From Carboxylicivirga linearis (lineage in GTDB: Bacteria > Bacteroidota > Bacteroidia > Bacteroidales > Marinilabiliaceae), in assembly GCF_018271995.1 (NCBI RefSeq), contig NZ_JAGUCO010000021.1:1-64000 (forward strand): a DNA stretch of 64,000 nt, written 5' to 3'. The first letter of the stretch is position 1; every line of letters begins with the position of its first letter. Made by a program: the position numbers and the translations under genes. The notes beneath the pieces were generated by a model. That model saw nothing but the letters and a program-made list of their open reading frames with translations, was not told where the DNA came from and ran no database searches. This document shows positions 1-64,000 of this stretch, in pieces.

Positions 1-47
1 GCAGCGCCGATGGTACTGCGTAGAAGTGGGAGAGTAGGTCGCCGCCC
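1..47 (+). rRNA. rrf: 5S ribosomal RNA, 3' end (partial)
   Basis: The first 47 bases read like the 3' third of a bacterial 5S rRNA: GCCGATGGTACTG followed by GGGAGAGTAGGTCGCCGCC, the conserved loop D/E and closing-helix region. The rest lies upstream of the window, so an rRNA operon on the plus strand ends here. A strong hairpin terminator follows ten bases later. The exact 3' end is uncertain by a few bases. Confidence 0.85.
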
Positions 48-56
48 TTTTTTAGG

Positions 57-93
57 AAAACCCGTTGTTCAATCATGAGCAACGGGTTTTTTT
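57..93 (+). terminator. Bidirectional terminator between rRNA operon and tadA
   Basis: The arms AAAACCCGTTG and CAACGGGTTTT form a GC-containing hairpin followed by seven T on the plus strand. The A-run on the left gives TTTT on the minus strand, so it can also end tadA, whose stop is 12 bases away. Confidence 0.85.
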
Positions 94-104
94 GTGTTTA
101 TTGG

Positions 105-551
105 TTATCGTTTCTTTCTAAAAAATCGCTGGATAATCTCTTTGCATTCTTCTTCCATTATGCCTTTTGTTATTTCAGTTTTTGGATGGGTTAATACTGG
201 GGAGCAGCGTTCATATCCTCTTTTTTCATCATTAGCACCAAATACAAGCCTTTTTAATTGTGCCCAGTTTAATGCTCCAGCACACATTGTGCATGGTTCA
301 AGAGTTACATAAAGGGTGCATTGATTTAAGTATTTTCCTCCTAAAAATTCGGATGCAGAAGTTATAGCTAACATCTCAGCATGTGCAGTCACATCGTTTA
401 GTGTTTCAGTTAAATTATGAGCCCGAGATATTATTTGTCCTTCACAAACAACAATAGCTCCCACAGGTACTTCTTCTTTTTGAAATGCTTTTTCAGCTTC
501 TATGAAGGCTTGTTTCATAAAGTATTGGTCAGAAAAGTTTATTTGATCCAT
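105..551 (-). CDS. tadA: tRNA-specific adenosine deaminase TadA
   Basis: This 148-residue protein of the cytidine/deoxycytidylate deaminase fold matches TadA, which converts wobble adenosine 34 of tRNA-Arg(ACG) to inosine. The zinc and catalytic motif HAE is at residues 57-59 (His57 ligand, Glu59 proton shuttle), and PCTMC at 86-90 gives Cys87 and Cys90 as the other zinc ligands. The VPVGAIVV strand near residue 28 is typical of the family. Length is normal. It is a single gene facing the rRNA terminator, with a TAACTTTG -7 box about 60 bp upstream (611-618). Other nucleoside deaminases share the fold, but the AGAL stretch after PCTMC and the length favour TadA. Confidence 0.93.
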   Translation of the reverse strand: MDQINFSDQYFMKQAFIEAEKAFQKEEVPVGAIVVCEGQIISRAHNLTETLNDVTAHAEMLAITSASEFLGGKYLNQCTLYVTLEPCTMCAGALNWAQLKRLVFGANDEKRGYERCSPVLTHPKTEITKGIMEEECKEIIQRFFRKKR

Positions 552-610
552 ATTTATTATTAATCCGATTGTTATACGACTATATAATTACTTTTTTCTT
601 ACTATTTTCG

Positions 611-618
611 CAAAGTTA
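611..618 (-). promoter_or_regulatory. Putative -7 box of the tadA promoter
   Basis: On the minus strand this reads TAACTTTG, a full match to the Bacteroidota -7 consensus TAnnTTTG, 60 bp before the tadA start. No -33 TTG is seen at the expected spacing. Confidence 0.5.
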
Positions 619-650
619 AATTTAAACGAGAGAATTACTGCGTACAATTA

Positions 651-658
651 TACTTTTG
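651..658 (+). promoter_or_regulatory. Putative -7 box of the aspS promoter
   Basis: TACTTTTG matches TAnnTTTG and lies 22 bp before the aspS ATG, implying a short leader. No clear -33 element is visible. Confidence 0.55.
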
Positions 659-680
659 CAGTAGTAAACAAAGAATTACA

Positions 681-2438
681 ATGTACAGAACACATACCTG
701 CGGTGAATTAAGAAAGGAACACTTAGACCTATCTGTAACGTTAAGTGGATGGGTACAGAAAGTACGTAACTTAGGAGGAATGACTTTTATCGATCTGCGT
801 GACAGATACGGTATTACTCAACTTGTTTTTAATGAAGAATTGCATAAAGAATTATGTGAGAAAGCGAACGATTTGGGTAGAGAGTTTGTAATTCAAGTTA
901 AAGGTGTTGTTGCGGAACGTAGTAGTAAAAACTCAAAAATTCCAACAGGAGAAATTGAGATCTTGGTGGAAGAATTAAAAATTCTAAATTCATCAGAGTT
1001 ACCTCCTTTTACAATTGAAGATAACACAGATGGGGGTGATGAATTACGAATGAAATATCGATATCTTGACTTACGTCGAGCACCAGTTAGAGATAATCTG
1101 GTTCTACGTCATAAGATGGGTTTCGAAATCCGTAATTATTTAAATACACAGAATTTTATTGAAACAGAAACACCTGTCTTAATAAAGTCTACTCCTGAAG
1201 GAGCACGTGACTTTGTGGTACCTTCTCGCATGAATGAAGGACAATTTTATGCCTTGCCTCAGTCACCACAAGTGTTTAAGCAGTTATTGATGGTAGGTGG
1301 TTTTGATCGCTATTTTCAAATTGTAAAATGTTTTCGTGATGAAGATTTAAGAGCCGATCGTCAACCTGAGTTTACGCAGATTGATTGTGAGATGTCGTTT
1401 GTAGAGCAAGATGACATTTTAAATACATTCGAAGGGATGACCAAACATCTATTCAAAACCATAAAAGGTATTGAACTAGATTACGAATTTCCACGATTAT
1501 CATATGCTGATGCCATGAAGTATTATGGATCAGATAAGCCTGATACCCGTTTTGAAATGAAGTTTGTTGATATCACCGAAGACGTTAAGGACTCTGAATT
1601 TAAATTATTCAGCACGACTGATTATGTTGGAGGTATTTGTGCTAATGGTTGTGCTGATTATTCACGCAAGCAGTTGGATCAGTTAACAGATTTTGTTAAG
1701 AAACCACAGATCGGAGCTGGAGGTTTGATCTATATTAAATACAATGCTGATGGATCGGTAAAATCATCCATTGATAAATTTTTTAATGCGGATCAACTAT
1801 TAGCGTTAGGTGAGAAGTTTAATGCAAAGGCTGGTGATTTGGTTCTTATTTTGGCAGGAGCTTTAAATAAAACGTTAAATGCACTATGTGAGTTGCGCCT
1901 TGAAATGGGTTCTCGATTAGGTTTAAGAGATAAAAATTCATTTTCTCCACTATGGGTTGTAGACTTCCCATTATTGGAATGGGATGAAGATACTGAGCGT
2001 TTTTATGCGATGCACCATCCTTTTACTTCTCCAAAAACCGAAGATTTCGATTTGTTGGAAAAAGATCCTGGAAAAGTAAGAGCTAATGCTTACGATTTAG
2101 TGATTAATGGTGTTGAGATAGGTGGTGGTTCCATCCGTATCTTTAATGATGAGTTACAGCAAAAAATGTTTAAGCTGCTAGGCTTTACTGAAGAAGAAGC
2201 AGAAGCTCAATTCGGATTTCTGATGAATGCCTTTAAGTATGGAGCGCCTCCTCATGGTGGTGTAGCATTTGGATTTGATAGATTAGTAGCTTTGTTTGCT
2301 GGGATAGATTCTATTCGTGATGTAATTGCATTTCCAAAAAATAATGCTGGTCGCGATGTAATGATTGATTCTCCTTCGCCAATTAGTGCTGATCAATTAG
2401 AAGAATTAAATATTGCGTTGACTTTAAAAGAGAAGTAA
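681..2438 (+). CDS. aspS: Aspartyl-tRNA synthetase
   Basis: The 585-residue length is that of bacterial-type AspRS, which charges tRNA-Asp (or both tRNA-Asp and tRNA-Asn if non-discriminating). It has an N-terminal OB-fold anticodon-binding domain (about 1-110, with the [11 protein letters not shown] start), then the class II catalytic core: motif 2 [18 protein letters not shown] near residues 219-236, a bacterial GAD insertion in the middle (about 290-430), and motif 3 [12 protein letters not shown] near 536. Monocistronic: its own -7 box upstream and a hairpin terminator immediately downstream. All expected class II signatures are present. Whether it is discriminating cannot be judged from sequence alone. 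Confidence 0.97.
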
Positions 2439-2454
2439 AAAAACGCAAAAGCAT

Positions 2455-2492
2455 AAAAAAATCCGCAAGAGTCATCTTGCGGATTTTTTTTG
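2455..2492 (+). terminator. Bidirectional terminator after aspS
   Basis: AAAAATCCGCAAGA, loop GTCA, TCTTGCGGATTTTT: a long perfect stem flanked by A-run and T-run, between convergent aspS and the acyltransferase gene. Confidence 0.9.
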
Positions 2493-2507
2493 CATTATAT
2501 AAATTTA

Positions 2508-3653
2508 TTATTTCTCGTCTGATGTGTAAAAATTCTTCACCGGGTTGGCATACATTTCTAAAAGTACATTATGAAGATAATCTCTGTCGCCATCAATTCG
2601 AGACAAATGTTCATCTAAATAGCCCAAAAAGATGGATTTATCTTCTTCTGTGTATTTTTTAGTGTGTCTGGTATGATTGGTAAATAAATCATCAGCTATA
2701 AAATTACCTGGGAAAAATTTGTAGTTATTGTGAATTTGCTGATCAATCATTTCTGCTAATTCTTGTAACTGATCGTTTTTAGGTAATTCATTTAATTTTT
2801 GCAAATGACTATGGTTAATGGGTTTTCCGAAACCAAAATGAACACGACCTTTTCTACCTCTTAATCCGGCGCCCATGTGTTTTAAATCATCCGCCTGCGA
2901 CTTTTTATATTCCGGATTATCTCTTTTCATTTGAAACTCCAGAGCCTTTAAATAATCACACGGATCATATTCGTACGAGATAGAAACAGGTACAATATTT
3001 AATTCGCCAAAATTCTCAGCAAAAGTTCCCGTTCCACTCATATTCATCATCTTTAAAAGACTGATTTGAGTTCTGTCATCACCATCTTTTGATCTTCCTT
3101 CTCGCTGGGCTATCCAAATACTTTGATTTCGTTCAGCAAGTGTTTTTCTGATGTAATGTGATAGTCTGGTTGAACTTTCCATCATTTGACGAACAGGCAG
3201 ATTGCGATTGACAATGAAAGTCTTATTTAATTTAACCAGGTCGGTGATCCATGGAAATATCAATAGATTATCGCCGATAGCAATTTCTGTTGTGTTAAAG
3301 TTATTTTCTACCATTAATATATTTAGGATGGCAGAATCCAACACAATATCGCGGTGATTAGATATGAATAAGTAATGACCATTCGGATCAAGATCAGTTA
3401 AGCCCGAATGTGTAATTCCTTTGGTTGTAGTTCGTAAAACTTCTTTTACATATGGATAAATGACTTCAGCCTGAAACTCATTTATACTTTGGATACTTAA
3501 TAGCTTTTTAAGAAAATTTTCAGTTGAAAAATTGGGATAAAGGAACTTGATTAATTCTAAAAAATCATGTTCGTTCTTTAATCGTTCAAAAACTTCGTGT
3601 ATTTCGTTGTCTTTATAAGGACGAATCGAATCAAAGTTTAACTCATTTATCAT
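2508..3653 (-). CDS. PlsB/PlsC-like glycerolipid acyltransferase
   Basis: The 381-residue protein carries the four blocks of glycerol-phosphate acyltransferases: block I SNHRDIVLDSAIL (about 96-110), block II FIVNRNLP (about 145), block III IAQREGRSKDG (about 181-191) and block IV IVPVSISYEYD (about 220). It should move an acyl group onto a glycerol-phosphate or related backbone at the inner face of the membrane. Block III/IV resemble PlsB more than PlsC. The catalytic His and Asp are separated by five residues rather than the canonical four. No membrane span is obvious. It is a single gene with a TAATTTTG -7 box at 3677-3684. The exact acceptor is unknown. Confidence 0.8.
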   Translation of the reverse strand: MINELNFDSIRPYKDNEIHEVFERLKNEHDFLELIKFLYPNFSTENFLKKLLSIQSINEFQAEVIYPYVKEVLRTTTKGITHSGLTDLDPNGHYLFISNHRDIVLDSAILNILMVENNFNTTEIAIGDNLLIFPWITDLVKLNKTFIVNRNLPVRQMMESSTRLSHYIRKTLAERNQSIWIAQREGRSKDGDDRTQISLLKMMNMSGTGTFAENFGELNIVPVSISYEYDPCDYLKALEFQMKRDNPEYKKSQADDLKHMGAGLRGRKGRVHFGFGKPINHSHLQKLNELPKNDQLQELAEMIDQQIHNNYKFFPGNFIADDLFTNHTRHTKKYTEEDKSIFLGYLDEHLSRIDGDRDYLHNVLLEMYANPVKNFYTSDEK

Positions 3654-3676
3654 GTTATACTATAAAATGTTTGGTG

Positions 3677-3684
3677 CAAAATTA
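3677..3684 (-). promoter_or_regulatory. Putative -7 box of the acyltransferase gene
   Basis: Minus-strand TAATTTTG, 24 bp before the start codon, matches TAnnTTTG. No -33 partner at 19-22 bp. Confidence 0.45.
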
Positions 3685-3887
3685 GCTTAATCTATTGGTA
3701 ATAGAAAGTATATAGGCTTTTATTAATGCTTGAGGAGTTTAAATTGATAAAAAGTGTCCATAATATGGAATACATTCTTTATAATGGAATAATGAATAGG
3801 TGGGTAAAATTTAAATACCAGTAAATCAAGTATATATAAATTGTGGTACGGGGCTTGTTTAATGAATTGGCATAAATACCCGAAGCC

Positions 3888-4229
3888 ATGAATATTAAAG
3901 TTTTTAAAAATACCACATTAGTATCGTTTGAGAAAGAGGAGAACATAGATTTAAAAAACTCTGGTGATCTTAAATCTCGCATGATGGATATATTAAAGCG
4001 ACCATTCACAAATTTAATTGTGGATTTGGAAAAAGTAGAGAAGGTAGATGATGATGGATTGAATGCTTTAATGGCAGTACAGCGTTTGTCAGAGATGAAT
4101 CAAAGTCAGCTGAGTCTGTTTAATGTGAAGGAGGGAGTGCTTAAATCAATGAAAAAGCATGAACTCGATAGGTATTTCTTTTTTTGTGACCGTCCAAAGC
4201 CCTTTTCTGATGACCTATTATTGGTTTAA
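3888..4229 (+). CDS. Orphan STAS-domain protein with Asp at the phospho-serine site
   Basis: A 113-residue single STAS domain (anti-sigma-factor-antagonist family): strand LIVDLEKVEKVD (43-54), then DDDGLNALMAVQRL, then a strand with SLFNV (76-80) and the terminal helix. In phospho-switch STAS proteins such as SpoIIAA the helix start reads D-S-S-G-L and the second Ser is phosphorylated. Here the motif is D54-D55-D56-G57, so the acceptor position is Asp56, which could mimic the phosphorylated state or mean the protein is not switched this way. No RsbW-like kinase or PP2C phosphatase lies nearby, so partners are unknown. It is followed by stacked terminators. Confidence 0.75.
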   Translation: MNIKVFKNTTLVSFEKEENIDLKNSGDLKSRMMDILKRPFTNLIVDLEKVEKVDDDGLNALMAVQRLSEMNQSQLSLFNVKEGVLKSMKKHELDRYFFFCDRPKPFSDDLLLV

Positions 4230-4240
4230 TTAGTAAAGGA

Positions 4241-4270
4241 AAGACCGGGAAGTGCGCTTCCCGGTTTTAT
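4241..4270 (+). terminator. Terminator after the STAS gene
   Basis: ACCGGGAAG, loop TGCG, CTTCCCGGT then TTTTAT: a nine-pair GC-rich stem 15 bp after the stop codon. Confidence 0.85.
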
Positions 4271-4293
4271 ATTTAAAAATATTTTAAATTAGA

Positions 4294-4325
4294 AAAGCAG
4301 AAGGTTGAATGTCTTCTGCTTTTTT
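4294..4325 (+). terminator. Second terminator-like hairpin
   Basis: AAAGCAGAAG and CTTCTGCTTT pair across a nine-base loop and are followed by TTT, giving a second plus-strand terminator 25 bp after the first. Confidence 0.65.
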
Positions 4326-4334
4326 GTGTAATAC

Positions 4335-4360
4335 AAAAAAGCACCCTGTTAAGGTGCTTT
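4335..4360 (-). terminator. Terminator of the miaB-AhpD-like operon
   Basis: AAGCACC and GGTGCTT pair. The A-run at 4335-4340 gives a U-run on the minus-strand transcript, placing this 24 bp after the stop of the AhpD-like gene. Confidence 0.75.
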
Positions 4361-4383
4361 CTAATATATTATTAGGAGTTTTA

Positions 4384-4728
4384 TTATTTTTCGTGTAATA
4401 ATTCCCAGTATTCAATGGCTCTTCGTGTGTGAGGAATAACTATGGTGCCTCCTACTAAATTGGCAACGGAAAAGATTTCCATCATTTCATCGTTTGTAAC
4501 ACCTTGTTCATGGCATTTCTCCAAATGATATTTAATACAATCATCACAACGTAAAACCATAGAGCTTACCAAACCTAGCATTTCTTTTACTTTGGTTGAT
4601 AAGGCACCTTCCATGTAAGTGTTGGTATCAAGATTGAAAATTCGCTTAATTACCTTGTTGTTACCGGCCAGAAGTTTTTCATTCATGGCCGATCGATACT
4701 CTCTGAATTCTTTAATTTTTTCGTTCAT
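4384..4728 (-). CDS. Carboxymuconolactone decarboxylase (AhpD-like) family protein
   Basis: A 114-residue all-helical protein of the CMD/AhpD family. The signature CDDCIKYHLEKC gives a CxxC pair at Cys61 and Cys64 followed by His68, the arrangement used by AhpD-type peroxidoredoxins as a thiol redox centre. The following stretch GVTNDEMMEI and the VGGTIVIPHTRRA helix are typical. It starts 6 bp after the miaB stop and probably shares its transcript. A thiol-redox or peroxide-reduction role is likely from the CxxC. A decarboxylase role is not, because that subfamily lacks the cysteines. The substrate is unknown. Confidence 0.8.
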   Translation of the reverse strand: MNEKIKEFREYRSAMNEKLLAGNNKVIKRIFNLDTNTYMEGALSTKVKEMLGLVSSMVLRCDDCIKYHLEKCHEQGVTNDEMMEIFSVANLVGGTIVIPHTRRAIEYWELLHEK

Positions 4729-4734
4729 AATGGG

Positions 4735-6096
4735 TTATTTTATTGAGATGCCTTTTAAAGTTGCAGATCCAGCTTCTGTTACTTTAACGGAAACAAAATC
4801 ACCGGTCTTGTAATTTTCTTTTGGAAATACAACTACTTTATTCTGTGAGGTTCTGCCAAATAGTTCATCTTTCGATTTTTTAGATGTACCTTCAACCAAA
4901 ACCTCATATGTTTTTCCAATATCAGCTTTATTGCTTTTAATCGATAGTTCAGTTTGAAGATCAATTATTTCCTGTAAGCGTTTTGATTTAACTTCTTCTG
5001 GCACGTTGTCTTCAAGGTGTTTGCTTGCATAGGTTCCTGGACGCTCAGAATATTTAAACATAAATGCGGAATCATAACCAACCCATTTCATTAGATTAAG
5101 GGTCTCTTTATGATCTTCGTCTGTTTCATTATGGAAACCACAGAATACATCTGTCGATAAACCACATTCGGGCAGTATTGTTTTAATAGCAGAGATACGT
5201 TCCATATACCATTCCCTGTCGTATTTGCGGTTCATTAGTTTAAGTATTTTACTACTTCCCGATTGTAACGGTAAATGAATGTGCTTGCAAATATTTGGAT
5301 GTTTAGCCATTACTTTTAAGGTTTCGTCACACATGTCTTTAGGATGCGAGGTGGTAAACCTTATTCTCATATCAGGAAAATTACCTGCTACAAAATTCAA
5401 CAGGCCAGGAAAATTAAGTTTATTGCATTCATTTCCCGTCCAGTTATAAGAATTAACATTTTGGCCTAAAAGGGTGATTTCTTTGAAGCCTTTATCTTGT
5501 AAGTCCTGAATTTCTCTTTTAATGCTTTCGGGTTGTCGGCTTCTTTCTCTTCCGCGTGTGTATGGAACAATGCAGTATGAGCAGAAGTTATTGCAGCCTC
5601 GCATAATAGAAACAAATCCTGAGATTCGATTTTTACTAATTCTTGATGGAACAACATCAGCATATGTTTCATTGGTAGATAATTCTACGTTAATGGCTTT
5701 TTCGCCATTTTCAGCCATTCCAATTAAATTAGGTAAATCCATGTAGGCATCTGGTCCTACTACAATGTTAGCGCCTTTTTCAAAAAGCTGATCCTTTACC
5801 CTTTCGGCCATACAACCAATAATGCCAATAATCAAATCAGGATTATTTTTTCGCATTGCAGTCAGTTGTTGCAAGCGTCCCATAACTCTTTGCTCAGCAT
5901 TATCTCTGATGGAGCATGTATTAATGAAAATAGCATCAGCCTGATCCATTTCGTAAGTTACTCCATAACCATCCATCTCCATCACAGAGGCTACCACTTC
6001 ACTGTCGGCAACATTCATCTGACATCCGTACGTTTCGATAAATAGTTTTTTACCTGATTTTGTCGATGTCAAAGGTTTTACATTATTAAAGTTCAT
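4735..6096 (-). CDS. miaB: tRNA-2-methylthio-N6-dimethylallyladenosine synthase MiaB
   Basis: Radical-SAM methylthiotransferase that adds the 2-methylthio group to i6A37 of tRNAs. Order: UPF0004 domain with GCQMN and two further cysteines binding the auxiliary 4Fe-4S cluster, radical SAM core with CNNFCSYC (CxxxCxxC) followed by VPYTRGRERSR, then a C-terminal TRAM domain ending in the VEGTSKKS...GRTSQNK...VVFP region. The open frame extends 19 codons upstream to 6153, but a TTG-N20-TACATTTG promoter overlaps that extension (the -7 box is at 6140-6147), so the ATG at 6096 (453 aa) is chosen. The AhpD-like gene follows 6 bp after the stop. Confidence 0.95.
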   Translation of the reverse strand: MNFNNVKPLTSTKSGKKLFIETYGCQMNVADSEVVASVMEMDGYGVTYEMDQADAIFINTCSIRDNAEQRVMGRLQQLTAMRKNNPDLIIGIIGCMAERVKDQLFEKGANIVVGPDAYMDLPNLIGMAENGEKAINVELSTNETYADVVPSRISKNRISGFVSIMRGCNNFCSYCIVPYTRGRERSRQPESIKREIQDLQDKGFKEITLLGQNVNSYNWTGNECNKLNFPGLLNFVAGNFPDMRIRFTTSHPKDMCDETLKVMAKHPNICKHIHLPLQSGSSKILKLMNRKYDREWYMERISAIKTILPECGLSTDVFCGFHNETDEDHKETLNLMKWVGYDSAFMFKYSERPGTYASKHLEDNVPEEVKSKRLQEIIDLQTELSIKSNKADIGKTYEVLVEGTSKKSKDELFGRTSQNKVVVFPKENYKTGDFVSVKVTEAGSATLKGISIK

Positions 6097-6139
6097 TTCG
6101 TATTGTATGGGAAATATTAGACTTCTCGGTTTGCGGGTG

Positions 6140-6170
6140 CAAATGTAATGCATACTTTCGCATTGGCCAA
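6140..6170 (-). promoter_or_regulatory. Promoter of miaB
   Basis: Minus strand: TTG at 6170-6168, spacer of exactly 20 bp, TACATTTG at 6147-6140. Full match to the Bacteroidota sigma consensus. It decides the miaB start, because the upstream start at 6153 would lie before the -7 box. Confidence 0.75.
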
Positions 6171-6311
6171 TATAAGCAGTTGTTTTAATTGATATTAACT
6201 AACATTCCAAAAAATGGAAACTGAGATTTTTTTGATGGTATAATGTTTTGAAAGGTAAATGAATCCATCAAAATTTTATTATATTTAAATATAAATCAAA
6301 ATCCAACTTCC

Positions 6312-7154
6312 ATGAAAAGAGTATTAATCCCTATTGATTTTTCTGAAGCAGCAATTAATGCAATGGAATATGGAATTGCAGTAGCAAACCATATTAATGC
6401 TAATGTGAGATTAATGCATGTTAAAACGGGTTTATCTTACGCACCTACATATGCAAAAAATCAGGCAGAATACAGGTTGAATGAAAAAGTGGATCAGTGG
6501 TTAAAGGAATTGCTTGAAAAATATGATGCCGAATATGTAGTGCCAGGTGGAAAGTTTGATTATAAAGTACGAGAAGGAAATGTAGTACACGAAATCAGCA
6601 ATCAGGCAAAATACGATGATTCGAGTATGATTGTTATGGGGGCGCATGGAGATTCTGGTTTTCAAAGTAAATGGATTGGGAGTAATGCTTATAGTTTAGT
6701 AGCTCATGCTCCCTGCCCTGTTATGGTATTAAATCAGGAGATGAAATGGAATGGAGGAATTAGAAAAATAGTGGTGCCTGTTGATTTTTCGAAACCAAGT
6801 AGAAAAAAAATACCGGTTGTTGCCGGGATCGCAGCAGCTTTTAAGTCAAAAGTTTTTTTAGTCACAATGCGAGAAACAAAACTGCAGTATTTGCTAAAAC
6901 GTGTGGCTATGTTTAATCGTCAAGTGGAAAGATATTTTGTTACCCGAGCTGGTGTTGAAGTAGAAAAATCTGTTTTGGTTGGAGCAAAGCCAGTTCAAAA
7001 AATTATTGATTTTGCAGAAGAAAAAGATGCAGATTTAATTACTGTGCATATAAATCATAGTCATAATCCTTTCGCAAATATTTTTAAGCCTTTTGCTAAT
7101 GAGTTAATAAATAGTTCGACCAGGCCTATTTTTGTTGTGCCTACCTATGAATAA
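6312..7154 (+). CDS. Tandem universal stress protein (two UspA domains)
   Basis: The 280-residue protein contains two UspA domains, about 1-143 and 150-280. Both begin with the RV/KI-(L/V)(I/V)P-(I/V)DFS strand (RVLIPIDFSEAA and KIVVPVDFSKPS). The first domain has the ATP-binding pattern G-x2-G-x9-G-S (starting GAHGDSG, near 117) and should bind nucleotide. The second lacks it (VHINHSHNP in its place), so it is probably structural. No signal peptide, so cytoplasmic. It is a single gene. No consensus promoter was found in the 158 bp upstream. Confidence 0.88.
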   Translation: MKRVLIPIDFSEAAINAMEYGIAVANHINANVRLMHVKTGLSYAPTYAKNQAEYRLNEKVDQWLKELLEKYDAEYVVPGGKFDYKVREGNVVHEISNQAKYDDSSMIVMGAHGDSGFQSKWIGSNAYSLVAHAPCPVMVLNQEMKWNGGIRKIVVPVDFSKPSRKKIPVVAGIAAAFKSKVFLVTMRETKLQYLLKRVAMFNRQVERYFVTRAGVEVEKSVLVGAKPVQKIIDFAEEKDADLITVHINHSHNPFANIFKPFANELINSSTRPIFVVPTYE

Positions 7155-7193
7155 AATAATAACTACTGATGAGTTTTAAATGCTAAGATTATT

Positions 7194-7201
7194 TATCTTT
7201 G
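7194..7201 (+). promoter_or_regulatory. Putative -7 box of the SPOR gene
   Basis: TATCTTTG, a full TAnnTTTG match, 21 bp before the ATG at 7223. The possible TTG start at 7199 falls inside this box, which argues against that start. Confidence 0.55.
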
Positions 7202-7222
7202 TGGCTTCCAAAAAGGAATAGA

Positions 7223-7660
7223 ATGAAGCATTTTCTTATCATTATAATAACATGTATTGGTTTTGGTTTTAGTACAAAGGCACAAAATCTAACAGAGGAA
7301 GTACAGACCATAAAAGAGGGACAAGGAGTTGTTACCATTCATCAGGATCAGGGAATAGATTTTTTGATGGAAACAATGGTGAAAGAGAATGAACGTAAAG
7401 GAGGAGTAGATGGCTATCAGATTCAGCTTTTTTCAGGATCTGGTCCACAAGGCAAGCGCAATGCAATGGATGTTAAAACCAAAGTTCTGGAAGAGTTTCC
7501 GGATGCTAAAATTACCACCACTTATAATCCACCATTTTGGAGGGTTAGAGTAGGTAGTTACAGGAATAAGCATGAAGCCTTACCTTTGCTCAAGGACTTG
7601 AAAGAGTTTTTTCCTAACTGTTATGTAGTTAAGGGAATGGTAAGAATGGAAGAATTGTAA
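7223..7660 (+). CDS. Exported SPOR-domain protein
   Basis: 145 residues: a signal peptide (MKHFLIIIITCIGFGFSTKAQ, cleavage after the A-Q region), a short linker, then a SPOR domain from about 65 to 140 with the strands GYQIQLFSG and FWRVRVGSY and the pattern of two beta-alpha repeats. SPOR domains bind glycan strands stripped of stem peptides, as found at division septa, so the protein probably acts in the periplasm at peptidoglycan. A TTG eight codons upstream is rejected because it lies in the -7 box. A hairpin terminator follows, so it is monocistronic. Confidence 0.85.
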   Translation: MKHFLIIIITCIGFGFSTKAQNLTEEVQTIKEGQGVVTIHQDQGIDFLMETMVKENERKGGVDGYQIQLFSGSGPQGKRNAMDVKTKVLEEFPDAKITTTYNPPFWRVRVGSYRNKHEALPLLKDLKEFFPNCYVVKGMVRMEEL

Positions 7661-7673
7661 GTAAGATAGAAAT

Positions 7674-7700
7674 AGCCGGAGTAATCCGGCTTCTTTATTT
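7674..7700 (+). terminator. Terminator after the SPOR gene
   Basis: AGCCGGA, loop GTAA, TCCGGCT followed by TCTTTATTTT. Confidence 0.75.
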
Positions 7701-7713
7701 TATATAGTCCAAG

Positions 7714-7744
7714 TTGGGCGATTGAAAAATAGAATTTAAATTTG
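7714..7744 (+). promoter_or_regulatory. Promoter of the purF-like gene
   Basis: TTG at 7714-7716, 20-bp spacer, TAAATTTG at 7737-7744. An AAGGAG Shine-Dalgarno (7758-7763) sits 5 bp before the ATG, noteworthy because many Bacteroidota genes lack one. Confidence 0.75.
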
Positions 7745-7768
7745 CGCATCATTTTTTAAGGAGAAAAC

Positions 7769-9670
7769 ATGAGTGATCAGATTAAGCACGAGTGCGGTAT
7801 TGTTCTTATACGTTTATTAAAACCGTTAGAGTATTATCAGGAAAAGTACGGTACATGGATGTATGGTTTAAATAAACTGTACTTGTTAATGGAGAAGCAG
7901 CACAATCGTGGACAGGATGGTGCAGGAGCAGTTAACTTAAAGATTGATCAGGAGGCGGGGAAAAAGTATTTTTTCAGACAAAGATCGAACAAGACAAATC
8001 CTATAAAGGATATTTTTGAGAAGATTAATGAGCCATTGGTTAAGTTGCAGGATCATGAACCTGAGTTGTTGAAAGATCCAAAATATGCTAAAGAGAACTT
8101 ACCATTTGCCGGAGAGCTCTATTTAGGCCACTTGCGTTACGGAACCTTTGGGAATCACAGTATTGAATACGTGCATCCTGTTATGCGAGAAAATAACTGG
8201 AGATCGCGTAATTTGGTAATGGCAGGTAATTTTAATCTTACCAATGTTGATGAGATCTTCAAATCTCTTTTTGATTTAGGTCAGCATCCTAAAGATTATA
8301 CCGATACGGTTACCATACTTGAAAACGTTGGTCACTTTTTAGATGAAGAAAACCAAATGTTATTCAGAAAGCATAAGAATGAAGGGTTGAGTAATCGTGA
8401 TATCTCATTTGCTATTGAGCAGGAATTGGATGTTCGTGAGATTCTGGAACGTTCAAGTCGTCGTTGGGATGGAGGATATGCTTTAGCAGGATTAATTGGT
8501 CATGGTGATGCCTTTGTAACTCGTGACCCTTGGGGTATTCGTCCGGCTTGTTACTACAAGGATGATGAGATTGTGGTAGTAGCATCGGAGCGTCCGGTTA
8601 TTCAAACTGCTATGAATGTTCGTTCAGTGCAGGTACAGGAATTAAAACCAGGACATGCTTTAATTATTAAAAAGGATGGCACTGTTACTGAAGAGTTAGT
8701 AAGAGTACCTCAAAAGCGTACTTCTTGTTCGTTTGAGCGTATTTACTTCTCTCGTGGTAGCGATAAGAAAATCTATCTCGAACGTAAGGATTTAGGTCGA
8801 CTATTAGCTAAAACACTACTTGAGAAAGTAAATTACGACGTTGAGAATACGGTATTTTCATATATACCAAATACTGCTGAGACTGCCTTTTATGGAATGA
8901 TGGATGGTGTCCGTCAGGAATTGGATCAGGTTAAGAAGCGGAAAATTCTTGACAAAGGAAAAGATATTACTCCTGAAGAATTGGATGAGATATTAGCTGT
9001 TGAGCCAAGGGTTGAAAAGATAGCTATCAAAGACGTTAAGATGCGTACTTTCATTGCTGATGACGATAGCAGGGATGATATGGTGGCTCACGTTTACGAT
9101 GTTACTTATGGTATTGTAAAGAATGGGGTTGATACTCTTGTTATTATTGATGACTCAATTGTTCGAGGTACTACTTTGAAGAAAAGTATCCTAAGAATTT
9201 TAGATCGTCTTCATCCAAAGAAAATTATTGTTGTTTCATCAGCACCTCAAATTCGTTATCCTGATTGTTACGGTATCGATATGGCTAAGTTGAAAGATTT
9301 CTGTGCTTTCTCAGCAGCTATTGAGTTATTGAAGGACTCAGGTCAGGAGAAGGTTATTGATGATGTTTACAAAAAGTGTAAAGAACAACAGAATCTTCCT
9401 AAAGAGGAGATTGTAAACTACGTTAAAGAAATTTACAGACCTTTTACACCAGAACAAATTTCTGCTAAAATTTCTGAAATGTTACGTCCTGAAGATATTG
9501 ATGCTGAAGTTGAATTGGTATATCAAACCATTGAAAATCTTCATACAGCTTGTCCTGATGATAAAGGAGACTGGTATTTTACTGGTGACTATCCAACACC
9601 AGGAGGTAATAAAGTAGTGAATACTTCATATATCAATTTTGTTGAAGGTAATGGCGGAAGAGCTTATTAA
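7769..9670 (+). CDS. Long amidophosphoribosyltransferase (PurF) homologue
   Basis: 633 residues with an N-terminal glutamine amidotransferase (Ntn) domain and a C-terminal phosphoribosyltransferase domain, the layout of PurF, which makes 5-phosphoribosylamine from PRPP and glutamine. Cys9 in HECGIV is the expected nucleophile. It would need removal of an eight-residue leader, as in propeptide-bearing PurF types. The PRPP loop is VIIDDSIVRGTTLKKS (about 458-473), preceded by RTFI. Length exceeds ordinary PurF (about 470-510) through extra segments around residues 65-110, between the two domains, and about 100 residues at the C terminus. It stands alone with its own promoter and terminator, away from other pur genes. 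It may be a second PurF-type paralogue, so I give no symbol. Confidence 0.85.
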   Translation: MSDQIKHECGIVLIRLLKPLEYYQEKYGTWMYGLNKLYLLMEKQHNRGQDGAGAVNLKIDQEAGKKYFFRQRSNKTNPIKDIFEKINEPLVKLQDHEPELLKDPKYAKENLPFAGELYLGHLRYGTFGNHSIEYVHPVMRENNWRSRNLVMAGNFNLTNVDEIFKSLFDLGQHPKDYTDTVTILENVGHFLDEENQMLFRKHKNEGLSNRDISFAIEQELDVREILERSSRRWDGGYALAGLIGHGDAFVTRDPWGIRPACYYKDDEIVVVASERPVIQTAMNVRSVQVQELKPGHALIIKKDGTVTEELVRVPQKRTSCSFERIYFSRGSDKKIYLERKDLGRLLAKTLLEKVNYDVENTVFSYIPNTAETAFYGMMDGVRQELDQVKKRKILDKGKDITPEELDEILAVEPRVEKIAIKDVKMRTFIADDDSRDDMVAHVYDVTYGIVKNGVDTLVIIDDSIVRGTTLKKSILRILDRLHPKKIIVVSSAPQIRYPDCYGIDMAKLKDFCAFSAAIELLKDSGQEKVIDDVYKKCKEQQNLPKEEIVNYVKEIYRPFTPEQISAKISEMLRPEDIDAEVELVYQTIENLHTACPDDKGDWYFTGDYPTPGGNKVVNTSYINFVEGNGGRAY

Positions 9671-9691
9671 GAAGTATACAATATAAGATAA

Positions 9692-9719
9692 GAGAGGCCG
9701 GTTGTTCCGGCCTTTTTTT
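9692..9719 (+). terminator. Terminator after the purF-like gene
   Basis: AGGCCGG, loop TTGTT, CCGGCCT then TTTTT. The minus-strand hydrolase gene ends immediately beside it. Confidence 0.85.
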
Positions 9720-10857
9720 ATTTTAAAAGGTTAATTCCCATTTCTAAGTAGCTGTAAATTTCCGAAGGATGATAGTTTACTTTTACCTTACTTCGCTTGT
9801 GTCCTAAGCGAACAATAATGGCATTCTTTTCTGGAATTGAAAAAATATACTGTCCTAATATCCCGCGTGCATAAGGTATTTTCATTCCATCATAATTTAG
9901 TATCCAATATTGAAAGCCATAGAAATCAACAGGTTTGTTATCCTCAGTTTTTAAGTAATTGGCAGAAGTTGTAGCATCATTAATGTAATTTTCACTTATG
10001 ATTTGCTGATTTCTCCAATATCCTTGATGATTGATTAAGGCTCCCAACAAGGCAAAGTCACGGGCATTGCTATTAAAGCAGCAGTATGCTTTTTCTGTTC
10101 CATTTTTTTTATCTAGCGACCAAAGTGCATTTTGAGAGGCTCCCATGGGTTTCCATAGTTTTTCAGAAGTATACTCGCTTAGACTTTTACCAGTTGCATG
10201 TATTAAAACCTGAGATAGAAGCTGAGAGTCTCCACTCTTATATGAGTAGATCTTGCCTGGATCATCAACGATATACATATCTTTGGCCAAATCTGTCAGG
10301 TTGTTTCCATAATAAGCCTTGGTGGTCATTGATAATGGACTTGTGTAACTTTCGTCCCAATTAGAACCACTGCTCATGGTTAACAAGTTTCGAATTTTCA
10401 GTTCAGCATTTTTTCCATCATTCATATATGGAAGAAAATCTCCAACTTTTTGGTCTACGGATTGAATGTAGCCATCATCAATGGCTGCTCCTATTAACAG
10501 AGAAACAATGCTTTTTGCAGCTGAGAATGAGTTGGTATAAGATTCAGGACCAAAGTCATCCCAATATTCTTCGTAAATAATACTATCATTTTGAATAACC
10601 AGGTAGGCAATTGTCTGATAGCTTTCAAGCGTGTCTCTATATTCTGAAGAAAGTTCTGTCTGATTGTAATCTGAAGCTAAAGGCCAAATAAATGCATCAT
10701 CTGCAGCTATCACTGTTCTGTTATCAAAAATCTTATAATCTTCAATGCCTGGAAACCAATAGGTAAGTGCCATTCTTATATGATGAGGCAACAATAACCA
10801 TATACCGATTAATAATACAATGATAAATGAAAATCTGAATTTATTGGTTTTTGCCAT
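9718..10857 (-). CDS. Membrane-anchored serine hydrolase, beta-lactamase class C fold
   Basis: 379 residues. An N-terminal membrane segment (about 8-24) holds a periplasmic catalytic domain. The nucleophile motif S-x-x-K is Ser112-Ala-Ala-Lys115 (SFSAAKSIVSLL), the second motif is Tyr206-Lys-Ser in SYKSGDSQLL, and a GILGQY segment near the C terminus replaces the KTG/HxG triad. This pattern is that of the 6-aminohexanoate-dimer hydrolase/esterase branch of the family rather than a true beta-lactamase. The substrate is unknown: possibly an ester or peptide in the envelope. It starts 11 bp after the flavoprotein stop, so the two are probably co-transcribed. Confidence 0.82.
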   Translation of the reverse strand: MAKTNKFRFSFIIVLLIGIWLLLPHHIRMALTYWFPGIEDYKIFDNRTVIAADDAFIWPLASDYNQTELSSEYRDTLESYQTIAYLVIQNDSIIYEEYWDDFGPESYTNSFSAAKSIVSLLIGAAIDDGYIQSVDQKVGDFLPYMNDGKNAELKIRNLLTMSSGSNWDESYTSPLSMTTKAYYGNNLTDLAKDMYIVDDPGKIYSYKSGDSQLLSQVLIHATGKSLSEYTSEKLWKPMGASQNALWSLDKKNGTEKAYCCFNSNARDFALLGALINHQGYWRNQQIISENYINDATTSANYLKTEDNKPVDFYGFQYWILNYDGMKIPYARGILGQYIFSIPEKNAIIVRLGHKRSKVKVNYHPSEIYSYLEMGINLLK

Positions 10858-10868
10858 GATGATGTATT

Positions 10869-12353
10869 TTATTCAGGATACCACTCTCTGATATGTATTA
10901 GATCTGGAAAAGCTTCTTTTTTATAAACCGATTTATTGTTGATCGTCCTCAGGCATTCTTGTATTCCTTCAGGGATGCTAGGGTGAGGATAGAAAATTTT
11001 TAATACTTCGTGTATGCTATTTCCTTGATTGATTAGATGGGCTACAGAAACAATAAAAGCTGAAGCCTGTGGGCCTGCTGCTCTCATTCCCAGGATTCGT
11101 TGATCTTCGTCGTTGCTTACTAGTATTTTTACAAAACCATTGGTGTTTCGCATTGCAATTGCTCTGTTAACCAGTTTGTTTGAGTAGTAAGCAGCTTTAT
11201 ATGGTATTTTTTTATGTTGCAATATTTTTTCGTTGGCACCAACGGCTGCTACTTCGGGTTTAAAGAACATAAGAGTTGACATGTGTGAGTAGTCAAGAGG
11301 ATATTGTGGAATATCTCCAATTTTTTCAGCAGCTAACCTTCCTTGAAATTCTGCAACGCTATATAATTGTGTGTGTCCTGTTACATCTCCGGCCGCATAA
11401 ATATGACAGTGTCCTTTGGCATCGTGTAACACGCAATCATCCTGAATGGGAATGGTTCCATTTGCCATAGCGTTTATTCCTATTTTGTCTAATCCAAGAC
11501 CTTCGGTATTGGGTATGCGTCCAATAGCAACTAAAGCCACGTCTACTTCAATTACTTTACTGTGTCCATCCTGATAATCAAGAACGACTTCAAGGTGGGT
11601 TTGATGTTTTTTGATATTGCGTAGCGTAGCAGTGTGATGAATCAGAACTCCATTTTTCTCCAGGTTATCAGAAACAAAGTCGCTAACATCATCGTCTTCG
11701 TATGGAAGAACTCTATGTGATCTGTCTAATAAGTGTACTTCTGTTTGTGCGAAGTTTGAGAAGATAGTTGCAAATTCACATCCGATAATACCGGAACCAA
11801 TAATTAGCATACGCTCCGGGAATTCTTTTAAATTCAAAATACCATCCGATGTTATAATGCGCTCTCCGTCAATTTGCAGACCATCGTATTCTCTTGGGCG
11901 AGAACCGGTAGCAATCACAAAATTTTTACCTGTGATTTCTTGTTTCGAATCACCATTGATAACTTCAATTGATGTAACAGATTTGAATTGAGCCCATCCG
12001 TATTCAATGGATAAAGAGCCATTTTCACATTTTTCGGGCGAAAAGGTTTCAATCTGACTGAGCATTTGATATTGTTTTTCCTTAGCAGCTCTGATAACTG
12101 TCTTTTTTACTTCGCTGAAGTCGACACTTAAAGAGCCTGATCGAAATCCTCTGTCGGTACGGGCAGCTACTGCATAATCCATGCTGAGCTCATACATGGT
12201 TTTTGATGTTAAAGCACCATTCATAATGCCCGCTCCACCCAGATGTTTGCCTTCAACAATGCAAACGTGTAATCCGTAATCAAGGGCTCTTATTGCTGCA
12301 GAATATCCTGCCGGACCACTGCCAATAACTACTAAATCAAAATGTTTTATCAT
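10869..12353 (-). CDS. Pyridine-nucleotide flavoprotein, lipoamide-dehydrogenase fold without redox cysteines
   Basis: 494 residues with the full layout of the lipoamide dehydrogenase / glutathione reductase family: FAD-binding GSGPAG at 11-16, second dinucleotide motif GSGIIGCEFA near 190, FAD-binding GDVTGH near 320, and a C-terminal dimerisation domain with HPSIPEGIQE. The segment that normally holds the disulfide (GGTCLNVGCIPSK) reads GGAGIMNGALTSK, with Gly42 and Ala47 at the two cysteine positions. It therefore cannot act as a disulfide reductase. A soluble transhydrogenase (SthA-like) or NAD(P)H-quinone type role is more likely. It precedes the serine hydrolase gene on one transcript. 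Confidence 0.82.
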   Translation of the reverse strand: MIKHFDLVVIGSGPAGYSAAIRALDYGLHVCIVEGKHLGGAGIMNGALTSKTMYELSMDYAVAARTDRGFRSGSLSVDFSEVKKTVIRAAKEKQYQMLSQIETFSPEKCENGSLSIEYGWAQFKSVTSIEVINGDSKQEITGKNFVIATGSRPREYDGLQIDGERIITSDGILNLKEFPERMLIIGSGIIGCEFATIFSNFAQTEVHLLDRSHRVLPYEDDDVSDFVSDNLEKNGVLIHHTATLRNIKKHQTHLEVVLDYQDGHSKVIEVDVALVAIGRIPNTEGLGLDKIGINAMANGTIPIQDDCVLHDAKGHCHIYAAGDVTGHTQLYSVAEFQGRLAAEKIGDIPQYPLDYSHMSTLMFFKPEVAAVGANEKILQHKKIPYKAAYYSNKLVNRAIAMRNTNGFVKILVSNDEDQRILGMRAAGPQASAFIVSVAHLINQGNSIHEVLKIFYPHPSIPEGIQECLRTINNKSVYKKEAFPDLIHIREWYPE

Positions 12354-12379
12354 AATGGTTCGATTCTGAATAAATATAT

Positions 12380-12417
12380 AAAAAAAAAGAGCTGCAATTG
12401 TTTGATTGCAGCTCTTT
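12380..12417 (-). terminator. Terminator of the gls genes
   Basis: AAAGAGCTGCAAT and ATTGCAGCTCTTT form a 13-pair stem. The A-run on the left is a U-run for the minus-strand transcript that contains glsB. Confidence 0.85.
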
Positions 12418-12435
12418 CTTTATTTTGTGATCGTA

Positions 12436-13383
12436 TTATTTGTGTGGTTCGTCAGGTTTAAAAGTAGTAACGTGACGTCCAACTTTTTGTTTGTACAATT
12501 CATTGATGGTAATAATTATACCGGTTTCCTCTACGTCTCCAAAACGATCGTTAATGGCTGTGCCAAAGGTCCTCATTGATGGAGAAAGGTTCATGTAAGC
12601 GTTAATCAATGGAGGAATATTTTCTCCAAATTCACGTACTTTTTTAGTTAAGATCTTATAATCCTCAGCAAAAGTGTCATTGGGAAAAATCTCTTTCAAA
12701 TCGTCCGGGGTTAAGCCAATTTTAACCGGGGCATGTGGATAAATTAAATTATCCGGATCATTAAAATGTTTTGCCATAAATCCAAGAATTAGATCTCGGG
12801 CATCCTGATTGTAATGTGTGTACATCGTTACTTTTCCAAAGAAATATTTCATCTCTGGATGACTAACAATTAAAGATCCAAGTCCATCCCAAAGATTGTC
12901 CAATGCGAAAAGGCTTTTTGCTCCTGCCTTTGACGATTGGTATATAGGTTGAACAAATGAACGTCCTAATTCGATGGTGTTGGGAAGAAATTCTTTTATG
13001 AACTTTTTCGAAAAATGAAAAAGTCTGGAAGTGGCCAATTTAACATTGCCTTCTTCATCAACCGGTATATCACTACCAAGTAAATAACGGTAGCCACCTA
13101 AAATCTCTTTTTCGTCCGGATCCCAAACGATAAGCTGACGATAAGGTACCTCTGCTATATCATAATCGTCAATGTCAGCGTCTTTACCTGTTCCTCCACC
13201 TGCCATGCGAAAACTTACTTCCCTCAGTCGGCCTACCTCTTTCATTAGGGCAGGTGCCTGGTGAGCAGTAAAATCGTAAATTTTGTTATTCCCCTTATTG
13301 GTGTTTCTAACAAAAGTTTCCTGTGTAAGCTCAGCCTCAAGTTCTTCGCGAGGTACAGGAGGTATTATGTCTTTTGCTCTCAT
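12436..13383 (-). CDS. glsB: Glycine N-acyltransferase GlsB (hemolysin-type GNAT)
   Basis: A 315-residue GNAT-fold acyltransferase of the hemolysin-related/OlsB-like group. Recognisable parts are the REVSFRMAGGGTGKDAD(ID)DYD segment (about 54-73), the strand YRQLIVWD followed by ILGGYRYLLG (82-104), and the ELGRSFVQPIY segment near 145. In Bacteroides, a protein of this type makes N-acyl glycine, the first step of glycine (serine-glycine) lipid synthesis, with an adjacent O-acyltransferase doing the second. The same pair is present here: glsA lies 34 bp upstream on the same strand. The amino-acid acceptor is inferred from the pair, not seen. A hairpin terminator follows. Confidence 0.82.
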   Translation of the reverse strand: MRAKDIIPPVPREELEAELTQETFVRNTNKGNNKIYDFTAHQAPALMKEVGRLREVSFRMAGGGTGKDADIDDYDIAEVPYRQLIVWDPDEKEILGGYRYLLGSDIPVDEEGNVKLATSRLFHFSKKFIKEFLPNTIELGRSFVQPIYQSSKAGAKSLFALDNLWDGLGSLIVSHPEMKYFFGKVTMYTHYNQDARDLILGFMAKHFNDPDNLIYPHAPVKIGLTPDDLKEIFPNDTFAEDYKILTKKVREFGENIPPLINAYMNLSPSMRTFGTAINDRFGDVEETGIIITINELYKQKVGRHVTTFKPDEPHK

Positions 13384-13417
13384 TCAGTGTTTTTGTTAAT
13401 GCAAATACAAATTTAGT

Positions 13418-14245
13418 TTATTTTTTCAAGGCATAAACTTCATCTCTTATTTTTTGAGCCCATTCGTGTGGAGATGTGTTATTATTTAGTTCTTCAACAG
13501 AAATAGGTTTGCCAAAAGTAATTGTAATGGTTTGGTTATGTTGTTTATACATCTCGTCAACCAGATAAAGCATCTCGATGTTAGCTTTGATGCCTAAATT
13601 CTTTCTAAGATTTGCCAGATTATAAAAGAAGTTGGAGTTTTCTCCTGAAATATGAACGGGGATAATGCTCCTCTTGTGCTTTTTGGCCTTAGCGATAAAT
13701 GTTTTTTTCCATTCCAGATCTCTTATCTGGCCTTTTTTTCTTCGTGATACTAATCCGGCTGGAAACATTAATATTTGTTGATCACTGGCATAGGCTTCCT
13801 CAATTTGTTGTGCAGCAATTTTACTATGTCCACCATGTTTGTTGATCGGTAAGAAAATGGAACCGAGGTTTTTAATATTCATCAGAATATCATTAACCGG
13901 GAATTTTAATTGGTTAAAAAACTTACCTACAGCTGCTACAAATACCATCCCATCCAAACCGCCTAATGGGTGGTTAGCTGCAAAAACAAATCTTCCTTCT
14001 TTAGGTATATTTTCTTTGCCTTGAATAATGTATCTTGCACCGAAATTTTTTACAATAGCCTCCGCATAATCTATCCCATAAAACTGAGCGTTATTGGCAA
14101 TGAACTCATTAATTTCTTCTTGATGGGTGATTCGCTTTAGGTATTTAATCAGAAAACCAGGTATGTATTTTTTTAGTGCCGGATTTTTCTGTTCAAATAC
14201 ATTATCAATATCAATCAGTTTTGCCGGTTGTGTATTATCACTCAT
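13418..14245 (-). CDS. glsA: O-acyltransferase GlsA (PlsC family)
   Basis: 275 residues from the chosen ATG. PlsC-type lysophospholipid acyltransferase core: NHPLGGLDGM (catalytic His and Asp five residues apart), then FPAGLVSRRKKG in place of the FPEGTRS block, and SIIPVHISGENS as block IV. This is the hemolysin-associated branch that O-acylates N-acyl amino acids. Together with glsB it should make diacylated glycine lipids of the membrane. The frame stays open upstream to 14647, but that extension runs antisense through the mraZ operator and 5' coding region and has no family similarity, so MSDNTQPAK at 14245 is taken as the start. Confidence 0.82.
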   Translation of the reverse strand: MSDNTQPAKLIDIDNVFEQKNPALKKYIPGFLIKYLKRITHQEEINEFIANNAQFYGIDYAEAIVKNFGARYIIQGKENIPKEGRFVFAANHPLGGLDGMVFVAAVGKFFNQLKFPVNDILMNIKNLGSIFLPINKHGGHSKIAAQQIEEAYASDQQILMFPAGLVSRRKKGQIRDLEWKKTFIAKAKKHKRSIIPVHISGENSNFFYNLANLRKNLGIKANIEMLYLVDEMYKQHNQTITITFGKPISVEELNNNTSPHEWAQKIRDEVYALKK

Positions 14246-14354
14246 GGTACTTATTAACAATTTGCGTCCAAAGTTTAGAAAAATAATTAAAAATAATGGC
14301 AGTAATTCAATGAAAATGGTTTTTACTGTAAGTGCTGATAGGAAAGTTATTAAC

Positions 14355-14391
14355 AAAGTGGTGTAAAGTGGTATAAAGTGGTTGGAAGTGG
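14355..14391 (+). promoter_or_regulatory. MraZ operator: four AAAGTGG boxes at 10-bp spacing
   Basis: AAAGTGG at 14355, 14365 and 14375 and GAAGTGG at 14385, each separated by three bases (AAAGTGGNNN repeated). MraZ is known to bind short GTG(G)-containing direct repeats in phase upstream of its own operon. The boxes flank and cover the -33 TTG (14382-14384) of the mraZ promoter, so binding should block RNA polymerase. Confidence 0.8.
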
Positions 14392-14412
14392 TTTCTTTTT
14401 TATTTACTTTTA
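14382..14412 (+). promoter_or_regulatory. Promoter of the dcw operon
   Basis: TTG at 14382-14384, 20-bp spacer, TACTTTTA at 14405-14412 (seven of eight to TAnnTTTG), ending 22 bp before the mraZ ATG. Confidence 0.6.
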
Positions 14413-14434
14413 CGTTACCAATTTCAATTTTGTA

Positions 14435-14899
14435 ATGATCACGTTTATAGGCGATTTTGTTTGTAAGCCCGATGTTAAGGGGCGCATAGTGTTGCCTTCT
14501 CTCTTTAAAAAAGCAATGAGTGGAGGTGAGCAGCAGTGCTTTGTGGTCAGGAAAGATTTGTTTGAAGATTGTCTTGTTTTGGTTCCTTACGATCATTGGC
14601 TGCAAGAGGTGAAGGTGTTGGAAGAAAAGTTGAGTGCATACCGTCAAAAGGATAGGCGGTTAAAGCGTTTGATGTATCGTTCTGCTGGGGAAGTAACTTT
14701 GGATTCGAATGGGCGTTTTTTAGTGCCAAAACGATTGATGGATATGATTGGCATACACGGTGAGGTAGTTTTGCTGGGGGTGGGTAGTAGTATTGAGTTG
14801 TGGAGTAAGCAGCAGTTTGAAGCCGGAGATATAGAGGGTGATGAACTGGGTGATTTAGCTGAAGAATTGCTGGGAAGTGATTCTTTGGATGTTGAGTAG
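14435..14899 (+). CDS. mraZ: Transcriptional regulator MraZ
   Basis: 154 residues with two AbrB-like (SpoVT) half-domains, each carrying the D-x-x-G-R signature: PDVKGRIVLP near residue 12-21 and LDSNGRFLVP near 90-99. MraZ forms ring-shaped oligomers that bind repeats upstream of the division and cell-wall cluster and repress it. The frame opens earlier at 14378, but that start lies in the operator and promoter; the ATG at 14435 gives the conserved start MITFIGDFVCKPD. It is the first gene of the dcw operon, 15 bp before rsmH. Confidence 0.93.
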   Translation: MITFIGDFVCKPDVKGRIVLPSLFKKAMSGGEQQCFVVRKDLFEDCLVLVPYDHWLQEVKVLEEKLSAYRQKDRRLKRLMYRSAGEVTLDSNGRFLVPKRLMDMIGIHGEVVLLGVGSSIELWSKQQFEAGDIEGDELGDLAEELLGSDSLDVE

Positions 14900-14914
14900 G
14901 GTAAATAATAGCGC

Positions 14915-15820
14915 ATGGAACAAGAATATCATATACCAGTGTTGTTGGAAGAGTCGGTGGATGGTTTGGCGATTAAGCCGAACGGCACTTATGTCGACTT
15001 AACTTTTGGTGGAGGAGGTCATAGCCGGGAAATTCTAAGCCGGTTAGATGAAGGTAAATTAATTGTATTCGATCAGGATGCGGACGCATATCTCAATAGG
15101 CCGGATGATGATCGTTTGATTTTTGTGCGTCACAACTTCAGATATTTAACTCACTTTCTAAAATTTATAGGTGTTGATAAGGTGGATGGTATACTTGGTG
15201 ATCTGGGTGTGTCATCTCATCATTTTAATGAAGCTGAAAGAGGTTTTTCATTCCGTTTTGATGCGCAATTAGATATGCGTATGAGTCAGCAGTTAAAGCG
15301 AACGGCAGCCGATATTGTTAATCAGTATTCAGAGTTGGATTTAAAAAGATTGTTTTGGCAGTATGGCGAAATAAAGCAATCGGGTAAGTTGGCCGGGCAG
15401 ATTATTAAGCATCGTCAAAGTAATTTATTTGAAACGACTACTGATTTAAAAGAGGTAGCTGAAAAATGTGGACCTAAAAAAGAACAATCGAAATTTTTAG
15501 CACAGGTATTTCAAGCATTGCGAATAGAAGTTAATCAGGAGATGGAGGTGTTAAAAGCCGTTTTACATGCTTCAACTGATGCAATTGCTGTTGGAGGGCG
15601 CTTAAGTGTTATTTCTTACCATAGTTTAGAAGATCGTTTGGTGAAGAATTTTATTCGATCAGGAAGTTGTGATAAAACAAACGCTGAGCAGGATATATAT
15701 GGACAAACCAATGTTCCATTTAAAGCGGTGAATAGAAAAATTATTGCTCCCTCAGATGAGGAGATAGAAAGAAATGGGCGAGCCAGAAGTGCTAAACTAA
15801 GAATAGCAGAGAGAGTATGA
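14915..15820 (+). CDS. rsmH: 16S rRNA (cytosine-1402-N4)-methyltransferase RsmH
   Basis: 301 residues, normal for RsmH (MraW), which methylates N4 of C1402 in 16S rRNA using SAM. The N-terminal HIPVLLEESVDGL segment, the SAM-binding DLTFGGGGHS (28-37), GDLGVSSHHFNEAERGFSFR (about 96-115) and the C-terminal ISYHSLEDRLVKNF (about 231-244) are all present. Its stop overlaps the ftsL start by the ATGA overlap, indicating translational coupling. Confidence 0.96.
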   Translation: MEQEYHIPVLLEESVDGLAIKPNGTYVDLTFGGGGHSREILSRLDEGKLIVFDQDADAYLNRPDDDRLIFVRHNFRYLTHFLKFIGVDKVDGILGDLGVSSHHFNEAERGFSFRFDAQLDMRMSQQLKRTAADIVNQYSELDLKRLFWQYGEIKQSGKLAGQIIKHRQSNLFETTTDLKEVAEKCGPKKEQSKFLAQVFQALRIEVNQEMEVLKAVLHASTDAIAVGGRLSVISYHSLEDRLVKNFIRSGSCDKTNAEQDIYGQTNVPFKAVNRKIIAPSDEEIERNGRARSAKLRIAERV

Positions 15821-16197
15821 ATTGGCGTAAAAATAAATTCACAGACTTTATTCAATCCAAAGAGGAATTTGGTGAGATAAAGAGTGTTTCGTTTCGCGAT
15901 ATCATCAATGGTAGAATCTTTACCCGAACAATGGTGACCAAACAGATGCCATTCTTTATTTACTTGGCATTTATGGGCTTTTTGTATATCGGAAATCACT
16001 ACAAGATGGAAGAGCTAATGCGCAATGTTGCCACCTTGAATAAAGATTTAAAAGAATTGCGATACGAGGCTATTACCACATCATCGGAATTGATGTATAT
16101 GAGTAAGCAAAGTGAAGTGCTAAAGAAAGTGCGAGCTAATAATTTGAATCTTGAGGAATTGACAGAGCCTCCACGTAAATTAAAAGTGCGAAAATAA
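15817..16197 (+). CDS. ftsL: FtsL-like division protein
   Basis: 126 residues: a cytoplasmic N-terminal part of about 48 residues, one transmembrane helix (about 49-63, MPFFIYLAFMGFLYI), and a periplasmic coiled coil with leucine/methionine heptads (about 67-110). This topology, plus the position between rsmH and ftsI, identifies it as the Bacteroidota FtsL, which with FtsB-like partners and FtsQ activates FtsWI at the septum. Sequence similarity to proteobacterial FtsL would be negligible, so the call rests on topology and synteny. Overlaps rsmH by 4 bp and ends 5 bp before ftsI. Confidence 0.82.
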   Translation: MNWRKNKFTDFIQSKEEFGEIKSVSFRDIINGRIFTRTMVTKQMPFFIYLAFMGFLYIGNHYKMEELMRNVATLNKDLKELRYEAITTSSELMYMSKQSEVLKKVRANNLNLEELTEPPRKLKVRK

Positions 16198-16202
16198 TCG
16201 GA

Positions 16203-18314
16203 ATGCAGATTAAAAAAGGGATCATATTACGATTTGGAGTGGTCTATATCAGTATAGGTCTGTTGGCTGTATGGATTATTGTCAGCGCTCTTTTTCTGCA
16301 GGTTGTTGAAGGAGATAAGTGGGCTGAAGAAGAAAAGAAGCTAAATAATAAAGACATCATTATAGATGCTAACAGAGGAGATATTCTAGCTTCGGATATG
16401 CGTAAGCTGGCTTGCTCGGTGCCTACATATCGTATTTATATGGATATGCGTGCCAATGGTCTGACGGACGAAGTATTTAATGCTAACGTTGATAGTTTGG
16501 CTATTTGTCTGTCTAAATTTTATGGAGACCACTCTGTTAATTACTATCGAAATAACCTTAAAAAAGCAAGAGCCCAAGGAAAGAGATATTACCAGGTTCA
16601 TCCCCGACGAATTTCTTTTACAGATCTGAAAGAAGTGAAGCAATTTCCTTTGTTTAGACTGGGTCCCAATAAAGGTGGTTTTATTGAAAAGAAATACGAG
16701 CGAAGGAAATTACCTTTTGGTGATTTAGCTTCACGAACCATTGGAAGCTTATATGCTGAAAAGGATTTGGGCGGGCGATTTGGTTTAGAAATGGCTTATA
16801 ACAATACGCTTAAAGGAATCAGTGGTATTAGTAATCGTACGCGCGTTGCTGGTAATTGGGTGGTTGAAGAAGAAATTGAGCCTACAGATGGAAAAGATAT
16901 TATTACCACCATTGATATTGGTTTACAAGATGTGGCGGAGCATGCCTTGCTTGAGCAGTTAAGAAAGCATAAAGCTGATCATGGTTGTGCTGTGTTGATG
17001 GAAGTAAATACCGGTAAAGTTAAAGCCATTGCAAATTTAGGGTTGACTTCTTACGGTGATTATGATGAGCAATATAATTATGCCATTGGTGAAGCTACTG
17101 AGCCAGGTTCAACATTTAAATTAGCCTCTATGATGGTGGCTTTGGAAGATAATGTTGTGAGCCTCGATGATAGCATTGAAACGGGCAAGGGCTACTGCTA
17201 TTTTTACGATCGTAGAATGACAGATAGTCATCACGGTGGTTTTGGTACTATCTCTGTGCGTGAGGCGTTTGAGAAATCATCGAATGTTGGAATATCAAAA
17301 ATAATCTTCAATAACTATAAAGATAATCCACGGAAGTTTGTTGATCGTCTTTACTTAATGGGATTAAAAGATCCTTTGGGTATTGAAATAAAAGGAGAAG
17401 GAATACCGCGTATAAAGTATCCGGGAGAGAAGGATTGGTGGGGAACAACATTGCCATGGATGTCTATTGGGTACGAAACTCAGTTAACTCCACTTCAGGT
17501 TTTAACTTTCTATAATGCGGTGGCTAATAATGGAAAAATGGTAAAGCCCCTATTTGTTGACGCGATTGCCCATCATGGAGAAATTATTCAGCAAAATAAA
17601 ACTGAAGTGCTTAATCCATCCATATGTTCATTGGGTACTATTGAAAAAGTACATGATTTATTGGTAGGAGTGGTGGAACATGGGACTGCGAAAAATATAA
17701 AAAATAACAGATATCAAATAGCCGGAAAAACAGGTACGGCTCAAATAGCAAAAGGTAACACAGGATACAAAGGCCAGGGCGGAGTTCAATATCAGGCATC
17801 GTTTGTAGGGTATTTTCCTGCTGACAGACCACTTTATAGTTGTATAGTTGTTGTCAATGGGCCGTCTAACAATGTATATTACGGTAATCTTGTTGCAGGT
17901 TCGGTATTTGGTGAAATAGCAGATCGTGTCTATGCACAAAATTATGATCATCCGGATGTGAAGAAACAGTTTGAAATACCTGTTGATGAATATCTTCCGT
18001 ATGCTAAAGGTGGGTTGAAAGAGGATCTGTTGGCTGTGTTTGATGAGGTTGGTATTAATGTAAAAGGCAAAGAAATTAATTCAGAGTGGGCATCAACCAA
18101 AGCTCGCGAGCATGATATTAATCTAACGGTTAAAAGTTTTCCCGAAGGGTTGGTGCCAAGCGTTTTAGGGATGGGAGCTAAGGATGCTGTTTCGATTCTT
18201 GAGAATATGGGATTGAAAGTGGTGATTAAAGGAGTGGGGCGTGTGAGACAGCAATCCATGACGGCTGGTCAGAATTTTAGGAAAGGATCGACAATTTATT
18301 TGCAAATGGGCTAG
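16203..18314 (+). CDS. ftsI: Penicillin-binding protein 3 / FtsI with C-terminal PASTA domain
   Basis: 703-residue class B PBP, the septal DD-transpeptidase. One N-terminal transmembrane helix (about 9-31), a pedestal dimerisation domain from about 55 to 210, then the transpeptidase: SxxK nucleophile in EPGSTFKLASMM (about 301-312), SxN in KSSNVGIS (about 358), and KTGTAQ (about 513). A single PASTA domain closes the protein (about 640-703, LVPSVLGMGAKDAV...GSTIYLQMG), possibly binding muropeptides or stabilising the enzyme. Located in the dcw operon before murE. Confidence 0.93.
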   Translation: MQIKKGIILRFGVVYISIGLLAVWIIVSALFLQVVEGDKWAEEEKKLNNKDIIIDANRGDILASDMRKLACSVPTYRIYMDMRANGLTDEVFNANVDSLAICLSKFYGDHSVNYYRNNLKKARAQGKRYYQVHPRRISFTDLKEVKQFPLFRLGPNKGGFIEKKYERRKLPFGDLASRTIGSLYAEKDLGGRFGLEMAYNNTLKGISGISNRTRVAGNWVVEEEIEPTDGKDIITTIDIGLQDVAEHALLEQLRKHKADHGCAVLMEVNTGKVKAIANLGLTSYGDYDEQYNYAIGEATEPGSTFKLASMMVALEDNVVSLDDSIETGKGYCYFYDRRMTDSHHGGFGTISVREAFEKSSNVGISKIIFNNYKDNPRKFVDRLYLMGLKDPLGIEIKGEGIPRIKYPGEKDWWGTTLPWMSIGYETQLTPLQVLTFYNAVANNGKMVKPLFVDAIAHHGEIIQQNKTEVLNPSICSLGTIEKVHDLLVGVVEHGTAKNIKNNRYQIAGKTGTAQIAKGNTGYKGQGGVQYQASFVGYFPADRPLYSCIVVVNGPSNNVYYGNLVAGSVFGEIADRVYAQNYDHPDVKKQFEIPVDEYLPYAKGGLKEDLLAVFDEVGINVKGKEINSEWASTKAREHDINLTVKSFPEGLVPSVLGMGAKDAVSILENMGLKVVIKGVGRVRQQSMTAGQNFRKGSTIYLQMG

Positions 18315-18328
18315 TTGAAAGAAGATAA

Positions 18329-19789
18329 GTGAAAAAATTATTCGAAATATTACAAGAGGTAGATATCAGGCAGATCTTTAATAAAAGAGACCTGGATGTA
18401 ACCGATATATGCTTCGATTCAAGAAAAGCAAAAGAAGGATCTGTTTTTGTTGCAGTGAAAGGGACAGTGGCAGATGGACATCAATTTATTCCACAAGTAA
18501 TTGATGCTGGCTGTAAATGTGTGGTGTGCGAAGATCAGCCTCAAAAATATCCTGATGATGTTACGATAGTTGTTGTTGAGAATAGTTCTTTGGTGTTAGG
18601 CAAAATGGCGTCGGCCTTTTATGATTATCCATCGCGACAATTAAAGTTACTAGGGGTTACAGGTACCAATGGAAAAACGACCATTGCCACTTTGTTGTAT
18701 AAAATGGTTTCAATAATGGGGTATAAAGCAGGGCTGTTTTCAACGGTTGCCAACTACATAGGGAACGAAAAAGTAGAGGCTACTCATACAACACCCGACT
18801 CTGTAGCTATTAATAAATTGATGGCCGAAATGGTTGAGGCAGGTTGCGATTATTGCTTTATGGAAGTAAGTTCGCATGCTCTGGATCAAAATAGAGTGGA
18901 AGGTTTGCAGTTTGACGGAGCATTATTCACCAATATTACGCATGATCACCTCGATTACCATAAGACATTCAAGGCTTATATTGAAGCTAAAAAATCGTTT
19001 TTCGATAACCTGGATAAAGAAGCATTTAGTCTGGTTAATGCTGACGATAAAAATGGCATGGTGATGATGCAAAACACCCGTGCTGCTAAAAATACCTATT
19101 CGTTAAAAGGAATGGGTACTTTCAAAGCAAAGATTATTGAAAGCATGTTTGAGGGCATGCAGTTAGATATTGATGGTCATGAGATTTGGACTCAGTTTGT
19201 TGGTAACTTTAATGCTCAGAATCTTTTGGCTGTATACGGGGCTGCCGTATTGTTAGGCTTCGATAAAATGGAAGTGTTGGTTGCTTTGAGTCAGTTAAAA
19301 TCTGTGGATGGCCGATTTGAAACCATTCGATCAAAAACAGGAAAAACGGCTATTGTTGATTATGCACACACACCGGATGCTTTAAAAAATGTGATTGAAA
19401 CCATTAATCTCGTGCGTCAGGGTAATCAGCAGTTAATAACCGTAGTAGGAGCTGGTGGGGATCGCGATCCAATGAAACGACCAGAGATGGCAAAAGAAGC
19501 TGTGCAGGGAAGTTCAAGAGTGATATTGACATCCGATAACCCAAGAAGCGAGGATCCTGCTCAGATAGTTGAAGAGATGATGAAGGGTGTGACCTTCAAA
19601 GAAAGAATAAAAGTGCTGTCGATAGTGGATAGAAAGGAAGCTATCAGAACAGCCTGTGTTGTGGCCCAGCCGGGCGACATTATTTTGGTGGCCGGTAAAG
19701 GACACGAAACCTATCAGGAGGTAAAAGGAGTGAAAAATCACTTTGATGACCGGGAAGTAATAAACGAAATTTTTAACGCTGAAGAATAA
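18329..19789 (+). CDS. murE: UDP-MurNAc-tripeptide synthetase MurE (meso-diaminopimelate adding)
   Basis: 486 residues. Mur ligase with ATP-binding GVTGTNGKTT (about 111-120), the carbamylated-Lys region, and DNPR in TSDNPRSEDP (about 396-405), the signature for meso-diaminopimelate rather than lysine as substrate, so the peptidoglycan is the DAP type. It adds the third residue to UDP-MurNAc-L-Ala-D-Glu. The start is GTG, 15 bp after the ftsI stop; no ATG is in frame nearby that would keep the conserved N terminus. Confidence 0.96.
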   Translation: MKKLFEILQEVDIRQIFNKRDLDVTDICFDSRKAKEGSVFVAVKGTVADGHQFIPQVIDAGCKCVVCEDQPQKYPDDVTIVVVENSSLVLGKMASAFYDYPSRQLKLLGVTGTNGKTTIATLLYKMVSIMGYKAGLFSTVANYIGNEKVEATHTTPDSVAINKLMAEMVEAGCDYCFMEVSSHALDQNRVEGLQFDGALFTNITHDHLDYHKTFKAYIEAKKSFFDNLDKEAFSLVNADDKNGMVMMQNTRAAKNTYSLKGMGTFKAKIIESMFEGMQLDIDGHEIWTQFVGNFNAQNLLAVYGAAVLLGFDKMEVLVALSQLKSVDGRFETIRSKTGKTAIVDYAHTPDALKNVIETINLVRQGNQQLITVVGAGGDRDPMKRPEMAKEAVQGSSRVILTSDNPRSEDPAQIVEEMMKGVTFKERIKVLSIVDRKEAIRTACVVAQPGDIILVAGKGHETYQEVKGVKNHFDDREVINEIFNAEE

Positions 19790-19795
19790 GAGCTA

Positions 19796-21028
19796 ATGTT
19801 GTACTATTTGTTTAGATATCTTGAAACATTAAACTTCCCGGGAGCAGGAGTTTTTCAATACATCACGTTTCGTGCCGGTATGGCTGTTATCATAGCTTTG
19901 TTATTTGCAGCTATTATTGGAAAGCAGGTAATTAAGAAACTTCAAAGGCAACAGATTGGAGAAGTAGTTCGCGATTTGGGCTTAGAAGGGCAATATGCTA
20001 AAAAAGGTACGCCAACTATGGGAGGTGTTATCATTATTGCCGCTATTCTGGTGCCGGTTCTTTTGTTGAGTAAGTTGGATAATGTCTATATTATCTTAAT
20101 GATTATATCTACAATCTGGTTGGGGGCAATTGGTTTTGTTGATGATTATATCAAGGTATTTAAAAAAGATAAAGAAGGTTTGGCTGGTAAATTTAAAATT
20201 GCCGGTCAGGTTGGTTTAGGTTTGATAGTGGGTATAACGCTTTTTGCCAGTGATGATGTTGTTGTCCGCGAAAGAATTCCGGATGAAGTTGTTGTGGTGC
20301 AGGCTGAAGATGGCACAATGATTGAAAGGCCGGCTACTAAGGATACAAAATCAACGGTAACAAACATACCATTTGTAAAGAGTAATCGATTTAACTATTC
20401 AAAAGTCGTATGGTTTTTAGGTGATCAGGCTGAGAAATGGGGATGGCTGGTTTTTGTTGTGGCTGTTATATTCATCATTACAGCGGTTTCGAATGGAGCT
20501 AATATTACAGATGGGTTAGATGGATTAGCTACGGGAACATCGGCTATAATAGGATCTACGCTAGGTGTATTTGCATACCTGTCGAGTAATATGATTTATG
20601 CCGACTATTTGAATATAATGTACATCCCACACTCCGAAGAATTAGTTGTGTTTATAGCTGCTTTTATCGGGGCTACAGTTGGCTTTTTATGGTATAATTC
20701 ATTTCCTGCTCAGGTTTTTATGGGTGATACCGGAAGTTTAACTCTGGGAGGTATTATAGCGGTGTTTGCCATTTTGTTGCGCATTGAGCTGTTGATACCA
20801 ATACTTTGTGGAATCTTTTTGGTAGAGAATGTGTCAGTGATGATGCAGGTGAGTTGGTTTAAATATACCAAAAAGAGATATGGTGAAGGGCGGCGTATCT
20901 TTAAAATGGCTCCTCTCCATCATCATTATCAAAAAAAAGGATATACCGAATCTAAGATTGTGACTCGATTCTGGATTATTGGTATCATACTGGCAATATT
21001 AACTATTGTAACCTTAAAAGTAAGATAA
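19796..21028 (+). CDS. mraY: Phospho-N-acetylmuramoyl-pentapeptide transferase MraY
   Basis: 410-residue polytopic membrane enzyme that makes lipid I from UDP-MurNAc-pentapeptide and undecaprenyl phosphate. Key motifs: [10 protein letters not shown] (about 62-71), the Asp-rich FVDDYIKV (about 114-121), [10 protein letters not shown] (about 237-246) and MAPLHHHY (about 370-377). It is about 50 residues longer than E. coli MraY because of a charged insertion around 148-200 ([19 protein letters not shown] and following), which I believe is typical of Bacteroidota. Six bases separate it from murE, one from murD. Confidence 0.96.
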
Positions 21029-21029
21029 A

Positions 21030-22367
21030 ATGAAGAGGCTGGTTATTCTCGGTTCAGGCGAAAGTGGTGTTGGAACAGCTTTGTTAGCTGTGCAAAAGGG
21101 GTGGACTGTGTTTGTTTCTGATAAAGCCAGTATCACACAAAAGCATAAAACTGAGCTTATCAATGCGGGAATAGAATTTGAAGATAATAAGCATAGCGAA
21201 GATAAAATTCTTCTGGCTGATGAAATAATGAAAAGTCCTGGAATACCTGATGATATTCCTTTGATTTTAAAAGCAAAAGGAAAAGGGATACCGGTTATTT
21301 CGGAAATTGAATTTGCGGGAAGATATATGGATTGTAAGTCAATTTGTATTACCGGTAGCAATGGTAAAACTACCACCACTTTATTGATTTATGATTTACT
21401 GAAGAATGCCGGAATAAATGTTGAATTGGCAGGTAATGTGGGGACGAGTCTGGCACGGCAGCTTGCCGAAGGGAGAAAACCGGATTGGTTTGTGATTGAA
21501 TTGAGTAGTTTTCAGCTGGATGGAATGTTTGATTTCAGGGCTGATGTAGCTGTTTTGCTGAATATTACTCCCGATCATCTGGATAGATATGGTTTTAAAA
21601 TGCAAAACTATATCGAAAGTAAATTTCGGATTGCTCAAAATCAGACAGAAGAGGATGTTTTTATCTATTGTGAAGACGATGAGAATATTGTTAATGAATT
21701 AGTACATCACATTTATAAATCTAACCTGATACCCTTCACTCAAAAGGATATACTGAAAAGTGGAGCGTACGTCACTAATGACGAGGTAATTATTAATTAC
21801 AACCAGGACACTATGAGTATTCTATCACAGGAACTTTCATTGCAAGGTAAACACAATCTTTATAATTCGATGGCTGCCGGAATTGTAGCATCGGTATTAA
21901 AGATTAAAAAGAAATTTATTCGCGAAAGTCTAACTTCTTTTAAGGGAGTTGAGCATCGCTTAGAGAAAGTGTGTTCGGTAAGAGGAATTGAATTTATAAA
22001 CGACTCAAAAGCTACCAATGTAAATTCTACCTGGTATGCATTAGAATGTATGGATAAACCCGTGGTGTGGATTGCAGGTGGTGTTGATAAGGGAAATGAT
22101 TATGAAGATTTATTACCTCTGGCCCGAAAGAAAGTAAAAGCTTTAATCTGTTTGGGTACTGATAATAGCAAGCTTATCAATTCATTTGGAAAAGAAGTAC
22201 AGGTTATTAAAGAAGCCAGATCAATGAAAGAAGCAGTTGAGTTAGCTTATCAACAAGGGAAAAAAGGGGATGTGGTTTTATTGTCGCCAGCCTGTGCAAG
22301 TTTTGATTTGTTTAGCAGCTATATTGACAGAGGAAATCAGTTTAAAGATACTGTAAGAGATTTGTAG
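21030..22367 (+). CDS. murD: UDP-N-acetylmuramoylalanine-D-glutamate ligase MurD
   Basis: 445 residues. Begins with the nucleotide-like RLVILGSGESGVGTALLA fold, has the Mur ligase P-loop ITGSNGKTTTT (about 110-120), NITPDHLDRYG (about 177-187), and the C-terminal NDSKATNVNST segment (about 326-336). It adds D-glutamate to UDP-MurNAc-L-Ala in the cytoplasm. Nine bases before ftsW in the same operon. Confidence 0.96.
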   Translation: MKRLVILGSGESGVGTALLAVQKGWTVFVSDKASITQKHKTELINAGIEFEDNKHSEDKILLADEIMKSPGIPDDIPLILKAKGKGIPVISEIEFAGRYMDCKSICITGSNGKTTTTLLIYDLLKNAGINVELAGNVGTSLARQLAEGRKPDWFVIELSSFQLDGMFDFRADVAVLLNITPDHLDRYGFKMQNYIESKFRIAQNQTEEDVFIYCEDDENIVNELVHHIYKSNLIPFTQKDILKSGAYVTNDEVIINYNQDTMSILSQELSLQGKHNLYNSMAAGIVASVLKIKKKFIRESLTSFKGVEHRLEKVCSVRGIEFINDSKATNVNSTWYALECMDKPVVWIAGGVDKGNDYEDLLPLARKKVKALICLGTDNSKLINSFGKEVQVIKEARSMKEAVELAYQQGKKGDVVLLSPACASFDLFSSYIDRGNQFKDTVRDL

Positions 22368-22376
22368 AATATTATA

Positions 22377-23549
22377 ATGAACGAAACCTTACGCAAATAT
22401 ATCAAGGGTGATCGAATCATTTGGTTTGTTATCATTGCTTTGGCTGTTTTTTCAAGCTTGGTTGTTTATAGTGCAACCGGAAATCTGGCATATAAACATC
22501 ACGATGGCAATGCTATTTATTACCTTTTTAGGCATGCCAAATTTTTAATGGTTGGTATTGGTATTATCATTGCAGTGCACCATTTGCATTACAAGTGGTT
22601 TGCTCGTTTTGCAACTGTGTTTCTCTATTTTTCAGAAGCTTTGTTGTTGATAACTTTACTAACAGGTGTCAGTCTGAATCAGGCAAGTAGATGGTTGACA
22701 TTACCGGTGGTAGGTATTTCGTTTCAGCCATCGGAGTTGGCAAAATTGGCTTTAATGATGTTTATTGCAAAGGTATTGGCTCAACATCAACGCGATGATA
22801 GTAATGCAAATGATGCATTTAAACCTATAATGATTCATGTAGGTATTGTTTGTGGATTGATTTTTAAAGAAGACTTTTCAACAGCCGGCCTGATTGGTGC
22901 CACTGCATTAATTGTGATGTTTATAGGTCGGGTGTCGCTAAAATATATATTAGGGACGGTGGCTGCCGTTTTAATTTTTGTAACGGTTATCATTTTCTCA
23001 TCAGAATATGTGCCGTTTCTTCATCGAGCCAGTACGTGGAAGGCTCGTATTATGAGACATATGGAAGATGATGATAGTAATACGGCCGATTATCAATCAG
23101 AGCGTTCAAAAATGGCCATTGCTACAGGAGGAGTATTTGGAAAAGGTCCGGGTAATAGTCATCAACGATATTTTTTACCCCATCCATATAGCGATTTTGT
23201 TTTCGCCATTATTACTGAAGAATTTGGTTTGGTTGGAGCTTTGCTGGTGATGTTGGCCTATTTGATATTACTATTTCGGTCTGGTGTTATTGTTCGTGCC
23301 AGCACCAGAACATTTCCCGCATTTCTGGTAATTGGCCTGGCCACCTTGTTGTCGGTTCAGGCATTTATCAATATGGGAGTGGCAGTGGGAGTTTTTCCTG
23401 TTACGGGGCAGCCTTTGCCTTTGGTTAGTATGGGAGGTACATCTACGCTATTTACTTGTTTGGCTTTGGGTGCCATATTGAGTGTCAGCAGAAATAACAT
23501 GAAGGAACGATCAGCCCTTGAGGTTGAAGAAAATATTGAAGAACAATGA
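22377..23549 (+). CDS. ftsW: Septal peptidoglycan glycosyltransferase FtsW
   Basis: 390-residue SEDS-family protein with about ten membrane helices. The conserved FQPSELAKLALM (about 120-131, with the pair Ser-Glu), and the C-terminal INMGVAVGVFPVTGQPLPLVSMGGTS (about 325-350) mark SEDS glycosyltransferases; this copy sits in the dcw cluster, hence FtsW rather than RodA. It polymerises lipid II with FtsI at the septum. Its stop overlaps the murG start (ATGA). Confidence 0.95.
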   Translation: MNETLRKYIKGDRIIWFVIIALAVFSSLVVYSATGNLAYKHHDGNAIYYLFRHAKFLMVGIGIIIAVHHLHYKWFARFATVFLYFSEALLLITLLTGVSLNQASRWLTLPVVGISFQPSELAKLALMMFIAKVLAQHQRDDSNANDAFKPIMIHVGIVCGLIFKEDFSTAGLIGATALIVMFIGRVSLKYILGTVAAVLIFVTVIIFSSEYVPFLHRASTWKARIMRHMEDDDSNTADYQSERSKMAIATGGVFGKGPGNSHQRYFLPHPYSDFVFAIITEEFGLVGALLVMLAYLILLFRSGVIVRASTRTFPAFLVIGLATLLSVQAFINMGVAVGVFPVTGQPLPLVSMGGTSTLFTCLALGAILSVSRNNMKERSALEVEENIEEQ

Positions 23550-24646
23550 GTGAAATTAAAGTCATCATAAGTGGAGGCGGAACAGGAGGACATATATTTC
23601 CTGCTATTTCTATTGCTAATGCTGTAAAAGAAAAGCTTCCAAATGCTAAAATTTTATTTGTTGGAGCACAAGGTAAGATGGAAATGGAGAAAGTGCCGGA
23701 TGCGGGTTACGACATTGTTGGTTTGCCTGTTGCCGGGTTTCAGCGAAAACTTACACTAAAGAATTTATCGTTCCCATTTAAATTGATTAAAAGTTTAAAT
23801 AAAGCGCGTAAGGTTGTTAAAGATTTTAACCCTGATGTGGCAGTAGGTGTTGGTGGTTATGCCAGTGGTCCTGTTCTTAGGGTGGCTTCCAATAATGGGG
23901 TTCCTTGTTTATTGCAAGAGCAGAATTCGTTTCCCGGCGTAACTAATCGTATCCTGTCTAAAAAAGCGGTCAAAATTTGTGTGGCTTATGACAAGATGGA
24001 TCGATTTTTTGAGGCTGGAAAAATTATCCTGACTGGCAATCCGGTAAGAGGGAATTTAATTTCATCAGTAGACAAAAAACAAGCAGCTGAATTTTGGAAT
24101 CTAAGCGAAGATAAGAAGACTATTTTGGTGATTGGTGGAAGTTTAGGGGCTAGATCGGTGAATAATGGTATATTGCATGGTATTGCTGATATGCCTGATG
24201 ATTGTCAGATGATATGGCAAACAGGTAAATTTTATTTCGAAGAAATGAAAACGGCTTTGCCTGAGAGTTTAAAAGATAAAGTAATTGTTACTGACTTTAT
24301 CAGTCGGATGGACATGGCTTTTGCTATGGCTGATGTGGTGGTGTCGCGTGCTGGAGCTGGAACAATTTCGGAGTTAGCGATACTTGGTAAGCCTACCATT
24401 TTTGTGCCATCACCTAATGTGTCAGAAGATCATCAGACAAAAAATGCGATGGCACTCGTTGAAAAAGAAGCTGCGATATTGGTAAGGGATAGTGATGTGA
24501 ATGCAATTGTACACGAAGCGTCTGTTTTAGCTATGGATGAGGTTAAATTAAAGCAATTGTCAGAAAATATCAATCAATTGGCAAAGCCAGAGGCAGCCAT
24601 AGATATAGCAAATGAAGTAATAAAGTTAGCACAAAGTAAGAAGTAA
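23546..24646 (+). CDS. murG: UDP-GlcNAc:lipid I N-acetylglucosaminyltransferase MurG
   Basis: 366-residue GT28 enzyme that makes lipid II at the inner membrane face. The N-terminal glycine-rich loop SGGGTGGHIFPA (9-20), HX-type acceptor region GVGGYASGP (about 100-108), second loop IGGSLGARSVN (about 196-206) and the UDP-GlcNAc site SRAGAGTISEL (about 268-278) are intact. Overlaps ftsW by 4 bp and abuts murC with no gap. Confidence 0.96.
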   Translation: MSEIKVIISGGGTGGHIFPAISIANAVKEKLPNAKILFVGAQGKMEMEKVPDAGYDIVGLPVAGFQRKLTLKNLSFPFKLIKSLNKARKVVKDFNPDVAVGVGGYASGPVLRVASNNGVPCLLQEQNSFPGVTNRILSKKAVKICVAYDKMDRFFEAGKIILTGNPVRGNLISSVDKKQAAEFWNLSEDKKTILVIGGSLGARSVNNGILHGIADMPDDCQMIWQTGKFYFEEMKTALPESLKDKVIVTDFISRMDMAFAMADVVVSRAGAGTISELAILGKPTIFVPSPNVSEDHQTKNAMALVEKEAAILVRDSDVNAIVHEASVLAMDEVKLKQLSENINQLAKPEAAIDIANEVIKLAQSKK

Positions 24647-26035
24647 ATGCTGAAGTTGGATGATATAAAAAGTGTGTATTTCATCGGAATTGGTGGAATT
24701 GGAATGAGTGCGTTGGCCCGTTTTTTTAAACAACAAGGGAAAAATGTGGCTGGATATGACAAAACATCAACTGCATTAACTTCAACTTTAATTAACGAAG
24801 GTATAGGGGTAAGCTTTCAGGATGATGTAAATAACATTCCAGACAGTTTTAAGGATCAATCCAATTGTTTGGTAGTTTATACCCCAGCTGTCCCTGTCGG
24901 ACATGGTGAATTGAACTATTATAGACAAAACAATTTTCAGGTTAAGAAAAGGGCTGAAGTGTTAGGTTTGTTAACTCGTGGAATGGAAGGAATATGTGTG
25001 GCAGGTACACATGGGAAAACTACCATATCAAGTATGACAGCTCATCTAATGAGGCAGTCTCTGGTTGGTTGTAATGCTTTCCTTGGTGGAATTACACGTA
25101 ATTATTCGACTAATTTCTTGCATGATGATGCATCTTCATATGTGGTGATGGAAGCGGATGAGTTTGATCGTTCGTTTTTGCAGTTAACTCCACACCTGGC
25201 ATTGATTTCAGCTATGGATGCTGATCATCTGGATATATATGGTGACGCATCAAAGGTATATGAAGCATTTAATCAGTTTGTGCAGTTGATTAACCCGGGT
25301 GGAGCTTTGTTACATAAAGAAGGTCTTCCTGTGGAATTACCTGATGAAGATGTGGAAGTGTTTACCTATTCTGCTAAGGAAGAGGGTGATTTTTATCCTT
25401 TTAATCTAAAGCAAGTTGACGGTATCTATCAATTCAATCTTAAGACTCCATTTGGGAAGATAATGAAATTACAAATGGGGGTGCCCGGAATGGTGAATGT
25501 TGAAAATGCTGTTGGGGCAATTGGATTGGCTCTTTTAGCGGGAGTTGAAGAAGATGAAATTCGAAAAGCCCTACCTGAATTTCAAGGCATAAAACGAAGA
25601 TTTGAATATCGTATTCGAGAGGATAATTTAATTTATATCGATGATTATGCACATCATCCTGAGGAAATTAATGCAACGGTTTCTTCGGTAAGAGCTATTT
25701 ATCCAAATAAAAAAATAACGGTTGTTTTTCAGCCGCATTTATATACCCGCACAAAGGATTTTGCCGATGAGTTTGCGAAGGCATTAGATCAGTGCGATAG
25801 GGTTTACTTGTTGGATATTTATCCGGCAAGGGAAGAGCCAATTGATGGCGTATCTTCAAAAATGATTGCAGACAGAATGCAATTACAACATGTTAAGTTG
25901 TTGAATTATGATGACTTGTTGTTAGATATGAAAAAGAATGTTCCGGAGGTGGTATTAACTCTTGGAGCGGGCGATATAGATAGGCTTACAGAAGATTTAG
26001 AAAAGCAATTGAAGCAATTCATCCGAATTAAATAG
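24647..26035 (+). CDS. murC: UDP-N-acetylmuramate-L-alanine ligase MurC
   Basis: 462 residues. N-terminal GIGGIGMSALA loop (about 13-23), P-loop VAGTHGKTTISSM (about 118-130), EADEFDRSFL (about 175), DDYAHHPEEI (about 327-336, binding the nucleotide base and substrate) and the C-terminal LTLGAGDID. It adds L-Ala to UDP-MurNAc. Its start codon directly follows the murG stop. Confidence 0.96.
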   Translation: MLKLDDIKSVYFIGIGGIGMSALARFFKQQGKNVAGYDKTSTALTSTLINEGIGVSFQDDVNNIPDSFKDQSNCLVVYTPAVPVGHGELNYYRQNNFQVKKRAEVLGLLTRGMEGICVAGTHGKTTISSMTAHLMRQSLVGCNAFLGGITRNYSTNFLHDDASSYVVMEADEFDRSFLQLTPHLALISAMDADHLDIYGDASKVYEAFNQFVQLINPGGALLHKEGLPVELPDEDVEVFTYSAKEEGDFYPFNLKQVDGIYQFNLKTPFGKIMKLQMGVPGMVNVENAVGAIGLALLAGVEEDEIRKALPEFQGIKRRFEYRIREDNLIYIDDYAHHPEEINATVSSVRAIYPNKKITVVFQPHLYTRTKDFADEFAKALDQCDRVYLLDIYPAREEPIDGVSSKMIADRMQLQHVKLLNYDDLLLDMKKNVPEVVLTLGAGDIDRLTEDLEKQLKQFIRIK

Positions 26036-26130
26036 GTGTTTAGCAAATTGTTAATAACTATTGCCTATAATTGAGTATAAAAAATGCTGAAAAAGTTATA
26101 TTTAAACGGTTTAATGGGCTTTTTGAGAAT

Positions 26131-26859
26131 ATGAAGAAGTGGAAAAACATACTTTTGATTGTGGTAGTGGCTATTTATTTCCCTATCATATTTTCATTTG
26201 TATCTGTGGGGAAAAGTCAAAGGGTTTGTGGAGAGATTGTTCCGGCTATCTGTGATAGCATACAAAACCGGTTTATCAGCAGAGATGAGATAACTGATAT
26301 TGCTCTGGAAAAATACCCGGGCATCTTAGGTCGAAAAATCAATGAGATAAACTGTGAGGATATGGAGATATTCTTCAGAAAACATCCAGCCATAGAAAAT
26401 TGCGAAGTGTACTTCACATATGGAGGTGCGCTTCATATTGATATATCTCAACGAGAACCTATGTTGCGTGTTTTTGAAGGTAATTCATCTTATTACCTTG
26501 ATACCAATGGTAAAAAGATGCCTTTGTTTAAAAAGCACACTGCACATAGCCTGGTAGCTAACGGTTATATCAATAGGGTAGAATCGATGAATGATTTGGT
26601 TAGCCTGGCACAGGCCATCAATAATGATTCATTTTTAAAAGCCCAAATTGAGCAGGTTTATGTTGATGAAAAAGGAGAATTTGTTTTAGTACCTCGGGTA
26701 GGTGATCATTTGATTGAGTTCGGAGGTATTGATAGAATGAATGAGAAATTCAGAAACCTGAAAGCTTTATATAAAACGGGATGGGATGCCCGTGAATGGA
26801 ATTTGTATAAAAAAGTCAACTTAAAGTATAAAGGACAAGTCGTTTGCACAAAAGCATAG
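26131..26859 (+). CDS. ftsQ: Cell division protein FtsQ
   Basis: 242 residues from the ATG at 26131: one membrane helix (about 5-26), a POTRA-type domain (about 45-115, with RFISRDEITDIAL and HPAIENCEVYF...LHIDISQREPMLRV, the last being the conserved FtsQ R-x-P segment), and a beta-rich C-terminal domain. It links FtsL/FtsB-like proteins to the divisome in the periplasm. A TTG 20 codons upstream (26071) would add a charged extension before the membrane helix; the ATG gives the usual short cytoplasmic tail. The 95-bp gap from murC is the largest in the operon. Confidence 0.88.
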   Translation: MKKWKNILLIVVVAIYFPIIFSFVSVGKSQRVCGEIVPAICDSIQNRFISRDEITDIALEKYPGILGRKINEINCEDMEIFFRKHPAIENCEVYFTYGGALHIDISQREPMLRVFEGNSSYYLDTNGKKMPLFKKHTAHSLVANGYINRVESMNDLVSLAQAINNDSFLKAQIEQVYVDEKGEFVLVPRVGDHLIEFGGIDRMNEKFRNLKALYKTGWDAREWNLYKKVNLKYKGQVVCTKA

Positions 26860-26863
26860 TTGT

Positions 26864-28204
26864 ATGAATCAAGAACCTAACATTATTGCAGCCATCGATA
26901 TTGGTACCACAAAGATTGTTGCCATTGTAGGACGTAAAACGGAAGAAGGAAAGCTTCGGTTGTTGGGCATGGAGCAAGTGCCATCAATAGGTGTGAAGCG
27001 TGGAGTTGTATTGAATATTGATGAAACAGTAGCTTCCATTAAGAAGGTTATAGCTAAAATTGAGCAGAAACTGGATATTACCCTTACCGAAGTGTTTGTA
27101 GGTATTGCAGGTCAACACATCAAAAGTATGAGAAACCGCGCCTATCGTTTTATCGAGAATGGTTTTGAAATTAACCAGCGCGATGTTGACCAGCTATTTG
27201 ATGATAACTATAAAATTCCGGTGGATGCAGGCGAAAAAATCATGCATGTTATTCCGCAAGATTATATTGTGGATAATGAAACCGGCGTAAAGAACCCGGT
27301 AGGTATGTCCGGACGACGATTGGAAGGTAATTTTCATATCGTACTGGGGCGTATTGCATCTGTTAAAAACATTGAGAAGTGTATACATAGAGTGGCATTG
27401 CAACTTAACGACTTGATTCTTGAGCCGCTAGCATCTTCAAAAAGTGTATTGACCGAAGAAGAAAAAGAAGCCGGAGTGGTACTGGTCGACATTGGTGGTG
27501 GTACAACTGATGTGGCTGTGTTTTACGATGGCATAATTCGTCATACAGCAGTTATTCCTTTTGGAGGCAATGTTGTTACTTCAGATATTAAAGAAGGCTG
27601 TTCAGTACTTTACAAACAGGCAGAATCATTAAAAGTACAATTTGGTTCGGCAATTGGCGATAGCGCTCGTGAAGATATGGTGGTAACCATTCCGGGTGTT
27701 GCTGGTTGGGAGCCTAAAGAAATATCATTTAAAAGTCTGGCATACATTATTCAGGCTCGAATGGAAGAAATCATCGATTACATCCTGTTTCAGATAGAAA
27801 GTTCAGGTTGCTACGATAAGCTGGGAGCTGGTATTGTGCTTACTGGCGGAGGATCGTTATTAAAAGATTTGCCTCAATTAATGAAGTACCGAACTGGACT
27901 GGATGTACGAATGGGATTACCTGATCGTTTTGTAGAAGGTGATTTGCCCGAAATGGCTCATCTGCCTAACTTTTCTACCAGTATTGGTTTGGTCTTAAGT
28001 GCAATGGAGCGTCCAAAGCGTAAAATTATCGAACCTGAGTTGTTTGGTGATGTAGAACCTAGGAATGAAAAGAACCAGGCTAAAAATAATGTAAAGCGCG
28101 AGAAGCCTAAGAAAGAAAAAAATAGCTACATGACCGGAAACCTGTTTAGTGGTTTGCAGAAAAAGATAGAAACCATCTTTGATGAGAAAGATGTTGAAAT
28201 GTAG
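26864..28204 (+). CDS. ftsA: Cell division ATPase FtsA
   Basis: 446-residue actin-like protein: phosphate-1 motif AAIDIGTTKIVAIVG (about 9-23), SHS2-type 1C domain (about 80-165), phosphate-2 VLVDIGGGTTDVAVF (about 205-219), adenosine motif VLTGGGSLLKDL (about 325-336). The tail is lysine-rich and ends with a short amphipathic segment (NLFSGLQKKIETIFDE), consistent with the membrane-targeting helix that tethers FtsZ. Four bases after ftsQ, 21 before ftsZ. Confidence 0.95.
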   Translation: MNQEPNIIAAIDIGTTKIVAIVGRKTEEGKLRLLGMEQVPSIGVKRGVVLNIDETVASIKKVIAKIEQKLDITLTEVFVGIAGQHIKSMRNRAYRFIENGFEINQRDVDQLFDDNYKIPVDAGEKIMHVIPQDYIVDNETGVKNPVGMSGRRLEGNFHIVLGRIASVKNIEKCIHRVALQLNDLILEPLASSKSVLTEEEKEAGVVLVDIGGGTTDVAVFYDGIIRHTAVIPFGGNVVTSDIKEGCSVLYKQAESLKVQFGSAIGDSAREDMVVTIPGVAGWEPKEISFKSLAYIIQARMEEIIDYILFQIESSGCYDKLGAGIVLTGGGSLLKDLPQLMKYRTGLDVRMGLPDRFVEGDLPEMAHLPNFSTSIGLVLSAMERPKRKIIEPELFGDVEPRNEKNQAKNNVKREKPKKEKNSYMTGNLFSGLQKKIETIFDEKDVEM

Positions 28205-28225
28205 AGTTGATTAAAAAGGACGGAA

Positions 28226-29716
28226 ATGAGTGAAGATTTGATGAATTTCGATATACCTCAGGATAATTCCTCAATCATTAAAGTAATTGGTGTTGGAGGA
28301 GGTGGAAGCAATGCCGTCAACTACATGTATGGTTTAGGTATCAAAGATGTAAGTTTTGTGGTGTGTAATACCGATGCTCAGGCATTAGAGAATAGTCCTA
28401 TTCCTGTAAAAATTCAGTTGGGCGAGTCACTTACTGAAGGACGTGGTGCCGGTAACCGCCCGGACAAAGGACGTGAGGCCGCCATTGAAAATCTGGAAGA
28501 TGTAGTTACAGTATTAGAAAATAATACAAAAATGGTATTTGTTACTGCCGGTATGGGTGGAGGAACAGGTACCGGAGCAGCACCTATTATAGCCCAAAAA
28601 GCTAAGGAATTAGGCATTTTAACTGTGGGTATTGTTACCATTCCGTTTCGCTTTGAAGGAAAATTACGAATCAATCAGGCATTGGATGGCATTGCCGAAA
28701 TGGAAAAGAATGTTGATTCGTTGTTAATCATCAATAATGAAAGGTTGCGGGAGATGTTTGGCGATTTAAAATTGTCGAATGCTTTCTCAAAGGCCGATGA
28801 TGTTTTGGCTACAGCAGCTAAAGGTATTGCTGAAATAATTACGGTTCATGGCTATATAAACGTCGACTTTGCCGATGTTGAAACAGTAATGAAAAATAGT
28901 GGTGTGGCTATTATGGGATCGGCTTATGCTGAGGGAGCAACACGTGCTATAGATGCCATACAGGCTTCGTTGGAGTCTCCTTTATTGAATAATAATGATA
29001 TTAGAGGAGCGAAAAATATACTGCTTAATATTACGTCGGGTAGCGATGAAGTTACCATGGATGAGGTAGGTGAGATTACCGATTATGTGCAAGATGTGGT
29101 GGGCGAAAGTGCTTCTATCATTTGGGGTACAGGTAATGATGATACAATGGAAGGACAGGTTTGTGTAACCATTATAGCTACCGGTTTTGTGTCCGGACAG
29201 CTGATTGAGCATCAGGAAAAAAAGAAAGAAGAAGCCGTTACTCGTTTTTCACTGGACGAAAATGGTGATATTATTGATAGTCAAAAAGAAGAACCGACTG
29301 CTTTTGAATTGGATGATGAAGAGAGTGAAAGGGTGATTGATTTTGAGTTAATCGAAAAGCAAAAGCAACAACGAATAGAAAAGTATTATAAGCCTATTGT
29401 TCCGCAAGCTAATAAATCACCCGAGGTTGAGAAGTTTCAGTTGGATGATACCTTTGAAAGTGCTGGCTCTATAGAGCAAAATAATGCCTATGGCTATCGA
29501 AGAATTCAGCTTACTCAGGAGGAGATGGAAGATGAGCGTATGATAGAGCAATTAGAAAATGTTCCTGCCTATAAACGCAAGCAGATGGGCGAAGGTAATC
29601 CTAAGCCTGAAGTGAAGCAACAATCGCAGGTGAGTCGATTCTCTTTATCAGATGATTCAAAGAACGGACCGCGCATTAGTCGCGATAATCCATATTTACA
29701 TGATAATGTTGATTAA
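28226..29716 (+). CDS. ftsZ: Cell division GTPase FtsZ
   Basis: 496-residue tubulin homologue. N-terminal VIGVGGGGSNAVNYM (about 20-34), the GTP signature GMGGGTGTGAAP (about 109-120), NVDFADVETVM T7 region (about 211-221) with catalytic aspartates. The GTPase core ends near 325, followed by a long acidic, glutamine-rich linker and the terminal peptide ISRDNPYLHDNVD, the position of the FtsA-binding tail in Bacteroidota. It is longer than E. coli FtsZ because of the linker. yqeY follows 11 bp later. Confidence 0.97.
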   Translation: MSEDLMNFDIPQDNSSIIKVIGVGGGGSNAVNYMYGLGIKDVSFVVCNTDAQALENSPIPVKIQLGESLTEGRGAGNRPDKGREAAIENLEDVVTVLENNTKMVFVTAGMGGGTGTGAAPIIAQKAKELGILTVGIVTIPFRFEGKLRINQALDGIAEMEKNVDSLLIINNERLREMFGDLKLSNAFSKADDVLATAAKGIAEIITVHGYINVDFADVETVMKNSGVAIMGSAYAEGATRAIDAIQASLESPLLNNNDIRGAKNILLNITSGSDEVTMDEVGEITDYVQDVVGESASIIWGTGNDDTMEGQVCVTIIATGFVSGQLIEHQEKKKEEAVTRFSLDENGDIIDSQKEEPTAFELDDEESERVIDFELIEKQKQQRIEKYYKPIVPQANKSPEVEKFQLDDTFESAGSIEQNNAYGYRRIQLTQEEMEDERMIEQLENVPAYKRKQMGEGNPKPEVKQQSQVSRFSLSDDSKNGPRISRDNPYLHDNVD

Positions 29717-29727
29717 ATAATAAGAAA

Positions 29728-30177
29728 ATGAGTTTAGAAGTAACACTTAACAATGATATTAAAGAAGCCATGAAGGCAAAAGACCGTGTGCGTCTCGAAG
29801 CTTTACGTGGTGTGAAAAAAGAAGTTCTGGAAGCTAAAACGGCTAAAGGTGGAGGTGGTGAACTGGATGATACAGCCATTGTAAAAATTATTCAAAAAAT
29901 GGTGAAGCAGCGTAAGGATGCAGCAGCATTATATAAAGAACAAAATCGTGAGGATTTAGCTGAAAAAGAATTGGAAGAAGTGGTAGCTATTTCGGGTTAT
30001 TTACCAGCTCAAATGAGTAAAGACGAGCTAACTGCAGCTGTGAAGGCAATTATTGAAAAAACAGGTGCTACCTCGATGAAAGAAATGGGAAAAGTAATGG
30101 GTGTTGCATCTAAAGAATTAGCTGGTAAAGCGGATGGAAAAGATATTTCTGCAGTAGTTAAAGAGCTGTTAGGATAG
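29728..30177 (+). CDS. GatB/YqeY domain protein
   Basis: 149 residues covering one YqeY domain, the helical domain also found at the C terminus of GatB (amidotransferase) and bound to tRNA there. Recognisable parts: LNNDIKEAMKAKDRVRLEALRGVKKEV at the start and the MGKVMGVASKELAGKADGKDISAVVKELL end. The free-standing protein is common in bacteria, but its function is unproven. Last gene of the dcw transcript, ended by a hairpin terminator 25 bp downstream. Confidence 0.9.
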   Translation: MSLEVTLNNDIKEAMKAKDRVRLEALRGVKKEVLEAKTAKGGGGELDDTAIVKIIQKMVKQRKDAAALYKEQNREDLAEKELEEVVAISGYLPAQMSKDELTAAVKAIIEKTGATSMKEMGKVMGVASKELAGKADGKDISAVVKELLG

Positions 30178-30201
30178 TATCAGTTTATATTATAGTAAGA
30201 G

Positions 30202-30233
30202 CCGGGTTCTGCATCGAATCCGGTTTTTTTTTG
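30202..30233 (+). terminator. Terminator of the dcw-yqeY operon
   Basis: CCGGGTTC and GAATCCGG (one G-T pair) with a six-base loop, followed by nine T. Confidence 0.85.
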
Positions 30234-30550
30234 TGAAAAAAATACCAATATGGCTTAATTATTCCTTTATGGTTTATAGAGCTGGTTACATATGGTGTAG
30301 AGGTATCTCTATAATGTTAAGAGGTGGTTATATGGGCCATAAAGGTATCTGTATAGTTTATAAAGGTAGTTACATAAGTCATAAAGGTATCTCTATAATG
30401 TCTAGAGATAGTTTTATAAGCTTTAAAGGTATTTGTGTCGGCTTTAAAGGTAGTTACATAAGTTATAAAAGTATCTCTATGGTGTTTAGAGATGGTTTTA
30501 TCGGCATTGAAGATATCTATATAGCTTATAAAACTAGTTACATAAAGTAA
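30233..30550 (+). CDS. Possible 105-residue heptad-repeat protein (doubtful)
   Basis: The tandem repeat keeps one frame open for 105 codons. The translation is a seven-residue repeat of pattern aromatic/Ser/Cys, Ile, x, x, Lys/Arg, Gly/Asp, Ile/Ser/Gly, for example YISHKGI-SIMSRDS then FISFKGI-CVGFKGS. I do not recognise it. Against coding: the GTG start overlaps the terminator T-run, no promoter or ribosome site is visible, and a 21-bp repeat without stops stays open automatically. For coding: no frame-breaking change in fifteen units, and the substitutions keep the hydrophobic/basic alternation. An ATG at 30269 is an alternative start. If made, it would be a small basic beta-like or membrane-binding repeat. 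Confidence 0.25.
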   Translation: MKKIPIWLNYSFMVYRAGYIWCRGISIMLRGGYMGHKGICIVYKGSYISHKGISIMSRDSFISFKGICVGFKGSYISYKSISMVFRDGFIGIEDIYIAYKTSYIK

Positions 30551-30574
30551 AAAGGTGGTCTCTGTAAGTTTTGG
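30260..30574 (+). repeat. Hierarchical tandem repeat: fifteen 21-bp units in 84-bp super-units
   Basis: From 30260 the sequence runs in strict 21-bp register for about fifteen units with no insertion or deletion. A typical unit is GGTAGTTACATAAGTTATAAA (30449). Units four apart are the most alike: 30302, 30386 and 30470 share GGTATCTCTATAATG-type starts; 30281, 30365, 30449 and 30533 share GGTTACATA/AGTTACATA; 30344, 30428 and 30512 share GGTATCTGTATAG-type starts. So four different 21-mers form an 84-bp super-unit present about three and a half times. The last unit (30554) is decayed. This is the content of the only non-genic stretch over 300 bp (30178-30634), along with two terminators. Confidence 0.9.
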
Positions 30575-30583
30575 TGCGGATAC

Positions 30584-30613
30584 AAAAAAAGCAGAGCTGT
30601 AAACTCTGCTTTT
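30584..30613 (-). terminator. Terminator of ppiD and its operon
   Basis: AAAGCAGAG and CTCTGCTTT pair across CTGTAAA. The seven A at 30584-30590 form the U-run for the minus-strand transcript. Confidence 0.85.
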
Positions 30614-30634
30614 AATATATAGGATTGATTAATT

Positions 30635-32695
30635 CTAGTAAAATTTAATTCTATTATCATCAATGCTTGCATTCTCTCTTATAACCTGATATGCTTGATA
30701 TGCTTTATAAGAACTGGTTTGTGCCAATTGAGATTTAGCAGCCTCAACATTGGTTTCTTCAGTAGTAACTGTTGTTACTTTCACAACAAAAACACCGTTA
30801 TTTCCAGCAACAGGAGTGCTTACTTCACCTTCTTTGGTGGTAGTAGCAACAGCAACTAATGCTGGTTCAACACCTGCTCCAGGAACCTGGTATGAAGCGA
30901 ATGTGATGTCGCTTGCCGACTGAACTTCAGTATTGGTTGCAGAAGCAAGAGCATTCAAATCATTTCCTTGTTTCTTGCTCTTTAAATCAGCAATGATCAT
31001 ATCAGCTTTTTTCTTGTTTCGTAACTGACGCTCGATAGAAGACTTAACAGAAGCCAATGTTTGATATCCTTCTTCTTTAATTCCTGTTAAGAAACCAATC
31101 ACATATTCATCTCCAAATTCAAAAATGTCAGACATGTCATGGATATCAGCTTCGAAAGCCCAGCGGATCATTTCTCTTGAGCCATCCATGTTAGAAACAT
31201 TGCGGTCTGTTTTACGAATATTACGTCCGTAACGTTTTATTAAATTCTCACTTTGAATGCTTTCGTTGAACTTTTCGTAAGTTTTGTTTTGAGAAGCAAA
31301 CTTAGCCGCTTGTGCGTAAACTTGTTGGTTTGTTTTTGAGCTATAAGCAACTTTACGATCCAAAGTAGCAATATTGTATTTTGTAACTGGTTTTCCTTTA
31401 TCCTGTATATTGATAATGTGTGTACCAAATTGAGACTGAACTTTTACAATATCACCTTTTTTACCGTTGAAACAAGCATCGTTAAAAGGTTTAACCATTG
31501 TTCCTTCGTTAAACCAACCTAAGTCTCCACCGTTGATAGCAGAACCCGGATCTTCAGAATTAGCACGAGCTATTTCAGCAAAATTAGCACCACCTTTTAC
31601 AAGGTTAAATAAACTGTCAGCTACAGTAGGGTCTTTCAATAAAATATGACGAGCTTTAACTGAGTCAGGAATTTGCTTAACGTCAACTAAACGAGTTAAC
31701 TTATAAGTTTCACCTTCCTGATAAGGACCGTACACTTCTCCAACTTGAGCACCACTAACAAAATCCTGTAGTTTAGAACTAAGTTGCTCAATTTTCCAGT
31801 TACGCTCTACATGCTCTGTTTCAGAGTTCATTTTAACGTATTGTACCGCATCAGTTTCTGGATTTGAAAACTCTGCTTTAGCATTTTTAATCCACTCTAA
31901 GGTTGCTTCTTTATCTTCGTCAGAAGGCTTTACTTCAAATGAAACATATTCTACCTCACGAGTAGCATCTTGCTTGTAGTTTTCAATATTTGAATTGTAG
32001 TAATCCTTAATTTCGCTGTCAGAAACAGTGATGGTTGAGTCAGGAATGGTAGCGTAACGCTTTACAATAAAATCGAAATCAACAACAGCTTTTTTAGCTT
32101 CGGCTTCAGCTTTTGCTTGTGCAGTTGTTACATACATACCTTTTGAAATCAGGTCGCTGTATTTTTTCATCAAACGCTCATTCTTGATTTGTTTCTCCAG
32201 AAACATCCAAAAGAATTGTGCACTTGGATCTGCGTCTTTTTGTCTTAAGAAATTAATTACCTGCTGCTTATCAAACATTCCTGTTTGAGGGTTAGTAAAC
32301 ATTTGGCGAATTTGAGGATGTACATTTTTTCCTGTTGCCATGTCAAAGATTTCATCAGATGTTACGTGAATGCCAAGATCTTCATACTTTTCATTCATAA
32401 TAACGTCTTGTACCATCTGATTCCATGCTTGTTCTCTGATCTGGTAAGAAGTATTCTCATCCATTGCAGAAGAACGTGAATTCAGTTTATAGTAATCTTC
32501 TAATTCAGTTAAATAAGCCTGATATTCAGGTAATGATACGGTGGTTCCGTTTATTTCCGCAATTTCCATTTTGCTACTTCTAAACATTGAACCTCCTGAG
32601 TTCATTAAGTCTCCCAACAAAAAGGCAGCCATACCGACTCCGATCACAACGATCACTAAACCGGCTTTGCTCCTAATTTTCTCTAATGTTGCCAT
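30635..32695 (-). CDS. PpiD/SurA-type peptidyl-prolyl isomerase, membrane anchored
   Basis: 686 residues. One N-terminal membrane helix (about 12-31), a SurA-N-like chaperone region (about 40-230), a parvulin (PpiC) domain at about 340-440 with VKARHILLKDP, GGDLGWFNEGTMVKPFNDACF and FGTHIINIQDKG, and a long C-terminal chaperone-like part. This is the PpiD layout: a periplasmic foldase held in the inner membrane that helps outer-membrane and secreted proteins fold. It lies 112 bp downstream of the hemolysin-family gene and may share the coaX-lptC transcript or have its own promoter. Confidence 0.9.
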   Translation of the reverse strand: MATLEKIRSKAGLVIVVIGVGMAAFLLGDLMNSGGSMFRSSKMEIAEINGTTVSLPEYQAYLTELEDYYKLNSRSSAMDENTSYQIREQAWNQMVQDVIMNEKYEDLGIHVTSDEIFDMATGKNVHPQIRQMFTNPQTGMFDKQQVINFLRQKDADPSAQFFWMFLEKQIKNERLMKKYSDLISKGMYVTTAQAKAEAEAKKAVVDFDFIVKRYATIPDSTITVSDSEIKDYYNSNIENYKQDATREVEYVSFEVKPSDEDKEATLEWIKNAKAEFSNPETDAVQYVKMNSETEHVERNWKIEQLSSKLQDFVSGAQVGEVYGPYQEGETYKLTRLVDVKQIPDSVKARHILLKDPTVADSLFNLVKGGANFAEIARANSEDPGSAINGGDLGWFNEGTMVKPFNDACFNGKKGDIVKVQSQFGTHIINIQDKGKPVTKYNIATLDRKVAYSSKTNQQVYAQAAKFASQNKTYEKFNESIQSENLIKRYGRNIRKTDRNVSNMDGSREMIRWAFEADIHDMSDIFEFGDEYVIGFLTGIKEEGYQTLASVKSSIERQLRNKKKADMIIADLKSKKQGNDLNALASATNTEVQSASDITFASYQVPGAGVEPALVAVATTTKEGEVSTPVAGNNGVFVVKVTTVTTEETNVEAAKSQLAQTSSYKAYQAYQVIRENASIDDNRIKFY

Positions 32696-32807
32696 TCCTT
32701 ATTACTTATAATTATTGTCTTTTTTCAAAATAGGTTACGAATATACAAAAAACATGGTATTATGCATTCCGAGTATGGTTGTTTATGCTAATAAAGTTGT
32801 AAACACT

Positions 32808-34073
32808 TTATTGCGAAGAAATCAAAACCTTTACTAATTCAATACGAGCGTTGGTTGCTTCCATTATTTGAAAGGTAAAACTACCAATGGTAATGACGTC
32901 ATTTACCTCGGGTATTGACTTATTATGCGTTAAAATTAATCCGGCAATGGTTTCGTATTCATCCGAGGTTGGTAGGTTAATATCGTATTTCTCGTTAAGG
33001 TAATCAATCTCTAATCGAGCCGAGAATACATATTCGTTGGAGTTGATTTGCTGTTCTATAAATTCAGAAATATCATGCTCATCGTCAATTTCACCAAATA
33101 TTTCTTCCAGAATATCTTCTAAGGTTACCACTCCTGCAGTACCTCCAAATTCATCAACCACTAAAGCAATACTTTTATGTTCTTTTGTAAATAATTCCAA
33201 AACCTTGTTTGCTGTCATGGTTTCCGGAACGATGGAAATAGGGCTTACGCAGTTTCTGAGTTTCTTTGGTTTCTTAAAAAGTGATGAAACATGCACGTAG
33301 CCAATGATGTTGTCTATACTGTCTTTATAAACTAATATTTTAGATAAGCCTGTTTCAATAAATTTAGCTCTTAAAGGTTCCATCTCTTCTTGTACTTCAA
33401 TAGCTTGAAGATCGGTGCGAGGAACAGTACAGTCACGAATCTTTAACTTTGAAAAATCTAAGGCATTTTTCAGGAGCTTTATTTCATGTGATGAATCATC
33501 TTTTTTATCAATCTTTTCATTGTGCTCAGTTAATAAGTTATCTAAATCAACTTTACCCAACATCCATTGAGGCTTTGGCTGAGCATTTTTTGAGCGAAGA
33601 ATAACCTTAATAACTATATCGGAAAGCCACATAGTAAATCTACTTATGGGATATAGAATTACGTAGAAGAAAAGTAGTGGTATTGCAAAAATATTCAGTA
33701 ACATGGTTGGATGTATCCTGAATAATGTCTTAGGCAGAAATTCAGCCGTTATTAAAATTATTAATGTTGACAGCGATGTTTGAAGAAGTAAGATGCCACT
33801 GTCGGAATCGGTAATATGTAGTTTTATAAATGGCTCTAATAAATCAGCCATCTGTAAACCATAAATAACCAAAGCTACATTGTTACCTACTAAGATAGTT
33901 GAAAGAAATACACCTGGATTTTGAACAAAGCGATCAATGATACGGGCAGGAAAAGGATACTTTTTTTTGTTAAGCTCCAAAAGTAGTTTGTTGGAGCTGA
34001 AAAAAGCCATTTCGCAACCCGAAAAAAAGGCTGAAAATACTAAGGTTAGTAAAATAATAGTGTAGCTATTCAT
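32808..34073 (-). CDS. CorC/HlyC-type hemolysin family protein (DUF21-CBS-CorC)
   Basis: 421 residues: DUF21 (CNNM) membrane domain with about four helices (1-150, beginning TIILLTLVFSAFFSGCEMAFFSS), a CBS pair (about 205-335, with VPRTDLQAIEVQE and LVVDEFGGTAGVVTLEDILEEIFGEIDDEHD), then the CorC_HlyC domain (about 345-420). Proteins of this layout act in magnesium or divalent cation efflux; a hemolysin function is historical. In gliding Bacteroidota the related GldE has the same layout, but no gld gene is nearby. It starts 40 bp after lptC. Confidence 0.88.
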   Translation of the reverse strand: MNSYTIILLTLVFSAFFSGCEMAFFSSNKLLLELNKKKYPFPARIIDRFVQNPGVFLSTILVGNNVALVIYGLQMADLLEPFIKLHITDSDSGILLLQTSLSTLIILITAEFLPKTLFRIHPTMLLNIFAIPLLFFYVILYPISRFTMWLSDIVIKVILRSKNAQPKPQWMLGKVDLDNLLTEHNEKIDKKDDSSHEIKLLKNALDFSKLKIRDCTVPRTDLQAIEVQEEMEPLRAKFIETGLSKILVYKDSIDNIIGYVHVSSLFKKPKKLRNCVSPISIVPETMTANKVLELFTKEHKSIALVVDEFGGTAGVVTLEDILEEIFGEIDDEHDISEFIEQQINSNEYVFSARLEIDYLNEKYDINLPTSDEYETIAGLILTHNKSIPEVNDVITIGSFTFQIMEATNARIELVKVLISSQ

Positions 34074-34112
34074 TTAAGCAATGCGACTTTTCAGTATGAA
34101 AGATAGAAAAAA

Positions 34113-34706
34113 TTAATTGGAACCATCATCCTCAAATTCCATTTCGCCACTAACATCTCGTATTTCCCAATTGTCCATGTTTTGATCAGAGTCAAAGCCA
34201 ACTCCCATAATGACATCATCTTCACTTGTGATTTTTACGAATTTATCGGAGTAGATGATTTCTTTCTTCATATCCCAAAATAATTGTTCGGTATTTAGAA
34301 TTTCATTCTTCTCGCTTACTGCTTCAACATCATTATTAAGTTCCCAAAGATCCTCTTTTTCGTGATAGATCGCGTGCTTACATTTTATTTGTCCCCTAAC
34401 CACTCCGTTAGGCTTATAGGTTATAAAATTTAATCCCTCTGGAAACTCCATACGAGCTTCTTCTTTTGGGTAAGTGAAATGTTTCAGCTCAGGAGTAAGA
34501 AGTCGCCTTTCAACTCGTCCCGAATCCGTTATGACTGATTCTAAATTGCGATACATCAGAGTTGGCAGTTCTTCTCTGTTACTAATTTCATGTATCTCTT
34601 CGGGTTTGTTAGCTGTACATGAGTACATAAAAACACAAACAGCAAGCAGTACAATACTGCTTGCTGAATATATGTTTTGAATACTATTTTTTATAAAAGG
34701 TATCAA
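34113..34706 (-). CDS. lptC: LPS export periplasmic protein LptC, lipoprotein-type
   Basis: 197 residues. The N terminus has a hydrophobic segment ending in a lipobox-like YSC (Cys30), so it may be lipid-anchored rather than held by the usual helix. The rest is a beta-rich LptC/OstA-like domain: PTLMYRNLESVITDSGRVERRL..., HFTYPKEEARMEFPEGL, WELNNDVEAVS...LNTEQLFWD and DVIMGVGFDSDQNMDNW, the last being the characteristic G-x-G-x-D-x-D segment. LptC passes LPS from LptFG to LptA. The gene follows the TPR gene by 4 bp, within an envelope operon. Confidence 0.86.
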   Translation of the reverse strand: MIPFIKNSIQNIYSASSIVLLAVCVFMYSCTANKPEEIHEISNREELPTLMYRNLESVITDSGRVERRLLTPELKHFTYPKEEARMEFPEGLNFITYKPNGVVRGQIKCKHAIYHEKEDLWELNNDVEAVSEKNEILNTEQLFWDMKKEIIYSDKFVKITSEDDVIMGVGFDSDQNMDNWEIRDVSGEMEFEDDGSN

Positions 34707-34710
34707 ATTT

Positions 34711-36072
34711 TTATTTTTTAGCTCTTACTGTAGTTTGAGCGTTTATCCAACCACCTAACTTATAAGCTTCACCTTCTTTCAGGTTGCGGAAGAAAATTTC
34801 TTCGTTACCTGGGAAGTATTGTGAATACATTACAATTAGATCATTAGCTTTGGCTGCAGATTCAGCATCAACTGATTTTGCTTTAATAAATTGATCAACA
34901 GCTGCCCAATAAGCAGTTTTGTGTTCAAATTCATCAGAACCGAAGTTGTTAGCAGCAGCAGCATAAGCTTTACCAATCATCATATAAGGCTCTCCCCAGT
35001 CTGGACGAAGGGCAATAGCTTTATTGGCTTCAGCACGAACAGCGGCAAATTGTTTTTGTGAAAGATAAATAATAGATAAGTAATTGTGATACTTAGCTTT
35101 TGTATTAGTATCTTCTTCCAATTCAACAGCTTCTTTACCGTACTGGATGGCTTTCTCTAAATCGTTTGTTTTAAGGTACATTTGCATTAAACCGAAGGCC
35201 GATGATGAAGATGGCTCGATATTGTGCAAGTGTTCAGATGACTTGTAGAATAAGTCAGATTCCGTACAGTCACCTCTCGCTAATAAACGATTCACTCTTT
35301 TTAACCAGTCCAGGTCTTCAGTATGATCTGGTAACTGAGGGCCAAAAATGCTGGCTAGTGTTTCGCAATCAGCTGCTCCACTCTGAGCAAATAATCCTTC
35401 AACCTGATTTTTTAACTCTCCAAGTTTGTCTTTAATAGCTTGTTTTGAAGTAGCATCTTGTTGTTTTTCCAAAATGTTAGATACTTCAAGGTAAGTATTA
35501 ACTAATTCTTCACCAGAAGTAGCGCCAAGCTTGTAAGTGTTAATAGTACTAACCATATAAGATAAAAGTACGGCAGCTTGTGTTTTTGTTTTGCGTTCAG
35601 CAACAGAAGACTTTAATAAAGCCTGAGCTTCTTTTACAACCTCTGAATCGTCTCTTTTGAAAGTAAGCATTGCAACTGCTTTCTTACCGTTGATGTACGA
35701 AGTTGGATACCTGCTATGATCTCCAAAGTATTGAATTCTTTGATCATAAACTTTCATCAATAGTTGATAAAGTTCTTCTTTTTTAGTAGCATCTTTTTCC
35801 TTCTTCAACATGGTTTGAACCATTTTTTCTCCATCAGAATAAAGACGGCTTGTTGAAACTGGGCATTCATTAAATGCTATTTCCCAATATGGAAAAGCTT
35901 CCTTGAAGTTTTTTTGCTTATAGTATTCAGAATACAACGAAAGGTTTTCCATGCATCTAATGCTATCTTCTCCGTGTCCAAATTTGGACCCATCTTCAAC
36001 TCCCTTTTGTGCAAATGTTGCAGTGCTTAATAGCAATGCTGTAATTAATAATGTAGTAATTTTCATTGGCAT
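34711..36072 (-). CDS. Exported tetratricopeptide-repeat protein
   Basis: 453 residues with a cleavable signal peptide (about 1-21, ending ATFAQ). The N-terminal half is helical; TPR-like repeats are clearest at about 285-420, for example SAFGLMQMYLKTNDLEKAIQYGKEAVELEED, YHNYLSIIYLSQKQFAAVRAEANKAIALRPDWGEPYMMIGKAYAAA. It likely scaffolds a periplasmic or outer-membrane complex. It lies between the barrel gene and lptC in an order I recognise as conserved in Bacteroidota, so a link with LPS or outer-membrane protein transport is reasonable but unproven. Confidence 0.8.
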   Translation of the reverse strand: MPMKITTLLITALLLSTATFAQKGVEDGSKFGHGEDSIRCMENLSLYSEYYKQKNFKEAFPYWEIAFNECPVSTSRLYSDGEKMVQTMLKKEKDATKKEELYQLLMKVYDQRIQYFGDHSRYPTSYINGKKAVAMLTFKRDDSEVVKEAQALLKSSVAERKTKTQAAVLLSYMVSTINTYKLGATSGEELVNTYLEVSNILEKQQDATSKQAIKDKLGELKNQVEGLFAQSGAADCETLASIFGPQLPDHTEDLDWLKRVNRLLARGDCTESDLFYKSSEHLHNIEPSSSSAFGLMQMYLKTNDLEKAIQYGKEAVELEEDTNTKAKYHNYLSIIYLSQKQFAAVRAEANKAIALRPDWGEPYMMIGKAYAAAANNFGSDEFEHKTAYWAAVDQFIKAKSVDAESAAKANDLIVMYSQYFPGNEEIFFRNLKEGEAYKLGGWINAQTTVRAKK

Positions 36073-36093
36073 GGTATTGCGGTTTATCTTTAA

Positions 36094-37392
36094 TTAATCA
36101 AATTTACGTTTCATAAACCAAAACTCGTGAAGAGTAAGGTTCATGGTTAATTTAGCATAGTTCTCTTTAACTAGATTATAATCTGTTGTTCCTCTTTGTC
36201 CCCATTCAAAAGCTAAATTGAATGACGTTTTTGTTCTTTTCAATGGTAAACCTACACCAAAACTTATGCCAAAGTCAGTTAATTGGTGTTCGTTTAATAT
36301 TAAATAGTCTTTTTTGTAATAGGTTCCGAAGCGATATCTGATACGCGCTAAATAAGAGCTGGCACTGCGTTCGTTAGGAATAACTTCACCACCAAAAGCC
36401 CATCTTTGCATATCGGCAGTTTCTGTTAAGTCATCAGGAAATTTAGATTCACTCCATTTTTCAAGAGTGTATTCTGCCGTTAAGGTTAATGCTTCTTTTA
36501 AATTGTATGCCAATCCAACACCTATCTTTTCTGGCATTTCAAATGCACTTTTGTTAAGTTCATTTTCTGAGAATTGTAAGGTGTCAACAGCTATTACCAT
36601 CATTCCGTCTGAATCCAATGTATTTCCTCGAGCAACCAATTTTGTGACTTTAGCATTTATTCCTGTTTTAGGACTGTATACACCACCCAACATAATGCTG
36701 TTACGCTCGTTGATATCAATTTTGTATTGAATACCAAAATCAAAATAAACATCATTAATACGAAATGTTTCCTGACTTCCAAGATATGAGGCGAATGCAT
36801 CATTCTGAAAGCGGGCAACATTTGAATTTTTTGTTTTTCCAAATAAATAGGTTGCATGTGCACCTACCGATAGGTTTTTTATAGGACTTATTGACAGACC
36901 AACATAGGTTTTTGTTGTATTGCCACTACCCATTGCTGAAGTTAAGGAATGATCTCCTGGAATATCAGAACCTGTATTCTCATCATAAAAATCATAACCA
37001 ACAGCAGAGGCCGGTTGAAGACCTACTGACATAAATCCCCATTTTGATACAGGAAATCCAATGGCAAAATAATCAAAATGCATGTCTGAAAAATCAGACG
37101 TTGACTCATTTGAGGTTAACTTTTGCTGATAATTCATCAAACCACCTTCAAAATAGAATGATAATGTATCTAAACCTTTGTAGGAGGCAGGGTTAATGTT
37201 GTTTAGGTTGTATGAGTTTTGAAGTGCAATTCCGGTTCGACCCATTGCTGCGTTACGTCCAAATCCACCATCCTGTAATTCACCAATACCGTATCTTGAG
37301 TAAGGTGAATAAGTTCGTTTCTGCGCATAGGCTGAAAACGACAGTAAAACAATGAATACTAAGGTTAAACCGCTTTTATATTTGTTATACAT
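36094..37392 (-). CDS. Outer-membrane beta-barrel protein
   Basis: 432 residues. Signal peptide (about 1-23, ending SAYAQ), then a conserved opening YSPYSRYGIGELQDGGFGRNAAMGRTGIAL and NNINPASYKGLDTLSFYFEGG, followed by many alternating amphipathic strands and a C-terminal aromatic strand ending in FD. The NPAS/Gly-rich opening and TAEYTLEKWSES strand resemble the OmpP1/FadL-like barrels of Bacteroidota. Substrate unknown. It overlaps the coaX 3' end by 8 bp and lies 21 bp before the TPR gene. Confidence 0.8.
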   Translation of the reverse strand: MYNKYKSGLTLVFIVLLSFSAYAQKRTYSPYSRYGIGELQDGGFGRNAAMGRTGIALQNSYNLNNINPASYKGLDTLSFYFEGGLMNYQQKLTSNESTSDFSDMHFDYFAIGFPVSKWGFMSVGLQPASAVGYDFYDENTGSDIPGDHSLTSAMGSGNTTKTYVGLSISPIKNLSVGAHATYLFGKTKNSNVARFQNDAFASYLGSQETFRINDVYFDFGIQYKIDINERNSIMLGGVYSPKTGINAKVTKLVARGNTLDSDGMMVIAVDTLQFSENELNKSAFEMPEKIGVGLAYNLKEALTLTAEYTLEKWSESKFPDDLTETADMQRWAFGGEVIPNERSASSYLARIRYRFGTYYKKDYLILNEHQLTDFGISFGVGLPLKRTKTSFNLAFEWGQRGTTDYNLVKENYAKLTMNLTLHEFWFMKRKFD

Positions 37393-38110
37393 TATGTTCT
37401 AGAATTCTATTAAGTCCAATAAGCACCAAATTAGGAGCTACAAAGATGGGATTTTTTAATTTCCTTGCAAAAAATTCTGCATCCCCTCCCGTAATAATAC
37501 AGGTCAGTTCGTTATAATTGCTTTTAAAATGTTCAATCAACCCCTCTATCTCAAAACACATACTATTTTGAACTCCCGCTTCAATAGCTTCTTGTGTGGA
37601 GTTGCCTAAAAAAGGAGCATCTGTATTAGGAGTTAATAAGGGCAATCGGCTGGTAAAAGAATTTAAAGCTTTAAATCGCATTTGTAAACCTGGTGAGATA
37701 TTTCCACCTACAAATTCACTTTTATCATTTATGAGTTCATAAGTTAAAGCTGTTCCGGCATCAAATACTAATAAATTGGTATCAGGATATAGTTCAAGAG
37801 CACCTGCAATTGCAGCCAGTCGATCTTTACCAATAGTTTCTTTAGATTTGTAATTCCACGAAAAAGGAAGAAGTGTATTATGCGATAATTCAATAAAAGT
37901 TGGAATTTCCTCTTTCAGATTGGATACTAATTCATCGTTTTTTTTCGCTACTACTGAAGAAAGAATTACATTAGTTAAGTGGTATTTATCAACCAGTTTT
38001 TTAATATCACTTTTATCAAGAAAATTGATTGAATCAGAAGCTACTAACTTCCGCTTGTCAAAAATACCATATTTAAGATGGGTATTTCCTCTGTCAATAA
38101 CTAAATTCAC
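37385..38110 (-). CDS. coaX: Type III pantothenate kinase CoaX
   Basis: 241 residues of the ASKHA fold. Phosphate-1 motif IDRGNTHLKYGIF (4-16), KETIGKDRLAA (about 90-100), phosphate-2 FDAGTALTYEL (about 115-125), GGNISPGLQMRFKAL (about 134-148) and ITGGDAEFFA near 206. It phosphorylates pantothenate in CoA synthesis; type III kinases use ATP with monovalent cation and are not feedback inhibited. First gene of the operon, with a consensus -7 box upstream. Confidence 0.95.
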   Translation of the reverse strand: MNLVIDRGNTHLKYGIFDKRKLVASDSINFLDKSDIKKLVDKYHLTNVILSSVVAKKNDELVSNLKEEIPTFIELSHNTLLPFSWNYKSKETIGKDRLAAIAGALELYPDTNLLVFDAGTALTYELINDKSEFVGGNISPGLQMRFKALNSFTSRLPLLTPNTDAPFLGNSTQEAIEAGVQNSMCFEIEGLIEHFKSNYNELTCIITGGDAEFFARKLKNPIFVAPNLVLIGLNRILEHNV

Positions 38111-38156
38111 ACTAAATTGACTGTTGTTAGTTTGTTAATTGGTTGATATAAGGCCA

Positions 38157-38190
38157 CAAAGATAAGAATAATAATTCTGCTTAACCCAAA
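38157..38190 (-). promoter_or_regulatory. Promoter of the coaX operon
   Basis: Minus strand: TTTG at 38190-38187, 22-bp spacer, TATCTTTG at 38164-38157, 47 bp before the coaX ATG. Confidence 0.6.
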
Positions 38191-38211
38191 CCTGGTGAAA
38201 CAATTTTAAGT

Positions 38212-39249
38212 ATGAGAAAAGTAGTTGTTGTAGAGGACGATAAGTTTATAGCAGCCATATTTACTATGTTTCTGCGTGAACTTGGCCATGAATTGGTTGG
38301 ACGATGTTCTACCGGAGCTGAAGCTTTGGATTTGTGTCATCGTCTTCGGCCTGATGTTGTATTGATGGATATTCACCTCGACGGAGAGTTAGACGGTATA
38401 CAAACATCGGAACAATTGCGTAGAGAGTTGGATATACCTGTTATTTATGTTTCATCTGATACCAGCAGTCAAGTAATTAAAAGAGCTATCGTTTCCAATT
38501 CATATGGTTACTTGGTTAAGCCAGTAAATAAAAAGGAGCTGGGTATAAGCATTGATCTGGCATTTTATAAGCATAGGGTTGATCAGGAGCAACGGGAGCG
38601 AGAGCGAGGATATCGTCAGTTTATTAGCGATGCTCCAATGCCGTTGATGATTTTGCAAGAAGGAAGAATTCAATATCTTAATCATTTAGCGCTTGACTTG
38701 TTCAAGACGCATTATATGGAAGATGTTATTACACTACCATATATTAATTTTGTGGAGCCTGAATACACTGAATTGGTTACCGCATTATTGGATGATTTCA
38801 AAAATAAAGGAATAGGCTTTCAGAATAAATTACTGGCGATGCAGGATGTTCATGGACAGGTTTTTTATTCAAAAATATCAGGGTCGGCCATTGTCTTTAA
38901 TAAAAAGAAATCGTTGCAGGTTACAATGGTTGAAGCTTCGGATATGGAATACAGTAATAAAACATCTTTGGCTTATAAAACCATGATAGATTCTTTTGGA
39001 CTGCCATATTTTGTTACAGATCAGCACCTGCAAATAAAGGAGATAAGCAATAGCCTTCTTTTTAATGGATTGGAATTAAATGACCAAAAAGTGGATGAGC
39101 GAAAAGATTACTTCGAAAAAATTGAAGATGAATCTACATTGGTATATAAGTTAATAGCAAAAGACAAAACACCCACTTTATTCAAGAGTCATATAATAAA
39201 GGATGTTTCAGGAGAGGTGCTCGAAATCTTCTTTTATCCGGGAAAATAA
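38212..39249 (+). CDS. Response regulator with receiver and PAS-like domains, no output domain
   Basis: 345 residues. The receiver domain (1-120) has the acid pair Glu8/Asp9-Asp10, phospho-acceptor Asp53 in VVLMDIHLDG, the Ser/Thr in YVSSDTSS and Lys in YLVKPVNKKEL. After a charged linker come two PAS-like regions, about 130-235 (FISDAPMPLMILQEGRIQYLNHLAL) and 245-345 (SFGLPYFVTDQHLQIKEISN). No kinase, cyclase or DNA-binding domain follows. It may relay phosphate or act by protein contact. It is a single gene; its partner kinase is not adjacent. Confidence 0.85.
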   Translation: MRKVVVVEDDKFIAAIFTMFLRELGHELVGRCSTGAEALDLCHRLRPDVVLMDIHLDGELDGIQTSEQLRRELDIPVIYVSSDTSSQVIKRAIVSNSYGYLVKPVNKKELGISIDLAFYKHRVDQEQRERERGYRQFISDAPMPLMILQEGRIQYLNHLALDLFKTHYMEDVITLPYINFVEPEYTELVTALLDDFKNKGIGFQNKLLAMQDVHGQVFYSKISGSAIVFNKKKSLQVTMVEASDMEYSNKTSLAYKTMIDSFGLPYFVTDQHLQIKEISNSLLFNGLELNDQKVDERKDYFEKIEDESTLVYKLIAKDKTPTLFKSHIIKDVSGEVLEIFFYPGK

Positions 39250-39251
39250 AG

Positions 39252-42200
39252 CTAAATGGCTTGATTCATTTCGGTGATAATGTCTTTGGCTTCCTCAATT
39301 GAGTTAATATTTTTCATCATCAGGTAAAGTTTAGTTTTACCTTCTTTCATAGTGGCTTTTTTAGGATTATTCTGTAGCCACATTAGTATCTTGCTAAATA
39401 TTGGCGATTGAAAGAAGATAGATTCCTGGTTGGATACAAAATATAGATATAGGAGGTTGTTTTTGAGGATGATCTTTTCAATTCCCAGTTTTTTGGCCAT
39501 TCTTCTTATGCGAACAATCTCAAATAATCGTTGACCTGATTCAGGTATTGGTCCAAAGCGATCAATTAGATTGTTTTCAAAAATCTTCAATTCTTCTTCT
39601 TCCTCAATGTTATCCAGGTCACGATATAATTGCATTCGTTCTGCAATGTTCTCAATATATGATTCAGGAAGTCGGAGTTCGCTGTCTGTTTCCACAACAC
39701 AATCTTTTACATATTCAGCATTTTCAATGTCTTTCTCCTGCTCTTCCTTATAAAGTTCTTTGTATTCTGTTTCCTTCAATTCAAGCAATGCTTCATTTAA
39801 AATACGTTGATAGGTTTCGTATCCAATGTCAGAGATAAATCCACTCTGTTCTCCTCCTAATAAGTCGCCGGCACCTCTTATGTCCAGGTCCTGCATAGCA
39901 ATGTTAAATCCGCTGCCCAGGTCAGAAAATTCTTCAATGATTTTTAATCTTCTGCGCGCTTCCTGAGTCAAAGTTGATAAGGGTTGAGCCAATAGGTAGC
40001 AAAAAGCTTTTTTATTCGACCGTCCCACACGACCACGAAGTTGGTGCAGTTCGCTTAGTCCAAAGTTATGGGCATTGTTAATAATAATGGTGTTGGCATT
40101 AGGAATATCCAATCCTGATTCGATAATGGTAGTGGCAATCAAAACATCATATTCGCCTGCAATAAAGTCAAGCATAATTTTTTCAAGTGTTGGTCCATCC
40201 ATCTGGCCATGAGCCACCACTGTTTTAATATCAGGAAGTATTCGGTTAACCATCTCCTGAACCTCCAAAATATTCTGAACCCGATTATGAATAAAGAAAA
40301 TCTGACCATTCCGTTCAACTTCGTAAAGAATAGCTTCTTTGATTATCTCTTCATTCAACACGTGCAATTCAGTAATAATTGGATGTCGGTTGGGTGGTGC
40401 TGTATTTAAAATGGATAAATCACGCGCACCCATCAACGAAAATTGCAGGGTTCGTGGTATGGGAGTTGCAGTTAAAGTTAGTGTATCAACGTTTACTTTC
40501 AACTGCTTTAATTTCTCCTTTACCGATACGCCAAAGCGTTGCTCTTCATCAATAATTAAAAGACCTAAATCTTTAAACTCAACATCTTTGCCTATCAGTC
40601 GATGTGTGCCAATTAGTATATCAAGCTTTCCTTCTTTTAGATTTTTTATTGCTTCACGAATATCTTTGGGTTTTCTCAATCTACTGATATAATCAACCGA
40701 TACCGGAAAATCTTTTAGCCGATCCTTAAAGGTCTGAAAATGTTGTAAAGCCAATATAGTGGTTGGAACTAATACAGCCACTTGTTTATTGTCAGTTACG
40801 GCTTTAAACGCTGCTCTGATGGCCAACTCCGTTTTTCCAAAACCAACATCGCCACAAACCAGGCGATCCATGGGGGTGGATGATTCCATATCTTCTTTGA
40901 TGGAAAGGGTTGATTTATTTTGATCGGGAGTGTCTTCGTAAATAAAGGAAGCTTCCAACTCTGTTTGAAGATACGTGTCAGGGGCAAAAGCAAAACCCGG
41001 ATTGGCTTTCCGTTTTGCATATAAGGCAATTAGCTCTCGAGCAATGTCTTTTACTTTCTTTTTGGTCTTATCCTTCAACTTCTGCCAGGCTGGTGTACCC
41101 AGTTTGTTGATTTTGGGAGGTGTCCCATCTTTGCCTTTGAATTTGCTGATGCGATGTAACGAATGGATATTCACCAGCAGTACATCGTTATCACGATAGA
41201 TTAGTCGAATGGCTTCCTGTGGTTTCCCGTTTACCTGTGTAGTGACCAAGCCTCCAAAACGACCTACACCATGATCGATATGAACAACGTTATCGCCCGG
41301 ATTCAAGCGGTTTATTTCTTTCAGTGAAATTGCTTGTTGCGCAGCTTTGGCTTTTTCGGTTCGTAATGAGAATTTATGGTATCGTTCAAATATCTGGTGA
41401 TCGGTGTAAAAAGCCAGCAGGGCATCATTATCAATAAATCCTTCATGTAAGCTATGGTCAATTTCGGCATACTTTACCTTTATTCCCCTGTCATGAAAGA
41501 TGGCTTGCAGGCGTTCAAACTGTTTGGGATTGTCTGAAAGAATGTGGTTCTCAAAGTCGTTCTTTCTTTTCTCTTGCAAATCCGTTTCCAGCAAATCGAA
41601 GTTTTTATGAAATACAGGTTGTGGTGACATATCAAAATTCACCACTGATGAGCTTTTCAAAATATTTTTGCTGCCAAAAACCAGCACTGTTTTATTGCTC
41701 AATCCTTTTTTGAATTCGTCATAATTGCAAACTTGACTCTCAGTTAAGTATTGAGTTTCATTTTCTTCTTCCTCATCCTCCAGAGGAGTAATTTCTTGTA
41801 TTTTTACAGCTAATGCATTTAATCTGTCTTGAATAAACTGAGGATCTTCCATCCAGATTTTTGTGCTGGTTGGTAAGTAATCAGATAAGGCAGTTAAGGA
41901 TTGATTGCTTTGATTCTCGGTTAGGTTAGGTACCACTACCACCTTATCGATTTTTTCTTTTGATAGTTGATTCTCTAGGTTAAATTTACGAATGCTATCC
42001 ACTTCATCACCCCAAAAATCAATACGATATGGATCTTCATCGGAAAAGGAGTAGACATCGATAATACTTCCTCTAACTGAATACTGGCCGGGTTCGAAAA
42101 CAAAGTCAACCCGCTGAAAATGACATTCGGTAAGTACTTCGGTAATAAATGATATATCTAACTGGTCGCCTTTTTTAATGACAAGACGATTATTATCCAG

Positions 42201-42605
42201 TTCGTCGGCCGAAATTACTTTTTCGATTAAAGCTTCTGGGTAGGTGAGCAGAAACAGCTTATTCTCATCGGAATGAATATGGCTTAATGCTTCTGTACGG
42301 AGTAATACATTCTGAGAATCTTTCTGTCCATATTCAGGCGATCGCTTAAATGACGAAGGTAGGAAAGAAACATTTTTTTGAGAACTAAGTTGAACCAAGT
42401 CGTTGTAAACGTATGCTGCTTCTTCACGATCGTTCATTATCACCAGGTGCGGCCCATCGTTTATAAGGGTAGCCATTAATACAGATTTAGCACTCCCCAC
42501 TAAACCATTCAGGTAAATCGATTTTTCATCTTTTTCGATGTGTGAATTAACCTGATTAATTCTTTCATCGCTTTGGTAATATGATAGTATTCGGCTTAGC
42601 TCCAC
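39252..42605 (-). CDS. mfd: Transcription-repair coupling factor Mfd
   Basis: 1117 residues. UvrB-like N-terminal domains (about 1-340), RNA-polymerase-interacting CarD-like domain near 420-500 (LNPGDNVVHIDHGVGRFGGL), then the RecG-like SF2 translocase: Walker A DVGFGKTELAIRAAF, DEEQRFGV box, TATPIPRTL, and helicase motif VI region LHQLRGRVGRSNKKAFCYL, with a C-terminal TRCF domain. It removes stalled RNA polymerase and recruits UvrA. The start is GTG at 42605, with a TACCTTTG box 17 bp upstream. uvrA itself is about 10 kb away. Confidence 0.96.
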   Translation of the reverse strand: MELSRILSYYQSDERINQVNSHIEKDEKSIYLNGLVGSAKSVLMATLINDGPHLVIMNDREEAAYVYNDLVQLSSQKNVSFLPSSFKRSPEYGQKDSQNVLLRTEALSHIHSDENKLFLLTYPEALIEKVISADELDNNRLVIKKGDQLDISFITEVLTECHFQRVDFVFEPGQYSVRGSIIDVYSFSDEDPYRIDFWGDEVDSIRKFNLENQLSKEKIDKVVVVPNLTENQSNQSLTALSDYLPTSTKIWMEDPQFIQDRLNALAVKIQEITPLEDEEEENETQYLTESQVCNYDEFKKGLSNKTVLVFGSKNILKSSSVVNFDMSPQPVFHKNFDLLETDLQEKRKNDFENHILSDNPKQFERLQAIFHDRGIKVKYAEIDHSLHEGFIDNDALLAFYTDHQIFERYHKFSLRTEKAKAAQQAISLKEINRLNPGDNVVHIDHGVGRFGGLVTTQVNGKPQEAIRLIYRDNDVLLVNIHSLHRISKFKGKDGTPPKINKLGTPAWQKLKDKTKKKVKDIARELIALYAKRKANPGFAFAPDTYLQTELEASFIYEDTPDQNKSTLSIKEDMESSTPMDRLVCGDVGFGKTELAIRAAFKAVTDNKQVAVLVPTTILALQHFQTFKDRLKDFPVSVDYISRLRKPKDIREAIKNLKEGKLDILIGTHRLIGKDVEFKDLGLLIIDEEQRFGVSVKEKLKQLKVNVDTLTLTATPIPRTLQFSLMGARDLSILNTAPPNRHPIITELHVLNEEIIKEAILYEVERNGQIFFIHNRVQNILEVQEMVNRILPDIKTVVAHGQMDGPTLEKIMLDFIAGEYDVLIATTIIESGLDIPNANTIIINNAHNFGLSELHQLRGRVGRSNKKAFCYLLAQPLSTLTQEARRRLKIIEEFSDLGSGFNIAMQDLDIRGAGDLLGGEQSGFISDIGYETYQRILNEALLELKETEYKELYKEEQEKDIENAEYVKDCVVETDSELRLPESYIENIAERMQLYRDLDNIEEEEELKIFENNLIDRFGPIPESGQRLFEIVRIRRMAKKLGIEKIILKNNLLYLYFVSNQESIFFQSPIFSKILMWLQNNPKKATMKEGKTKLYLMMKNINSIEEAKDIITEMNQAI

Positions 42606-42621
42606 TTCGTAAAATTTTGTG

Positions 42622-42629
42622 CAAAGGTA
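42622..42629 (-). promoter_or_regulatory. Putative -7 box of mfd
   Basis: Minus-strand TACCTTTG, matching TAnnTTTG, 17 bp before the GTG start. It implies a very short leader and supports the GTG over any upstream start. Confidence 0.5.
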
Positions 42630-42682
42630 ATTGAAATTATCTATTCAATAGTAATGAGTGAAGTAGGGCTTTTAGTATTGAA

Positions 42683-42718
42683 AATAACAAAAGGCTTTCC
42701 GGTTATGAAAAGCCTTTG
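42683..42718 (-). terminator. Terminator after fbp
   Basis: AAAGGCTTT and AAAGCCTTT pair. On the minus strand the stem is followed by TTTTGTTATTTT. Confidence 0.7.
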
Positions 42719-42738
42719 CATTGATTTAGCATTACTTA

Positions 42739-43803
42739 TTAATTGTGACTGACCGATTCCTGAGCAGCTTTAAAACGCTTTGAGTTTTTATGAGCAAAGT
42801 CTGTAAGGTAATCCTCAATCATAGCAACCATATTTTTAGAGCCTGTATAAAACGGGACACGTTGGTGTAATGATGTTGGTTGAATTTCCATAATTCTCTT
42901 TTCACCATTACTAGCTCTTCCTCCTGCTTGCTCGGCTAAAAATGCAATAGGATTACATTCATATAGCAACCTGAGTTTTCCCAATGGAGCTGTCTCTGTT
43001 TCGGGATAGATGAAAATTCCACCCTTTAAAAGGTTACGATGAAAATCTGCTACTAAAGAACCAATGTATCGTGATGTGTATGGGCGTTGAGTGGCATCGT
43101 CTCTTTCCTGACAATATTTTATGTATTTTTTAACGCCTTTGGGAAACTTCTTATAATTCCCTTCATTAATAGAATAGATACGACCGTCTTCAGGTGTTTG
43201 TATGTGTCGGTGTGAGAGACAGAACTCTCCAATACTTGGGTCAAGTGTAAAGCCATTCACCCCATTGCCGGTTGTGTATACCAGCATGGTGGAACTACCG
43301 TATAAAATATAACCTGCGGCCAATTGAGCTGTTCCGGGTTGCAGAAAATCTTCCATCGAAGCTTTTTCTCCAACTGGGGTAACTCTTCTGTAAATTGAGA
43401 AGATAGTTCCAATGGATACGTTAACATCTATGTTGGATGATCCATCCAGAGGGTCCATCAAAAAAACATACTTACCATTTCTGCCTTTTTCATCATCAAA
43501 AAAGATGAAGCTTTCATTTTCTTCAGAAGCAATGGCACATACTTCGCCGCATCCACGAATGGCATCAATAAAATGATCATTGGCAAATACATCCAGTTTT
43601 TTCTGATCTTCGCCCTGAACGTTGGTGTTGCCGGCTTCTCCCAGTATATCAACTAAACCTGCTTTGTTTACCTCGCGGTTTACCATGCGAGCCGCAGTGC
43701 TAACATGATGAAGCAGGTGAGAGAAGCCTCCCCGCGATTGAGGGATTGTCATTTGCTTGTTAAGAATGTACTCGCTTAACGTTGTTACTTCAAATTTTGT
43801 CAT
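42739..43803 (-). CDS. fbp: Class I fructose-1,6-bisphosphatase
   Basis: 354 residues. Class I FBPase signatures: acidic [14 protein letters not shown] (about 90-103), the metal site [23 protein letters not shown] (about 117-139) and [21 protein letters not shown] (about 275-295), which carries the sugar-phosphate and metal ligands. It hydrolyses fructose-1,6-bisphosphate in gluconeogenesis. Slightly longer than the E. coli enzyme. It is monocistronic: a hairpin terminator lies 20 bp downstream; no consensus promoter was recognised in the 175 bp upstream. Confidence 0.95.
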
Positions 43804-43911
43804 AGTACTTGGTTTTAGATTGTAACTAATATCTATTTATTGATATAACAAGTCTCTGGAAGTATGGGTTTTTGAAATTGATTAAAGTCACTTATAGATT
43901 GATAGGCGAAA

Positions 43912-43919
43912 TAATTTTG
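43912..43919 (+). promoter_or_regulatory. Putative -7 box of the aspartate kinase gene
   Basis: TAATTTTG matches TAnnTTTG, 59 bp before the ATG. No -33 TTG at normal spacing, so only tentative. Confidence 0.35.
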
Positions 43920-43978
43920 TAGTTATATATAGAAATTCTGGAGCTTTGAATTATTTTTACTTAACAATTAGTTAAGCA

Positions 43979-45238
43979 ATGAAAGTATTTAAATTTGGTG
44001 GTGCTTCAGTAAAAGATGCAGCAGGAGTAAAGAATCTGGCTAAAATAGTAAATAGTTATAATGATTCATTAGTAGTAGTTATTTCGGCTATGGGTAAAAT
44101 GACCAATGCTTTTGAAGAGTTGGTTTATGCCTATTTTAATGGGAATGGCATTGAGCAACATTATCAAAAAATAAAGGAATATCATCTTAGTATTATTACT
44201 GATTTATTTGAGCCTGAAGAACAAGGTGTAATAGATGAATGGTTGGAAGCATTGCAGCTTAAGCTGGATACAGAACCATCGCTTAATTACGATTTTGAAT
44301 ACGACCAGATTGTACCTTTCGGAGAGCTGATAAGTACATTTATTGTAAGTTCTTATTTGAATAAGTTGGGGTGGCAGAATGAGTGGATAGATGTAAGAAA
44401 AATATTGCGCACTGATGATTTGTTCAGAAGTGCCGGAGTAAACTGGGAATTAAGCTCTGAATTGATGAAAGAAGCTTTCTCTTTTGAAGGTACACAGAGA
44501 TATATTACTCAGGGCTTCATTGGGTCAACTGATACCAATCTTACAACAACTCTTGGGCGCGAGGGGTCGGATTATACAGGTGCTATTATAGCCTATGCTT
44601 TAGATGCCGAAAGTTTATCTATCTGGAAAGATGTACCGGGAGTATTAAATGCTGATCCTCGTTGGTATCCAAAGGCCAGAATGATTGATGAACTTTCGTA
44701 TTGGGAAGCAATTGAGCTAACTTATTACGGAGCCCAGGTGATTCATCCGAAGACTATAAAACCATTGCAGAATAAGCAAATACCTCTGTTGGTTAAGTCT
44801 TTTATTGAGCCTGAAAATAAAGGAACTGCCATAAAGGATACGGAACAGAATGTTCAGTTGCCTCCAATATATGTTTTAAAGGAAAAGCAGACGCTTTTAA
44901 GTATTTCACCAAAAGATTTCTCATTTATTTTAGAAGAAAATCTAAGTGAGATTTTTCAGGTTATTAGTAAGCATCGTTTGAAGATTAATTTGATGCAAAG
45001 TTCAGCATTGAATTTTTCGGTTTGTGTCGATCATCATAAAAATATTGATGCTGTAATGGATGAATTAAGCGAGCATTACGGTGTATTATATAATGTTGAT
45101 ATGGAGCTGGTAACCATCAGACATTATACAGATAAGGCCATATCTGAAGTAATTGATGGCAAGGAAGTGGTGGACTCTCAGGTTAGTAGAAAAACGGCCC
45201 GTTATGTAGTAAAGCAAAGCGAGTGGAATTTTAAATGA
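43979..45238 (+). CDS. Monofunctional aspartate kinase
   Basis: 419 residues. The amino-acid kinase core starts with KVFKFGGASVKDA (2-14), has the FGELISTFIVSSYL segment (about 111-124), TQGFIGSTD (about 180) and TLGREGSDYTGAIIAYAL...IWKDVPGVLNADPRW (about 192-230), followed by a C-terminal ACT region (about 295-400) that could bind lysine or threonine. It phosphorylates aspartate at the start of lysine, methionine and threonine synthesis. No homoserine dehydrogenase domain is fused. Standing alone, it does not reveal which end-product regulates it. Confidence 0.92.
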   Translation: MKVFKFGGASVKDAAGVKNLAKIVNSYNDSLVVVISAMGKMTNAFEELVYAYFNGNGIEQHYQKIKEYHLSIITDLFEPEEQGVIDEWLEALQLKLDTEPSLNYDFEYDQIVPFGELISTFIVSSYLNKLGWQNEWIDVRKILRTDDLFRSAGVNWELSSELMKEAFSFEGTQRYITQGFIGSTDTNLTTTLGREGSDYTGAIIAYALDAESLSIWKDVPGVLNADPRWYPKARMIDELSYWEAIELTYYGAQVIHPKTIKPLQNKQIPLLVKSFIEPENKGTAIKDTEQNVQLPPIYVLKEKQTLLSISPKDFSFILEENLSEIFQVISKHRLKINLMQSSALNFSVCVDHHKNIDAVMDELSEHYGVLYNVDMELVTIRHYTDKAISEVIDGKEVVDSQVSRKTARYVVKQSEWNFK

Positions 45239-45259
45239 TAATAGAATGATGGAAAGCTG

Positions 45260-46402
45260 TTACATTCCTAAATTGAATTTTTTGGTTTGGTAGGATTTTA
45301 GTTTTTTGTATGGAATGATTGACCATGGAGTAGAGTCATTTTTTCGTGCGGTACCTGGTGATTTATAACCCAAATAAACACCCTTGGGAGTTAAGTGCCA
45401 CTCAGGAAATTGCCATATTTTGACATTGTTATAGCTAAATCCATCTTCTCTTTTGGTATTCATTTCTCTTGGGTGAATTTGGTTTAAAAGATCCAATACT
45501 TTTGGACCAAATACTTTATATCTATACTGAAACCATTTGTATTCACCTTGTGTTAAATTGGTTTGTGGATTTTCGCCAAACCAATATAAGTCTTCGAAGA
45601 AAATCGGTTCAGCATTCCTCATTTGTAAGTTAAATAACTCTTTTTTATCGGCTTCAGGAACTCCATAACAAGAGGCACTGGTAATGGTTTGGTAGCTGAT
45701 TAATTCATTATCCAGAAAGAAAATATCAAAACCAATCGAATAATTACCTTTTTTGCCCTGAATAACACAGCTGTATTTCATATTGATAGCATTCAAATGT
45801 TGTGATTCCAGCCAGGTATTAATAGAATCAACTTCTAATATGCCTTTTTTATGAGCTTTAACTCTGAACAAGGTAATATCGCTATTGGGTTCGGTAAGAT
45901 ATTGCACATAAACATGTTTACTAATTTTTTCAGTCTTTAGCGTATCGAATTGGATATGTCGTGTTTTGTATGCCAGATAAGGAGTAATTCGGTATTTTTT
46001 AATGGCACTAATACATGGGTGGTTGAGGTCTTCCACCTCAAGACGTTTAAGTTTAAAATCAGATATATTTCCATTCTTATCTTTCCAGCTACCTTCCCAT
46101 TGATCGGTTTTAACTTCTTGCAATGAAACAGAATCAGTGACTACTTTCTGATTTGTTTCACTATTAAAATAAGATGCGGTTAAAACAAAATGTCCATTCC
46201 GGAGTATGGTGCCTTCCATACTTTTATCATACATATTATCCTCGGTAATATACCGCGCCATACATACGTCGCCGTACTCTTCTAATTGAATAACTATCTC
46301 TTTATTGTGCAAGGTTCCAATTATATAATACGTCTCTTCGCGATGAGCAAATGCATTGATTCCACTTATAATAAATAAAACCAAAAGTAGATACGACTTC
46401 AT
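45260..46402 (-). CDS. Exported protein of unknown function
   Basis: 380 residues from the ATG at 46402, where the signal peptide begins (MKSYLLLVLFIISGINAFA). A TTG seven codons upstream is less likely. The first 110 residues are a beta-rich domain (YYIIGTLHNKEIVIQLEEYGDVCMARYI...GTILRNGHFVLTASYFN), reminiscent of the repeated scoring-type modules in exported Bacteroidota proteins. The rest has alternating strands, with WLESQHLNAINMKYSC near 205-225 and a C-terminal basic tail. I recognise no catalytic motif. It is convergent with the aspartate kinase gene and divergent from the HupE gene. Confidence 0.65.
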   Translation of the reverse strand: MKSYLLLVLFIISGINAFAHREETYYIIGTLHNKEIVIQLEEYGDVCMARYITEDNMYDKSMEGTILRNGHFVLTASYFNSETNQKVVTDSVSLQEVKTDQWEGSWKDKNGNISDFKLKRLEVEDLNHPCISAIKKYRITPYLAYKTRHIQFDTLKTEKISKHVYVQYLTEPNSDITLFRVKAHKKGILEVDSINTWLESQHLNAINMKYSCVIQGKKGNYSIGFDIFFLDNELISYQTITSASCYGVPEADKKELFNLQMRNAEPIFFEDLYWFGENPQTNLTQGEYKWFQYRYKVFGPKVLDLLNQIHPREMNTKREDGFSYNNVKIWQFPEWHLTPKGVYLGYKSPGTARKNDSTPWSIIPYKKLKSYQTKKFNLGM

Positions 46403-46490
46403 ATTATCAAGGTTTATGGACAATTATCCAGTTTAGATATTTCTAAAAATGTTAATTTGGTGCAACTTATTAAAATTACCCGATATTAGA

Positions 46491-47072
46491 ATGGATCAAT
46501 TTCTTTTTTATTTAAGACAAGGTGTCGATCATATAACCGATTTGCAGGGTGTCGATCATTTGGTTTTTATTGTGACGCTTTGTGCTGTTTATCAGTTAAG
46601 CCAATGGCGACAGATTTTAATACTAATAACTGCTTTTACCATTGGTCATACGGTTACTCTGGCGTTGGCAGGCTTAAACATTATACCGGTTAATCAACAG
46701 TTGGTAGAAACTTTAATACCTATTACTATTTTGCTCACCAGTATTTACAATATTGGCAATAAAACTGCACAAAAAAGAAAAGTGCATCTCAATTATTTTT
46801 TAGCCTTGGCATTTGGATTGATTCATGGGATGGGATTTTCTAATTTTTTTCGTTCGATGATGATGGGTATTTCTGACGAATCAATTGTGTTTCCATTATT
46901 TTCTTTCAATTTAGGTATAGAACTGGGTCAGGTATTTATAGTGAGTATATTTTTGGTGATTAATTGGTTACTAACACGAATATTCGCAATTCAACATCGA
47001 GATTGGAATTTGGTAGTATCAGGTGCTGGTGGTGGAATTGCATTGACAATGATTATAAATGCTCTGGTCTAG
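46491..47072 (+). CDS. HupE/UreJ-family membrane protein
   Basis: 193 residues and about six membrane helices. Family marks: GVDHITDLQGVDHLVFIVTLCA near the start (paired Asp-His motifs), FTIGHTVTLALAGL (about 58-71) and AFGLIHGMGFSNFFRSM (about 109-125). HupE/UreJ proteins are thought to move nickel or related metals; the conserved His/Asp pairs would face the metal. The frame is open 14 codons further upstream, but the ATG at 46491 begins the conserved part. The DUF6702-like gene starts 2 bp after its stop, so the two are coupled. Confidence 0.82.
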   Translation: MDQFLFYLRQGVDHITDLQGVDHLVFIVTLCAVYQLSQWRQILILITAFTIGHTVTLALAGLNIIPVNQQLVETLIPITILLTSIYNIGNKTAQKRKVHLNYFLALAFGLIHGMGFSNFFRSMMMGISDESIVFPLFSFNLGIELGQVFIVSIFLVINWLLTRIFAIQHRDWNLVVSGAGGGIALTMIINALV

Positions 47073-47074
47073 TT

Positions 47075-47596
47075 ATGATGCGTAATCCATATAAGTACAT
47101 TCTGCTGTTTACTTTGTGTTTAATTTCAAGCTTTGCTATAAAGGCGCATCCAATAAAAATTACTACGGGCAAGCTGGTTGTTGATTCTGATAGCAAGAGC
47201 TGTGAATTGACATTGAACTTTTTTGCCGACGATTTTGAGTCCACACTGCAAAAAGAGTTTCCTCAGCTTCCATTTAATTATAACGATCCGTCGGATGAAA
47301 TGAAATCCACCATTGACAACTATGTGGTAAGTCAGGTGTCTGTCAGTATCGATGAGGTAGTAGTTGTATTTACATTAAAAACTATTGCTTTGATTGAGGA
47401 TAATGTATGTCAGGTCACTTTTACTGGAAATCTGGCAGCGATTGATCAGTTTGAAACCCTTACCATAAAAAATACACTTCTTTTTGATGCCTTTGATAAG
47501 CAATCAAATATTTTACATCTTTATTTTAATGGAGATAAAGTAGAGATACTTCAATTTTATCCTACAATCCCGGTTAGAAAGCAAAGTTTGGAATAG
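47075..47596 (+). CDS. Exported DUF6702-like protein
   Basis: 173 residues. Signal peptide (about 1-24, ending IKAHP), then HPIKITTGKLVVDSDSKSCELTLNFFADDFESTL, which matches the opening of the DUF6702 family of small periplasmic proteins often found beside HupE-like genes in Bacteroidota. Mostly beta structure; no catalytic residues recognised. A longer frame starts at 46964 inside the HupE gene but has no signal peptide, so the ATG at 47075 is chosen. Function unknown; the pairing suggests a role with the putative metal transporter. Confidence 0.75.
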   Translation: MMRNPYKYILLFTLCLISSFAIKAHPIKITTGKLVVDSDSKSCELTLNFFADDFESTLQKEFPQLPFNYNDPSDEMKSTIDNYVVSQVSVSIDEVVVVFTLKTIALIEDNVCQVTFTGNLAAIDQFETLTIKNTLLFDAFDKQSNILHLYFNGDKVEILQFYPTIPVRKQSLE

Positions 47597-47735
47597 AAGG
47601 TAGAATATATGAAGCGAAGAGGTTAGGCTATGTAATTAAGTTGATCTACCTCTCATATTATAAAAATCTACAATTCAGAATTTAATACTTAATAAATACA
47701 GGTGAGTAGAGTGTAAAGTAGTTAATCGATGAATT

Positions 47736-48245
47736 CTACTTCATTTTAATATAGAAAGCTGCTTTGTGTCCCAGAAAATCGCCATCTTGTGTGGTGGCTT
47801 CGTACGATACCAGAATAGCTAATACTTTTTTGGTCATTATCTGCTTATTTTCGTCGTAGTACCACGATTCCCAGAACTGCAGCTTTCCAACCTGGTCTCT
47901 TGAGAAACCTTCTTGCTCTTCAATAGCTTTTACTTCAGAAACACTCATAGGTGCTTCAGTCATATAGTTATAAGCTTGTGCATTATGGTTGTATACCGAT
48001 TCAAAAAACTTATCTACCATTTTTGAACGATCCAATTTGCTTAAACATTCGTTTGTCCAATGATCGTTAGGATCGTAGTTTTTAATTTCAACCGTGTAAA
48101 TAATGGTATCGGCCAGAAGTTCACCGCTGATGGTTGAATTGGCAGATGAACCTGTGGAGGTGGTTTCTTGATTGCAGGCTTGTATTATAAAAGCAAAGCA
48201 TATCGCCATAAATACGATATGCTTTAGTTGTGGTAATTTGTTCAT
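47736..48245 (-). CDS. Lipoprotein of unknown function
   Basis: 169 residues. A lipoprotein signal sequence ends in IIQAC (Cys24), followed by a Ser/Thr-rich spacer and a globular part with ADTIIYTVEIKNYDPNDHWTNECLSKLDRSKMVDKFFESVYN and YDENKQIMTKKVLAILVSYE. I recognise a Bacteroidota lipoprotein, possibly related to those seen with gliding or outer-membrane proteins, but cannot name the family. It starts 11 bp after pyrC and is probably the last gene of that operon. Confidence 0.65.
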   Translation of the reverse strand: MNKLPQLKHIVFMAICFAFIIQACNQETTSTGSSANSTISGELLADTIIYTVEIKNYDPNDHWTNECLSKLDRSKMVDKFFESVYNHNAQAYNYMTEAPMSVSEVKAIEEQEGFSRDQVGKLQFWESWYYDENKQIMTKKVLAILVSYEATTQDGDFLGHKAAFYIKMK

Positions 48246-48256
48246 ATGTTTTAATA

Positions 48257-49594
48257 TTATCTGTCGAATGATAAGCGTTCACCTCTTACTTCTTCATTTA
48301 CTTTGCCATTGACATAGGCTAATTGACCATTTACAAAAGTGTGGGTTACTTTATGTGAGAAGGTGGTTCCTTCAAATGGCGACCATCCACATTTATAAAG
48401 AATGTTATCGGATTTAACTTCCCAGGCGTTGTTGGGATCAACCAATACTAAATCGGCTTTGTATCCTTCTTTAATATAACCGCGTTTTTCAATCTGGAAT
48501 AAGATGGCCGGGTTATGACTCATCTTTTCAACCACCATTTCGTAGGTGAAATGCCCTTGTTTCACCATCTCCAACATGGCAATTAAAGCATGTTGTACAA
48601 GTGGGCCACCTGATGGAGCCTGAAAATATTTATTGTCTTTTTCTTCTTTGGTGTGAGGAGCATGGTCGGTAGCAACCACATCAAGTACCCCATCAGTTAA
48701 TCCTTTGCGTAATCCGTTACGATCATTTTCTGATTTAACAGCCGGATTCCACTTAATTCGCGATCCGTATTTGTCGTAATCATTATCGGTAAACCAAAGG
48801 TGATGAACACAAACCTCTCCGGTAACTCTTTTGTCTTTTAAAGGCATTCCCTGATCGAGTAATTCTAACTCACCGGCAGAGCTCAAATGAAGAATATGAA
48901 GGCGTGCATTGTGTTTTCGTGCCAGGGTAGAAGCCTTTAACGATGATTTGTAGCATGCCTCAGCCGATCGTATCACCGGATGATATTTGAATGGCATATC
49001 ATCGCCAAACTTGTTTTTATAAATGGTAGTATTTTCCTTGATAGTATCTTCATCTTCGCAATGAGTAGCAATCAATACTTTACTCTCAGCAAATATTTTA
49101 TCAAGAATTGATTCGTTATCAACCAACATATTACCGGTTGATGAACCCATAAATATTTTAATTCCACAAACCGTTTTTGGATTCGTCTTTAAAAGTTCCT
49201 CTACATTGTCGTTGGTGGCGCCTATATAAAATGAGTAGTTGGCTGCAGAACTGTTGGCTGCTATTTTATATTTTTCTTCCAGTATCTCGTGCGTGGTAGC
49301 CTGAGGTTTGGTGTTGGGCATTTCCATAAATGAGGTAATGCCACCGGCAACAGCCGCTTTGGATTCTGTTCTGATATCGGCTTTTTGAGTAAGGCCGGGT
49401 TCACGAAAATGAACCTGGTCATCAATAGCACCGGGAAGTAAAAGTAATCCTTCGGCATCAATGGTTTGATCAGCCTCAGGGGATGAATCATCGAAAAAAA
49501 CGGTTTTGATCACATCGTTTTCAACTAAAACACTTCCTTTTTTTTGAATGCCTTCATTAATAATAGTGGCATTTTTTATAAGTATGGTAGACAT
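48257..49594 (-). CDS. pyrC: Dihydroorotase
   Basis: 445 residues of the amidohydrolase fold. The metal motif at the first strand reads DDQVHFREPG (58-67), so the first His of the usual HxH is Gln60; His62 remains. KIFMGSSTGNM gives the Lys that is carboxylated in this family (about 158), and DVVATDHAPHTKEEK (about 309-323) holds the catalytic Asp. It closes carbamoyl-aspartate to dihydroorotate in pyrimidine synthesis. I believe the Gln occurs in other Bacteroidota dihydroorotases. Related allantoinase or hydantoinase is less likely from FREPG. It lies 51 bp after the glycosyltransferase gene. Confidence 0.88.
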   Translation of the reverse strand: MSTILIKNATIINEGIQKKGSVLVENDVIKTVFFDDSSPEADQTIDAEGLLLLPGAIDDQVHFREPGLTQKADIRTESKAAVAGGITSFMEMPNTKPQATTHEILEEKYKIAANSSAANYSFYIGATNDNVEELLKTNPKTVCGIKIFMGSSTGNMLVDNESILDKIFAESKVLIATHCEDEDTIKENTTIYKNKFGDDMPFKYHPVIRSAEACYKSSLKASTLARKHNARLHILHLSSAGELELLDQGMPLKDKRVTGEVCVHHLWFTDNDYDKYGSRIKWNPAVKSENDRNGLRKGLTDGVLDVVATDHAPHTKEEKDNKYFQAPSGGPLVQHALIAMLEMVKQGHFTYEMVVEKMSHNPAILFQIEKRGYIKEGYKADLVLVDPNNAWEVKSDNILYKCGWSPFEGTTFSHKVTHTFVNGQLAYVNGKVNEEVRGERLSFDR

Positions 49595-49645
49595 AAGCTT
49601 GTTTTATGGATTAATAGATAAATTTACCAAGAGTGCGATTCAAAG

Positions 49646-50377
49646 TCAAACTTCGTAGCTTTTAAAGAAGCTGGCAATTTTCATTTTAATAACACCCCAA
49701 ACAGCTTCGTTGAAGATGCCACCACTCATTTTTGAAGTTCCTTCAGTACGATCGGTAAATATGATGGGGACTTCCACTATTTTAAAACCGTATTTCCATG
49801 TAGTAAATTTCATCTCAATTTGAAAAGCATAACCTTTCAATCGTATTTTATCTAGTTTAATGGTTTCCAATACTTTTCTTCTGTAGCATTTAAAACCGGC
49901 AGTGGTATCCATAATTTTCATGCGGGTAATAAAACGCACGTATACCGAAGCAAAGTATGACATTAAAACGCGCCCCATTGGCCAGTTCACAACATTTACT
50001 CCTGAAATATATCGCGATCCAATAGCCAGATCAGCATTCTGATTCAAACAGGCATCATGTAAGCTAATCAAATCTTTTGGCGGATGAGAGAAGTCGGCGT
50101 CCATTTCAAAAATAAAATCATATTTATGCTCTATAGCCCATTTGAAACCTGCAATGTAGGCGGTGCCTAAACCTAATTTACCTTTGCGTTCAACCATATG
50201 AAGCTTCTCCTGAAATTCTTTCTGAAGCCTTCTGATAATATCAGCTGTTCCATCAGGTGAACTATCTTCAATGATAAGTATTTCAAAATCGCGCGGTAAA
50301 TTAAAAACTACCCGAATGATATTCTCAATATTTTCCTTTTCGTTATAGGTAGGTATTATAACCAGGTTTTTACTCAT
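49646..50377 (-). CDS. Polyprenol-phosphate mannose synthase-type glycosyltransferase (GT2)
   Basis: 243 residues, GT-A fold. LVIIPTYNEKENIENII at the start, EDSSPDGTADIIRRL (about 37-51), the D-x-D motif in FEMDADFSHPPKDL (about 92-105), and GYAFQIEMKFTTWKYGFKIVEVPIIFTDRTEGTSKMS near 188-224, typical of dolichol-phosphate mannosyltransferase-like enzymes. It likely charges polyprenyl phosphate with mannose or a related sugar for envelope glycans or protein O-glycosylation. No C-terminal membrane helices, as in soluble DPM1. A TACCTTTG -7 box lies 25 bp upstream. Confidence 0.87.
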   Translation of the reverse strand: MSKNLVIIPTYNEKENIENIIRVVFNLPRDFEILIIEDSSPDGTADIIRRLQKEFQEKLHMVERKGKLGLGTAYIAGFKWAIEHKYDFIFEMDADFSHPPKDLISLHDACLNQNADLAIGSRYISGVNVVNWPMGRVLMSYFASVYVRFITRMKIMDTTAGFKCYRRKVLETIKLDKIRLKGYAFQIEMKFTTWKYGFKIVEVPIIFTDRTEGTSKMSGGIFNEAVWGVIKMKIASFFKSYEV

Positions 50378-50402
50378 CTGAACTTTTTAAATATGAATGC
50401 GC

Positions 50403-50410
50403 CAAAGGTA
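50403..50410 (-). promoter_or_regulatory. Putative -7 box of the glycosyltransferase-pyrC operon
   Basis: Minus-strand TACCTTTG, a TAnnTTTG match 25 bp before the start; no -33 partner seen. Confidence 0.45.
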
Positions 50411-50499
50411 ATAAAATGATAAAAGTTGTTGGGCTGAAATAGTATTAATTGCAACCTAACAACTCAAACCATTTATAAGTTTTTTAATTATAGAGCGAA

Positions 50500-52164
50500 T
50501 TAATAACTAAAACTACTTCCTCCAACAAATTCTCGCAATATTGATGTTGGCGGAATATCGGAATTAAGAAGAGGCCTGAAATAACTAAAGAATCGCAATA
50601 GTCTTTGAGCCTCGGAATATTCCTTTTGGTTGGGCTGCACTTCTAAAAGAATAGATTCAGCCAAAGGTTTTAATACTGATAATTCGTAAAGTAGCGCCGT
50701 GTTAAACATTACATCAGCTTCTTCCTGATAAGGGAATATATGCAAGTCTTCACCACGTCGTACACTAGGCCAGCGAGATATGGTATCCTGCGCCGAGTAT
50801 TTACGGTATTTGTAATCGCGCACAATCCTTCTGATCAATCGATTGTCGGTCGTGTGTATCAGATTTTGATTGTCGATGTTGATGGATGTTAAGGCTGAAA
50901 CATAAATTTTAAATTTCGATTCATTGGGGATGAGGTGTGTTAATTCAGGATTTAATCCGTGAATTCCTTCCACAATAAGAATGTTATCGCTATCCATTTG
51001 TAGTTTCTCTCCGTCGTAATAGCGCTCTCCTTTTTCAAATGAGAATTTGGGAATTTCAACTTCCTTGCCTGCTAATAGATCAACTAATTGTTGGTTAAAT
51101 AATTCTACATCTAAAGCATTTAATGCCTCAAAGTCGTAATCACCATTTTCGTCGAGTGGTGTTTGTTCGCGGTTCACAAAGTAATTATCCAGAGATAGGT
51201 TGAGAGGCTTCATACCTGCTACCATTAATTGAATAGCCAGTCGTTTTCCAAAAGTGGTTTTTCCACTTGATGAAGGACCGCTGATTAATACCAACTTGAC
51301 ATTATGGTTTCTGGCGTCAATCATATCAGCAATATGACCAATCTTTTTTTCATGCAGGGCTTCTGAAACTTTAACTAAGGTCTCTGCCTTTCCATTATTA
51401 CAGGCTGAATTGATATCAGCCAGATTGCTTACTTTCAGCACTCTGTTCCATTCAGCAAACTCCTGAAAGATATCAAACATTTTATTTTGAATTACAATCT
51501 CTTCAAGTTCGTTGGGTTGGTTTCGCTTGGGAATCTGAAGTAACATTCCATTGTAATACTTTATCAAATCAAAAACTTTCAGATACCCTGTTGACGGAAC
51601 CAAGTATCCATAATACATTCCGGCATAATCATCTAAAGTATAATAGGTAGAATAAACCTGACCACGATGCTTGATCAGGGCTGTTTTATCAAACTGATTT
51701 TCATCTTCAAATAGTTTAATCACTTCATCCGACTCTTCTTCTTTTTGAATAAAAGGGATGTCTGCATTGATCAGCTCTCTCATTTTATCTCCTATCTCCA
51801 GAACTTCCGTCATCTGTAATTCCTCAATATTCTCTAAAGAACAATAGGTTCCTTTAGATACCGAATGCTCAATTCGTAAAGTTGCATGAGGATATAGCTT
51901 TTTTACCGCAACAGATAGCACAAACGAAAGACTGCGGATGTACATTCTCATTCCATCCGGATCGGTTATATCTATAAACTTTATGTTTTTGGGATGATAT
52001 AGTTCGTAAGATAATTCGGTTAGAGTATTGTTTACATATGCCCCTAAAATAGGATTCTGTAATTTGATATTCATATCTTCGGCTACTTGCTGAAGAGTTG
52101 TTCCCAAAGGATATTCCTTTTGAAGATTATTATTAAGGCATTTAATTCGTACGGTGCGTTTCAT
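50500..52164 (-). CDS. Nucleoside (uridine) kinase with N-terminal TGS and ThrRS-like domain
   Basis: 554 residues. The first ~60 residues are a TGS domain (VRIKCLNNNLQKEYPLGTTLQQVAEDMN), and 75-200 resembles the second additional domain of threonyl-tRNA synthetase, with PHATLRIEHSVSKGTYC. The C-terminal half is a uridine-kinase/phosphoribulokinase P-loop domain: LISGPSSSGKTTFGKRLA (about 291-308), LSLDNYFVNREQTP, ILIVEGIHGLNPEL and RRIVRDYKYRKYSA. It should phosphorylate a nucleoside or similar; the N-terminal part may sense ligand or RNA. This fusion exists in other bacteria, but its biological role is unclear. It is 121 bp upstream of the glycosyltransferase gene. Confidence 0.85.
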   Translation of the reverse strand: MKRTVRIKCLNNNLQKEYPLGTTLQQVAEDMNIKLQNPILGAYVNNTLTELSYELYHPKNIKFIDITDPDGMRMYIRSLSFVLSVAVKKLYPHATLRIEHSVSKGTYCSLENIEELQMTEVLEIGDKMRELINADIPFIQKEEESDEVIKLFEDENQFDKTALIKHRGQVYSTYYTLDDYAGMYYGYLVPSTGYLKVFDLIKYYNGMLLQIPKRNQPNELEEIVIQNKMFDIFQEFAEWNRVLKVSNLADINSACNNGKAETLVKVSEALHEKKIGHIADMIDARNHNVKLVLISGPSSSGKTTFGKRLAIQLMVAGMKPLNLSLDNYFVNREQTPLDENGDYDFEALNALDVELFNQQLVDLLAGKEVEIPKFSFEKGERYYDGEKLQMDSDNILIVEGIHGLNPELTHLIPNESKFKIYVSALTSINIDNQNLIHTTDNRLIRRIVRDYKYRKYSAQDTISRWPSVRRGEDLHIFPYQEEADVMFNTALLYELSVLKPLAESILLEVQPNQKEYSEAQRLLRFFSYFRPLLNSDIPPTSILREFVGGSSFSY

Positions 52165-52236
52165 AATGTTAAGGTTTTATGGAATTAAAAATACGGAATA
52201 AATTGGGATAACATCCGTTTCAGTCGAATCAATACA

Positions 52237-52270
52237 ACAAAAAACAGGTATCCAAAAAATGAATACCTGT
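52237..52270 (-). terminator. Terminator of uvrA
   Basis: ACAGGTAT and ATACCTGT pair across a 12-base A-rich loop. On the minus strand the stem is followed by TTTTTTG. Confidence 0.75.
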
Positions 52271-52288
52271 CTCCTAAAAAAGTTTAGA

Positions 52289-55150
52289 TTATGCTTTTAG
52301 TTCTTCCTTCAAAAACTTGGCGGTATAGCTTTTCTTGTTCTTAGCAACTTGCTCCGGAGTGCCGGAGCAAACCAGTTCACCACCAAAACGTCCTCCATCC
52401 GGACCTATGTCGATAATATGGTCGGCCACTTTTATTACATCCAGATTGTGCTCAATTACCAAAACAGTATTTCCTTTATCAACCAGTCGGTGCAGCACAT
52501 CCAGCAGAACTCTGATGTCTTCGAAATGCAAACCTGTAGTTGGCTCGTCCAATATATATATAGTTTTTCCGGTATCGCGTTTGGCTAATTCGGTGGCCAG
52601 TTTTACCCGTTGACTTTCCCCACCAGATAATGTGGTTGATGGTTGACCCAGAGTGATATAACCCAATCCAACATCTTGAAGGGTCTTTATAATTTTGATC
52701 AGTTTAGGAATGTGGGCGAAGAAGTCTACAGCCTGATTGATGGTCATATCAAGTACATCACCAATTGATTTTCCTTTGTATCGAACTTCCAGTGTCTCCC
52801 GATTGTATCGTCTTCCGCCACAATCGGGGCATTCAACCATCACATCAGGTAAGAAATTCATCTCAATTACCTGCACACCTCCGCCTTTACATGTTTCACA
52901 TCGTCCGCCGGCAACATTAAACGAGAAACGGCCCGGTTTGTAGGCTCGTATTTTAGACTCGGGTAATTCAGCAAACAGTTTTCTTATCTCATCGAACATT
53001 TTAGTATAAGTAGCCGGATTTGATCGAGGTGTTCTTCCTAATGGAGCCTGATCTACGTCTACTACTTTATCTAAATGGTCCAATCCTTCAATTGATTTGT
53101 AAGGTAGAGGATCTTTTACGGCATTATAAAAATGTTGGTTGAGAATAGGATAGAGGGTCTCGTTCACCAACGAGGACTTTCCACTACCCGAGACGCCGGT
53201 TACGCAAATAAGTTTACCTAGTGGGAAATCAACATTTACCTTTTTAAGGTTATGGCCGGTAGCTCCTTTAATGCTAATTACCTTTCCATTGCCTTCACGT
53301 CGTTTTTGTGGGATTTCAATCTTTTTACGTCCGGTTAAATAGTCGGCAGTCAAAGAATCTTTTTGCATGATCTCCATTGCAGTTCCGGCCGCAACCACTT
53401 CTCCTCCATGACGCCCGGCATGAGGCCCCATGTCGATGACATAATCGGCGGCCATCATCATGTCTTTATCGTGCTCAACAACTAAAACAGAATTACCTGT
53501 GTCGCGAAGTTGACTTAGCGAATTTATTAAACGATGGTTATCTCTTTGGTGCAATCCAATACTTGGTTCATCTAAAATATAAAGAACATTCACCAATTGC
53601 GATCCAATTTGAGTGGCCAAACGGATGCGCTGACTTTCACCACCCGAAAGGGTCATGGCACCACGATTTAGCGATAAATAATCCAAGCCCACATCAATCA
53701 GAAAACCTAAGCGACTCCTAATTTCTTTGAGTATCTCATGGGCTATTTTCTTTTGTTTATCGGTCATTCGGTCTTCAACACCATTGAACCATTCGTGCAG
53801 AAGACCCAGATCCATATCTGCCAGTTCAGCAATATTTTTATCACCTATTTTAAAATGAAGGGCTTCGCGGTTTAAGCGTTGGCCATGGCATTCATCACAG
53901 TTCGTATGTTTAATAAACTGACGAGCCCATTTTCGGGCTTTCATTGATGTATCATTATCCTGCTGATCGAGAATGTATTTGATTACTCCTTCAAAACTGA
54001 GATAATAATTGGAAGCGCCACCTAGTGAGTCGTTCTTTATAGTAACTGGCTCGCTAGATCCATGTAATATTATATCAATTGCTTCCTCTGGAATGTCTTT
54101 GATGGGAGTGTTGATTGTAAATCCATGCTTCTCACCAATGGCTTCAATCTGCCAGAAGATGAGGTTGTTTTTATATTTTCCTAGCGGTGCAATACCCCCT
54201 TTTTTAATGGTTGATTTTGCATCGGGCACAATCTTATCAAAATCAACTTCATCAAGGGTTCCCAGGCCTTTACACTTAGGGCAAGCTCCTTGAGGCGAGT
54301 TGAAAGAGAAGGAGTGTGGTGCCGGCTCGTTATAGGATATTCCACTGGTAGGACACATCAGCTGACGACTGTAATATCGTTGCTCATCTGTGTCGGCATC
54401 CACCAGCATCATAATTCCTTTACCATGTTGCATGGCTAATTGAATACTTTCTTTCAGGCGTCTGGTGTCATCACCGGAGATTTTAACCCGATCAACCACC
54501 ATTTCGATAAAGTGATTTTTATAACGATCGACTTTCATTCCCTGAACAACTTCATGGATCTCCCCATCAATTCTTACATGCAAAAATCCTTTTTTACGTA
54601 TCTGATCGAATAATTCTTTGTAATGACCTTTGCGTCCTTTTACTAACGGTGCAGCTATATATGCCTTTTTCCCATTAAATTGTTCAATAATGAGTTTTAG
54701 AATCTGCTCATCGGTATATTTCACCATTAACTCACTCGTTTTATACGAGTAAGCTTGTCCGGCGCGAGCATATAATAAACGAAGGAAATCGTATATCTCG
54801 GTAGTTGTACCAACTGTCGAACGTGGATTTTTTCCGGTGGTTTTTTGTTCTATGGAAATAACCGGACTTAAGCCTGTTATTTTGTCTACATCAGGGCGCT
54901 CCATGTTACCCAAAAACTGTCGTGCATAGGCAGAAAAAGTCTCAATGTAACGACGTTGTCCTTCGGCATAAATGGTATCAAAAGCAAGCGATGACTTTCC
55001 ACTTCCACTTAATCCGGTTACAACAACCAGCTTATCTCGCGGAATAGTCAGGTCTATATTCTGAAGATTATGAACCCTTGCACCATAAACGTCTATCTGT
55101 CCCGCATCCTCTACAAAAGTGTTTTTATCTGTTGCCTTTTTTTCTGCCAT
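52289..55150 (-). CDS. uvrA: Excinuclease ABC subunit A
   Basis: 953 residues with two ABC modules: Walker [15 protein letters not shown] (about 46-59) and [13 protein letters not shown] (about 645), signature [12 protein letters not shown] and [12 protein letters not shown], Walker [12 protein letters not shown] and [11 protein letters not shown]. UvrA scans for DNA lesions and loads UvrB. The second zinc finger is intact (CETCKGGG...CPDC). In the first, the opening pair reads CPTS instead of CxxC, followed by a normal CPKC, so one cysteine ligand is Ser. It is a single gene with a TATCTTTG box upstream and a terminator downstream. Confidence 0.97.
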
Positions 55151-55170
55151 AAGTCCGTTTTTAGGAAGCC

Positions 55171-55178
55171 CAAAGATA
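55171..55178 (-). promoter_or_regulatory. Putative -7 box of uvrA
   Basis: Minus-strand TATCTTTG, matching TAnnTTTG, 20 bp before the uvrA ATG. Confidence 0.5.
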
Positions 55179-55288
55179 ACAATCTTTTAGGCGAAAGATA
55201 AACGGATTTGTGGCTTACTTGTTCTCAAAAAAATAACGCACGGAAAACAATATAGTCATCCATGCGTCAATTTTTTCAGTGAACTCTT

Positions 55289-57088
55289 TTATTTGATGAC
55301 TTTCATCGGATCAATATTTTCACCGTCTTTCTTAACTTCCAGATGTAGGTGTGGACCGGTTGACATACCACTTGAACCAACAAGACCAATGACATCACCT
55401 TGTTTTACTCTATCGCCTTCTTTTATTTTGTAATCATTTAGTTGAGCATAAAGCGATGAATATCCATTTGAATGATCTATAATAATGTATTTACCATATC
55501 CTTTTCCTTGTTGGAAATTATTCTGTATCTCTCGAACTGTTCCATCAGCTATTGCAATAACTGGTGTGTTCAATTCAGCTTTAAAATCGGTTCCTTTGTG
55601 CAACTTTTTTACCTTTGAAATAGGATGAATACGCATGCCATAATCGGATGTTATTGTGTATGAATCACCATTTTTAATTGGGGAAATAAAGCTTGTTTGT
55701 TTAGTATCCTTTTTTGAACTAAGCATATTCTTCGGTTGAGCAATGTAAATTCTGTTTGGAGTGAAATTCATAATTGCTTCTCGTTCTCTTGAATTGCAAT
55801 TGTTTAACGATTTATTAAAAGCGCTCGTAGCAATTTCATTTCGTAGATCAGAATAGGCATTGTTAACCTCATTTAGTAATGCATTGGCATCTTCATCGGG
55901 TGTGCTGATATCCCTTTGTAAGTATACAAAACTGTTATTTGAAAAATGATTGTTGTTTAGATTCTGAGCTGTCAATCCTGAATTATATAAGAAACTCATT
56001 ACAGCAGGTCTGACTTCATTCATATCTGCTTTATCTCCTTTCAATAATAATTGTCCTTTGGAGTTAATTAAAATGGGAAATACATTATCAGATAGAATAG
56101 AGTTAGCATCATCTCCTTTAATTTTAGTAAATAACATACTGGCTTCTTCCTGAGATGTTGGCCATGTCAGTGATTCTGGAATATCGGTTGCTATCTTATC
56201 CTGCGATAATGAATTGGTATTGGATATCAGTACCACAGATAGAGCTAATGCAACTGGAAATATAAAAAGGAATTTTTTAATTGATTTTGATTTATGATTT
56301 GACATAGTAATTCGTTTTTTGATGAGTTTATAACTGAAAGGACTCATCAGAGGCGTGTATGCCTCTCCAGCCGAATGCTGCAGAACCAATCTAAAATAAT
56401 TACTGATGGATTCGTTAGTGCTAATAGCATCATTATCGGCCTGAAATTCATGAACCTCTTCAAGTGCCTTTCGATACAAATAAATAAACGGATTCATCCA
56501 AAAAAGAATGGTCATCAATTCAATGAATAGTCGATCAAAAGTATGTTTGTTTTTGATATGACTGCGTTCATGATTGAGTATTACATCCCCATTGGTTGAC
56601 TCCAAATGGTTTTGGGAAATGAAAATATAACGAAAGAAAGAAAAGGTGTTGTGCTGTTTTAATAGCACTAAAGTGTATTTAATTTGCTTTATTTTATCAT
56701 TTACTATAATGGTTTTTATTATTTGAAATAAATGTTTGAAAAATCGGAATAGTAGAACAGCCGAAACACCTATTAATAATACTGATCCAACGTAATTAAC
56801 AAGGTTGACAGGTTGTGTTGAATGAACTTCATTCAAAAGTATTTCTTCCGAAAAAGAAAACTGGTTGATTGAGCTCTGGATGTTGCTAATTATTGGTAAT
56901 TGTGAATTAGTTTCGGTGTAGATATTCAGCTTGACAAATGGGAATAGATAAGAAAAAAGCAGGCTTACTAACAAATAAAAGCGGTTCATTTGAAAGAAAG
57001 ACTCTTTCCGTAGTAATGCCTGATATATCAAAAAGAAAATACCGGAAACAATACTTGTTTTTAGTAAATAATATCCAATATATATCAT
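55289..57088 (-). CDS. BlaR1-type M56 sensor peptidase fused to ExbD-like segment and M23 endopeptidase
   Basis: 599 residues. The first 290 form an M56 (BlaR1/MecR1) membrane metalloprotease: four membrane segments (about 5-24, 36-54, 98-118, 272-290), zinc motif His173-Glu-Arg-Ser-His177, and EVHEFQAD near 211-218 as the third-ligand helix. Residues 335-455 resemble the periplasmic domain of Bacteroidota ExbD: VFPILINSKGQLLLKG, VYLQRD, and NAYSDLRNEIATSAFNKSL through RIYIAQPKNM. Residues 475-599 are an M23 (LytM) endopeptidase with zinc ligands His497, Asp501 and His582 in KLHKGTDF and GPHLHLEV, so it looks active. The start overlaps the blaI stop by 4 bp. It could sense and cut peptidoglycan peptides and signal by cleaving BlaI. 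Confidence 0.85.
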   Translation of the reverse strand: MIYIGYYLLKTSIVSGIFFLIYQALLRKESFFQMNRFYLLVSLLFSYLFPFVKLNIYTETNSQLPIISNIQSSINQFSFSEEILLNEVHSTQPVNLVNYVGSVLLIGVSAVLLFRFFKHLFQIIKTIIVNDKIKQIKYTLVLLKQHNTFSFFRYIFISQNHLESTNGDVILNHERSHIKNKHTFDRLFIELMTILFWMNPFIYLYRKALEEVHEFQADNDAISTNESISNYFRLVLQHSAGEAYTPLMSPFSYKLIKKRITMSNHKSKSIKKFLFIFPVALALSVVLISNTNSLSQDKIATDIPESLTWPTSQEEASMLFTKIKGDDANSILSDNVFPILINSKGQLLLKGDKADMNEVRPAVMSFLYNSGLTAQNLNNNHFSNNSFVYLQRDISTPDEDANALLNEVNNAYSDLRNEIATSAFNKSLNNCNSREREAIMNFTPNRIYIAQPKNMLSSKKDTKQTSFISPIKNGDSYTITSDYGMRIHPISKVKKLHKGTDFKAELNTPVIAIADGTVREIQNNFQQGKGYGKYIIIDHSNGYSSLYAQLNDYKIKEGDRVKQGDVIGLVGSSGMSTGPHLHLEVKKDGENIDPMKVIK

Positions 57089-57459
57089 TTTTTCTTGTGC
57101 TCTATCTGTTTGTCAATTAGTTCTTTTAGTTCTTCAAGTTCCGAGATTGAGAGGTCGCTTTCTTTTGCAAAGAAAGAGGCAAATTGCTTTTGTGAATTAT
57201 TAAAAAAGTTGTTAACCAATGTGTTTACATACTTTTTAGAGTAGTCTTCTTTTTTTACCAGAGGAAAATATTCATTTACTTTTCCATAAGTATTGTATCC
57301 AATAGCTTTCTTCTTTACCAAAACTCTCACCACTGTTGAAACAGTTGTATAAGCTGGTTTAGGTTCAGGGTATTGCTCTACAATATCTTTTAAGAAGCCT
57401 TTTTCAATATTCCACAAATATTGCATTACCTGTTCTTCTGCTTTCGTTAATTCAATCAT
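57085..57459 (-). CDS. BlaI/MecI/CopY-family repressor
   Basis: 124 residues: a winged helix (about 1-75) with ELTKAEEQVMQYLWNIEKGFLKDIVEQYPEPKPAYTTVSTVVRVLVKKKAIGYNTYGKVNEYFPLV, the BlaI hallmark including the recognition helix AYTTVSTVVRVL, then a helical dimerisation tail. It represses its own operon until the M56 protease cleaves it. The frame opens 16 codons upstream at 57507, but that start lies inside the promoter and operator, so the ATG at 57459 is used. It is the first gene of a two-gene operon with the M56-M23 protein. Confidence 0.92.
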   Translation of the reverse strand: MIELTKAEEQVMQYLWNIEKGFLKDIVEQYPEPKPAYTTVSTVVRVLVKKKAIGYNTYGKVNEYFPLVKKEDYSKKYVNTLVNNFFNNSQKQFASFFAKESDLSISELEELKELIDKQIEHKKK

Positions 57460-57476
57460 TTCCCAAATGTTTACGA

Positions 57477-57507
57477 CAAATATATAACTATAAAAATAGT
57501 CATACAA
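57477..57507 (-). promoter_or_regulatory. Promoter of the blaI-M56 operon
   Basis: Minus strand: TTG at 57507-57505, spacer of exactly 20 bp, TATATTTG at 57484-57477, 17 bp before the blaI ATG. The operator palindrome at 57487-57500 fills the spacer. Confidence 0.75.
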
Positions 57508-57540
57508 CTATTTTGGTAATTTTATGACTATAAAAATAGT
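57487..57540. promoter_or_regulatory. BlaI operator: two ACTATAAAAATAGT palindromes and a central half-site
   Basis: The palindrome ACTATAAAAATAGT occurs at 57487-57500 and again, identical, at 57527-57540, with starts 40 bp apart. A single ACTAT half-site lies midway at 57507, so ACTAT recurs every 20 bp. ACTA/TAGT inverted repeats are the usual BlaI-family recognition form. The proximal palindrome lies between the -33 and -7 elements, which fits repression. Confidence 0.8.
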
Positions 57541-57581
57541 AATAACTTCAAGTAATGATTAATTCCTTTAATAATAGACAC

Positions 57582-57612
57582 AAAAAAAGCAACCGCATTT
57601 TTGCAAGTTGCT
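57582..57612 (-). terminator. Terminator of the lytic transglycosylase gene
   Basis: AGCAAC and GTTGCT pair across a 13-base loop. The A-run at 57582-57588 gives a U-run on the minus strand. Confidence 0.65.
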
Positions 57613-57635
57613 ATATGTATAAATTTTATTTTGAG

Positions 57636-58610
57636 TTAACTATTTACTTTTGTCGAATCTTGTGGTAGTGCTTCTTTTTTAATAGTAGCGCTAGTAGGTA
57701 GTTTAATTGAATAGGTTTTCTTTGATGAGTTACTCAAGTAGGTATCCCTTAACCATGGATTTAAATCTTTCAACTCTTTGTAAGTGATGTTGTGTTCAAT
57801 GGCAAAATCAGGGAAACTTGATATTTTATCATTGATTTCGATGTTAATGGTATGAAGTGGTTGGTATAAATCATCCTTTTTTACATGAAAACCATAAAAA
57901 TCGGGTTGAGAAAGAATTTCTTTAATAGCTAAAATACGATATACATAGCGACCTGTTTCCTCGTTAAGTAACAAATCAAAATAATTATCAACTTTCTGAC
58001 GAGATAGTTGTCGATTGATACCTGTGCGACCAGCGTTATATGCAGCTGCGGACAATGTCCAACTACCATAATGATCATACATCTTTTTTAAGTATCTGCA
58101 TGCCGCTTCTGTTGCTTTTTCAATATGATAGCGCTCATCAACTTCTCCATTTATTTCCAAACCATATTCTTTACCGGTGGCTTTTAAAAATTGCCAAAAT
58201 CCAACTGCACCTGCAGGAGATTGGGCGCGAGGCATTAAACTACTTTCAATAAGCGCCAAATATTTAAAATCTTCGGGTACACCGTTTTCTTTCAAAATGG
58301 GTTCAATAACAGGAAAGTAGCGATTAGCTCGTTTAATGAATAAAACGGTTTGCGATTGCCAGTAAGTATTTACCAGTAGTTCCCGGTCAAAGCTTTCCAT
58401 TACATCATAACGTTCAATGGGTATTAGTTCTTCGGCAAATGTCATCTTTGATGGAATATCGAGCGAATATATGGCATAATCGCTTAGATTAGATTCTTCT
58501 GTCCGTATAGGTTCCGGTTCAGAAGAAAATGTAAATAGCTGAAATGCCAACATTATTGCAATTGCTGCGGTTGATACTGATAATAATTTAGTAAAAAAGT
58601 TCACTCTCAT
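57636..58610 (-). CDS. MltD-like lytic transglycosylase
   Basis: 324 residues. An N-terminal membrane or signal segment (about 8-30) is followed by a lead region (MTFAEELIPIERYDVMESFDRELLVNTYWQSQT) and an SLT domain (about 100-230): catalytic Glu in ALIESSLMPRAQSPAGAVGFWQFLKATGKEYGL, then SWTLSAAAYNAGRTGINRQL and GRYVYRILAIKEIL. The C-terminal part (about 250-310) has a LysM-like stretch FAIEHNITYKELKDLNPWL. It cleaves peptidoglycan glycan strands to anhydro products in the periplasm. The ATG at 58610 is chosen, because the upstream ATG at 58646 lies in the -7 box of a full-consensus promoter. It is a single gene, next to the blaI operon with its M23 domain. Confidence 0.88.
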   Translation of the reverse strand: MRVNFFTKLLSVSTAAIAIMLAFQLFTFSSEPEPIRTEESNLSDYAIYSLDIPSKMTFAEELIPIERYDVMESFDRELLVNTYWQSQTVLFIKRANRYFPVIEPILKENGVPEDFKYLALIESSLMPRAQSPAGAVGFWQFLKATGKEYGLEINGEVDERYHIEKATEAACRYLKKMYDHYGSWTLSAAAYNAGRTGINRQLSRQKVDNYFDLLLNEETGRYVYRILAIKEILSQPDFYGFHVKKDDLYQPLHTINIEINDKISSFPDFAIEHNITYKELKDLNPWLRDTYLSNSSKKTYSIKLPTSATIKKEALPQDSTKVNS

Positions 58611-58643
58611 AATCCATCCCTTTCCATTATTTAACGAGGGTTT

Positions 58644-58674
58644 CAAAAATATATTATCATATTTGAGATACCAA
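58644..58674 (-). promoter_or_regulatory. Promoter of the lytic transglycosylase gene
   Basis: Minus strand: TTG at 58674-58672, exactly 20 bp, TATTTTTG at 58651-58644. It lies 33 bp before the ATG at 58610 and excludes the ATG at 58646. Confidence 0.7.
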
Positions 58675-58854
58675 AATCTGTGCCGTTAAATTCACTTTAA
58701 AGATAGTACGCTTATCAATTAAAAATGTTTGCCCCAAGGAAGAAAAAATTGATTAGTCAAAAGGGAGAGTTATTTAATTGCGCTAATAAGATATTGTTAG
58801 TAAGTTGTATGCTATTATTATAGACCGTTTTTACTTGCTATACTCTACATTAAA

Positions 58855-61479
58855 ATGAATAAAAGATTACATTGTGAAAATATGGCTATGTCGTCGTTTG
58901 AGGCAACCGTTGTTTTTAATCGGATGACCCATGAAGTTGTCTATCTAAATAATAGAGCAACGGACATGTTTCAATTAAATGATATACCATTAAGTATAAT
59001 GCGTATCCGTCATTTTTGTAGTAGAGCAGATCAGTTTAATGAAAAAGCAGCTGTCAATCTTTTTAAAACACTAAAAAAAGATAGCCCATTATTATATGAT
59101 TGGCCTGTGCGTTTAGGTACTATTCGATGGCTTTCGGCATTTATTAATTTATATTTTGAAGATAACCATGAGTATGTAGTTGTTTCTTTTCGTGATAAAA
59201 CACTGGAGAAAGAAAGCTTGATGAGATTGGATAGTATTGTTGGGTTTAGGGATATGCTTGATCATCTTCTTTCTTACAATACCATGGTGAAGGCTGATGA
59301 GATTCCTTTGCTGATAGATAACTCATTGGCTATGGTGGGTAATTTTTTCAATTGCGATCGTAGTTATGTGTTTCAATATTCTGAGGATTTAAAGCAACAT
59401 TCTAATATTAATGAGTGGTGTGCACCCGGGGTAGAACCTTATATCGATGAACTTCAAAATATTCCAACAAGTAAATTCTCATACCTGTCGAAACATCTTT
59501 TAAATAAAGAAATTGTATGTTTGAATGATGTGAATGATTTGCCTGAAAGTGCAGAAAATGAAAGGGAAGAGTTTGCAAAAGAGGGAATTCAATCAATCTT
59601 ACTGATTCCTTTTATCGAAGGTGAAGAAGTGATTGGCTTTGTTGGCTTAGATCATGTAAGAATTTCAAAAGTTTGGACGCCAGCTGAAATTTCAAACCTA
59701 AAACTTTTGGCCCGGGCTTTTGCCAACATGTTATTACGGCAGCGCAAAGAGAAGAGGATTGAGGAACAGGAAGCCATGTATAAAACCTGGTTTATGGCAG
59801 CCAATGATTCCATTGCTATTTTTGAAAATGCTATATGTATTGATGCTAATCCTAAACTGTTGAATGATTTAAATTGTACAAGAGATTATTTATTAAATAA
59901 GAGTTTAGTTGAGCTCTCGGCTACCGTTCAACCCAATGAAAAATCACCGACTTATATTAACGTTTATCATCGAAAGGCTATGGAAGGAGCTCCTCAGTTT
60001 TTTGAGTGGATATTGCGGAAGCAGGATGGAAGTGATTTAGATGTTGAGATAAGCTTGAATCGGTTTTCAGATAAAGGAAAGGCACATACCATTGCTATTT
60101 TTAGAGATGTTTCTGAGCATAATCAAGTGGTTAATAATATTCTGAATGACGAACTTAAGGATGTAAAAAAGGATGTTTTAAATAAAAACTTAAAGGAAAA
60201 AGGACTTTCGCTGCTTGAACTTTTTGATATCGATCAGTTGCAGAAGCTTCAGGATGCCTTTTCATTTGCTACAGGCATCTCTTCCTTGATTACAGATATA
60301 CAAGGCAAGCCTATTACCCAGATGTCGTTTACCAATAAGATCTGTAAAATGGTAAGAGGTACAAAAATGGGTAATAAAATGTGTTTGCAAAGCGGTCGAG
60401 AACTTGGTAAAATGGCTGCAGATCAATTAAAACCTATTTCTAAATCCTGTAAATCATGCGGTTTTATTGATGCTGCCGCTCCTATTATTATTGATGGCCA
60501 TCATCTTGGGAATTGGGCTATAGGTCAGGTTAAGCCTAAAGATTTACCTTTAGATACGGTATTGAGTTACACCACTCAGATAGGATTGCCGATTGAAGAA
60601 GTTAAGAAAGAGTTTATTAATTTAAATGAGGTTGGAACAGATCAATTTAATCGGACCTTAAAACTACTGAATGTACTTAGTCAGGAATTATCAATATTAG
60701 GATACAATAACCTGAAGCTGGCCAGGTCAATACAAAATCACGTAACCTTAGAAAAGAAGCTTCGCATGGCCAAGCAAAAGGCTGAAGAAAGCGATCGATT
60801 AAAGTCAGCGTTCTTAGCCAACCTTTCGCATGAGATAAGAACACCTATGAATGGAATTGTCGGGTTTTCTGAATTATTGCAATACGAAGGTCTAACACCA
60901 GACGATAGGAAAGAATATGTGAGACTTATTCATCAAAGCTCACGGCAATTGCTTAATATTATTAATGATATTATTGATATTTCTAAAATCGAATCGGGGC
61001 AGATAGAAGTTCATTCAGGCTTTTTTGATGTAAATGCTGTTTTTGCTAATCTGGAAGCATTGTTTATACCTAGTGCTGAAGTTAAAAATATAAAGCTTCA
61101 GTTTGTTGGTGATGAATCGGAAGAGTTGGAGTTATTTACCGATGAGGTAAAACTTCGACAAGTGATGACAAATCTTATATCAAATGCAATTAAATTTACT
61201 TCAATTGGGCATGTTGAATTCGGATATGAGAAGAATGAACATAGCAAGGTGAGAATTTTTGTTCGCGATTCAGGAGTAGGAATAGACTCTGATAGCGTAG
61301 ATTTTATTTTTGACCGTTTTTGGCAGGCCAAAGATGCCGACGTAAAAAAAGGGGGGACCGGATTAGGCTTGGCTATCACCAAAGCATATGTAGAACTTCT
61401 AGGAGGGCATATACAGGTTGAATCAAAGGTGGATGAAGGAACCGAATTTAGTTTTATCTTACCTAGGGTTTTAAGCTAA
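58855..61479 (+). CDS. PAS-GAF-PAS-PocR sensor histidine kinase
   Basis: 874 residues, no membrane segment. Order: PAS-like (about 15-115), GAF (about 122-295), PAS (about 300-425), PocR sensory domain (about 452-600, with several cysteines in KPISKSCKSCGF and GNKMCLQSG), HisKA with the phospho-acceptor His659 in FLANLSHEIRTPMNG, then HATPase_c (about 760-872) with N-box LISNAIKFTS, G1 RDSGVGID and G2 GGTGLGLAI. The PocR domain binds small hydrocarbon derivatives or related ligands in other proteins. No receiver domain is fused and no response regulator is adjacent; the receiver-PAS protein at 38212 is a possible but unproven partner. Confidence 0.9.
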   Translation: MNKRLHCENMAMSSFEATVVFNRMTHEVVYLNNRATDMFQLNDIPLSIMRIRHFCSRADQFNEKAAVNLFKTLKKDSPLLYDWPVRLGTIRWLSAFINLYFEDNHEYVVVSFRDKTLEKESLMRLDSIVGFRDMLDHLLSYNTMVKADEIPLLIDNSLAMVGNFFNCDRSYVFQYSEDLKQHSNINEWCAPGVEPYIDELQNIPTSKFSYLSKHLLNKEIVCLNDVNDLPESAENEREEFAKEGIQSILLIPFIEGEEVIGFVGLDHVRISKVWTPAEISNLKLLARAFANMLLRQRKEKRIEEQEAMYKTWFMAANDSIAIFENAICIDANPKLLNDLNCTRDYLLNKSLVELSATVQPNEKSPTYINVYHRKAMEGAPQFFEWILRKQDGSDLDVEISLNRFSDKGKAHTIAIFRDVSEHNQVVNNILNDELKDVKKDVLNKNLKEKGLSLLELFDIDQLQKLQDAFSFATGISSLITDIQGKPITQMSFTNKICKMVRGTKMGNKMCLQSGRELGKMAADQLKPISKSCKSCGFIDAAAPIIIDGHHLGNWAIGQVKPKDLPLDTVLSYTTQIGLPIEEVKKEFINLNEVGTDQFNRTLKLLNVLSQELSILGYNNLKLARSIQNHVTLEKKLRMAKQKAEESDRLKSAFLANLSHEIRTPMNGIVGFSELLQYEGLTPDDRKEYVRLIHQSSRQLLNIINDIIDISKIESGQIEVHSGFFDVNAVFANLEALFIPSAEVKNIKLQFVGDESEELELFTDEVKLRQVMTNLISNAIKFTSIGHVEFGYEKNEHSKVRIFVRDSGVGIDSDSVDFIFDRFWQAKDADVKKGGTGLGLAITKAYVELLGGHIQVESKVDEGTEFSFILPRVLS

Positions 61480-61508
61480 AAAAAGAGAAGCCGAAACGAC
61501 TTCTCTTT
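61477..61508 (-). terminator. Terminator of the rnf operon
   Basis: AAAGAGAAG and CTTCTCTTT pair across CCGAAACGA. The A-run on the left gives a U-run for the minus-strand transcript; it also lies just after the kinase stop on the plus strand. Confidence 0.75.
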
Positions 61509-61532
61509 CATGTGTTTAGTTTGTTCTTTGTC

Positions 61533-62105
61533 TTATACTATACCTGCAAATCCCATAAAAGCAAGAGCAAGTAATCCTGCTACTACAAGAGCAATAGGTG
61601 TTCCTTTCATTCCTTTGGGAACGTCCATTAGATCTAATTGCTCACGAATCCCTGCAAAAGTGATTAATGCTAAACCAAAACCAATGGCTGTTGAAGCAGA
61701 AAATACTACTGCATGAACCAAGTCATAGTCTTTTTGGATGGTCATAATAGCAACACCTAAAATAGCACAGTTGGTAGTAATTAGTGGAAGAAATACTCCT
61801 AATGCTTGGTATAACGGAGGACTAACTTTTTTCAAGATGATCTCCACCAATTGCACTAATGCTGCAATTACAAGAATAAAAGAGATAGTTTGAAGATATC
61901 CTACGCCAAACGGATCCAGAACGAATTTCTGTAACAGGTAGGTAACTACGGTGGCAATTACCATTACAAAGGTTACAGCTCCGGTCATACCTACTCCGGT
62001 CGATATTTTTTTAGAAACACCCAGGAATGGACAAATTCCAAGGAATTGGCTCAATACAATGTTGTTAACAAAGATGGCCGAAATCATTATCAATACAAAT
62101 TCCAT
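61533..62105 (-). CDS. rnfA: Rnf complex membrane subunit RnfA
   Basis: 190 residues and six membrane helices. [16 protein letters not shown] (about 19-34) and [13 protein letters not shown] (about 107-119) hold the paired Cys residues that, together with RnfE, bind an intramembrane iron-sulfur cluster. Part of the ferredoxin:NAD oxidoreductase that couples electron flow to ion movement. An AGGAGG Shine-Dalgarno (62118-62113) overlaps the rnfE stop, so the two are coupled. It ends the operon. The Na-translocating Nqr subunit NqrE is related, but the gene order G-E-A with rnfD indicates Rnf. Confidence 0.93.
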
Positions 62106-62116
62106 AATCTATCCTC

Positions 62117-62704
62117 CTAAGCTGTTTTTTTAACACGATTAATAAAGGCGATCAGGTAACCCAACGCAATAAATGCTCCTGGAGCCAGCACAAATACCAG
62201 CATTCCATAGTCTTCGGGATATATAACTATTCCAAAAAGTTTTCCGCTACCTAATAATTCACGAACAGAACCTAAAATGGTTAACGCCATGGCAAAACCC
62301 AGTCCCATACCCAGTCCATCAATAATGGATGAAACAAGGTTGTTTTTTGATGCAAAAGCTTCAGCTCTACCTAATACCAGGCAGTTTACCACGATTAAAG
62401 GAATAAATAATCCCAATGAATCGAATAAGGCAGGAACGTATGCTTGCATAGTCATTTCAACAATGGTAACAAATGTTGCAATCACCACAATAAAAGCAGG
62501 TATTCGAACTTTATCAGGTATCAGATTTTTGATTAAGGCAATAACCAGGTTCGACATCACCAATACAAAGGTGGTAGCCAATCCCATTCCTAATCCGTTT
62601 GAGGCCGATGAGGTTACCCCTAATGTTGGACACATACCCAACAGTAAAGTGAATACGGCATTTTCTTTAAAGAAGCCTTTTGAGAAATTACTCCACTGAT
62701 TCAT
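62117..62704 (-). CDS. rnfE: Rnf complex membrane subunit RnfE
   Basis: 195 residues from the ATG at 62704. Six helices with GMCPTLGVTSSASNGLGMGLA (about 23-43) and LIVVNCLVLGRAEAFA (about 100-115), the Cys pair matching RnfA. AAAGGAGG at 62717-62710 lies five bases before this ATG and selects it over the ATG at 62722. The gene overlaps the end of rnfG by 17 bp. Function: membrane electron transfer in the Rnf complex. Confidence 0.93.
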   Translation of the reverse strand: MNQWSNFSKGFFKENAVFTLLLGMCPTLGVTSSASNGLGMGLATTFVLVMSNLVIALIKNLIPDKVRIPAFIVVIATFVTIVEMTMQAYVPALFDSLGLFIPLIVVNCLVLGRAEAFASKNNLVSSIIDGLGMGLGFAMALTILGSVRELLGSGKLFGIVIYPEDYGMLVFVLAPGAFIALGYLIAFINRVKKTA

Positions 62705-63308
62705 CTTTTCCTCCTTTCTCAACCGCAGGGTTGTTTTGGTTATATGTTTCGTAAGCTACTCGCACTGCATCTAAAAATGCACGTGAACTGATGGTTGCAG
62801 CTGTAATTGCATCTACTTCGCCGCCATCTTTGCTGACAGTTAAATTGTTTTTAGCCGGATTTTTACCCACAATACTCTGGTTATCCTTATCAGTTTTAAA
62901 CCACACATCCATCTTAGTTCCTAATCCGGGAGTTTCTTTGTGTTCCAGTACCTGATAATTGATAATTGAACCATCTGGTTTTAATCCAACCATAATTTTT
63001 ACATCACCACCAAAACCTGTATTGGTCATTGTTTCGATAGCTGTTCCAACTAGTTGGTTATCTTTTTTAGCCGGAAAGAATTTTAAAGTGAATCCTTCTT
63101 TTGATTGAGCTTCATAAACTTCCTCTCCAGGATTATTATTGAACTCAGGAACTACTTCTTTAATGGCTGCCTGCTGCTTAGCTAACTTGGCAGCTGCAAT
63201 AGGCTCTTTCGTTAGTTCATACATCGAACCTAACGAAGCCCCTGCTACACCTGTAATGACCAGCAGGGTAAGAACCATGTTCTTTAGAGTTGATTCTGTT
63301 TTTGCCAT
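62688..63308 (-). CDS. rnfG: Rnf complex FMN-binding subunit RnfG
   Basis: 206 residues: one N-terminal membrane helix (about 11-31) and a periplasmic FMN-binding domain. The covalent flavin site is Asp166-Ala-Ile-Thr-Ala-Ala-Thr172 (DAITAATISS). The common form is S/T-G-A-T, so Gly is replaced by Ala here, with Thr172 as the expected acceptor. GFGGDVKIMVGL and HKETPGLGTKMD are typical of the family. Located between rnfD (3 bp upstream) and rnfE. Confidence 0.92.
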   Translation of the reverse strand: MAKTESTLKNMVLTLLVITGVAGASLGSMYELTKEPIAAAKLAKQQAAIKEVVPEFNNNPGEEVYEAQSKEGFTLKFFPAKKDNQLVGTAIETMTNTGFGGDVKIMVGLKPDGSIINYQVLEHKETPGLGTKMDVWFKTDKDNQSIVGKNPAKNNLTVSKDGGEVDAITAATISSRAFLDAVRVAYETYNQNNPAVEKGGKDESVE

Positions 63309-63311
63309 GAT

Positions 63312-64000
63312 TTATTTTTTACCTGCTTTTATTACTTCACCAAAACGCTTTGGCTTAATGTATTTATCAATTAACGGTACAAAGCCATTCATGATTAGAA
63401 TAGCAAATGATACTCCTTCGGGATAAGCTCCGAATACGCGGATAATTACTGTTATCAATCCAATTCCAATACCATAAACAATCATTCCTTTGTTTGACAT
63501 GGGTGAACTGACATAATCGGTTGCCATAAAAATAGCTCCCAACATTACACCACCTGTTAGAACGTGGAATAATGGTCCGGCATAAACCTCTGGATTTGAT
63601 AAATGTAATAGTCCGGTGAAAATTACAATGGTACCAATTACTGCAACAGGAATATGCCAGGTGATGATCTTACGAAGCAACATAAAGATAAGGCCAACCA
63701 ACAAAGCTGCAGCTGCAACTTCACCTGCAGATCCACCCGTATATCCAAAGAATAATTCTGATACAGATGGTATTTTATCCATTAAAGAACTAACCGATTC
63801 TCCATTGGCTAATCCTTCTTTCATAATAGAAAGAGGTGTTGCTCCTGTAGTTGCGTCTAAATAACTGGTAAGGTTTTTGCCATGTTCAGGCCATGATGTC
63901 ATCTGAACAGGGAATGAAATCAACAAAAACACACGACCTACCAAAGCAGGGTTGAAAATGTTGTTTCCTAATCCTCCAAACGACATTTTACCAATACCAA
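63312..64000 (-). CDS. rnfD: Rnf complex membrane subunit RnfD (partial, 5' end outside window)
   Basis: The frame stays open to the window edge; a Met at 63986 is internal, since the upstream codons read GIGK before MSFGGLGNNIFNPALVGRVFLL, the conserved RnfD stretch. About 229 C-terminal residues are present, with several membrane helices. DATTGATPLS holds the T-G-A-T site for covalent FMN attachment. RnfD is a membrane flavoprotein of the ion-translocating core. rnfC and rnfB are expected beyond 64000. Confidence 0.93.
   Translation of the reverse strand, partial: GIGKMSFGGLGNNIFNPALVGRVFLLISFPVQMTSWPEHGKNLTSYLDATTGATPLSIMKEGLANGESVSSLMDKIPSVSELFFGYTGGSAGEVAAAALLVGLIFMLLRKIITWHIPVAVIGTIVIFTGLLHLSNPEVYAGPLFHVLTGGVMLGAIFMATDYVSSPMSNKGMIVYGIGIGLITVIIRVFGAYPEGVSFAILIMNGFVPLIDKYIKPKRFGEVIKAGKK

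What the first reader, a model, noticed from the sequence alone, without database searches (positions are those of the whole stretch)
30260..30574. Hierarchical 21-bp / 84-bp tandem repeat with an open heptad-repeat frame after the dcw operon
About fifteen 21-bp units run without a single indel. Every fourth unit is most similar, so four distinct 21-mers form an 84-bp super-unit. The plus frame stays open for 105 codons as a seven-residue repeat alternating aromatic/Ile positions with Lys/Arg-Gly/Asp. 21 bp is two DNA turns, so a phased protein-binding array is as plausible as a small repeat protein. I know no family of this kind. Coding status is unresolved.
Basis: partly seen in the sequence, partly recalled or inferred. 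Interest (0 to 1): 0.75.

Follow-up and report, generated by a model that had tools for sequence, protein, structure and literature searches.

The report
Helically phased intergenic palindrome array
A stretch of apparently non-coding DNA between two facing bacterial genes repeats a near-palindromic 21-letter unit every two turns of the double helix, and arrays with this same spacing turn up between genes in related bacteria, which points to an unexplained DNA element rather than a small protein.

Summary
The array is real: about fifteen 21-bp units, 84-bp super-period, no indel (0 of 500 shuffles reach its score). It fills a convergent gap between yqeY and a SurA/PpiD-like gene, between two opposed terminator-like hairpins. 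It does not look coding: codon position 2 varies most, pN/pS between 84-bp copies is 1.20, and the antisense frame is nearly open too. Its units are imperfect palindromes.

It is not alone. In 3.1 Mb sampled from Bacteroidales, 43 of 49 non-coding arrays with shortest lag 12-60 bp lie at 20-23 or 40-43 bp, against 3 of 17 coding arrays and 0 of 4 in 650 kb of other bacteria. TRF shows the same peak, less cleanly: 46 of 82, controls 1 of 4, but coding arrays peak at 20-21 too. Detected arrays favour convergent gaps. Most unit sequences differ between loci. This copy is absent from the same gap in the two nearest relatives. I read it as a DNA-level, helically phased element at gene 3' ends; function is inferred only. 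Nearest published thing found: BrickBuilt of Porphyromonas gingivalis.

The parts
30248..30556 (.). Array of about fifteen imperfect 21-bp palindromic units with an 84-bp super-period; no indel
30233..30550 (+). Open frame of 105 codons, judged not to be a gene
   Evidence: frame; no family, second codon position most variable, pN/pS 1.20
30197..30228 (+). Terminator-like hairpin after yqeY
30587..30613 (-). Terminator-like hairpin after the facing gene
29728..30177 (+). yqeY-like gene, left flank
   Evidence: PF09424
30635..32695 (-). SurA/PpiD-like peptidyl-prolyl isomerase gene, right flank
   Evidence: PF13623, PF13616

Best explanation
A non-coding, DNA-level array of near-palindromic 21-bp sites, one every two helical turns, in the gap between two convergent genes. 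It belongs to a recurrent class of intergenic arrays in Bacteroidales whose shared feature is spacing (about 21-22 bp, sometimes 10-11 or 40-44) more than one sequence. Shown: period, dyads, setting, recurrence of the spacing. Inferred: such arrays arise by local tandem duplication, and the register is kept because each unit shows the same face of the helix to a dimeric or oligomeric DNA-binding or architectural protein that marks or stiffens a gene 3' end, where convergent transcription piles up supercoils. I put about 0.85 on 'non-coding phased array of this class' and about 0.35 on the protein-binding boundary role.
For: No indel in about 300 bp although neighbouring units differ at nearly half their positions. 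Dyads: 59% complementary positions at the best phase against 28% averaged over phases, a second dyad 10.5 bp away; 0 of 40 column-permuted arrays pair as well. Spacing peak in 3.1 Mb: 43 of 49. Convergent gaps hold 12 of 33 detected arrays of the class where gap length predicts 4.6; divergent 3 where 8.3 are predicted (my arithmetic). Lag-21 signal is highest in convergent gaps in each of three genome groups (z 6.2, 4.0, 5.1). Conserved columns cluster within units over 36 arrays. 22-bp members exclude a frame-based cause.
Against: No binding or expression data. The window array itself does not show the column clustering. No 10.5-bp GC harmonic over 37 arrays (t 1.3), so a gyrase-like wrap is not supported. 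After masking detected arrays the lag-21 signal is about equal in all gap types (z 3.9 divergent, 3.1 convergent, 3.2 tandem). In TRF, coding arrays also peak at 20-21 (15 of 38, my count). The array is missing from the same gap of the two nearest relatives. The window's + strand has more G-T than A-C mismatches in its palindromes (19 against 7) and folds better as RNA than the - strand, which an RNA role would also give.
Confidence: 0.4

Rival explanations
1. Neutral minisatellite with a mutational bias: slippage or template switching in supercoiled or hairpin-prone DNA favours steps of two helical turns, so such arrays arise often, survive where they harm nothing, and decay.
For: Absent at the orthologous gap in G006 and G001; most loci have their own sequence; halves of the palindromes do not covary in the window array (p 0.36), as expected if the dyad is inherited from a founder unit.
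Against: No indel despite heavy substitution; excess in convergent and deficit in divergent gaps; clustered conserved columns over the class; one other array of the genome (L178) lies in a gap that aligns end to end at 89% with G001.
Confidence: 0.3
2. RNA-level element: read-through transcripts of one or both genes fold into hairpin rods at the 3' end that stop polymerase or block exonucleases.
For: 3'-end preference; array folds better than column-permuted versions on both strands (0 of 60 each); some class members are tandem hairpins; the window's + strand shows G-T over A-C mismatches 19 to 7.
Against: The array lies outside both terminator-like hairpins. Over 18 tandem-gap arrays, sense strands have 79 G-T and 109 A-C mismatches (my sum), so no general G-U preference. 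No covariation in the window array. G excess over C on the window's + strand (skew 0.41) may alone explain its G-T count.
Confidence: 0.16
3. Dispersed, possibly mobile minisatellite comparable to BrickBuilt: whole arrays or their units are carried between loci and genera.
For: A related array in another genus at another locus (alignment score 70, highest of 300 column-permuted controls 47); that genome has two further matches; 21 of 903 array pairs exceed a null level where 4.5 are expected.
Against: No second copy in its own genome; no clear terminal inverted repeats, the best bracketing pair being array units themselves; only 3 of 71 family genomes match the G022 array, one of them weakly.
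Confidence: 0.1
4. A small heptad-repeat protein.
For: 105-codon open frame.
Against: Codon position 2 most variable, antisense nearly open; pN/pS 1.20 between 84-bp copies (0.79 and 0.82 at 42 and 21 bp); no Pfam match near cut-off; in G022 the aligned frame has 2 stops and its 93-codon open stretch lies in another frame, though 2-bp gaps shift frames along that alignment.
Confidence: 0.03

Closest known systems
BrickBuilt minisatellite/MITE of Porphyromonas gingivalis (PMC4596501; abstract, section 9 and word-search passages seen)
   Same: Intergenic tandem array with a unit near two helical turns (23 nt), imperfect units with conserved and variable sites, predicted stem-loops, same bacterial order
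   Different: BrickBuilt is one sequence family (19 copies in one strain) with leader, tail and terminal inverted repeats; the window array has a different sequence, 21-bp units, no clear terminal repeats and no second copy in its genome
REP/BIME elements (PMC3733652 passages; PMC6379681 passages)
   Same: Extragenic palindromes, predominantly between tandem and convergent genes
   Different: One sequence family in many copies per genome; not met here
Prokaryotic satellites (survey PMC6749651; parts 1 and 2 of 5 read, whole text word-searched)
   Same: Tandem arrays with units of 10-200 nt, many unique in sequence
   Different: A word search of its main text found no 'Bacteroid', 'helical', '21 bp' or '22 bp'
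Phased A-tracts / curved DNA (PMC3940949 passages)
   Same: Helical phasing in bacterial DNA
   Different: Here whole units or motifs repeat, often with G/C in them; no 10.5-bp GC harmonic over the class. Some members (L132, L176, L188) do look A-tract rich and may be of that kind

Membership tests
BrickBuilt | 23-nt repeat of the published consensus | tested here: not met
   Consensus quoted not found in the window with up to 3 mismatches; unit is 21 bp
BrickBuilt | Leader and tail with terminal inverted repeats | tested here: not met
   No clear pair; best bracketing arms (30259-30271, 30541-30553, 85%) are array units
BrickBuilt | Several copies in the genome | tested here: not met
   Next best match in own genome 23 bp
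REP/BIME | Same palindrome at many extragenic loci | tested here: not met
REP/BIME | Related Y1 (RAYT-type) transposase in the genome | tested here: inconclusive
   4 Y1_Tnp matches in own genome; the family also covers IS200/IS605 (recalled)
Protein-coding repeat | Constraint on codons | tested here: not met
Helically phased Bacteroidales arrays (class described here) | Non-coding array with base period 20-23 bp | tested here: met
   shortest lag 21, no ORF overlap, convergent gap
Helically phased Bacteroidales arrays (class described here) | Bound by a protein or altering topology | not testable with these tools
   Needs occupancy or supercoiling data

The most novel reading that the evidence does not exclude
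Bacteroidales chromosomes carry a widespread class of intergenic arrays (43 in the 3.1 Mb sampled) whose selected property is register: a mostly locus-specific motif shown once every one or two turns of the helix, often with dyad symmetry or as two blocks pointing at each other. A conserved chromosome-organising protein or topoisomerase would read this register rather than one sequence, marking gene 3' ends.
Probability: 0.3. Interest if true: 0.82.

Novelty: new variant of a known kind. Interest (0 to 1): 0.6.

Why it matters
If non-coding arrays in a bacterial order are locked to two helical turns, spacing itself is either under selection or built into how repeats form there; both are testable and I found neither described in the searches made. 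It is also a warning for annotation: such arrays can stay open on both strands and be called repeat proteins. Gut Bacteroidales (Phocaeicola, Parabacteroides) have arrays of this spacing, so occupancy and deletion tests are practical.

Tried and rejected
Small repeat protein: rejected. Rfam: two L20-leader matches far below the gathering score (22 and 21 bits against 58.7). Phages: no match of the array. Plasmids: asked only with the related G022 array, no match. Gyrase-like wrap: GC harmonic not enriched. Covariation: window p 0.36; combined p 0.028 for 13 palindromic and 9e-5 for 24 other arrays, set aside because the phase had been picked to maximise pairing. A link between 22-bp units and palindromes was tested at 8 of 13 against 7 of 24, p 0.08; not claimed.

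Literature: ten searches of an open-access library; none listed a paper describing such a class, judging from titles and abstract beginnings; subscription journals and preprints were not searched.

Limits: gene models are mechanical ORFs (100 codons, 110 later), so short genes are missed. The score cut-off moved from 17 to 18 to 20; at 18 E. coli has one 21-bp array (18.9). The period bins were chosen after the first sample. The window's array is one of those counted. Stretches were chosen by contig and convenience, not at random. 6 of 39 arrays sat at stretch edges and were dropped from the context count. TRF with two-copy arrays favours some unit sizes, so its counts are rougher.

Full report
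OBSERVATION. The sequence at 30260-30574 is as described. TRF reports period 84 over 30268-30571 with no indels. Identity between units peaks at every fourth unit (15.0 of 21, against 11.4 for neighbours). The best-lag score of 95.0 compares with a highest of 16.9 in 500 dinucleotide shuffles. A lag scan of the whole 64-kb window at score 17 finds only this array.

SETTING. Upstream on + lie ftsA, ftsZ and yqeY; facing it on - lie a SurA/PpiD-like isomerase gene and a CNNM/CorC-like gene. A terminator-like hairpin closes each side (30197-30228 on +, 30587-30613 on -; 2 found, 0.5 expected in shuffles); the array lies between them. The promoter scan of 29700-31000 gave four sites, all on - and no more than expected. 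The genome shares a genus (g1) with three genomes whose contigs match, in length and position, contigs named Carboxylicivirga (G005, G010, G012); other g1 members bear other names there (Marinilabiliaceae bacterium A049, Saccharicrinis sp. UBA6048).

NOT A PROTEIN. In the open + frame, mean column entropy is 0.72, 1.23 and 0.76 for codon positions 1, 2 and 3; a conserved protein should vary most at 3 and least at 2. pN/pS in that frame is 1.20 between 84-bp copies and 0.79 and 0.82 at 42 and 21 bp; the other five frames give 0.46 to 1.03 at 84 bp, so the ratio is noisy but shows no special constraint on the open frame. The antisense frame in the same register has one stop in 105 codons. The GTG start lies at the end of the terminator T-run. 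Pfam gives nothing near a cut-off.

PALINDROMES. Folding the array on itself around a centre repeated every 21 bp gives 59% complementary positions at the best phase against 28% averaged over phases; a second dyad lies 10.5 bp away with 44%, as geometry requires of a periodic sequence with one dyad. Of column-permuted arrays, which keep the repeat and scramble the unit, 0 of 40 pair as well; by two other measures 3 of 60 and 1 of 60 do. Predicted RNA folding is stronger than in column-permuted arrays on both strands (0 of 60 each). Halves do not covary across units (p 0.36), so the dyad may simply be inherited from the founder unit.

RELATIVES. In the two nearest relatives the same gap, recognisable by both flanking genes, lacks the array: in G006 it is short, in G001 it holds other sequence. 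In the other relatives shown I did not identify the genes after yqeY systematically, and part of that output was cut. The array has no second copy in its own genome. Of 100 genomes, 6 including its own match at E 0.01 or better. The longest match outside it, 70% over 128 query bases, is a 21/126-bp array of G022, another genus, in a different gene setting. Their local alignment scores 70; the highest of 300 column-permuted controls was 47. G022 has two further matches to its array (77% over 135 bp, 81% over 53 bp). Of 71 family genomes 3 match that array at E 0.001 or better: G022, G000 and, weakly, G047.

A CLASS WITH ONE SPACING. A scan for local repetition at every lag from 8 to 259 in 2.0 Mb from six genomes gave 133 arrays, 54 of them mostly outside ORFs (one simulated hit at score 17 or more in a fifth of the sample). 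Shortest lags crowded at 21 and 22. With more Bacteroidales added (3.1 Mb) and a cut-off of 20, 79 non-coding arrays were found; 49 have a shortest lag of 12-60 bp: 18 at 21, 13 at 22, 3 at 23, 1 at 20, 8 at 40-42 and 6 elsewhere (15, 15, 24, 24, 39, 39). The 17 coding arrays in that range are all multiples of 3, three of them in the bins. In 650 kb of E. coli, Proteus and Lachnospira 8 non-coding arrays were found, 4 in that range (14, 14, 59, 60), none in the bins. The binomial p of 6e-25 (39 of 45) is only descriptive, because the bins were chosen after the first sample. In sets examined afterwards, by my count, 15 of 18 arrays fall in the bins, and in 80 short named loci from across Bacteroidota 3 of 7 do, with one more at 44 (cut-off 18): together 18 of 25. 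TRF gives 46 of 82 non-coding arrays of period 10-60 at 20-23 or 40-44, against 1 of 4 in controls; among arrays of 3 or more copies, 21 of 30 lie at 21-23. But TRF coding arrays also peak there, 15 of 38 at 20-21, so by TRF the contrast with coding DNA is modest. The peak is robust; its sharpness depends on the method.

CONTEXT AND ANATOMY OF THE CLASS. Detected arrays of the 21-22 class prefer convergent gaps: 12 convergent, 18 tandem, 3 divergent among 33 with both flanks, against 4.6, 20.1 and 8.3 expected from gap length (my arithmetic; 6 arrays at stretch edges dropped). Lag-21 autocorrelation is highest in convergent gaps in each of three genome groups. Once detected arrays are masked the remaining signal is about equal in all gap types. 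In tandem gaps 12 of 19 arrays are nearer the upstream 3' end. By three palindrome measures 16 of 35, 9 of 35 and 13 of 37 arrays stand out from column-permuted versions. Some are tandem 18-bp hairpins in 21-22-bp units (Phocaeicola L275). Others hold a short motif repeated at 21 or 11 bp and then the same motif inverted (L157, L178; L155, L250). Conserved columns cluster within units over 36 arrays (lag-1 t 5.2; lags 5-7 negative), though not in the window array itself. Most loci have their own motif, but 21 of 903 array pairs exceed the 99.5% null level where 4.5 are expected; among the pairs whose flanks I compared, one shares a clear flanking gene and the others do not.

MECHANISM. Shown: apparently non-coding, in register, dyadic, between terminator-like hairpins, one of a recurrent class. 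Inferred: the register matters to something that meets DNA on one face. Lags that are multiples of 21 (42, 84, 105, 126) fit B-DNA pitch, while 22 and 11 would also fit an RNA duplex. Against RNA stand the place outside both hairpins and the lack of a general G-U preference (79 G-T, 109 A-C mismatches in 18 tandem-gap arrays, my sum); for RNA speak the window's own 19 to 7 G-T excess and its better + strand fold. Against a gyrase-type wrap, which in E. coli has a 10.75-bp GC period (PMC6379681 passages), stands the missing GC harmonic. A dimeric architectural protein binding every two turns is my best guess at about 0.35; duplication in steps of two turns without function is the strongest rival at about 0.3.

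KNOWN THINGS. BrickBuilt (PMC4596501: abstract, section 9 and passages) is nearest; the window array fails its sequence, copy-number and terminal-repeat tests. REP/BIME share palindromes and location (PMC3733652 passages) but are one sequence in many copies; not met. The survey of prokaryotic satellites (PMC6749651, parts 1-2 of 5 read; word search) does not use the words Bacteroid, helical, 21 bp or 22 bp. Ten text searches listed no paper on such a class. I therefore call it a new variant of a known kind, intergenic bacterial minisatellites, with a class-level regularity I have not seen reported.

CHANGE ON CHECKING. The check added the TRF coding peak, the 80-locus result, the masked residual and the window's own G-T excess. 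The odds on the best explanation (0.4 overall) already allow for them; the RNA rival is set at 0.16 because of the last.

Noticed in passing
L157 11743-11943 and L178 2220-2436 (own genome): The same 7-bp motif (GGCGAGC) repeated at 21-bp spacing and then inverted, with unlike linkers, at two loci; the L178 gap aligns end to end at 89% with G001.
   Followed up: partly
L155 17115-17245 (own genome) and L250 19813-19952 (Marinilabilia rubra): An 11-bp-spaced TTCTTCG-like motif, then its inverse; similar sequence in two genera.
   Followed up: partly
L203 3891-4120 (G001) and L250 13458-13723 (Marinilabilia rubra): Two 10-bp-period arrays, alignment score 135, in different genera; the flanking genes compared do not match each other.
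   Followed up: partly
L275 15020-15103, 40479-40580 and L274 14915-15047 (Phocaeicola massiliensis record): Tandem arrays of about 18-bp palindromes in 21-22-bp units; two of the three share a motif.
   Followed up: partly
L009 1290-1690 (G022) and G022 contigs C404, C38: One array family at three places in one genome, related to the window array.
   Followed up: partly
L192 18641-18855 (G001): A 127-bp tandem duplication that looks like a duplicated tRNA gene (my reading, not tested).
   Followed up: no
L202 4858-5038 (G001): Seven identical copies and a partial eighth of a 23-bp unit in a tandem gap, so a recent expansion.
   Followed up: no
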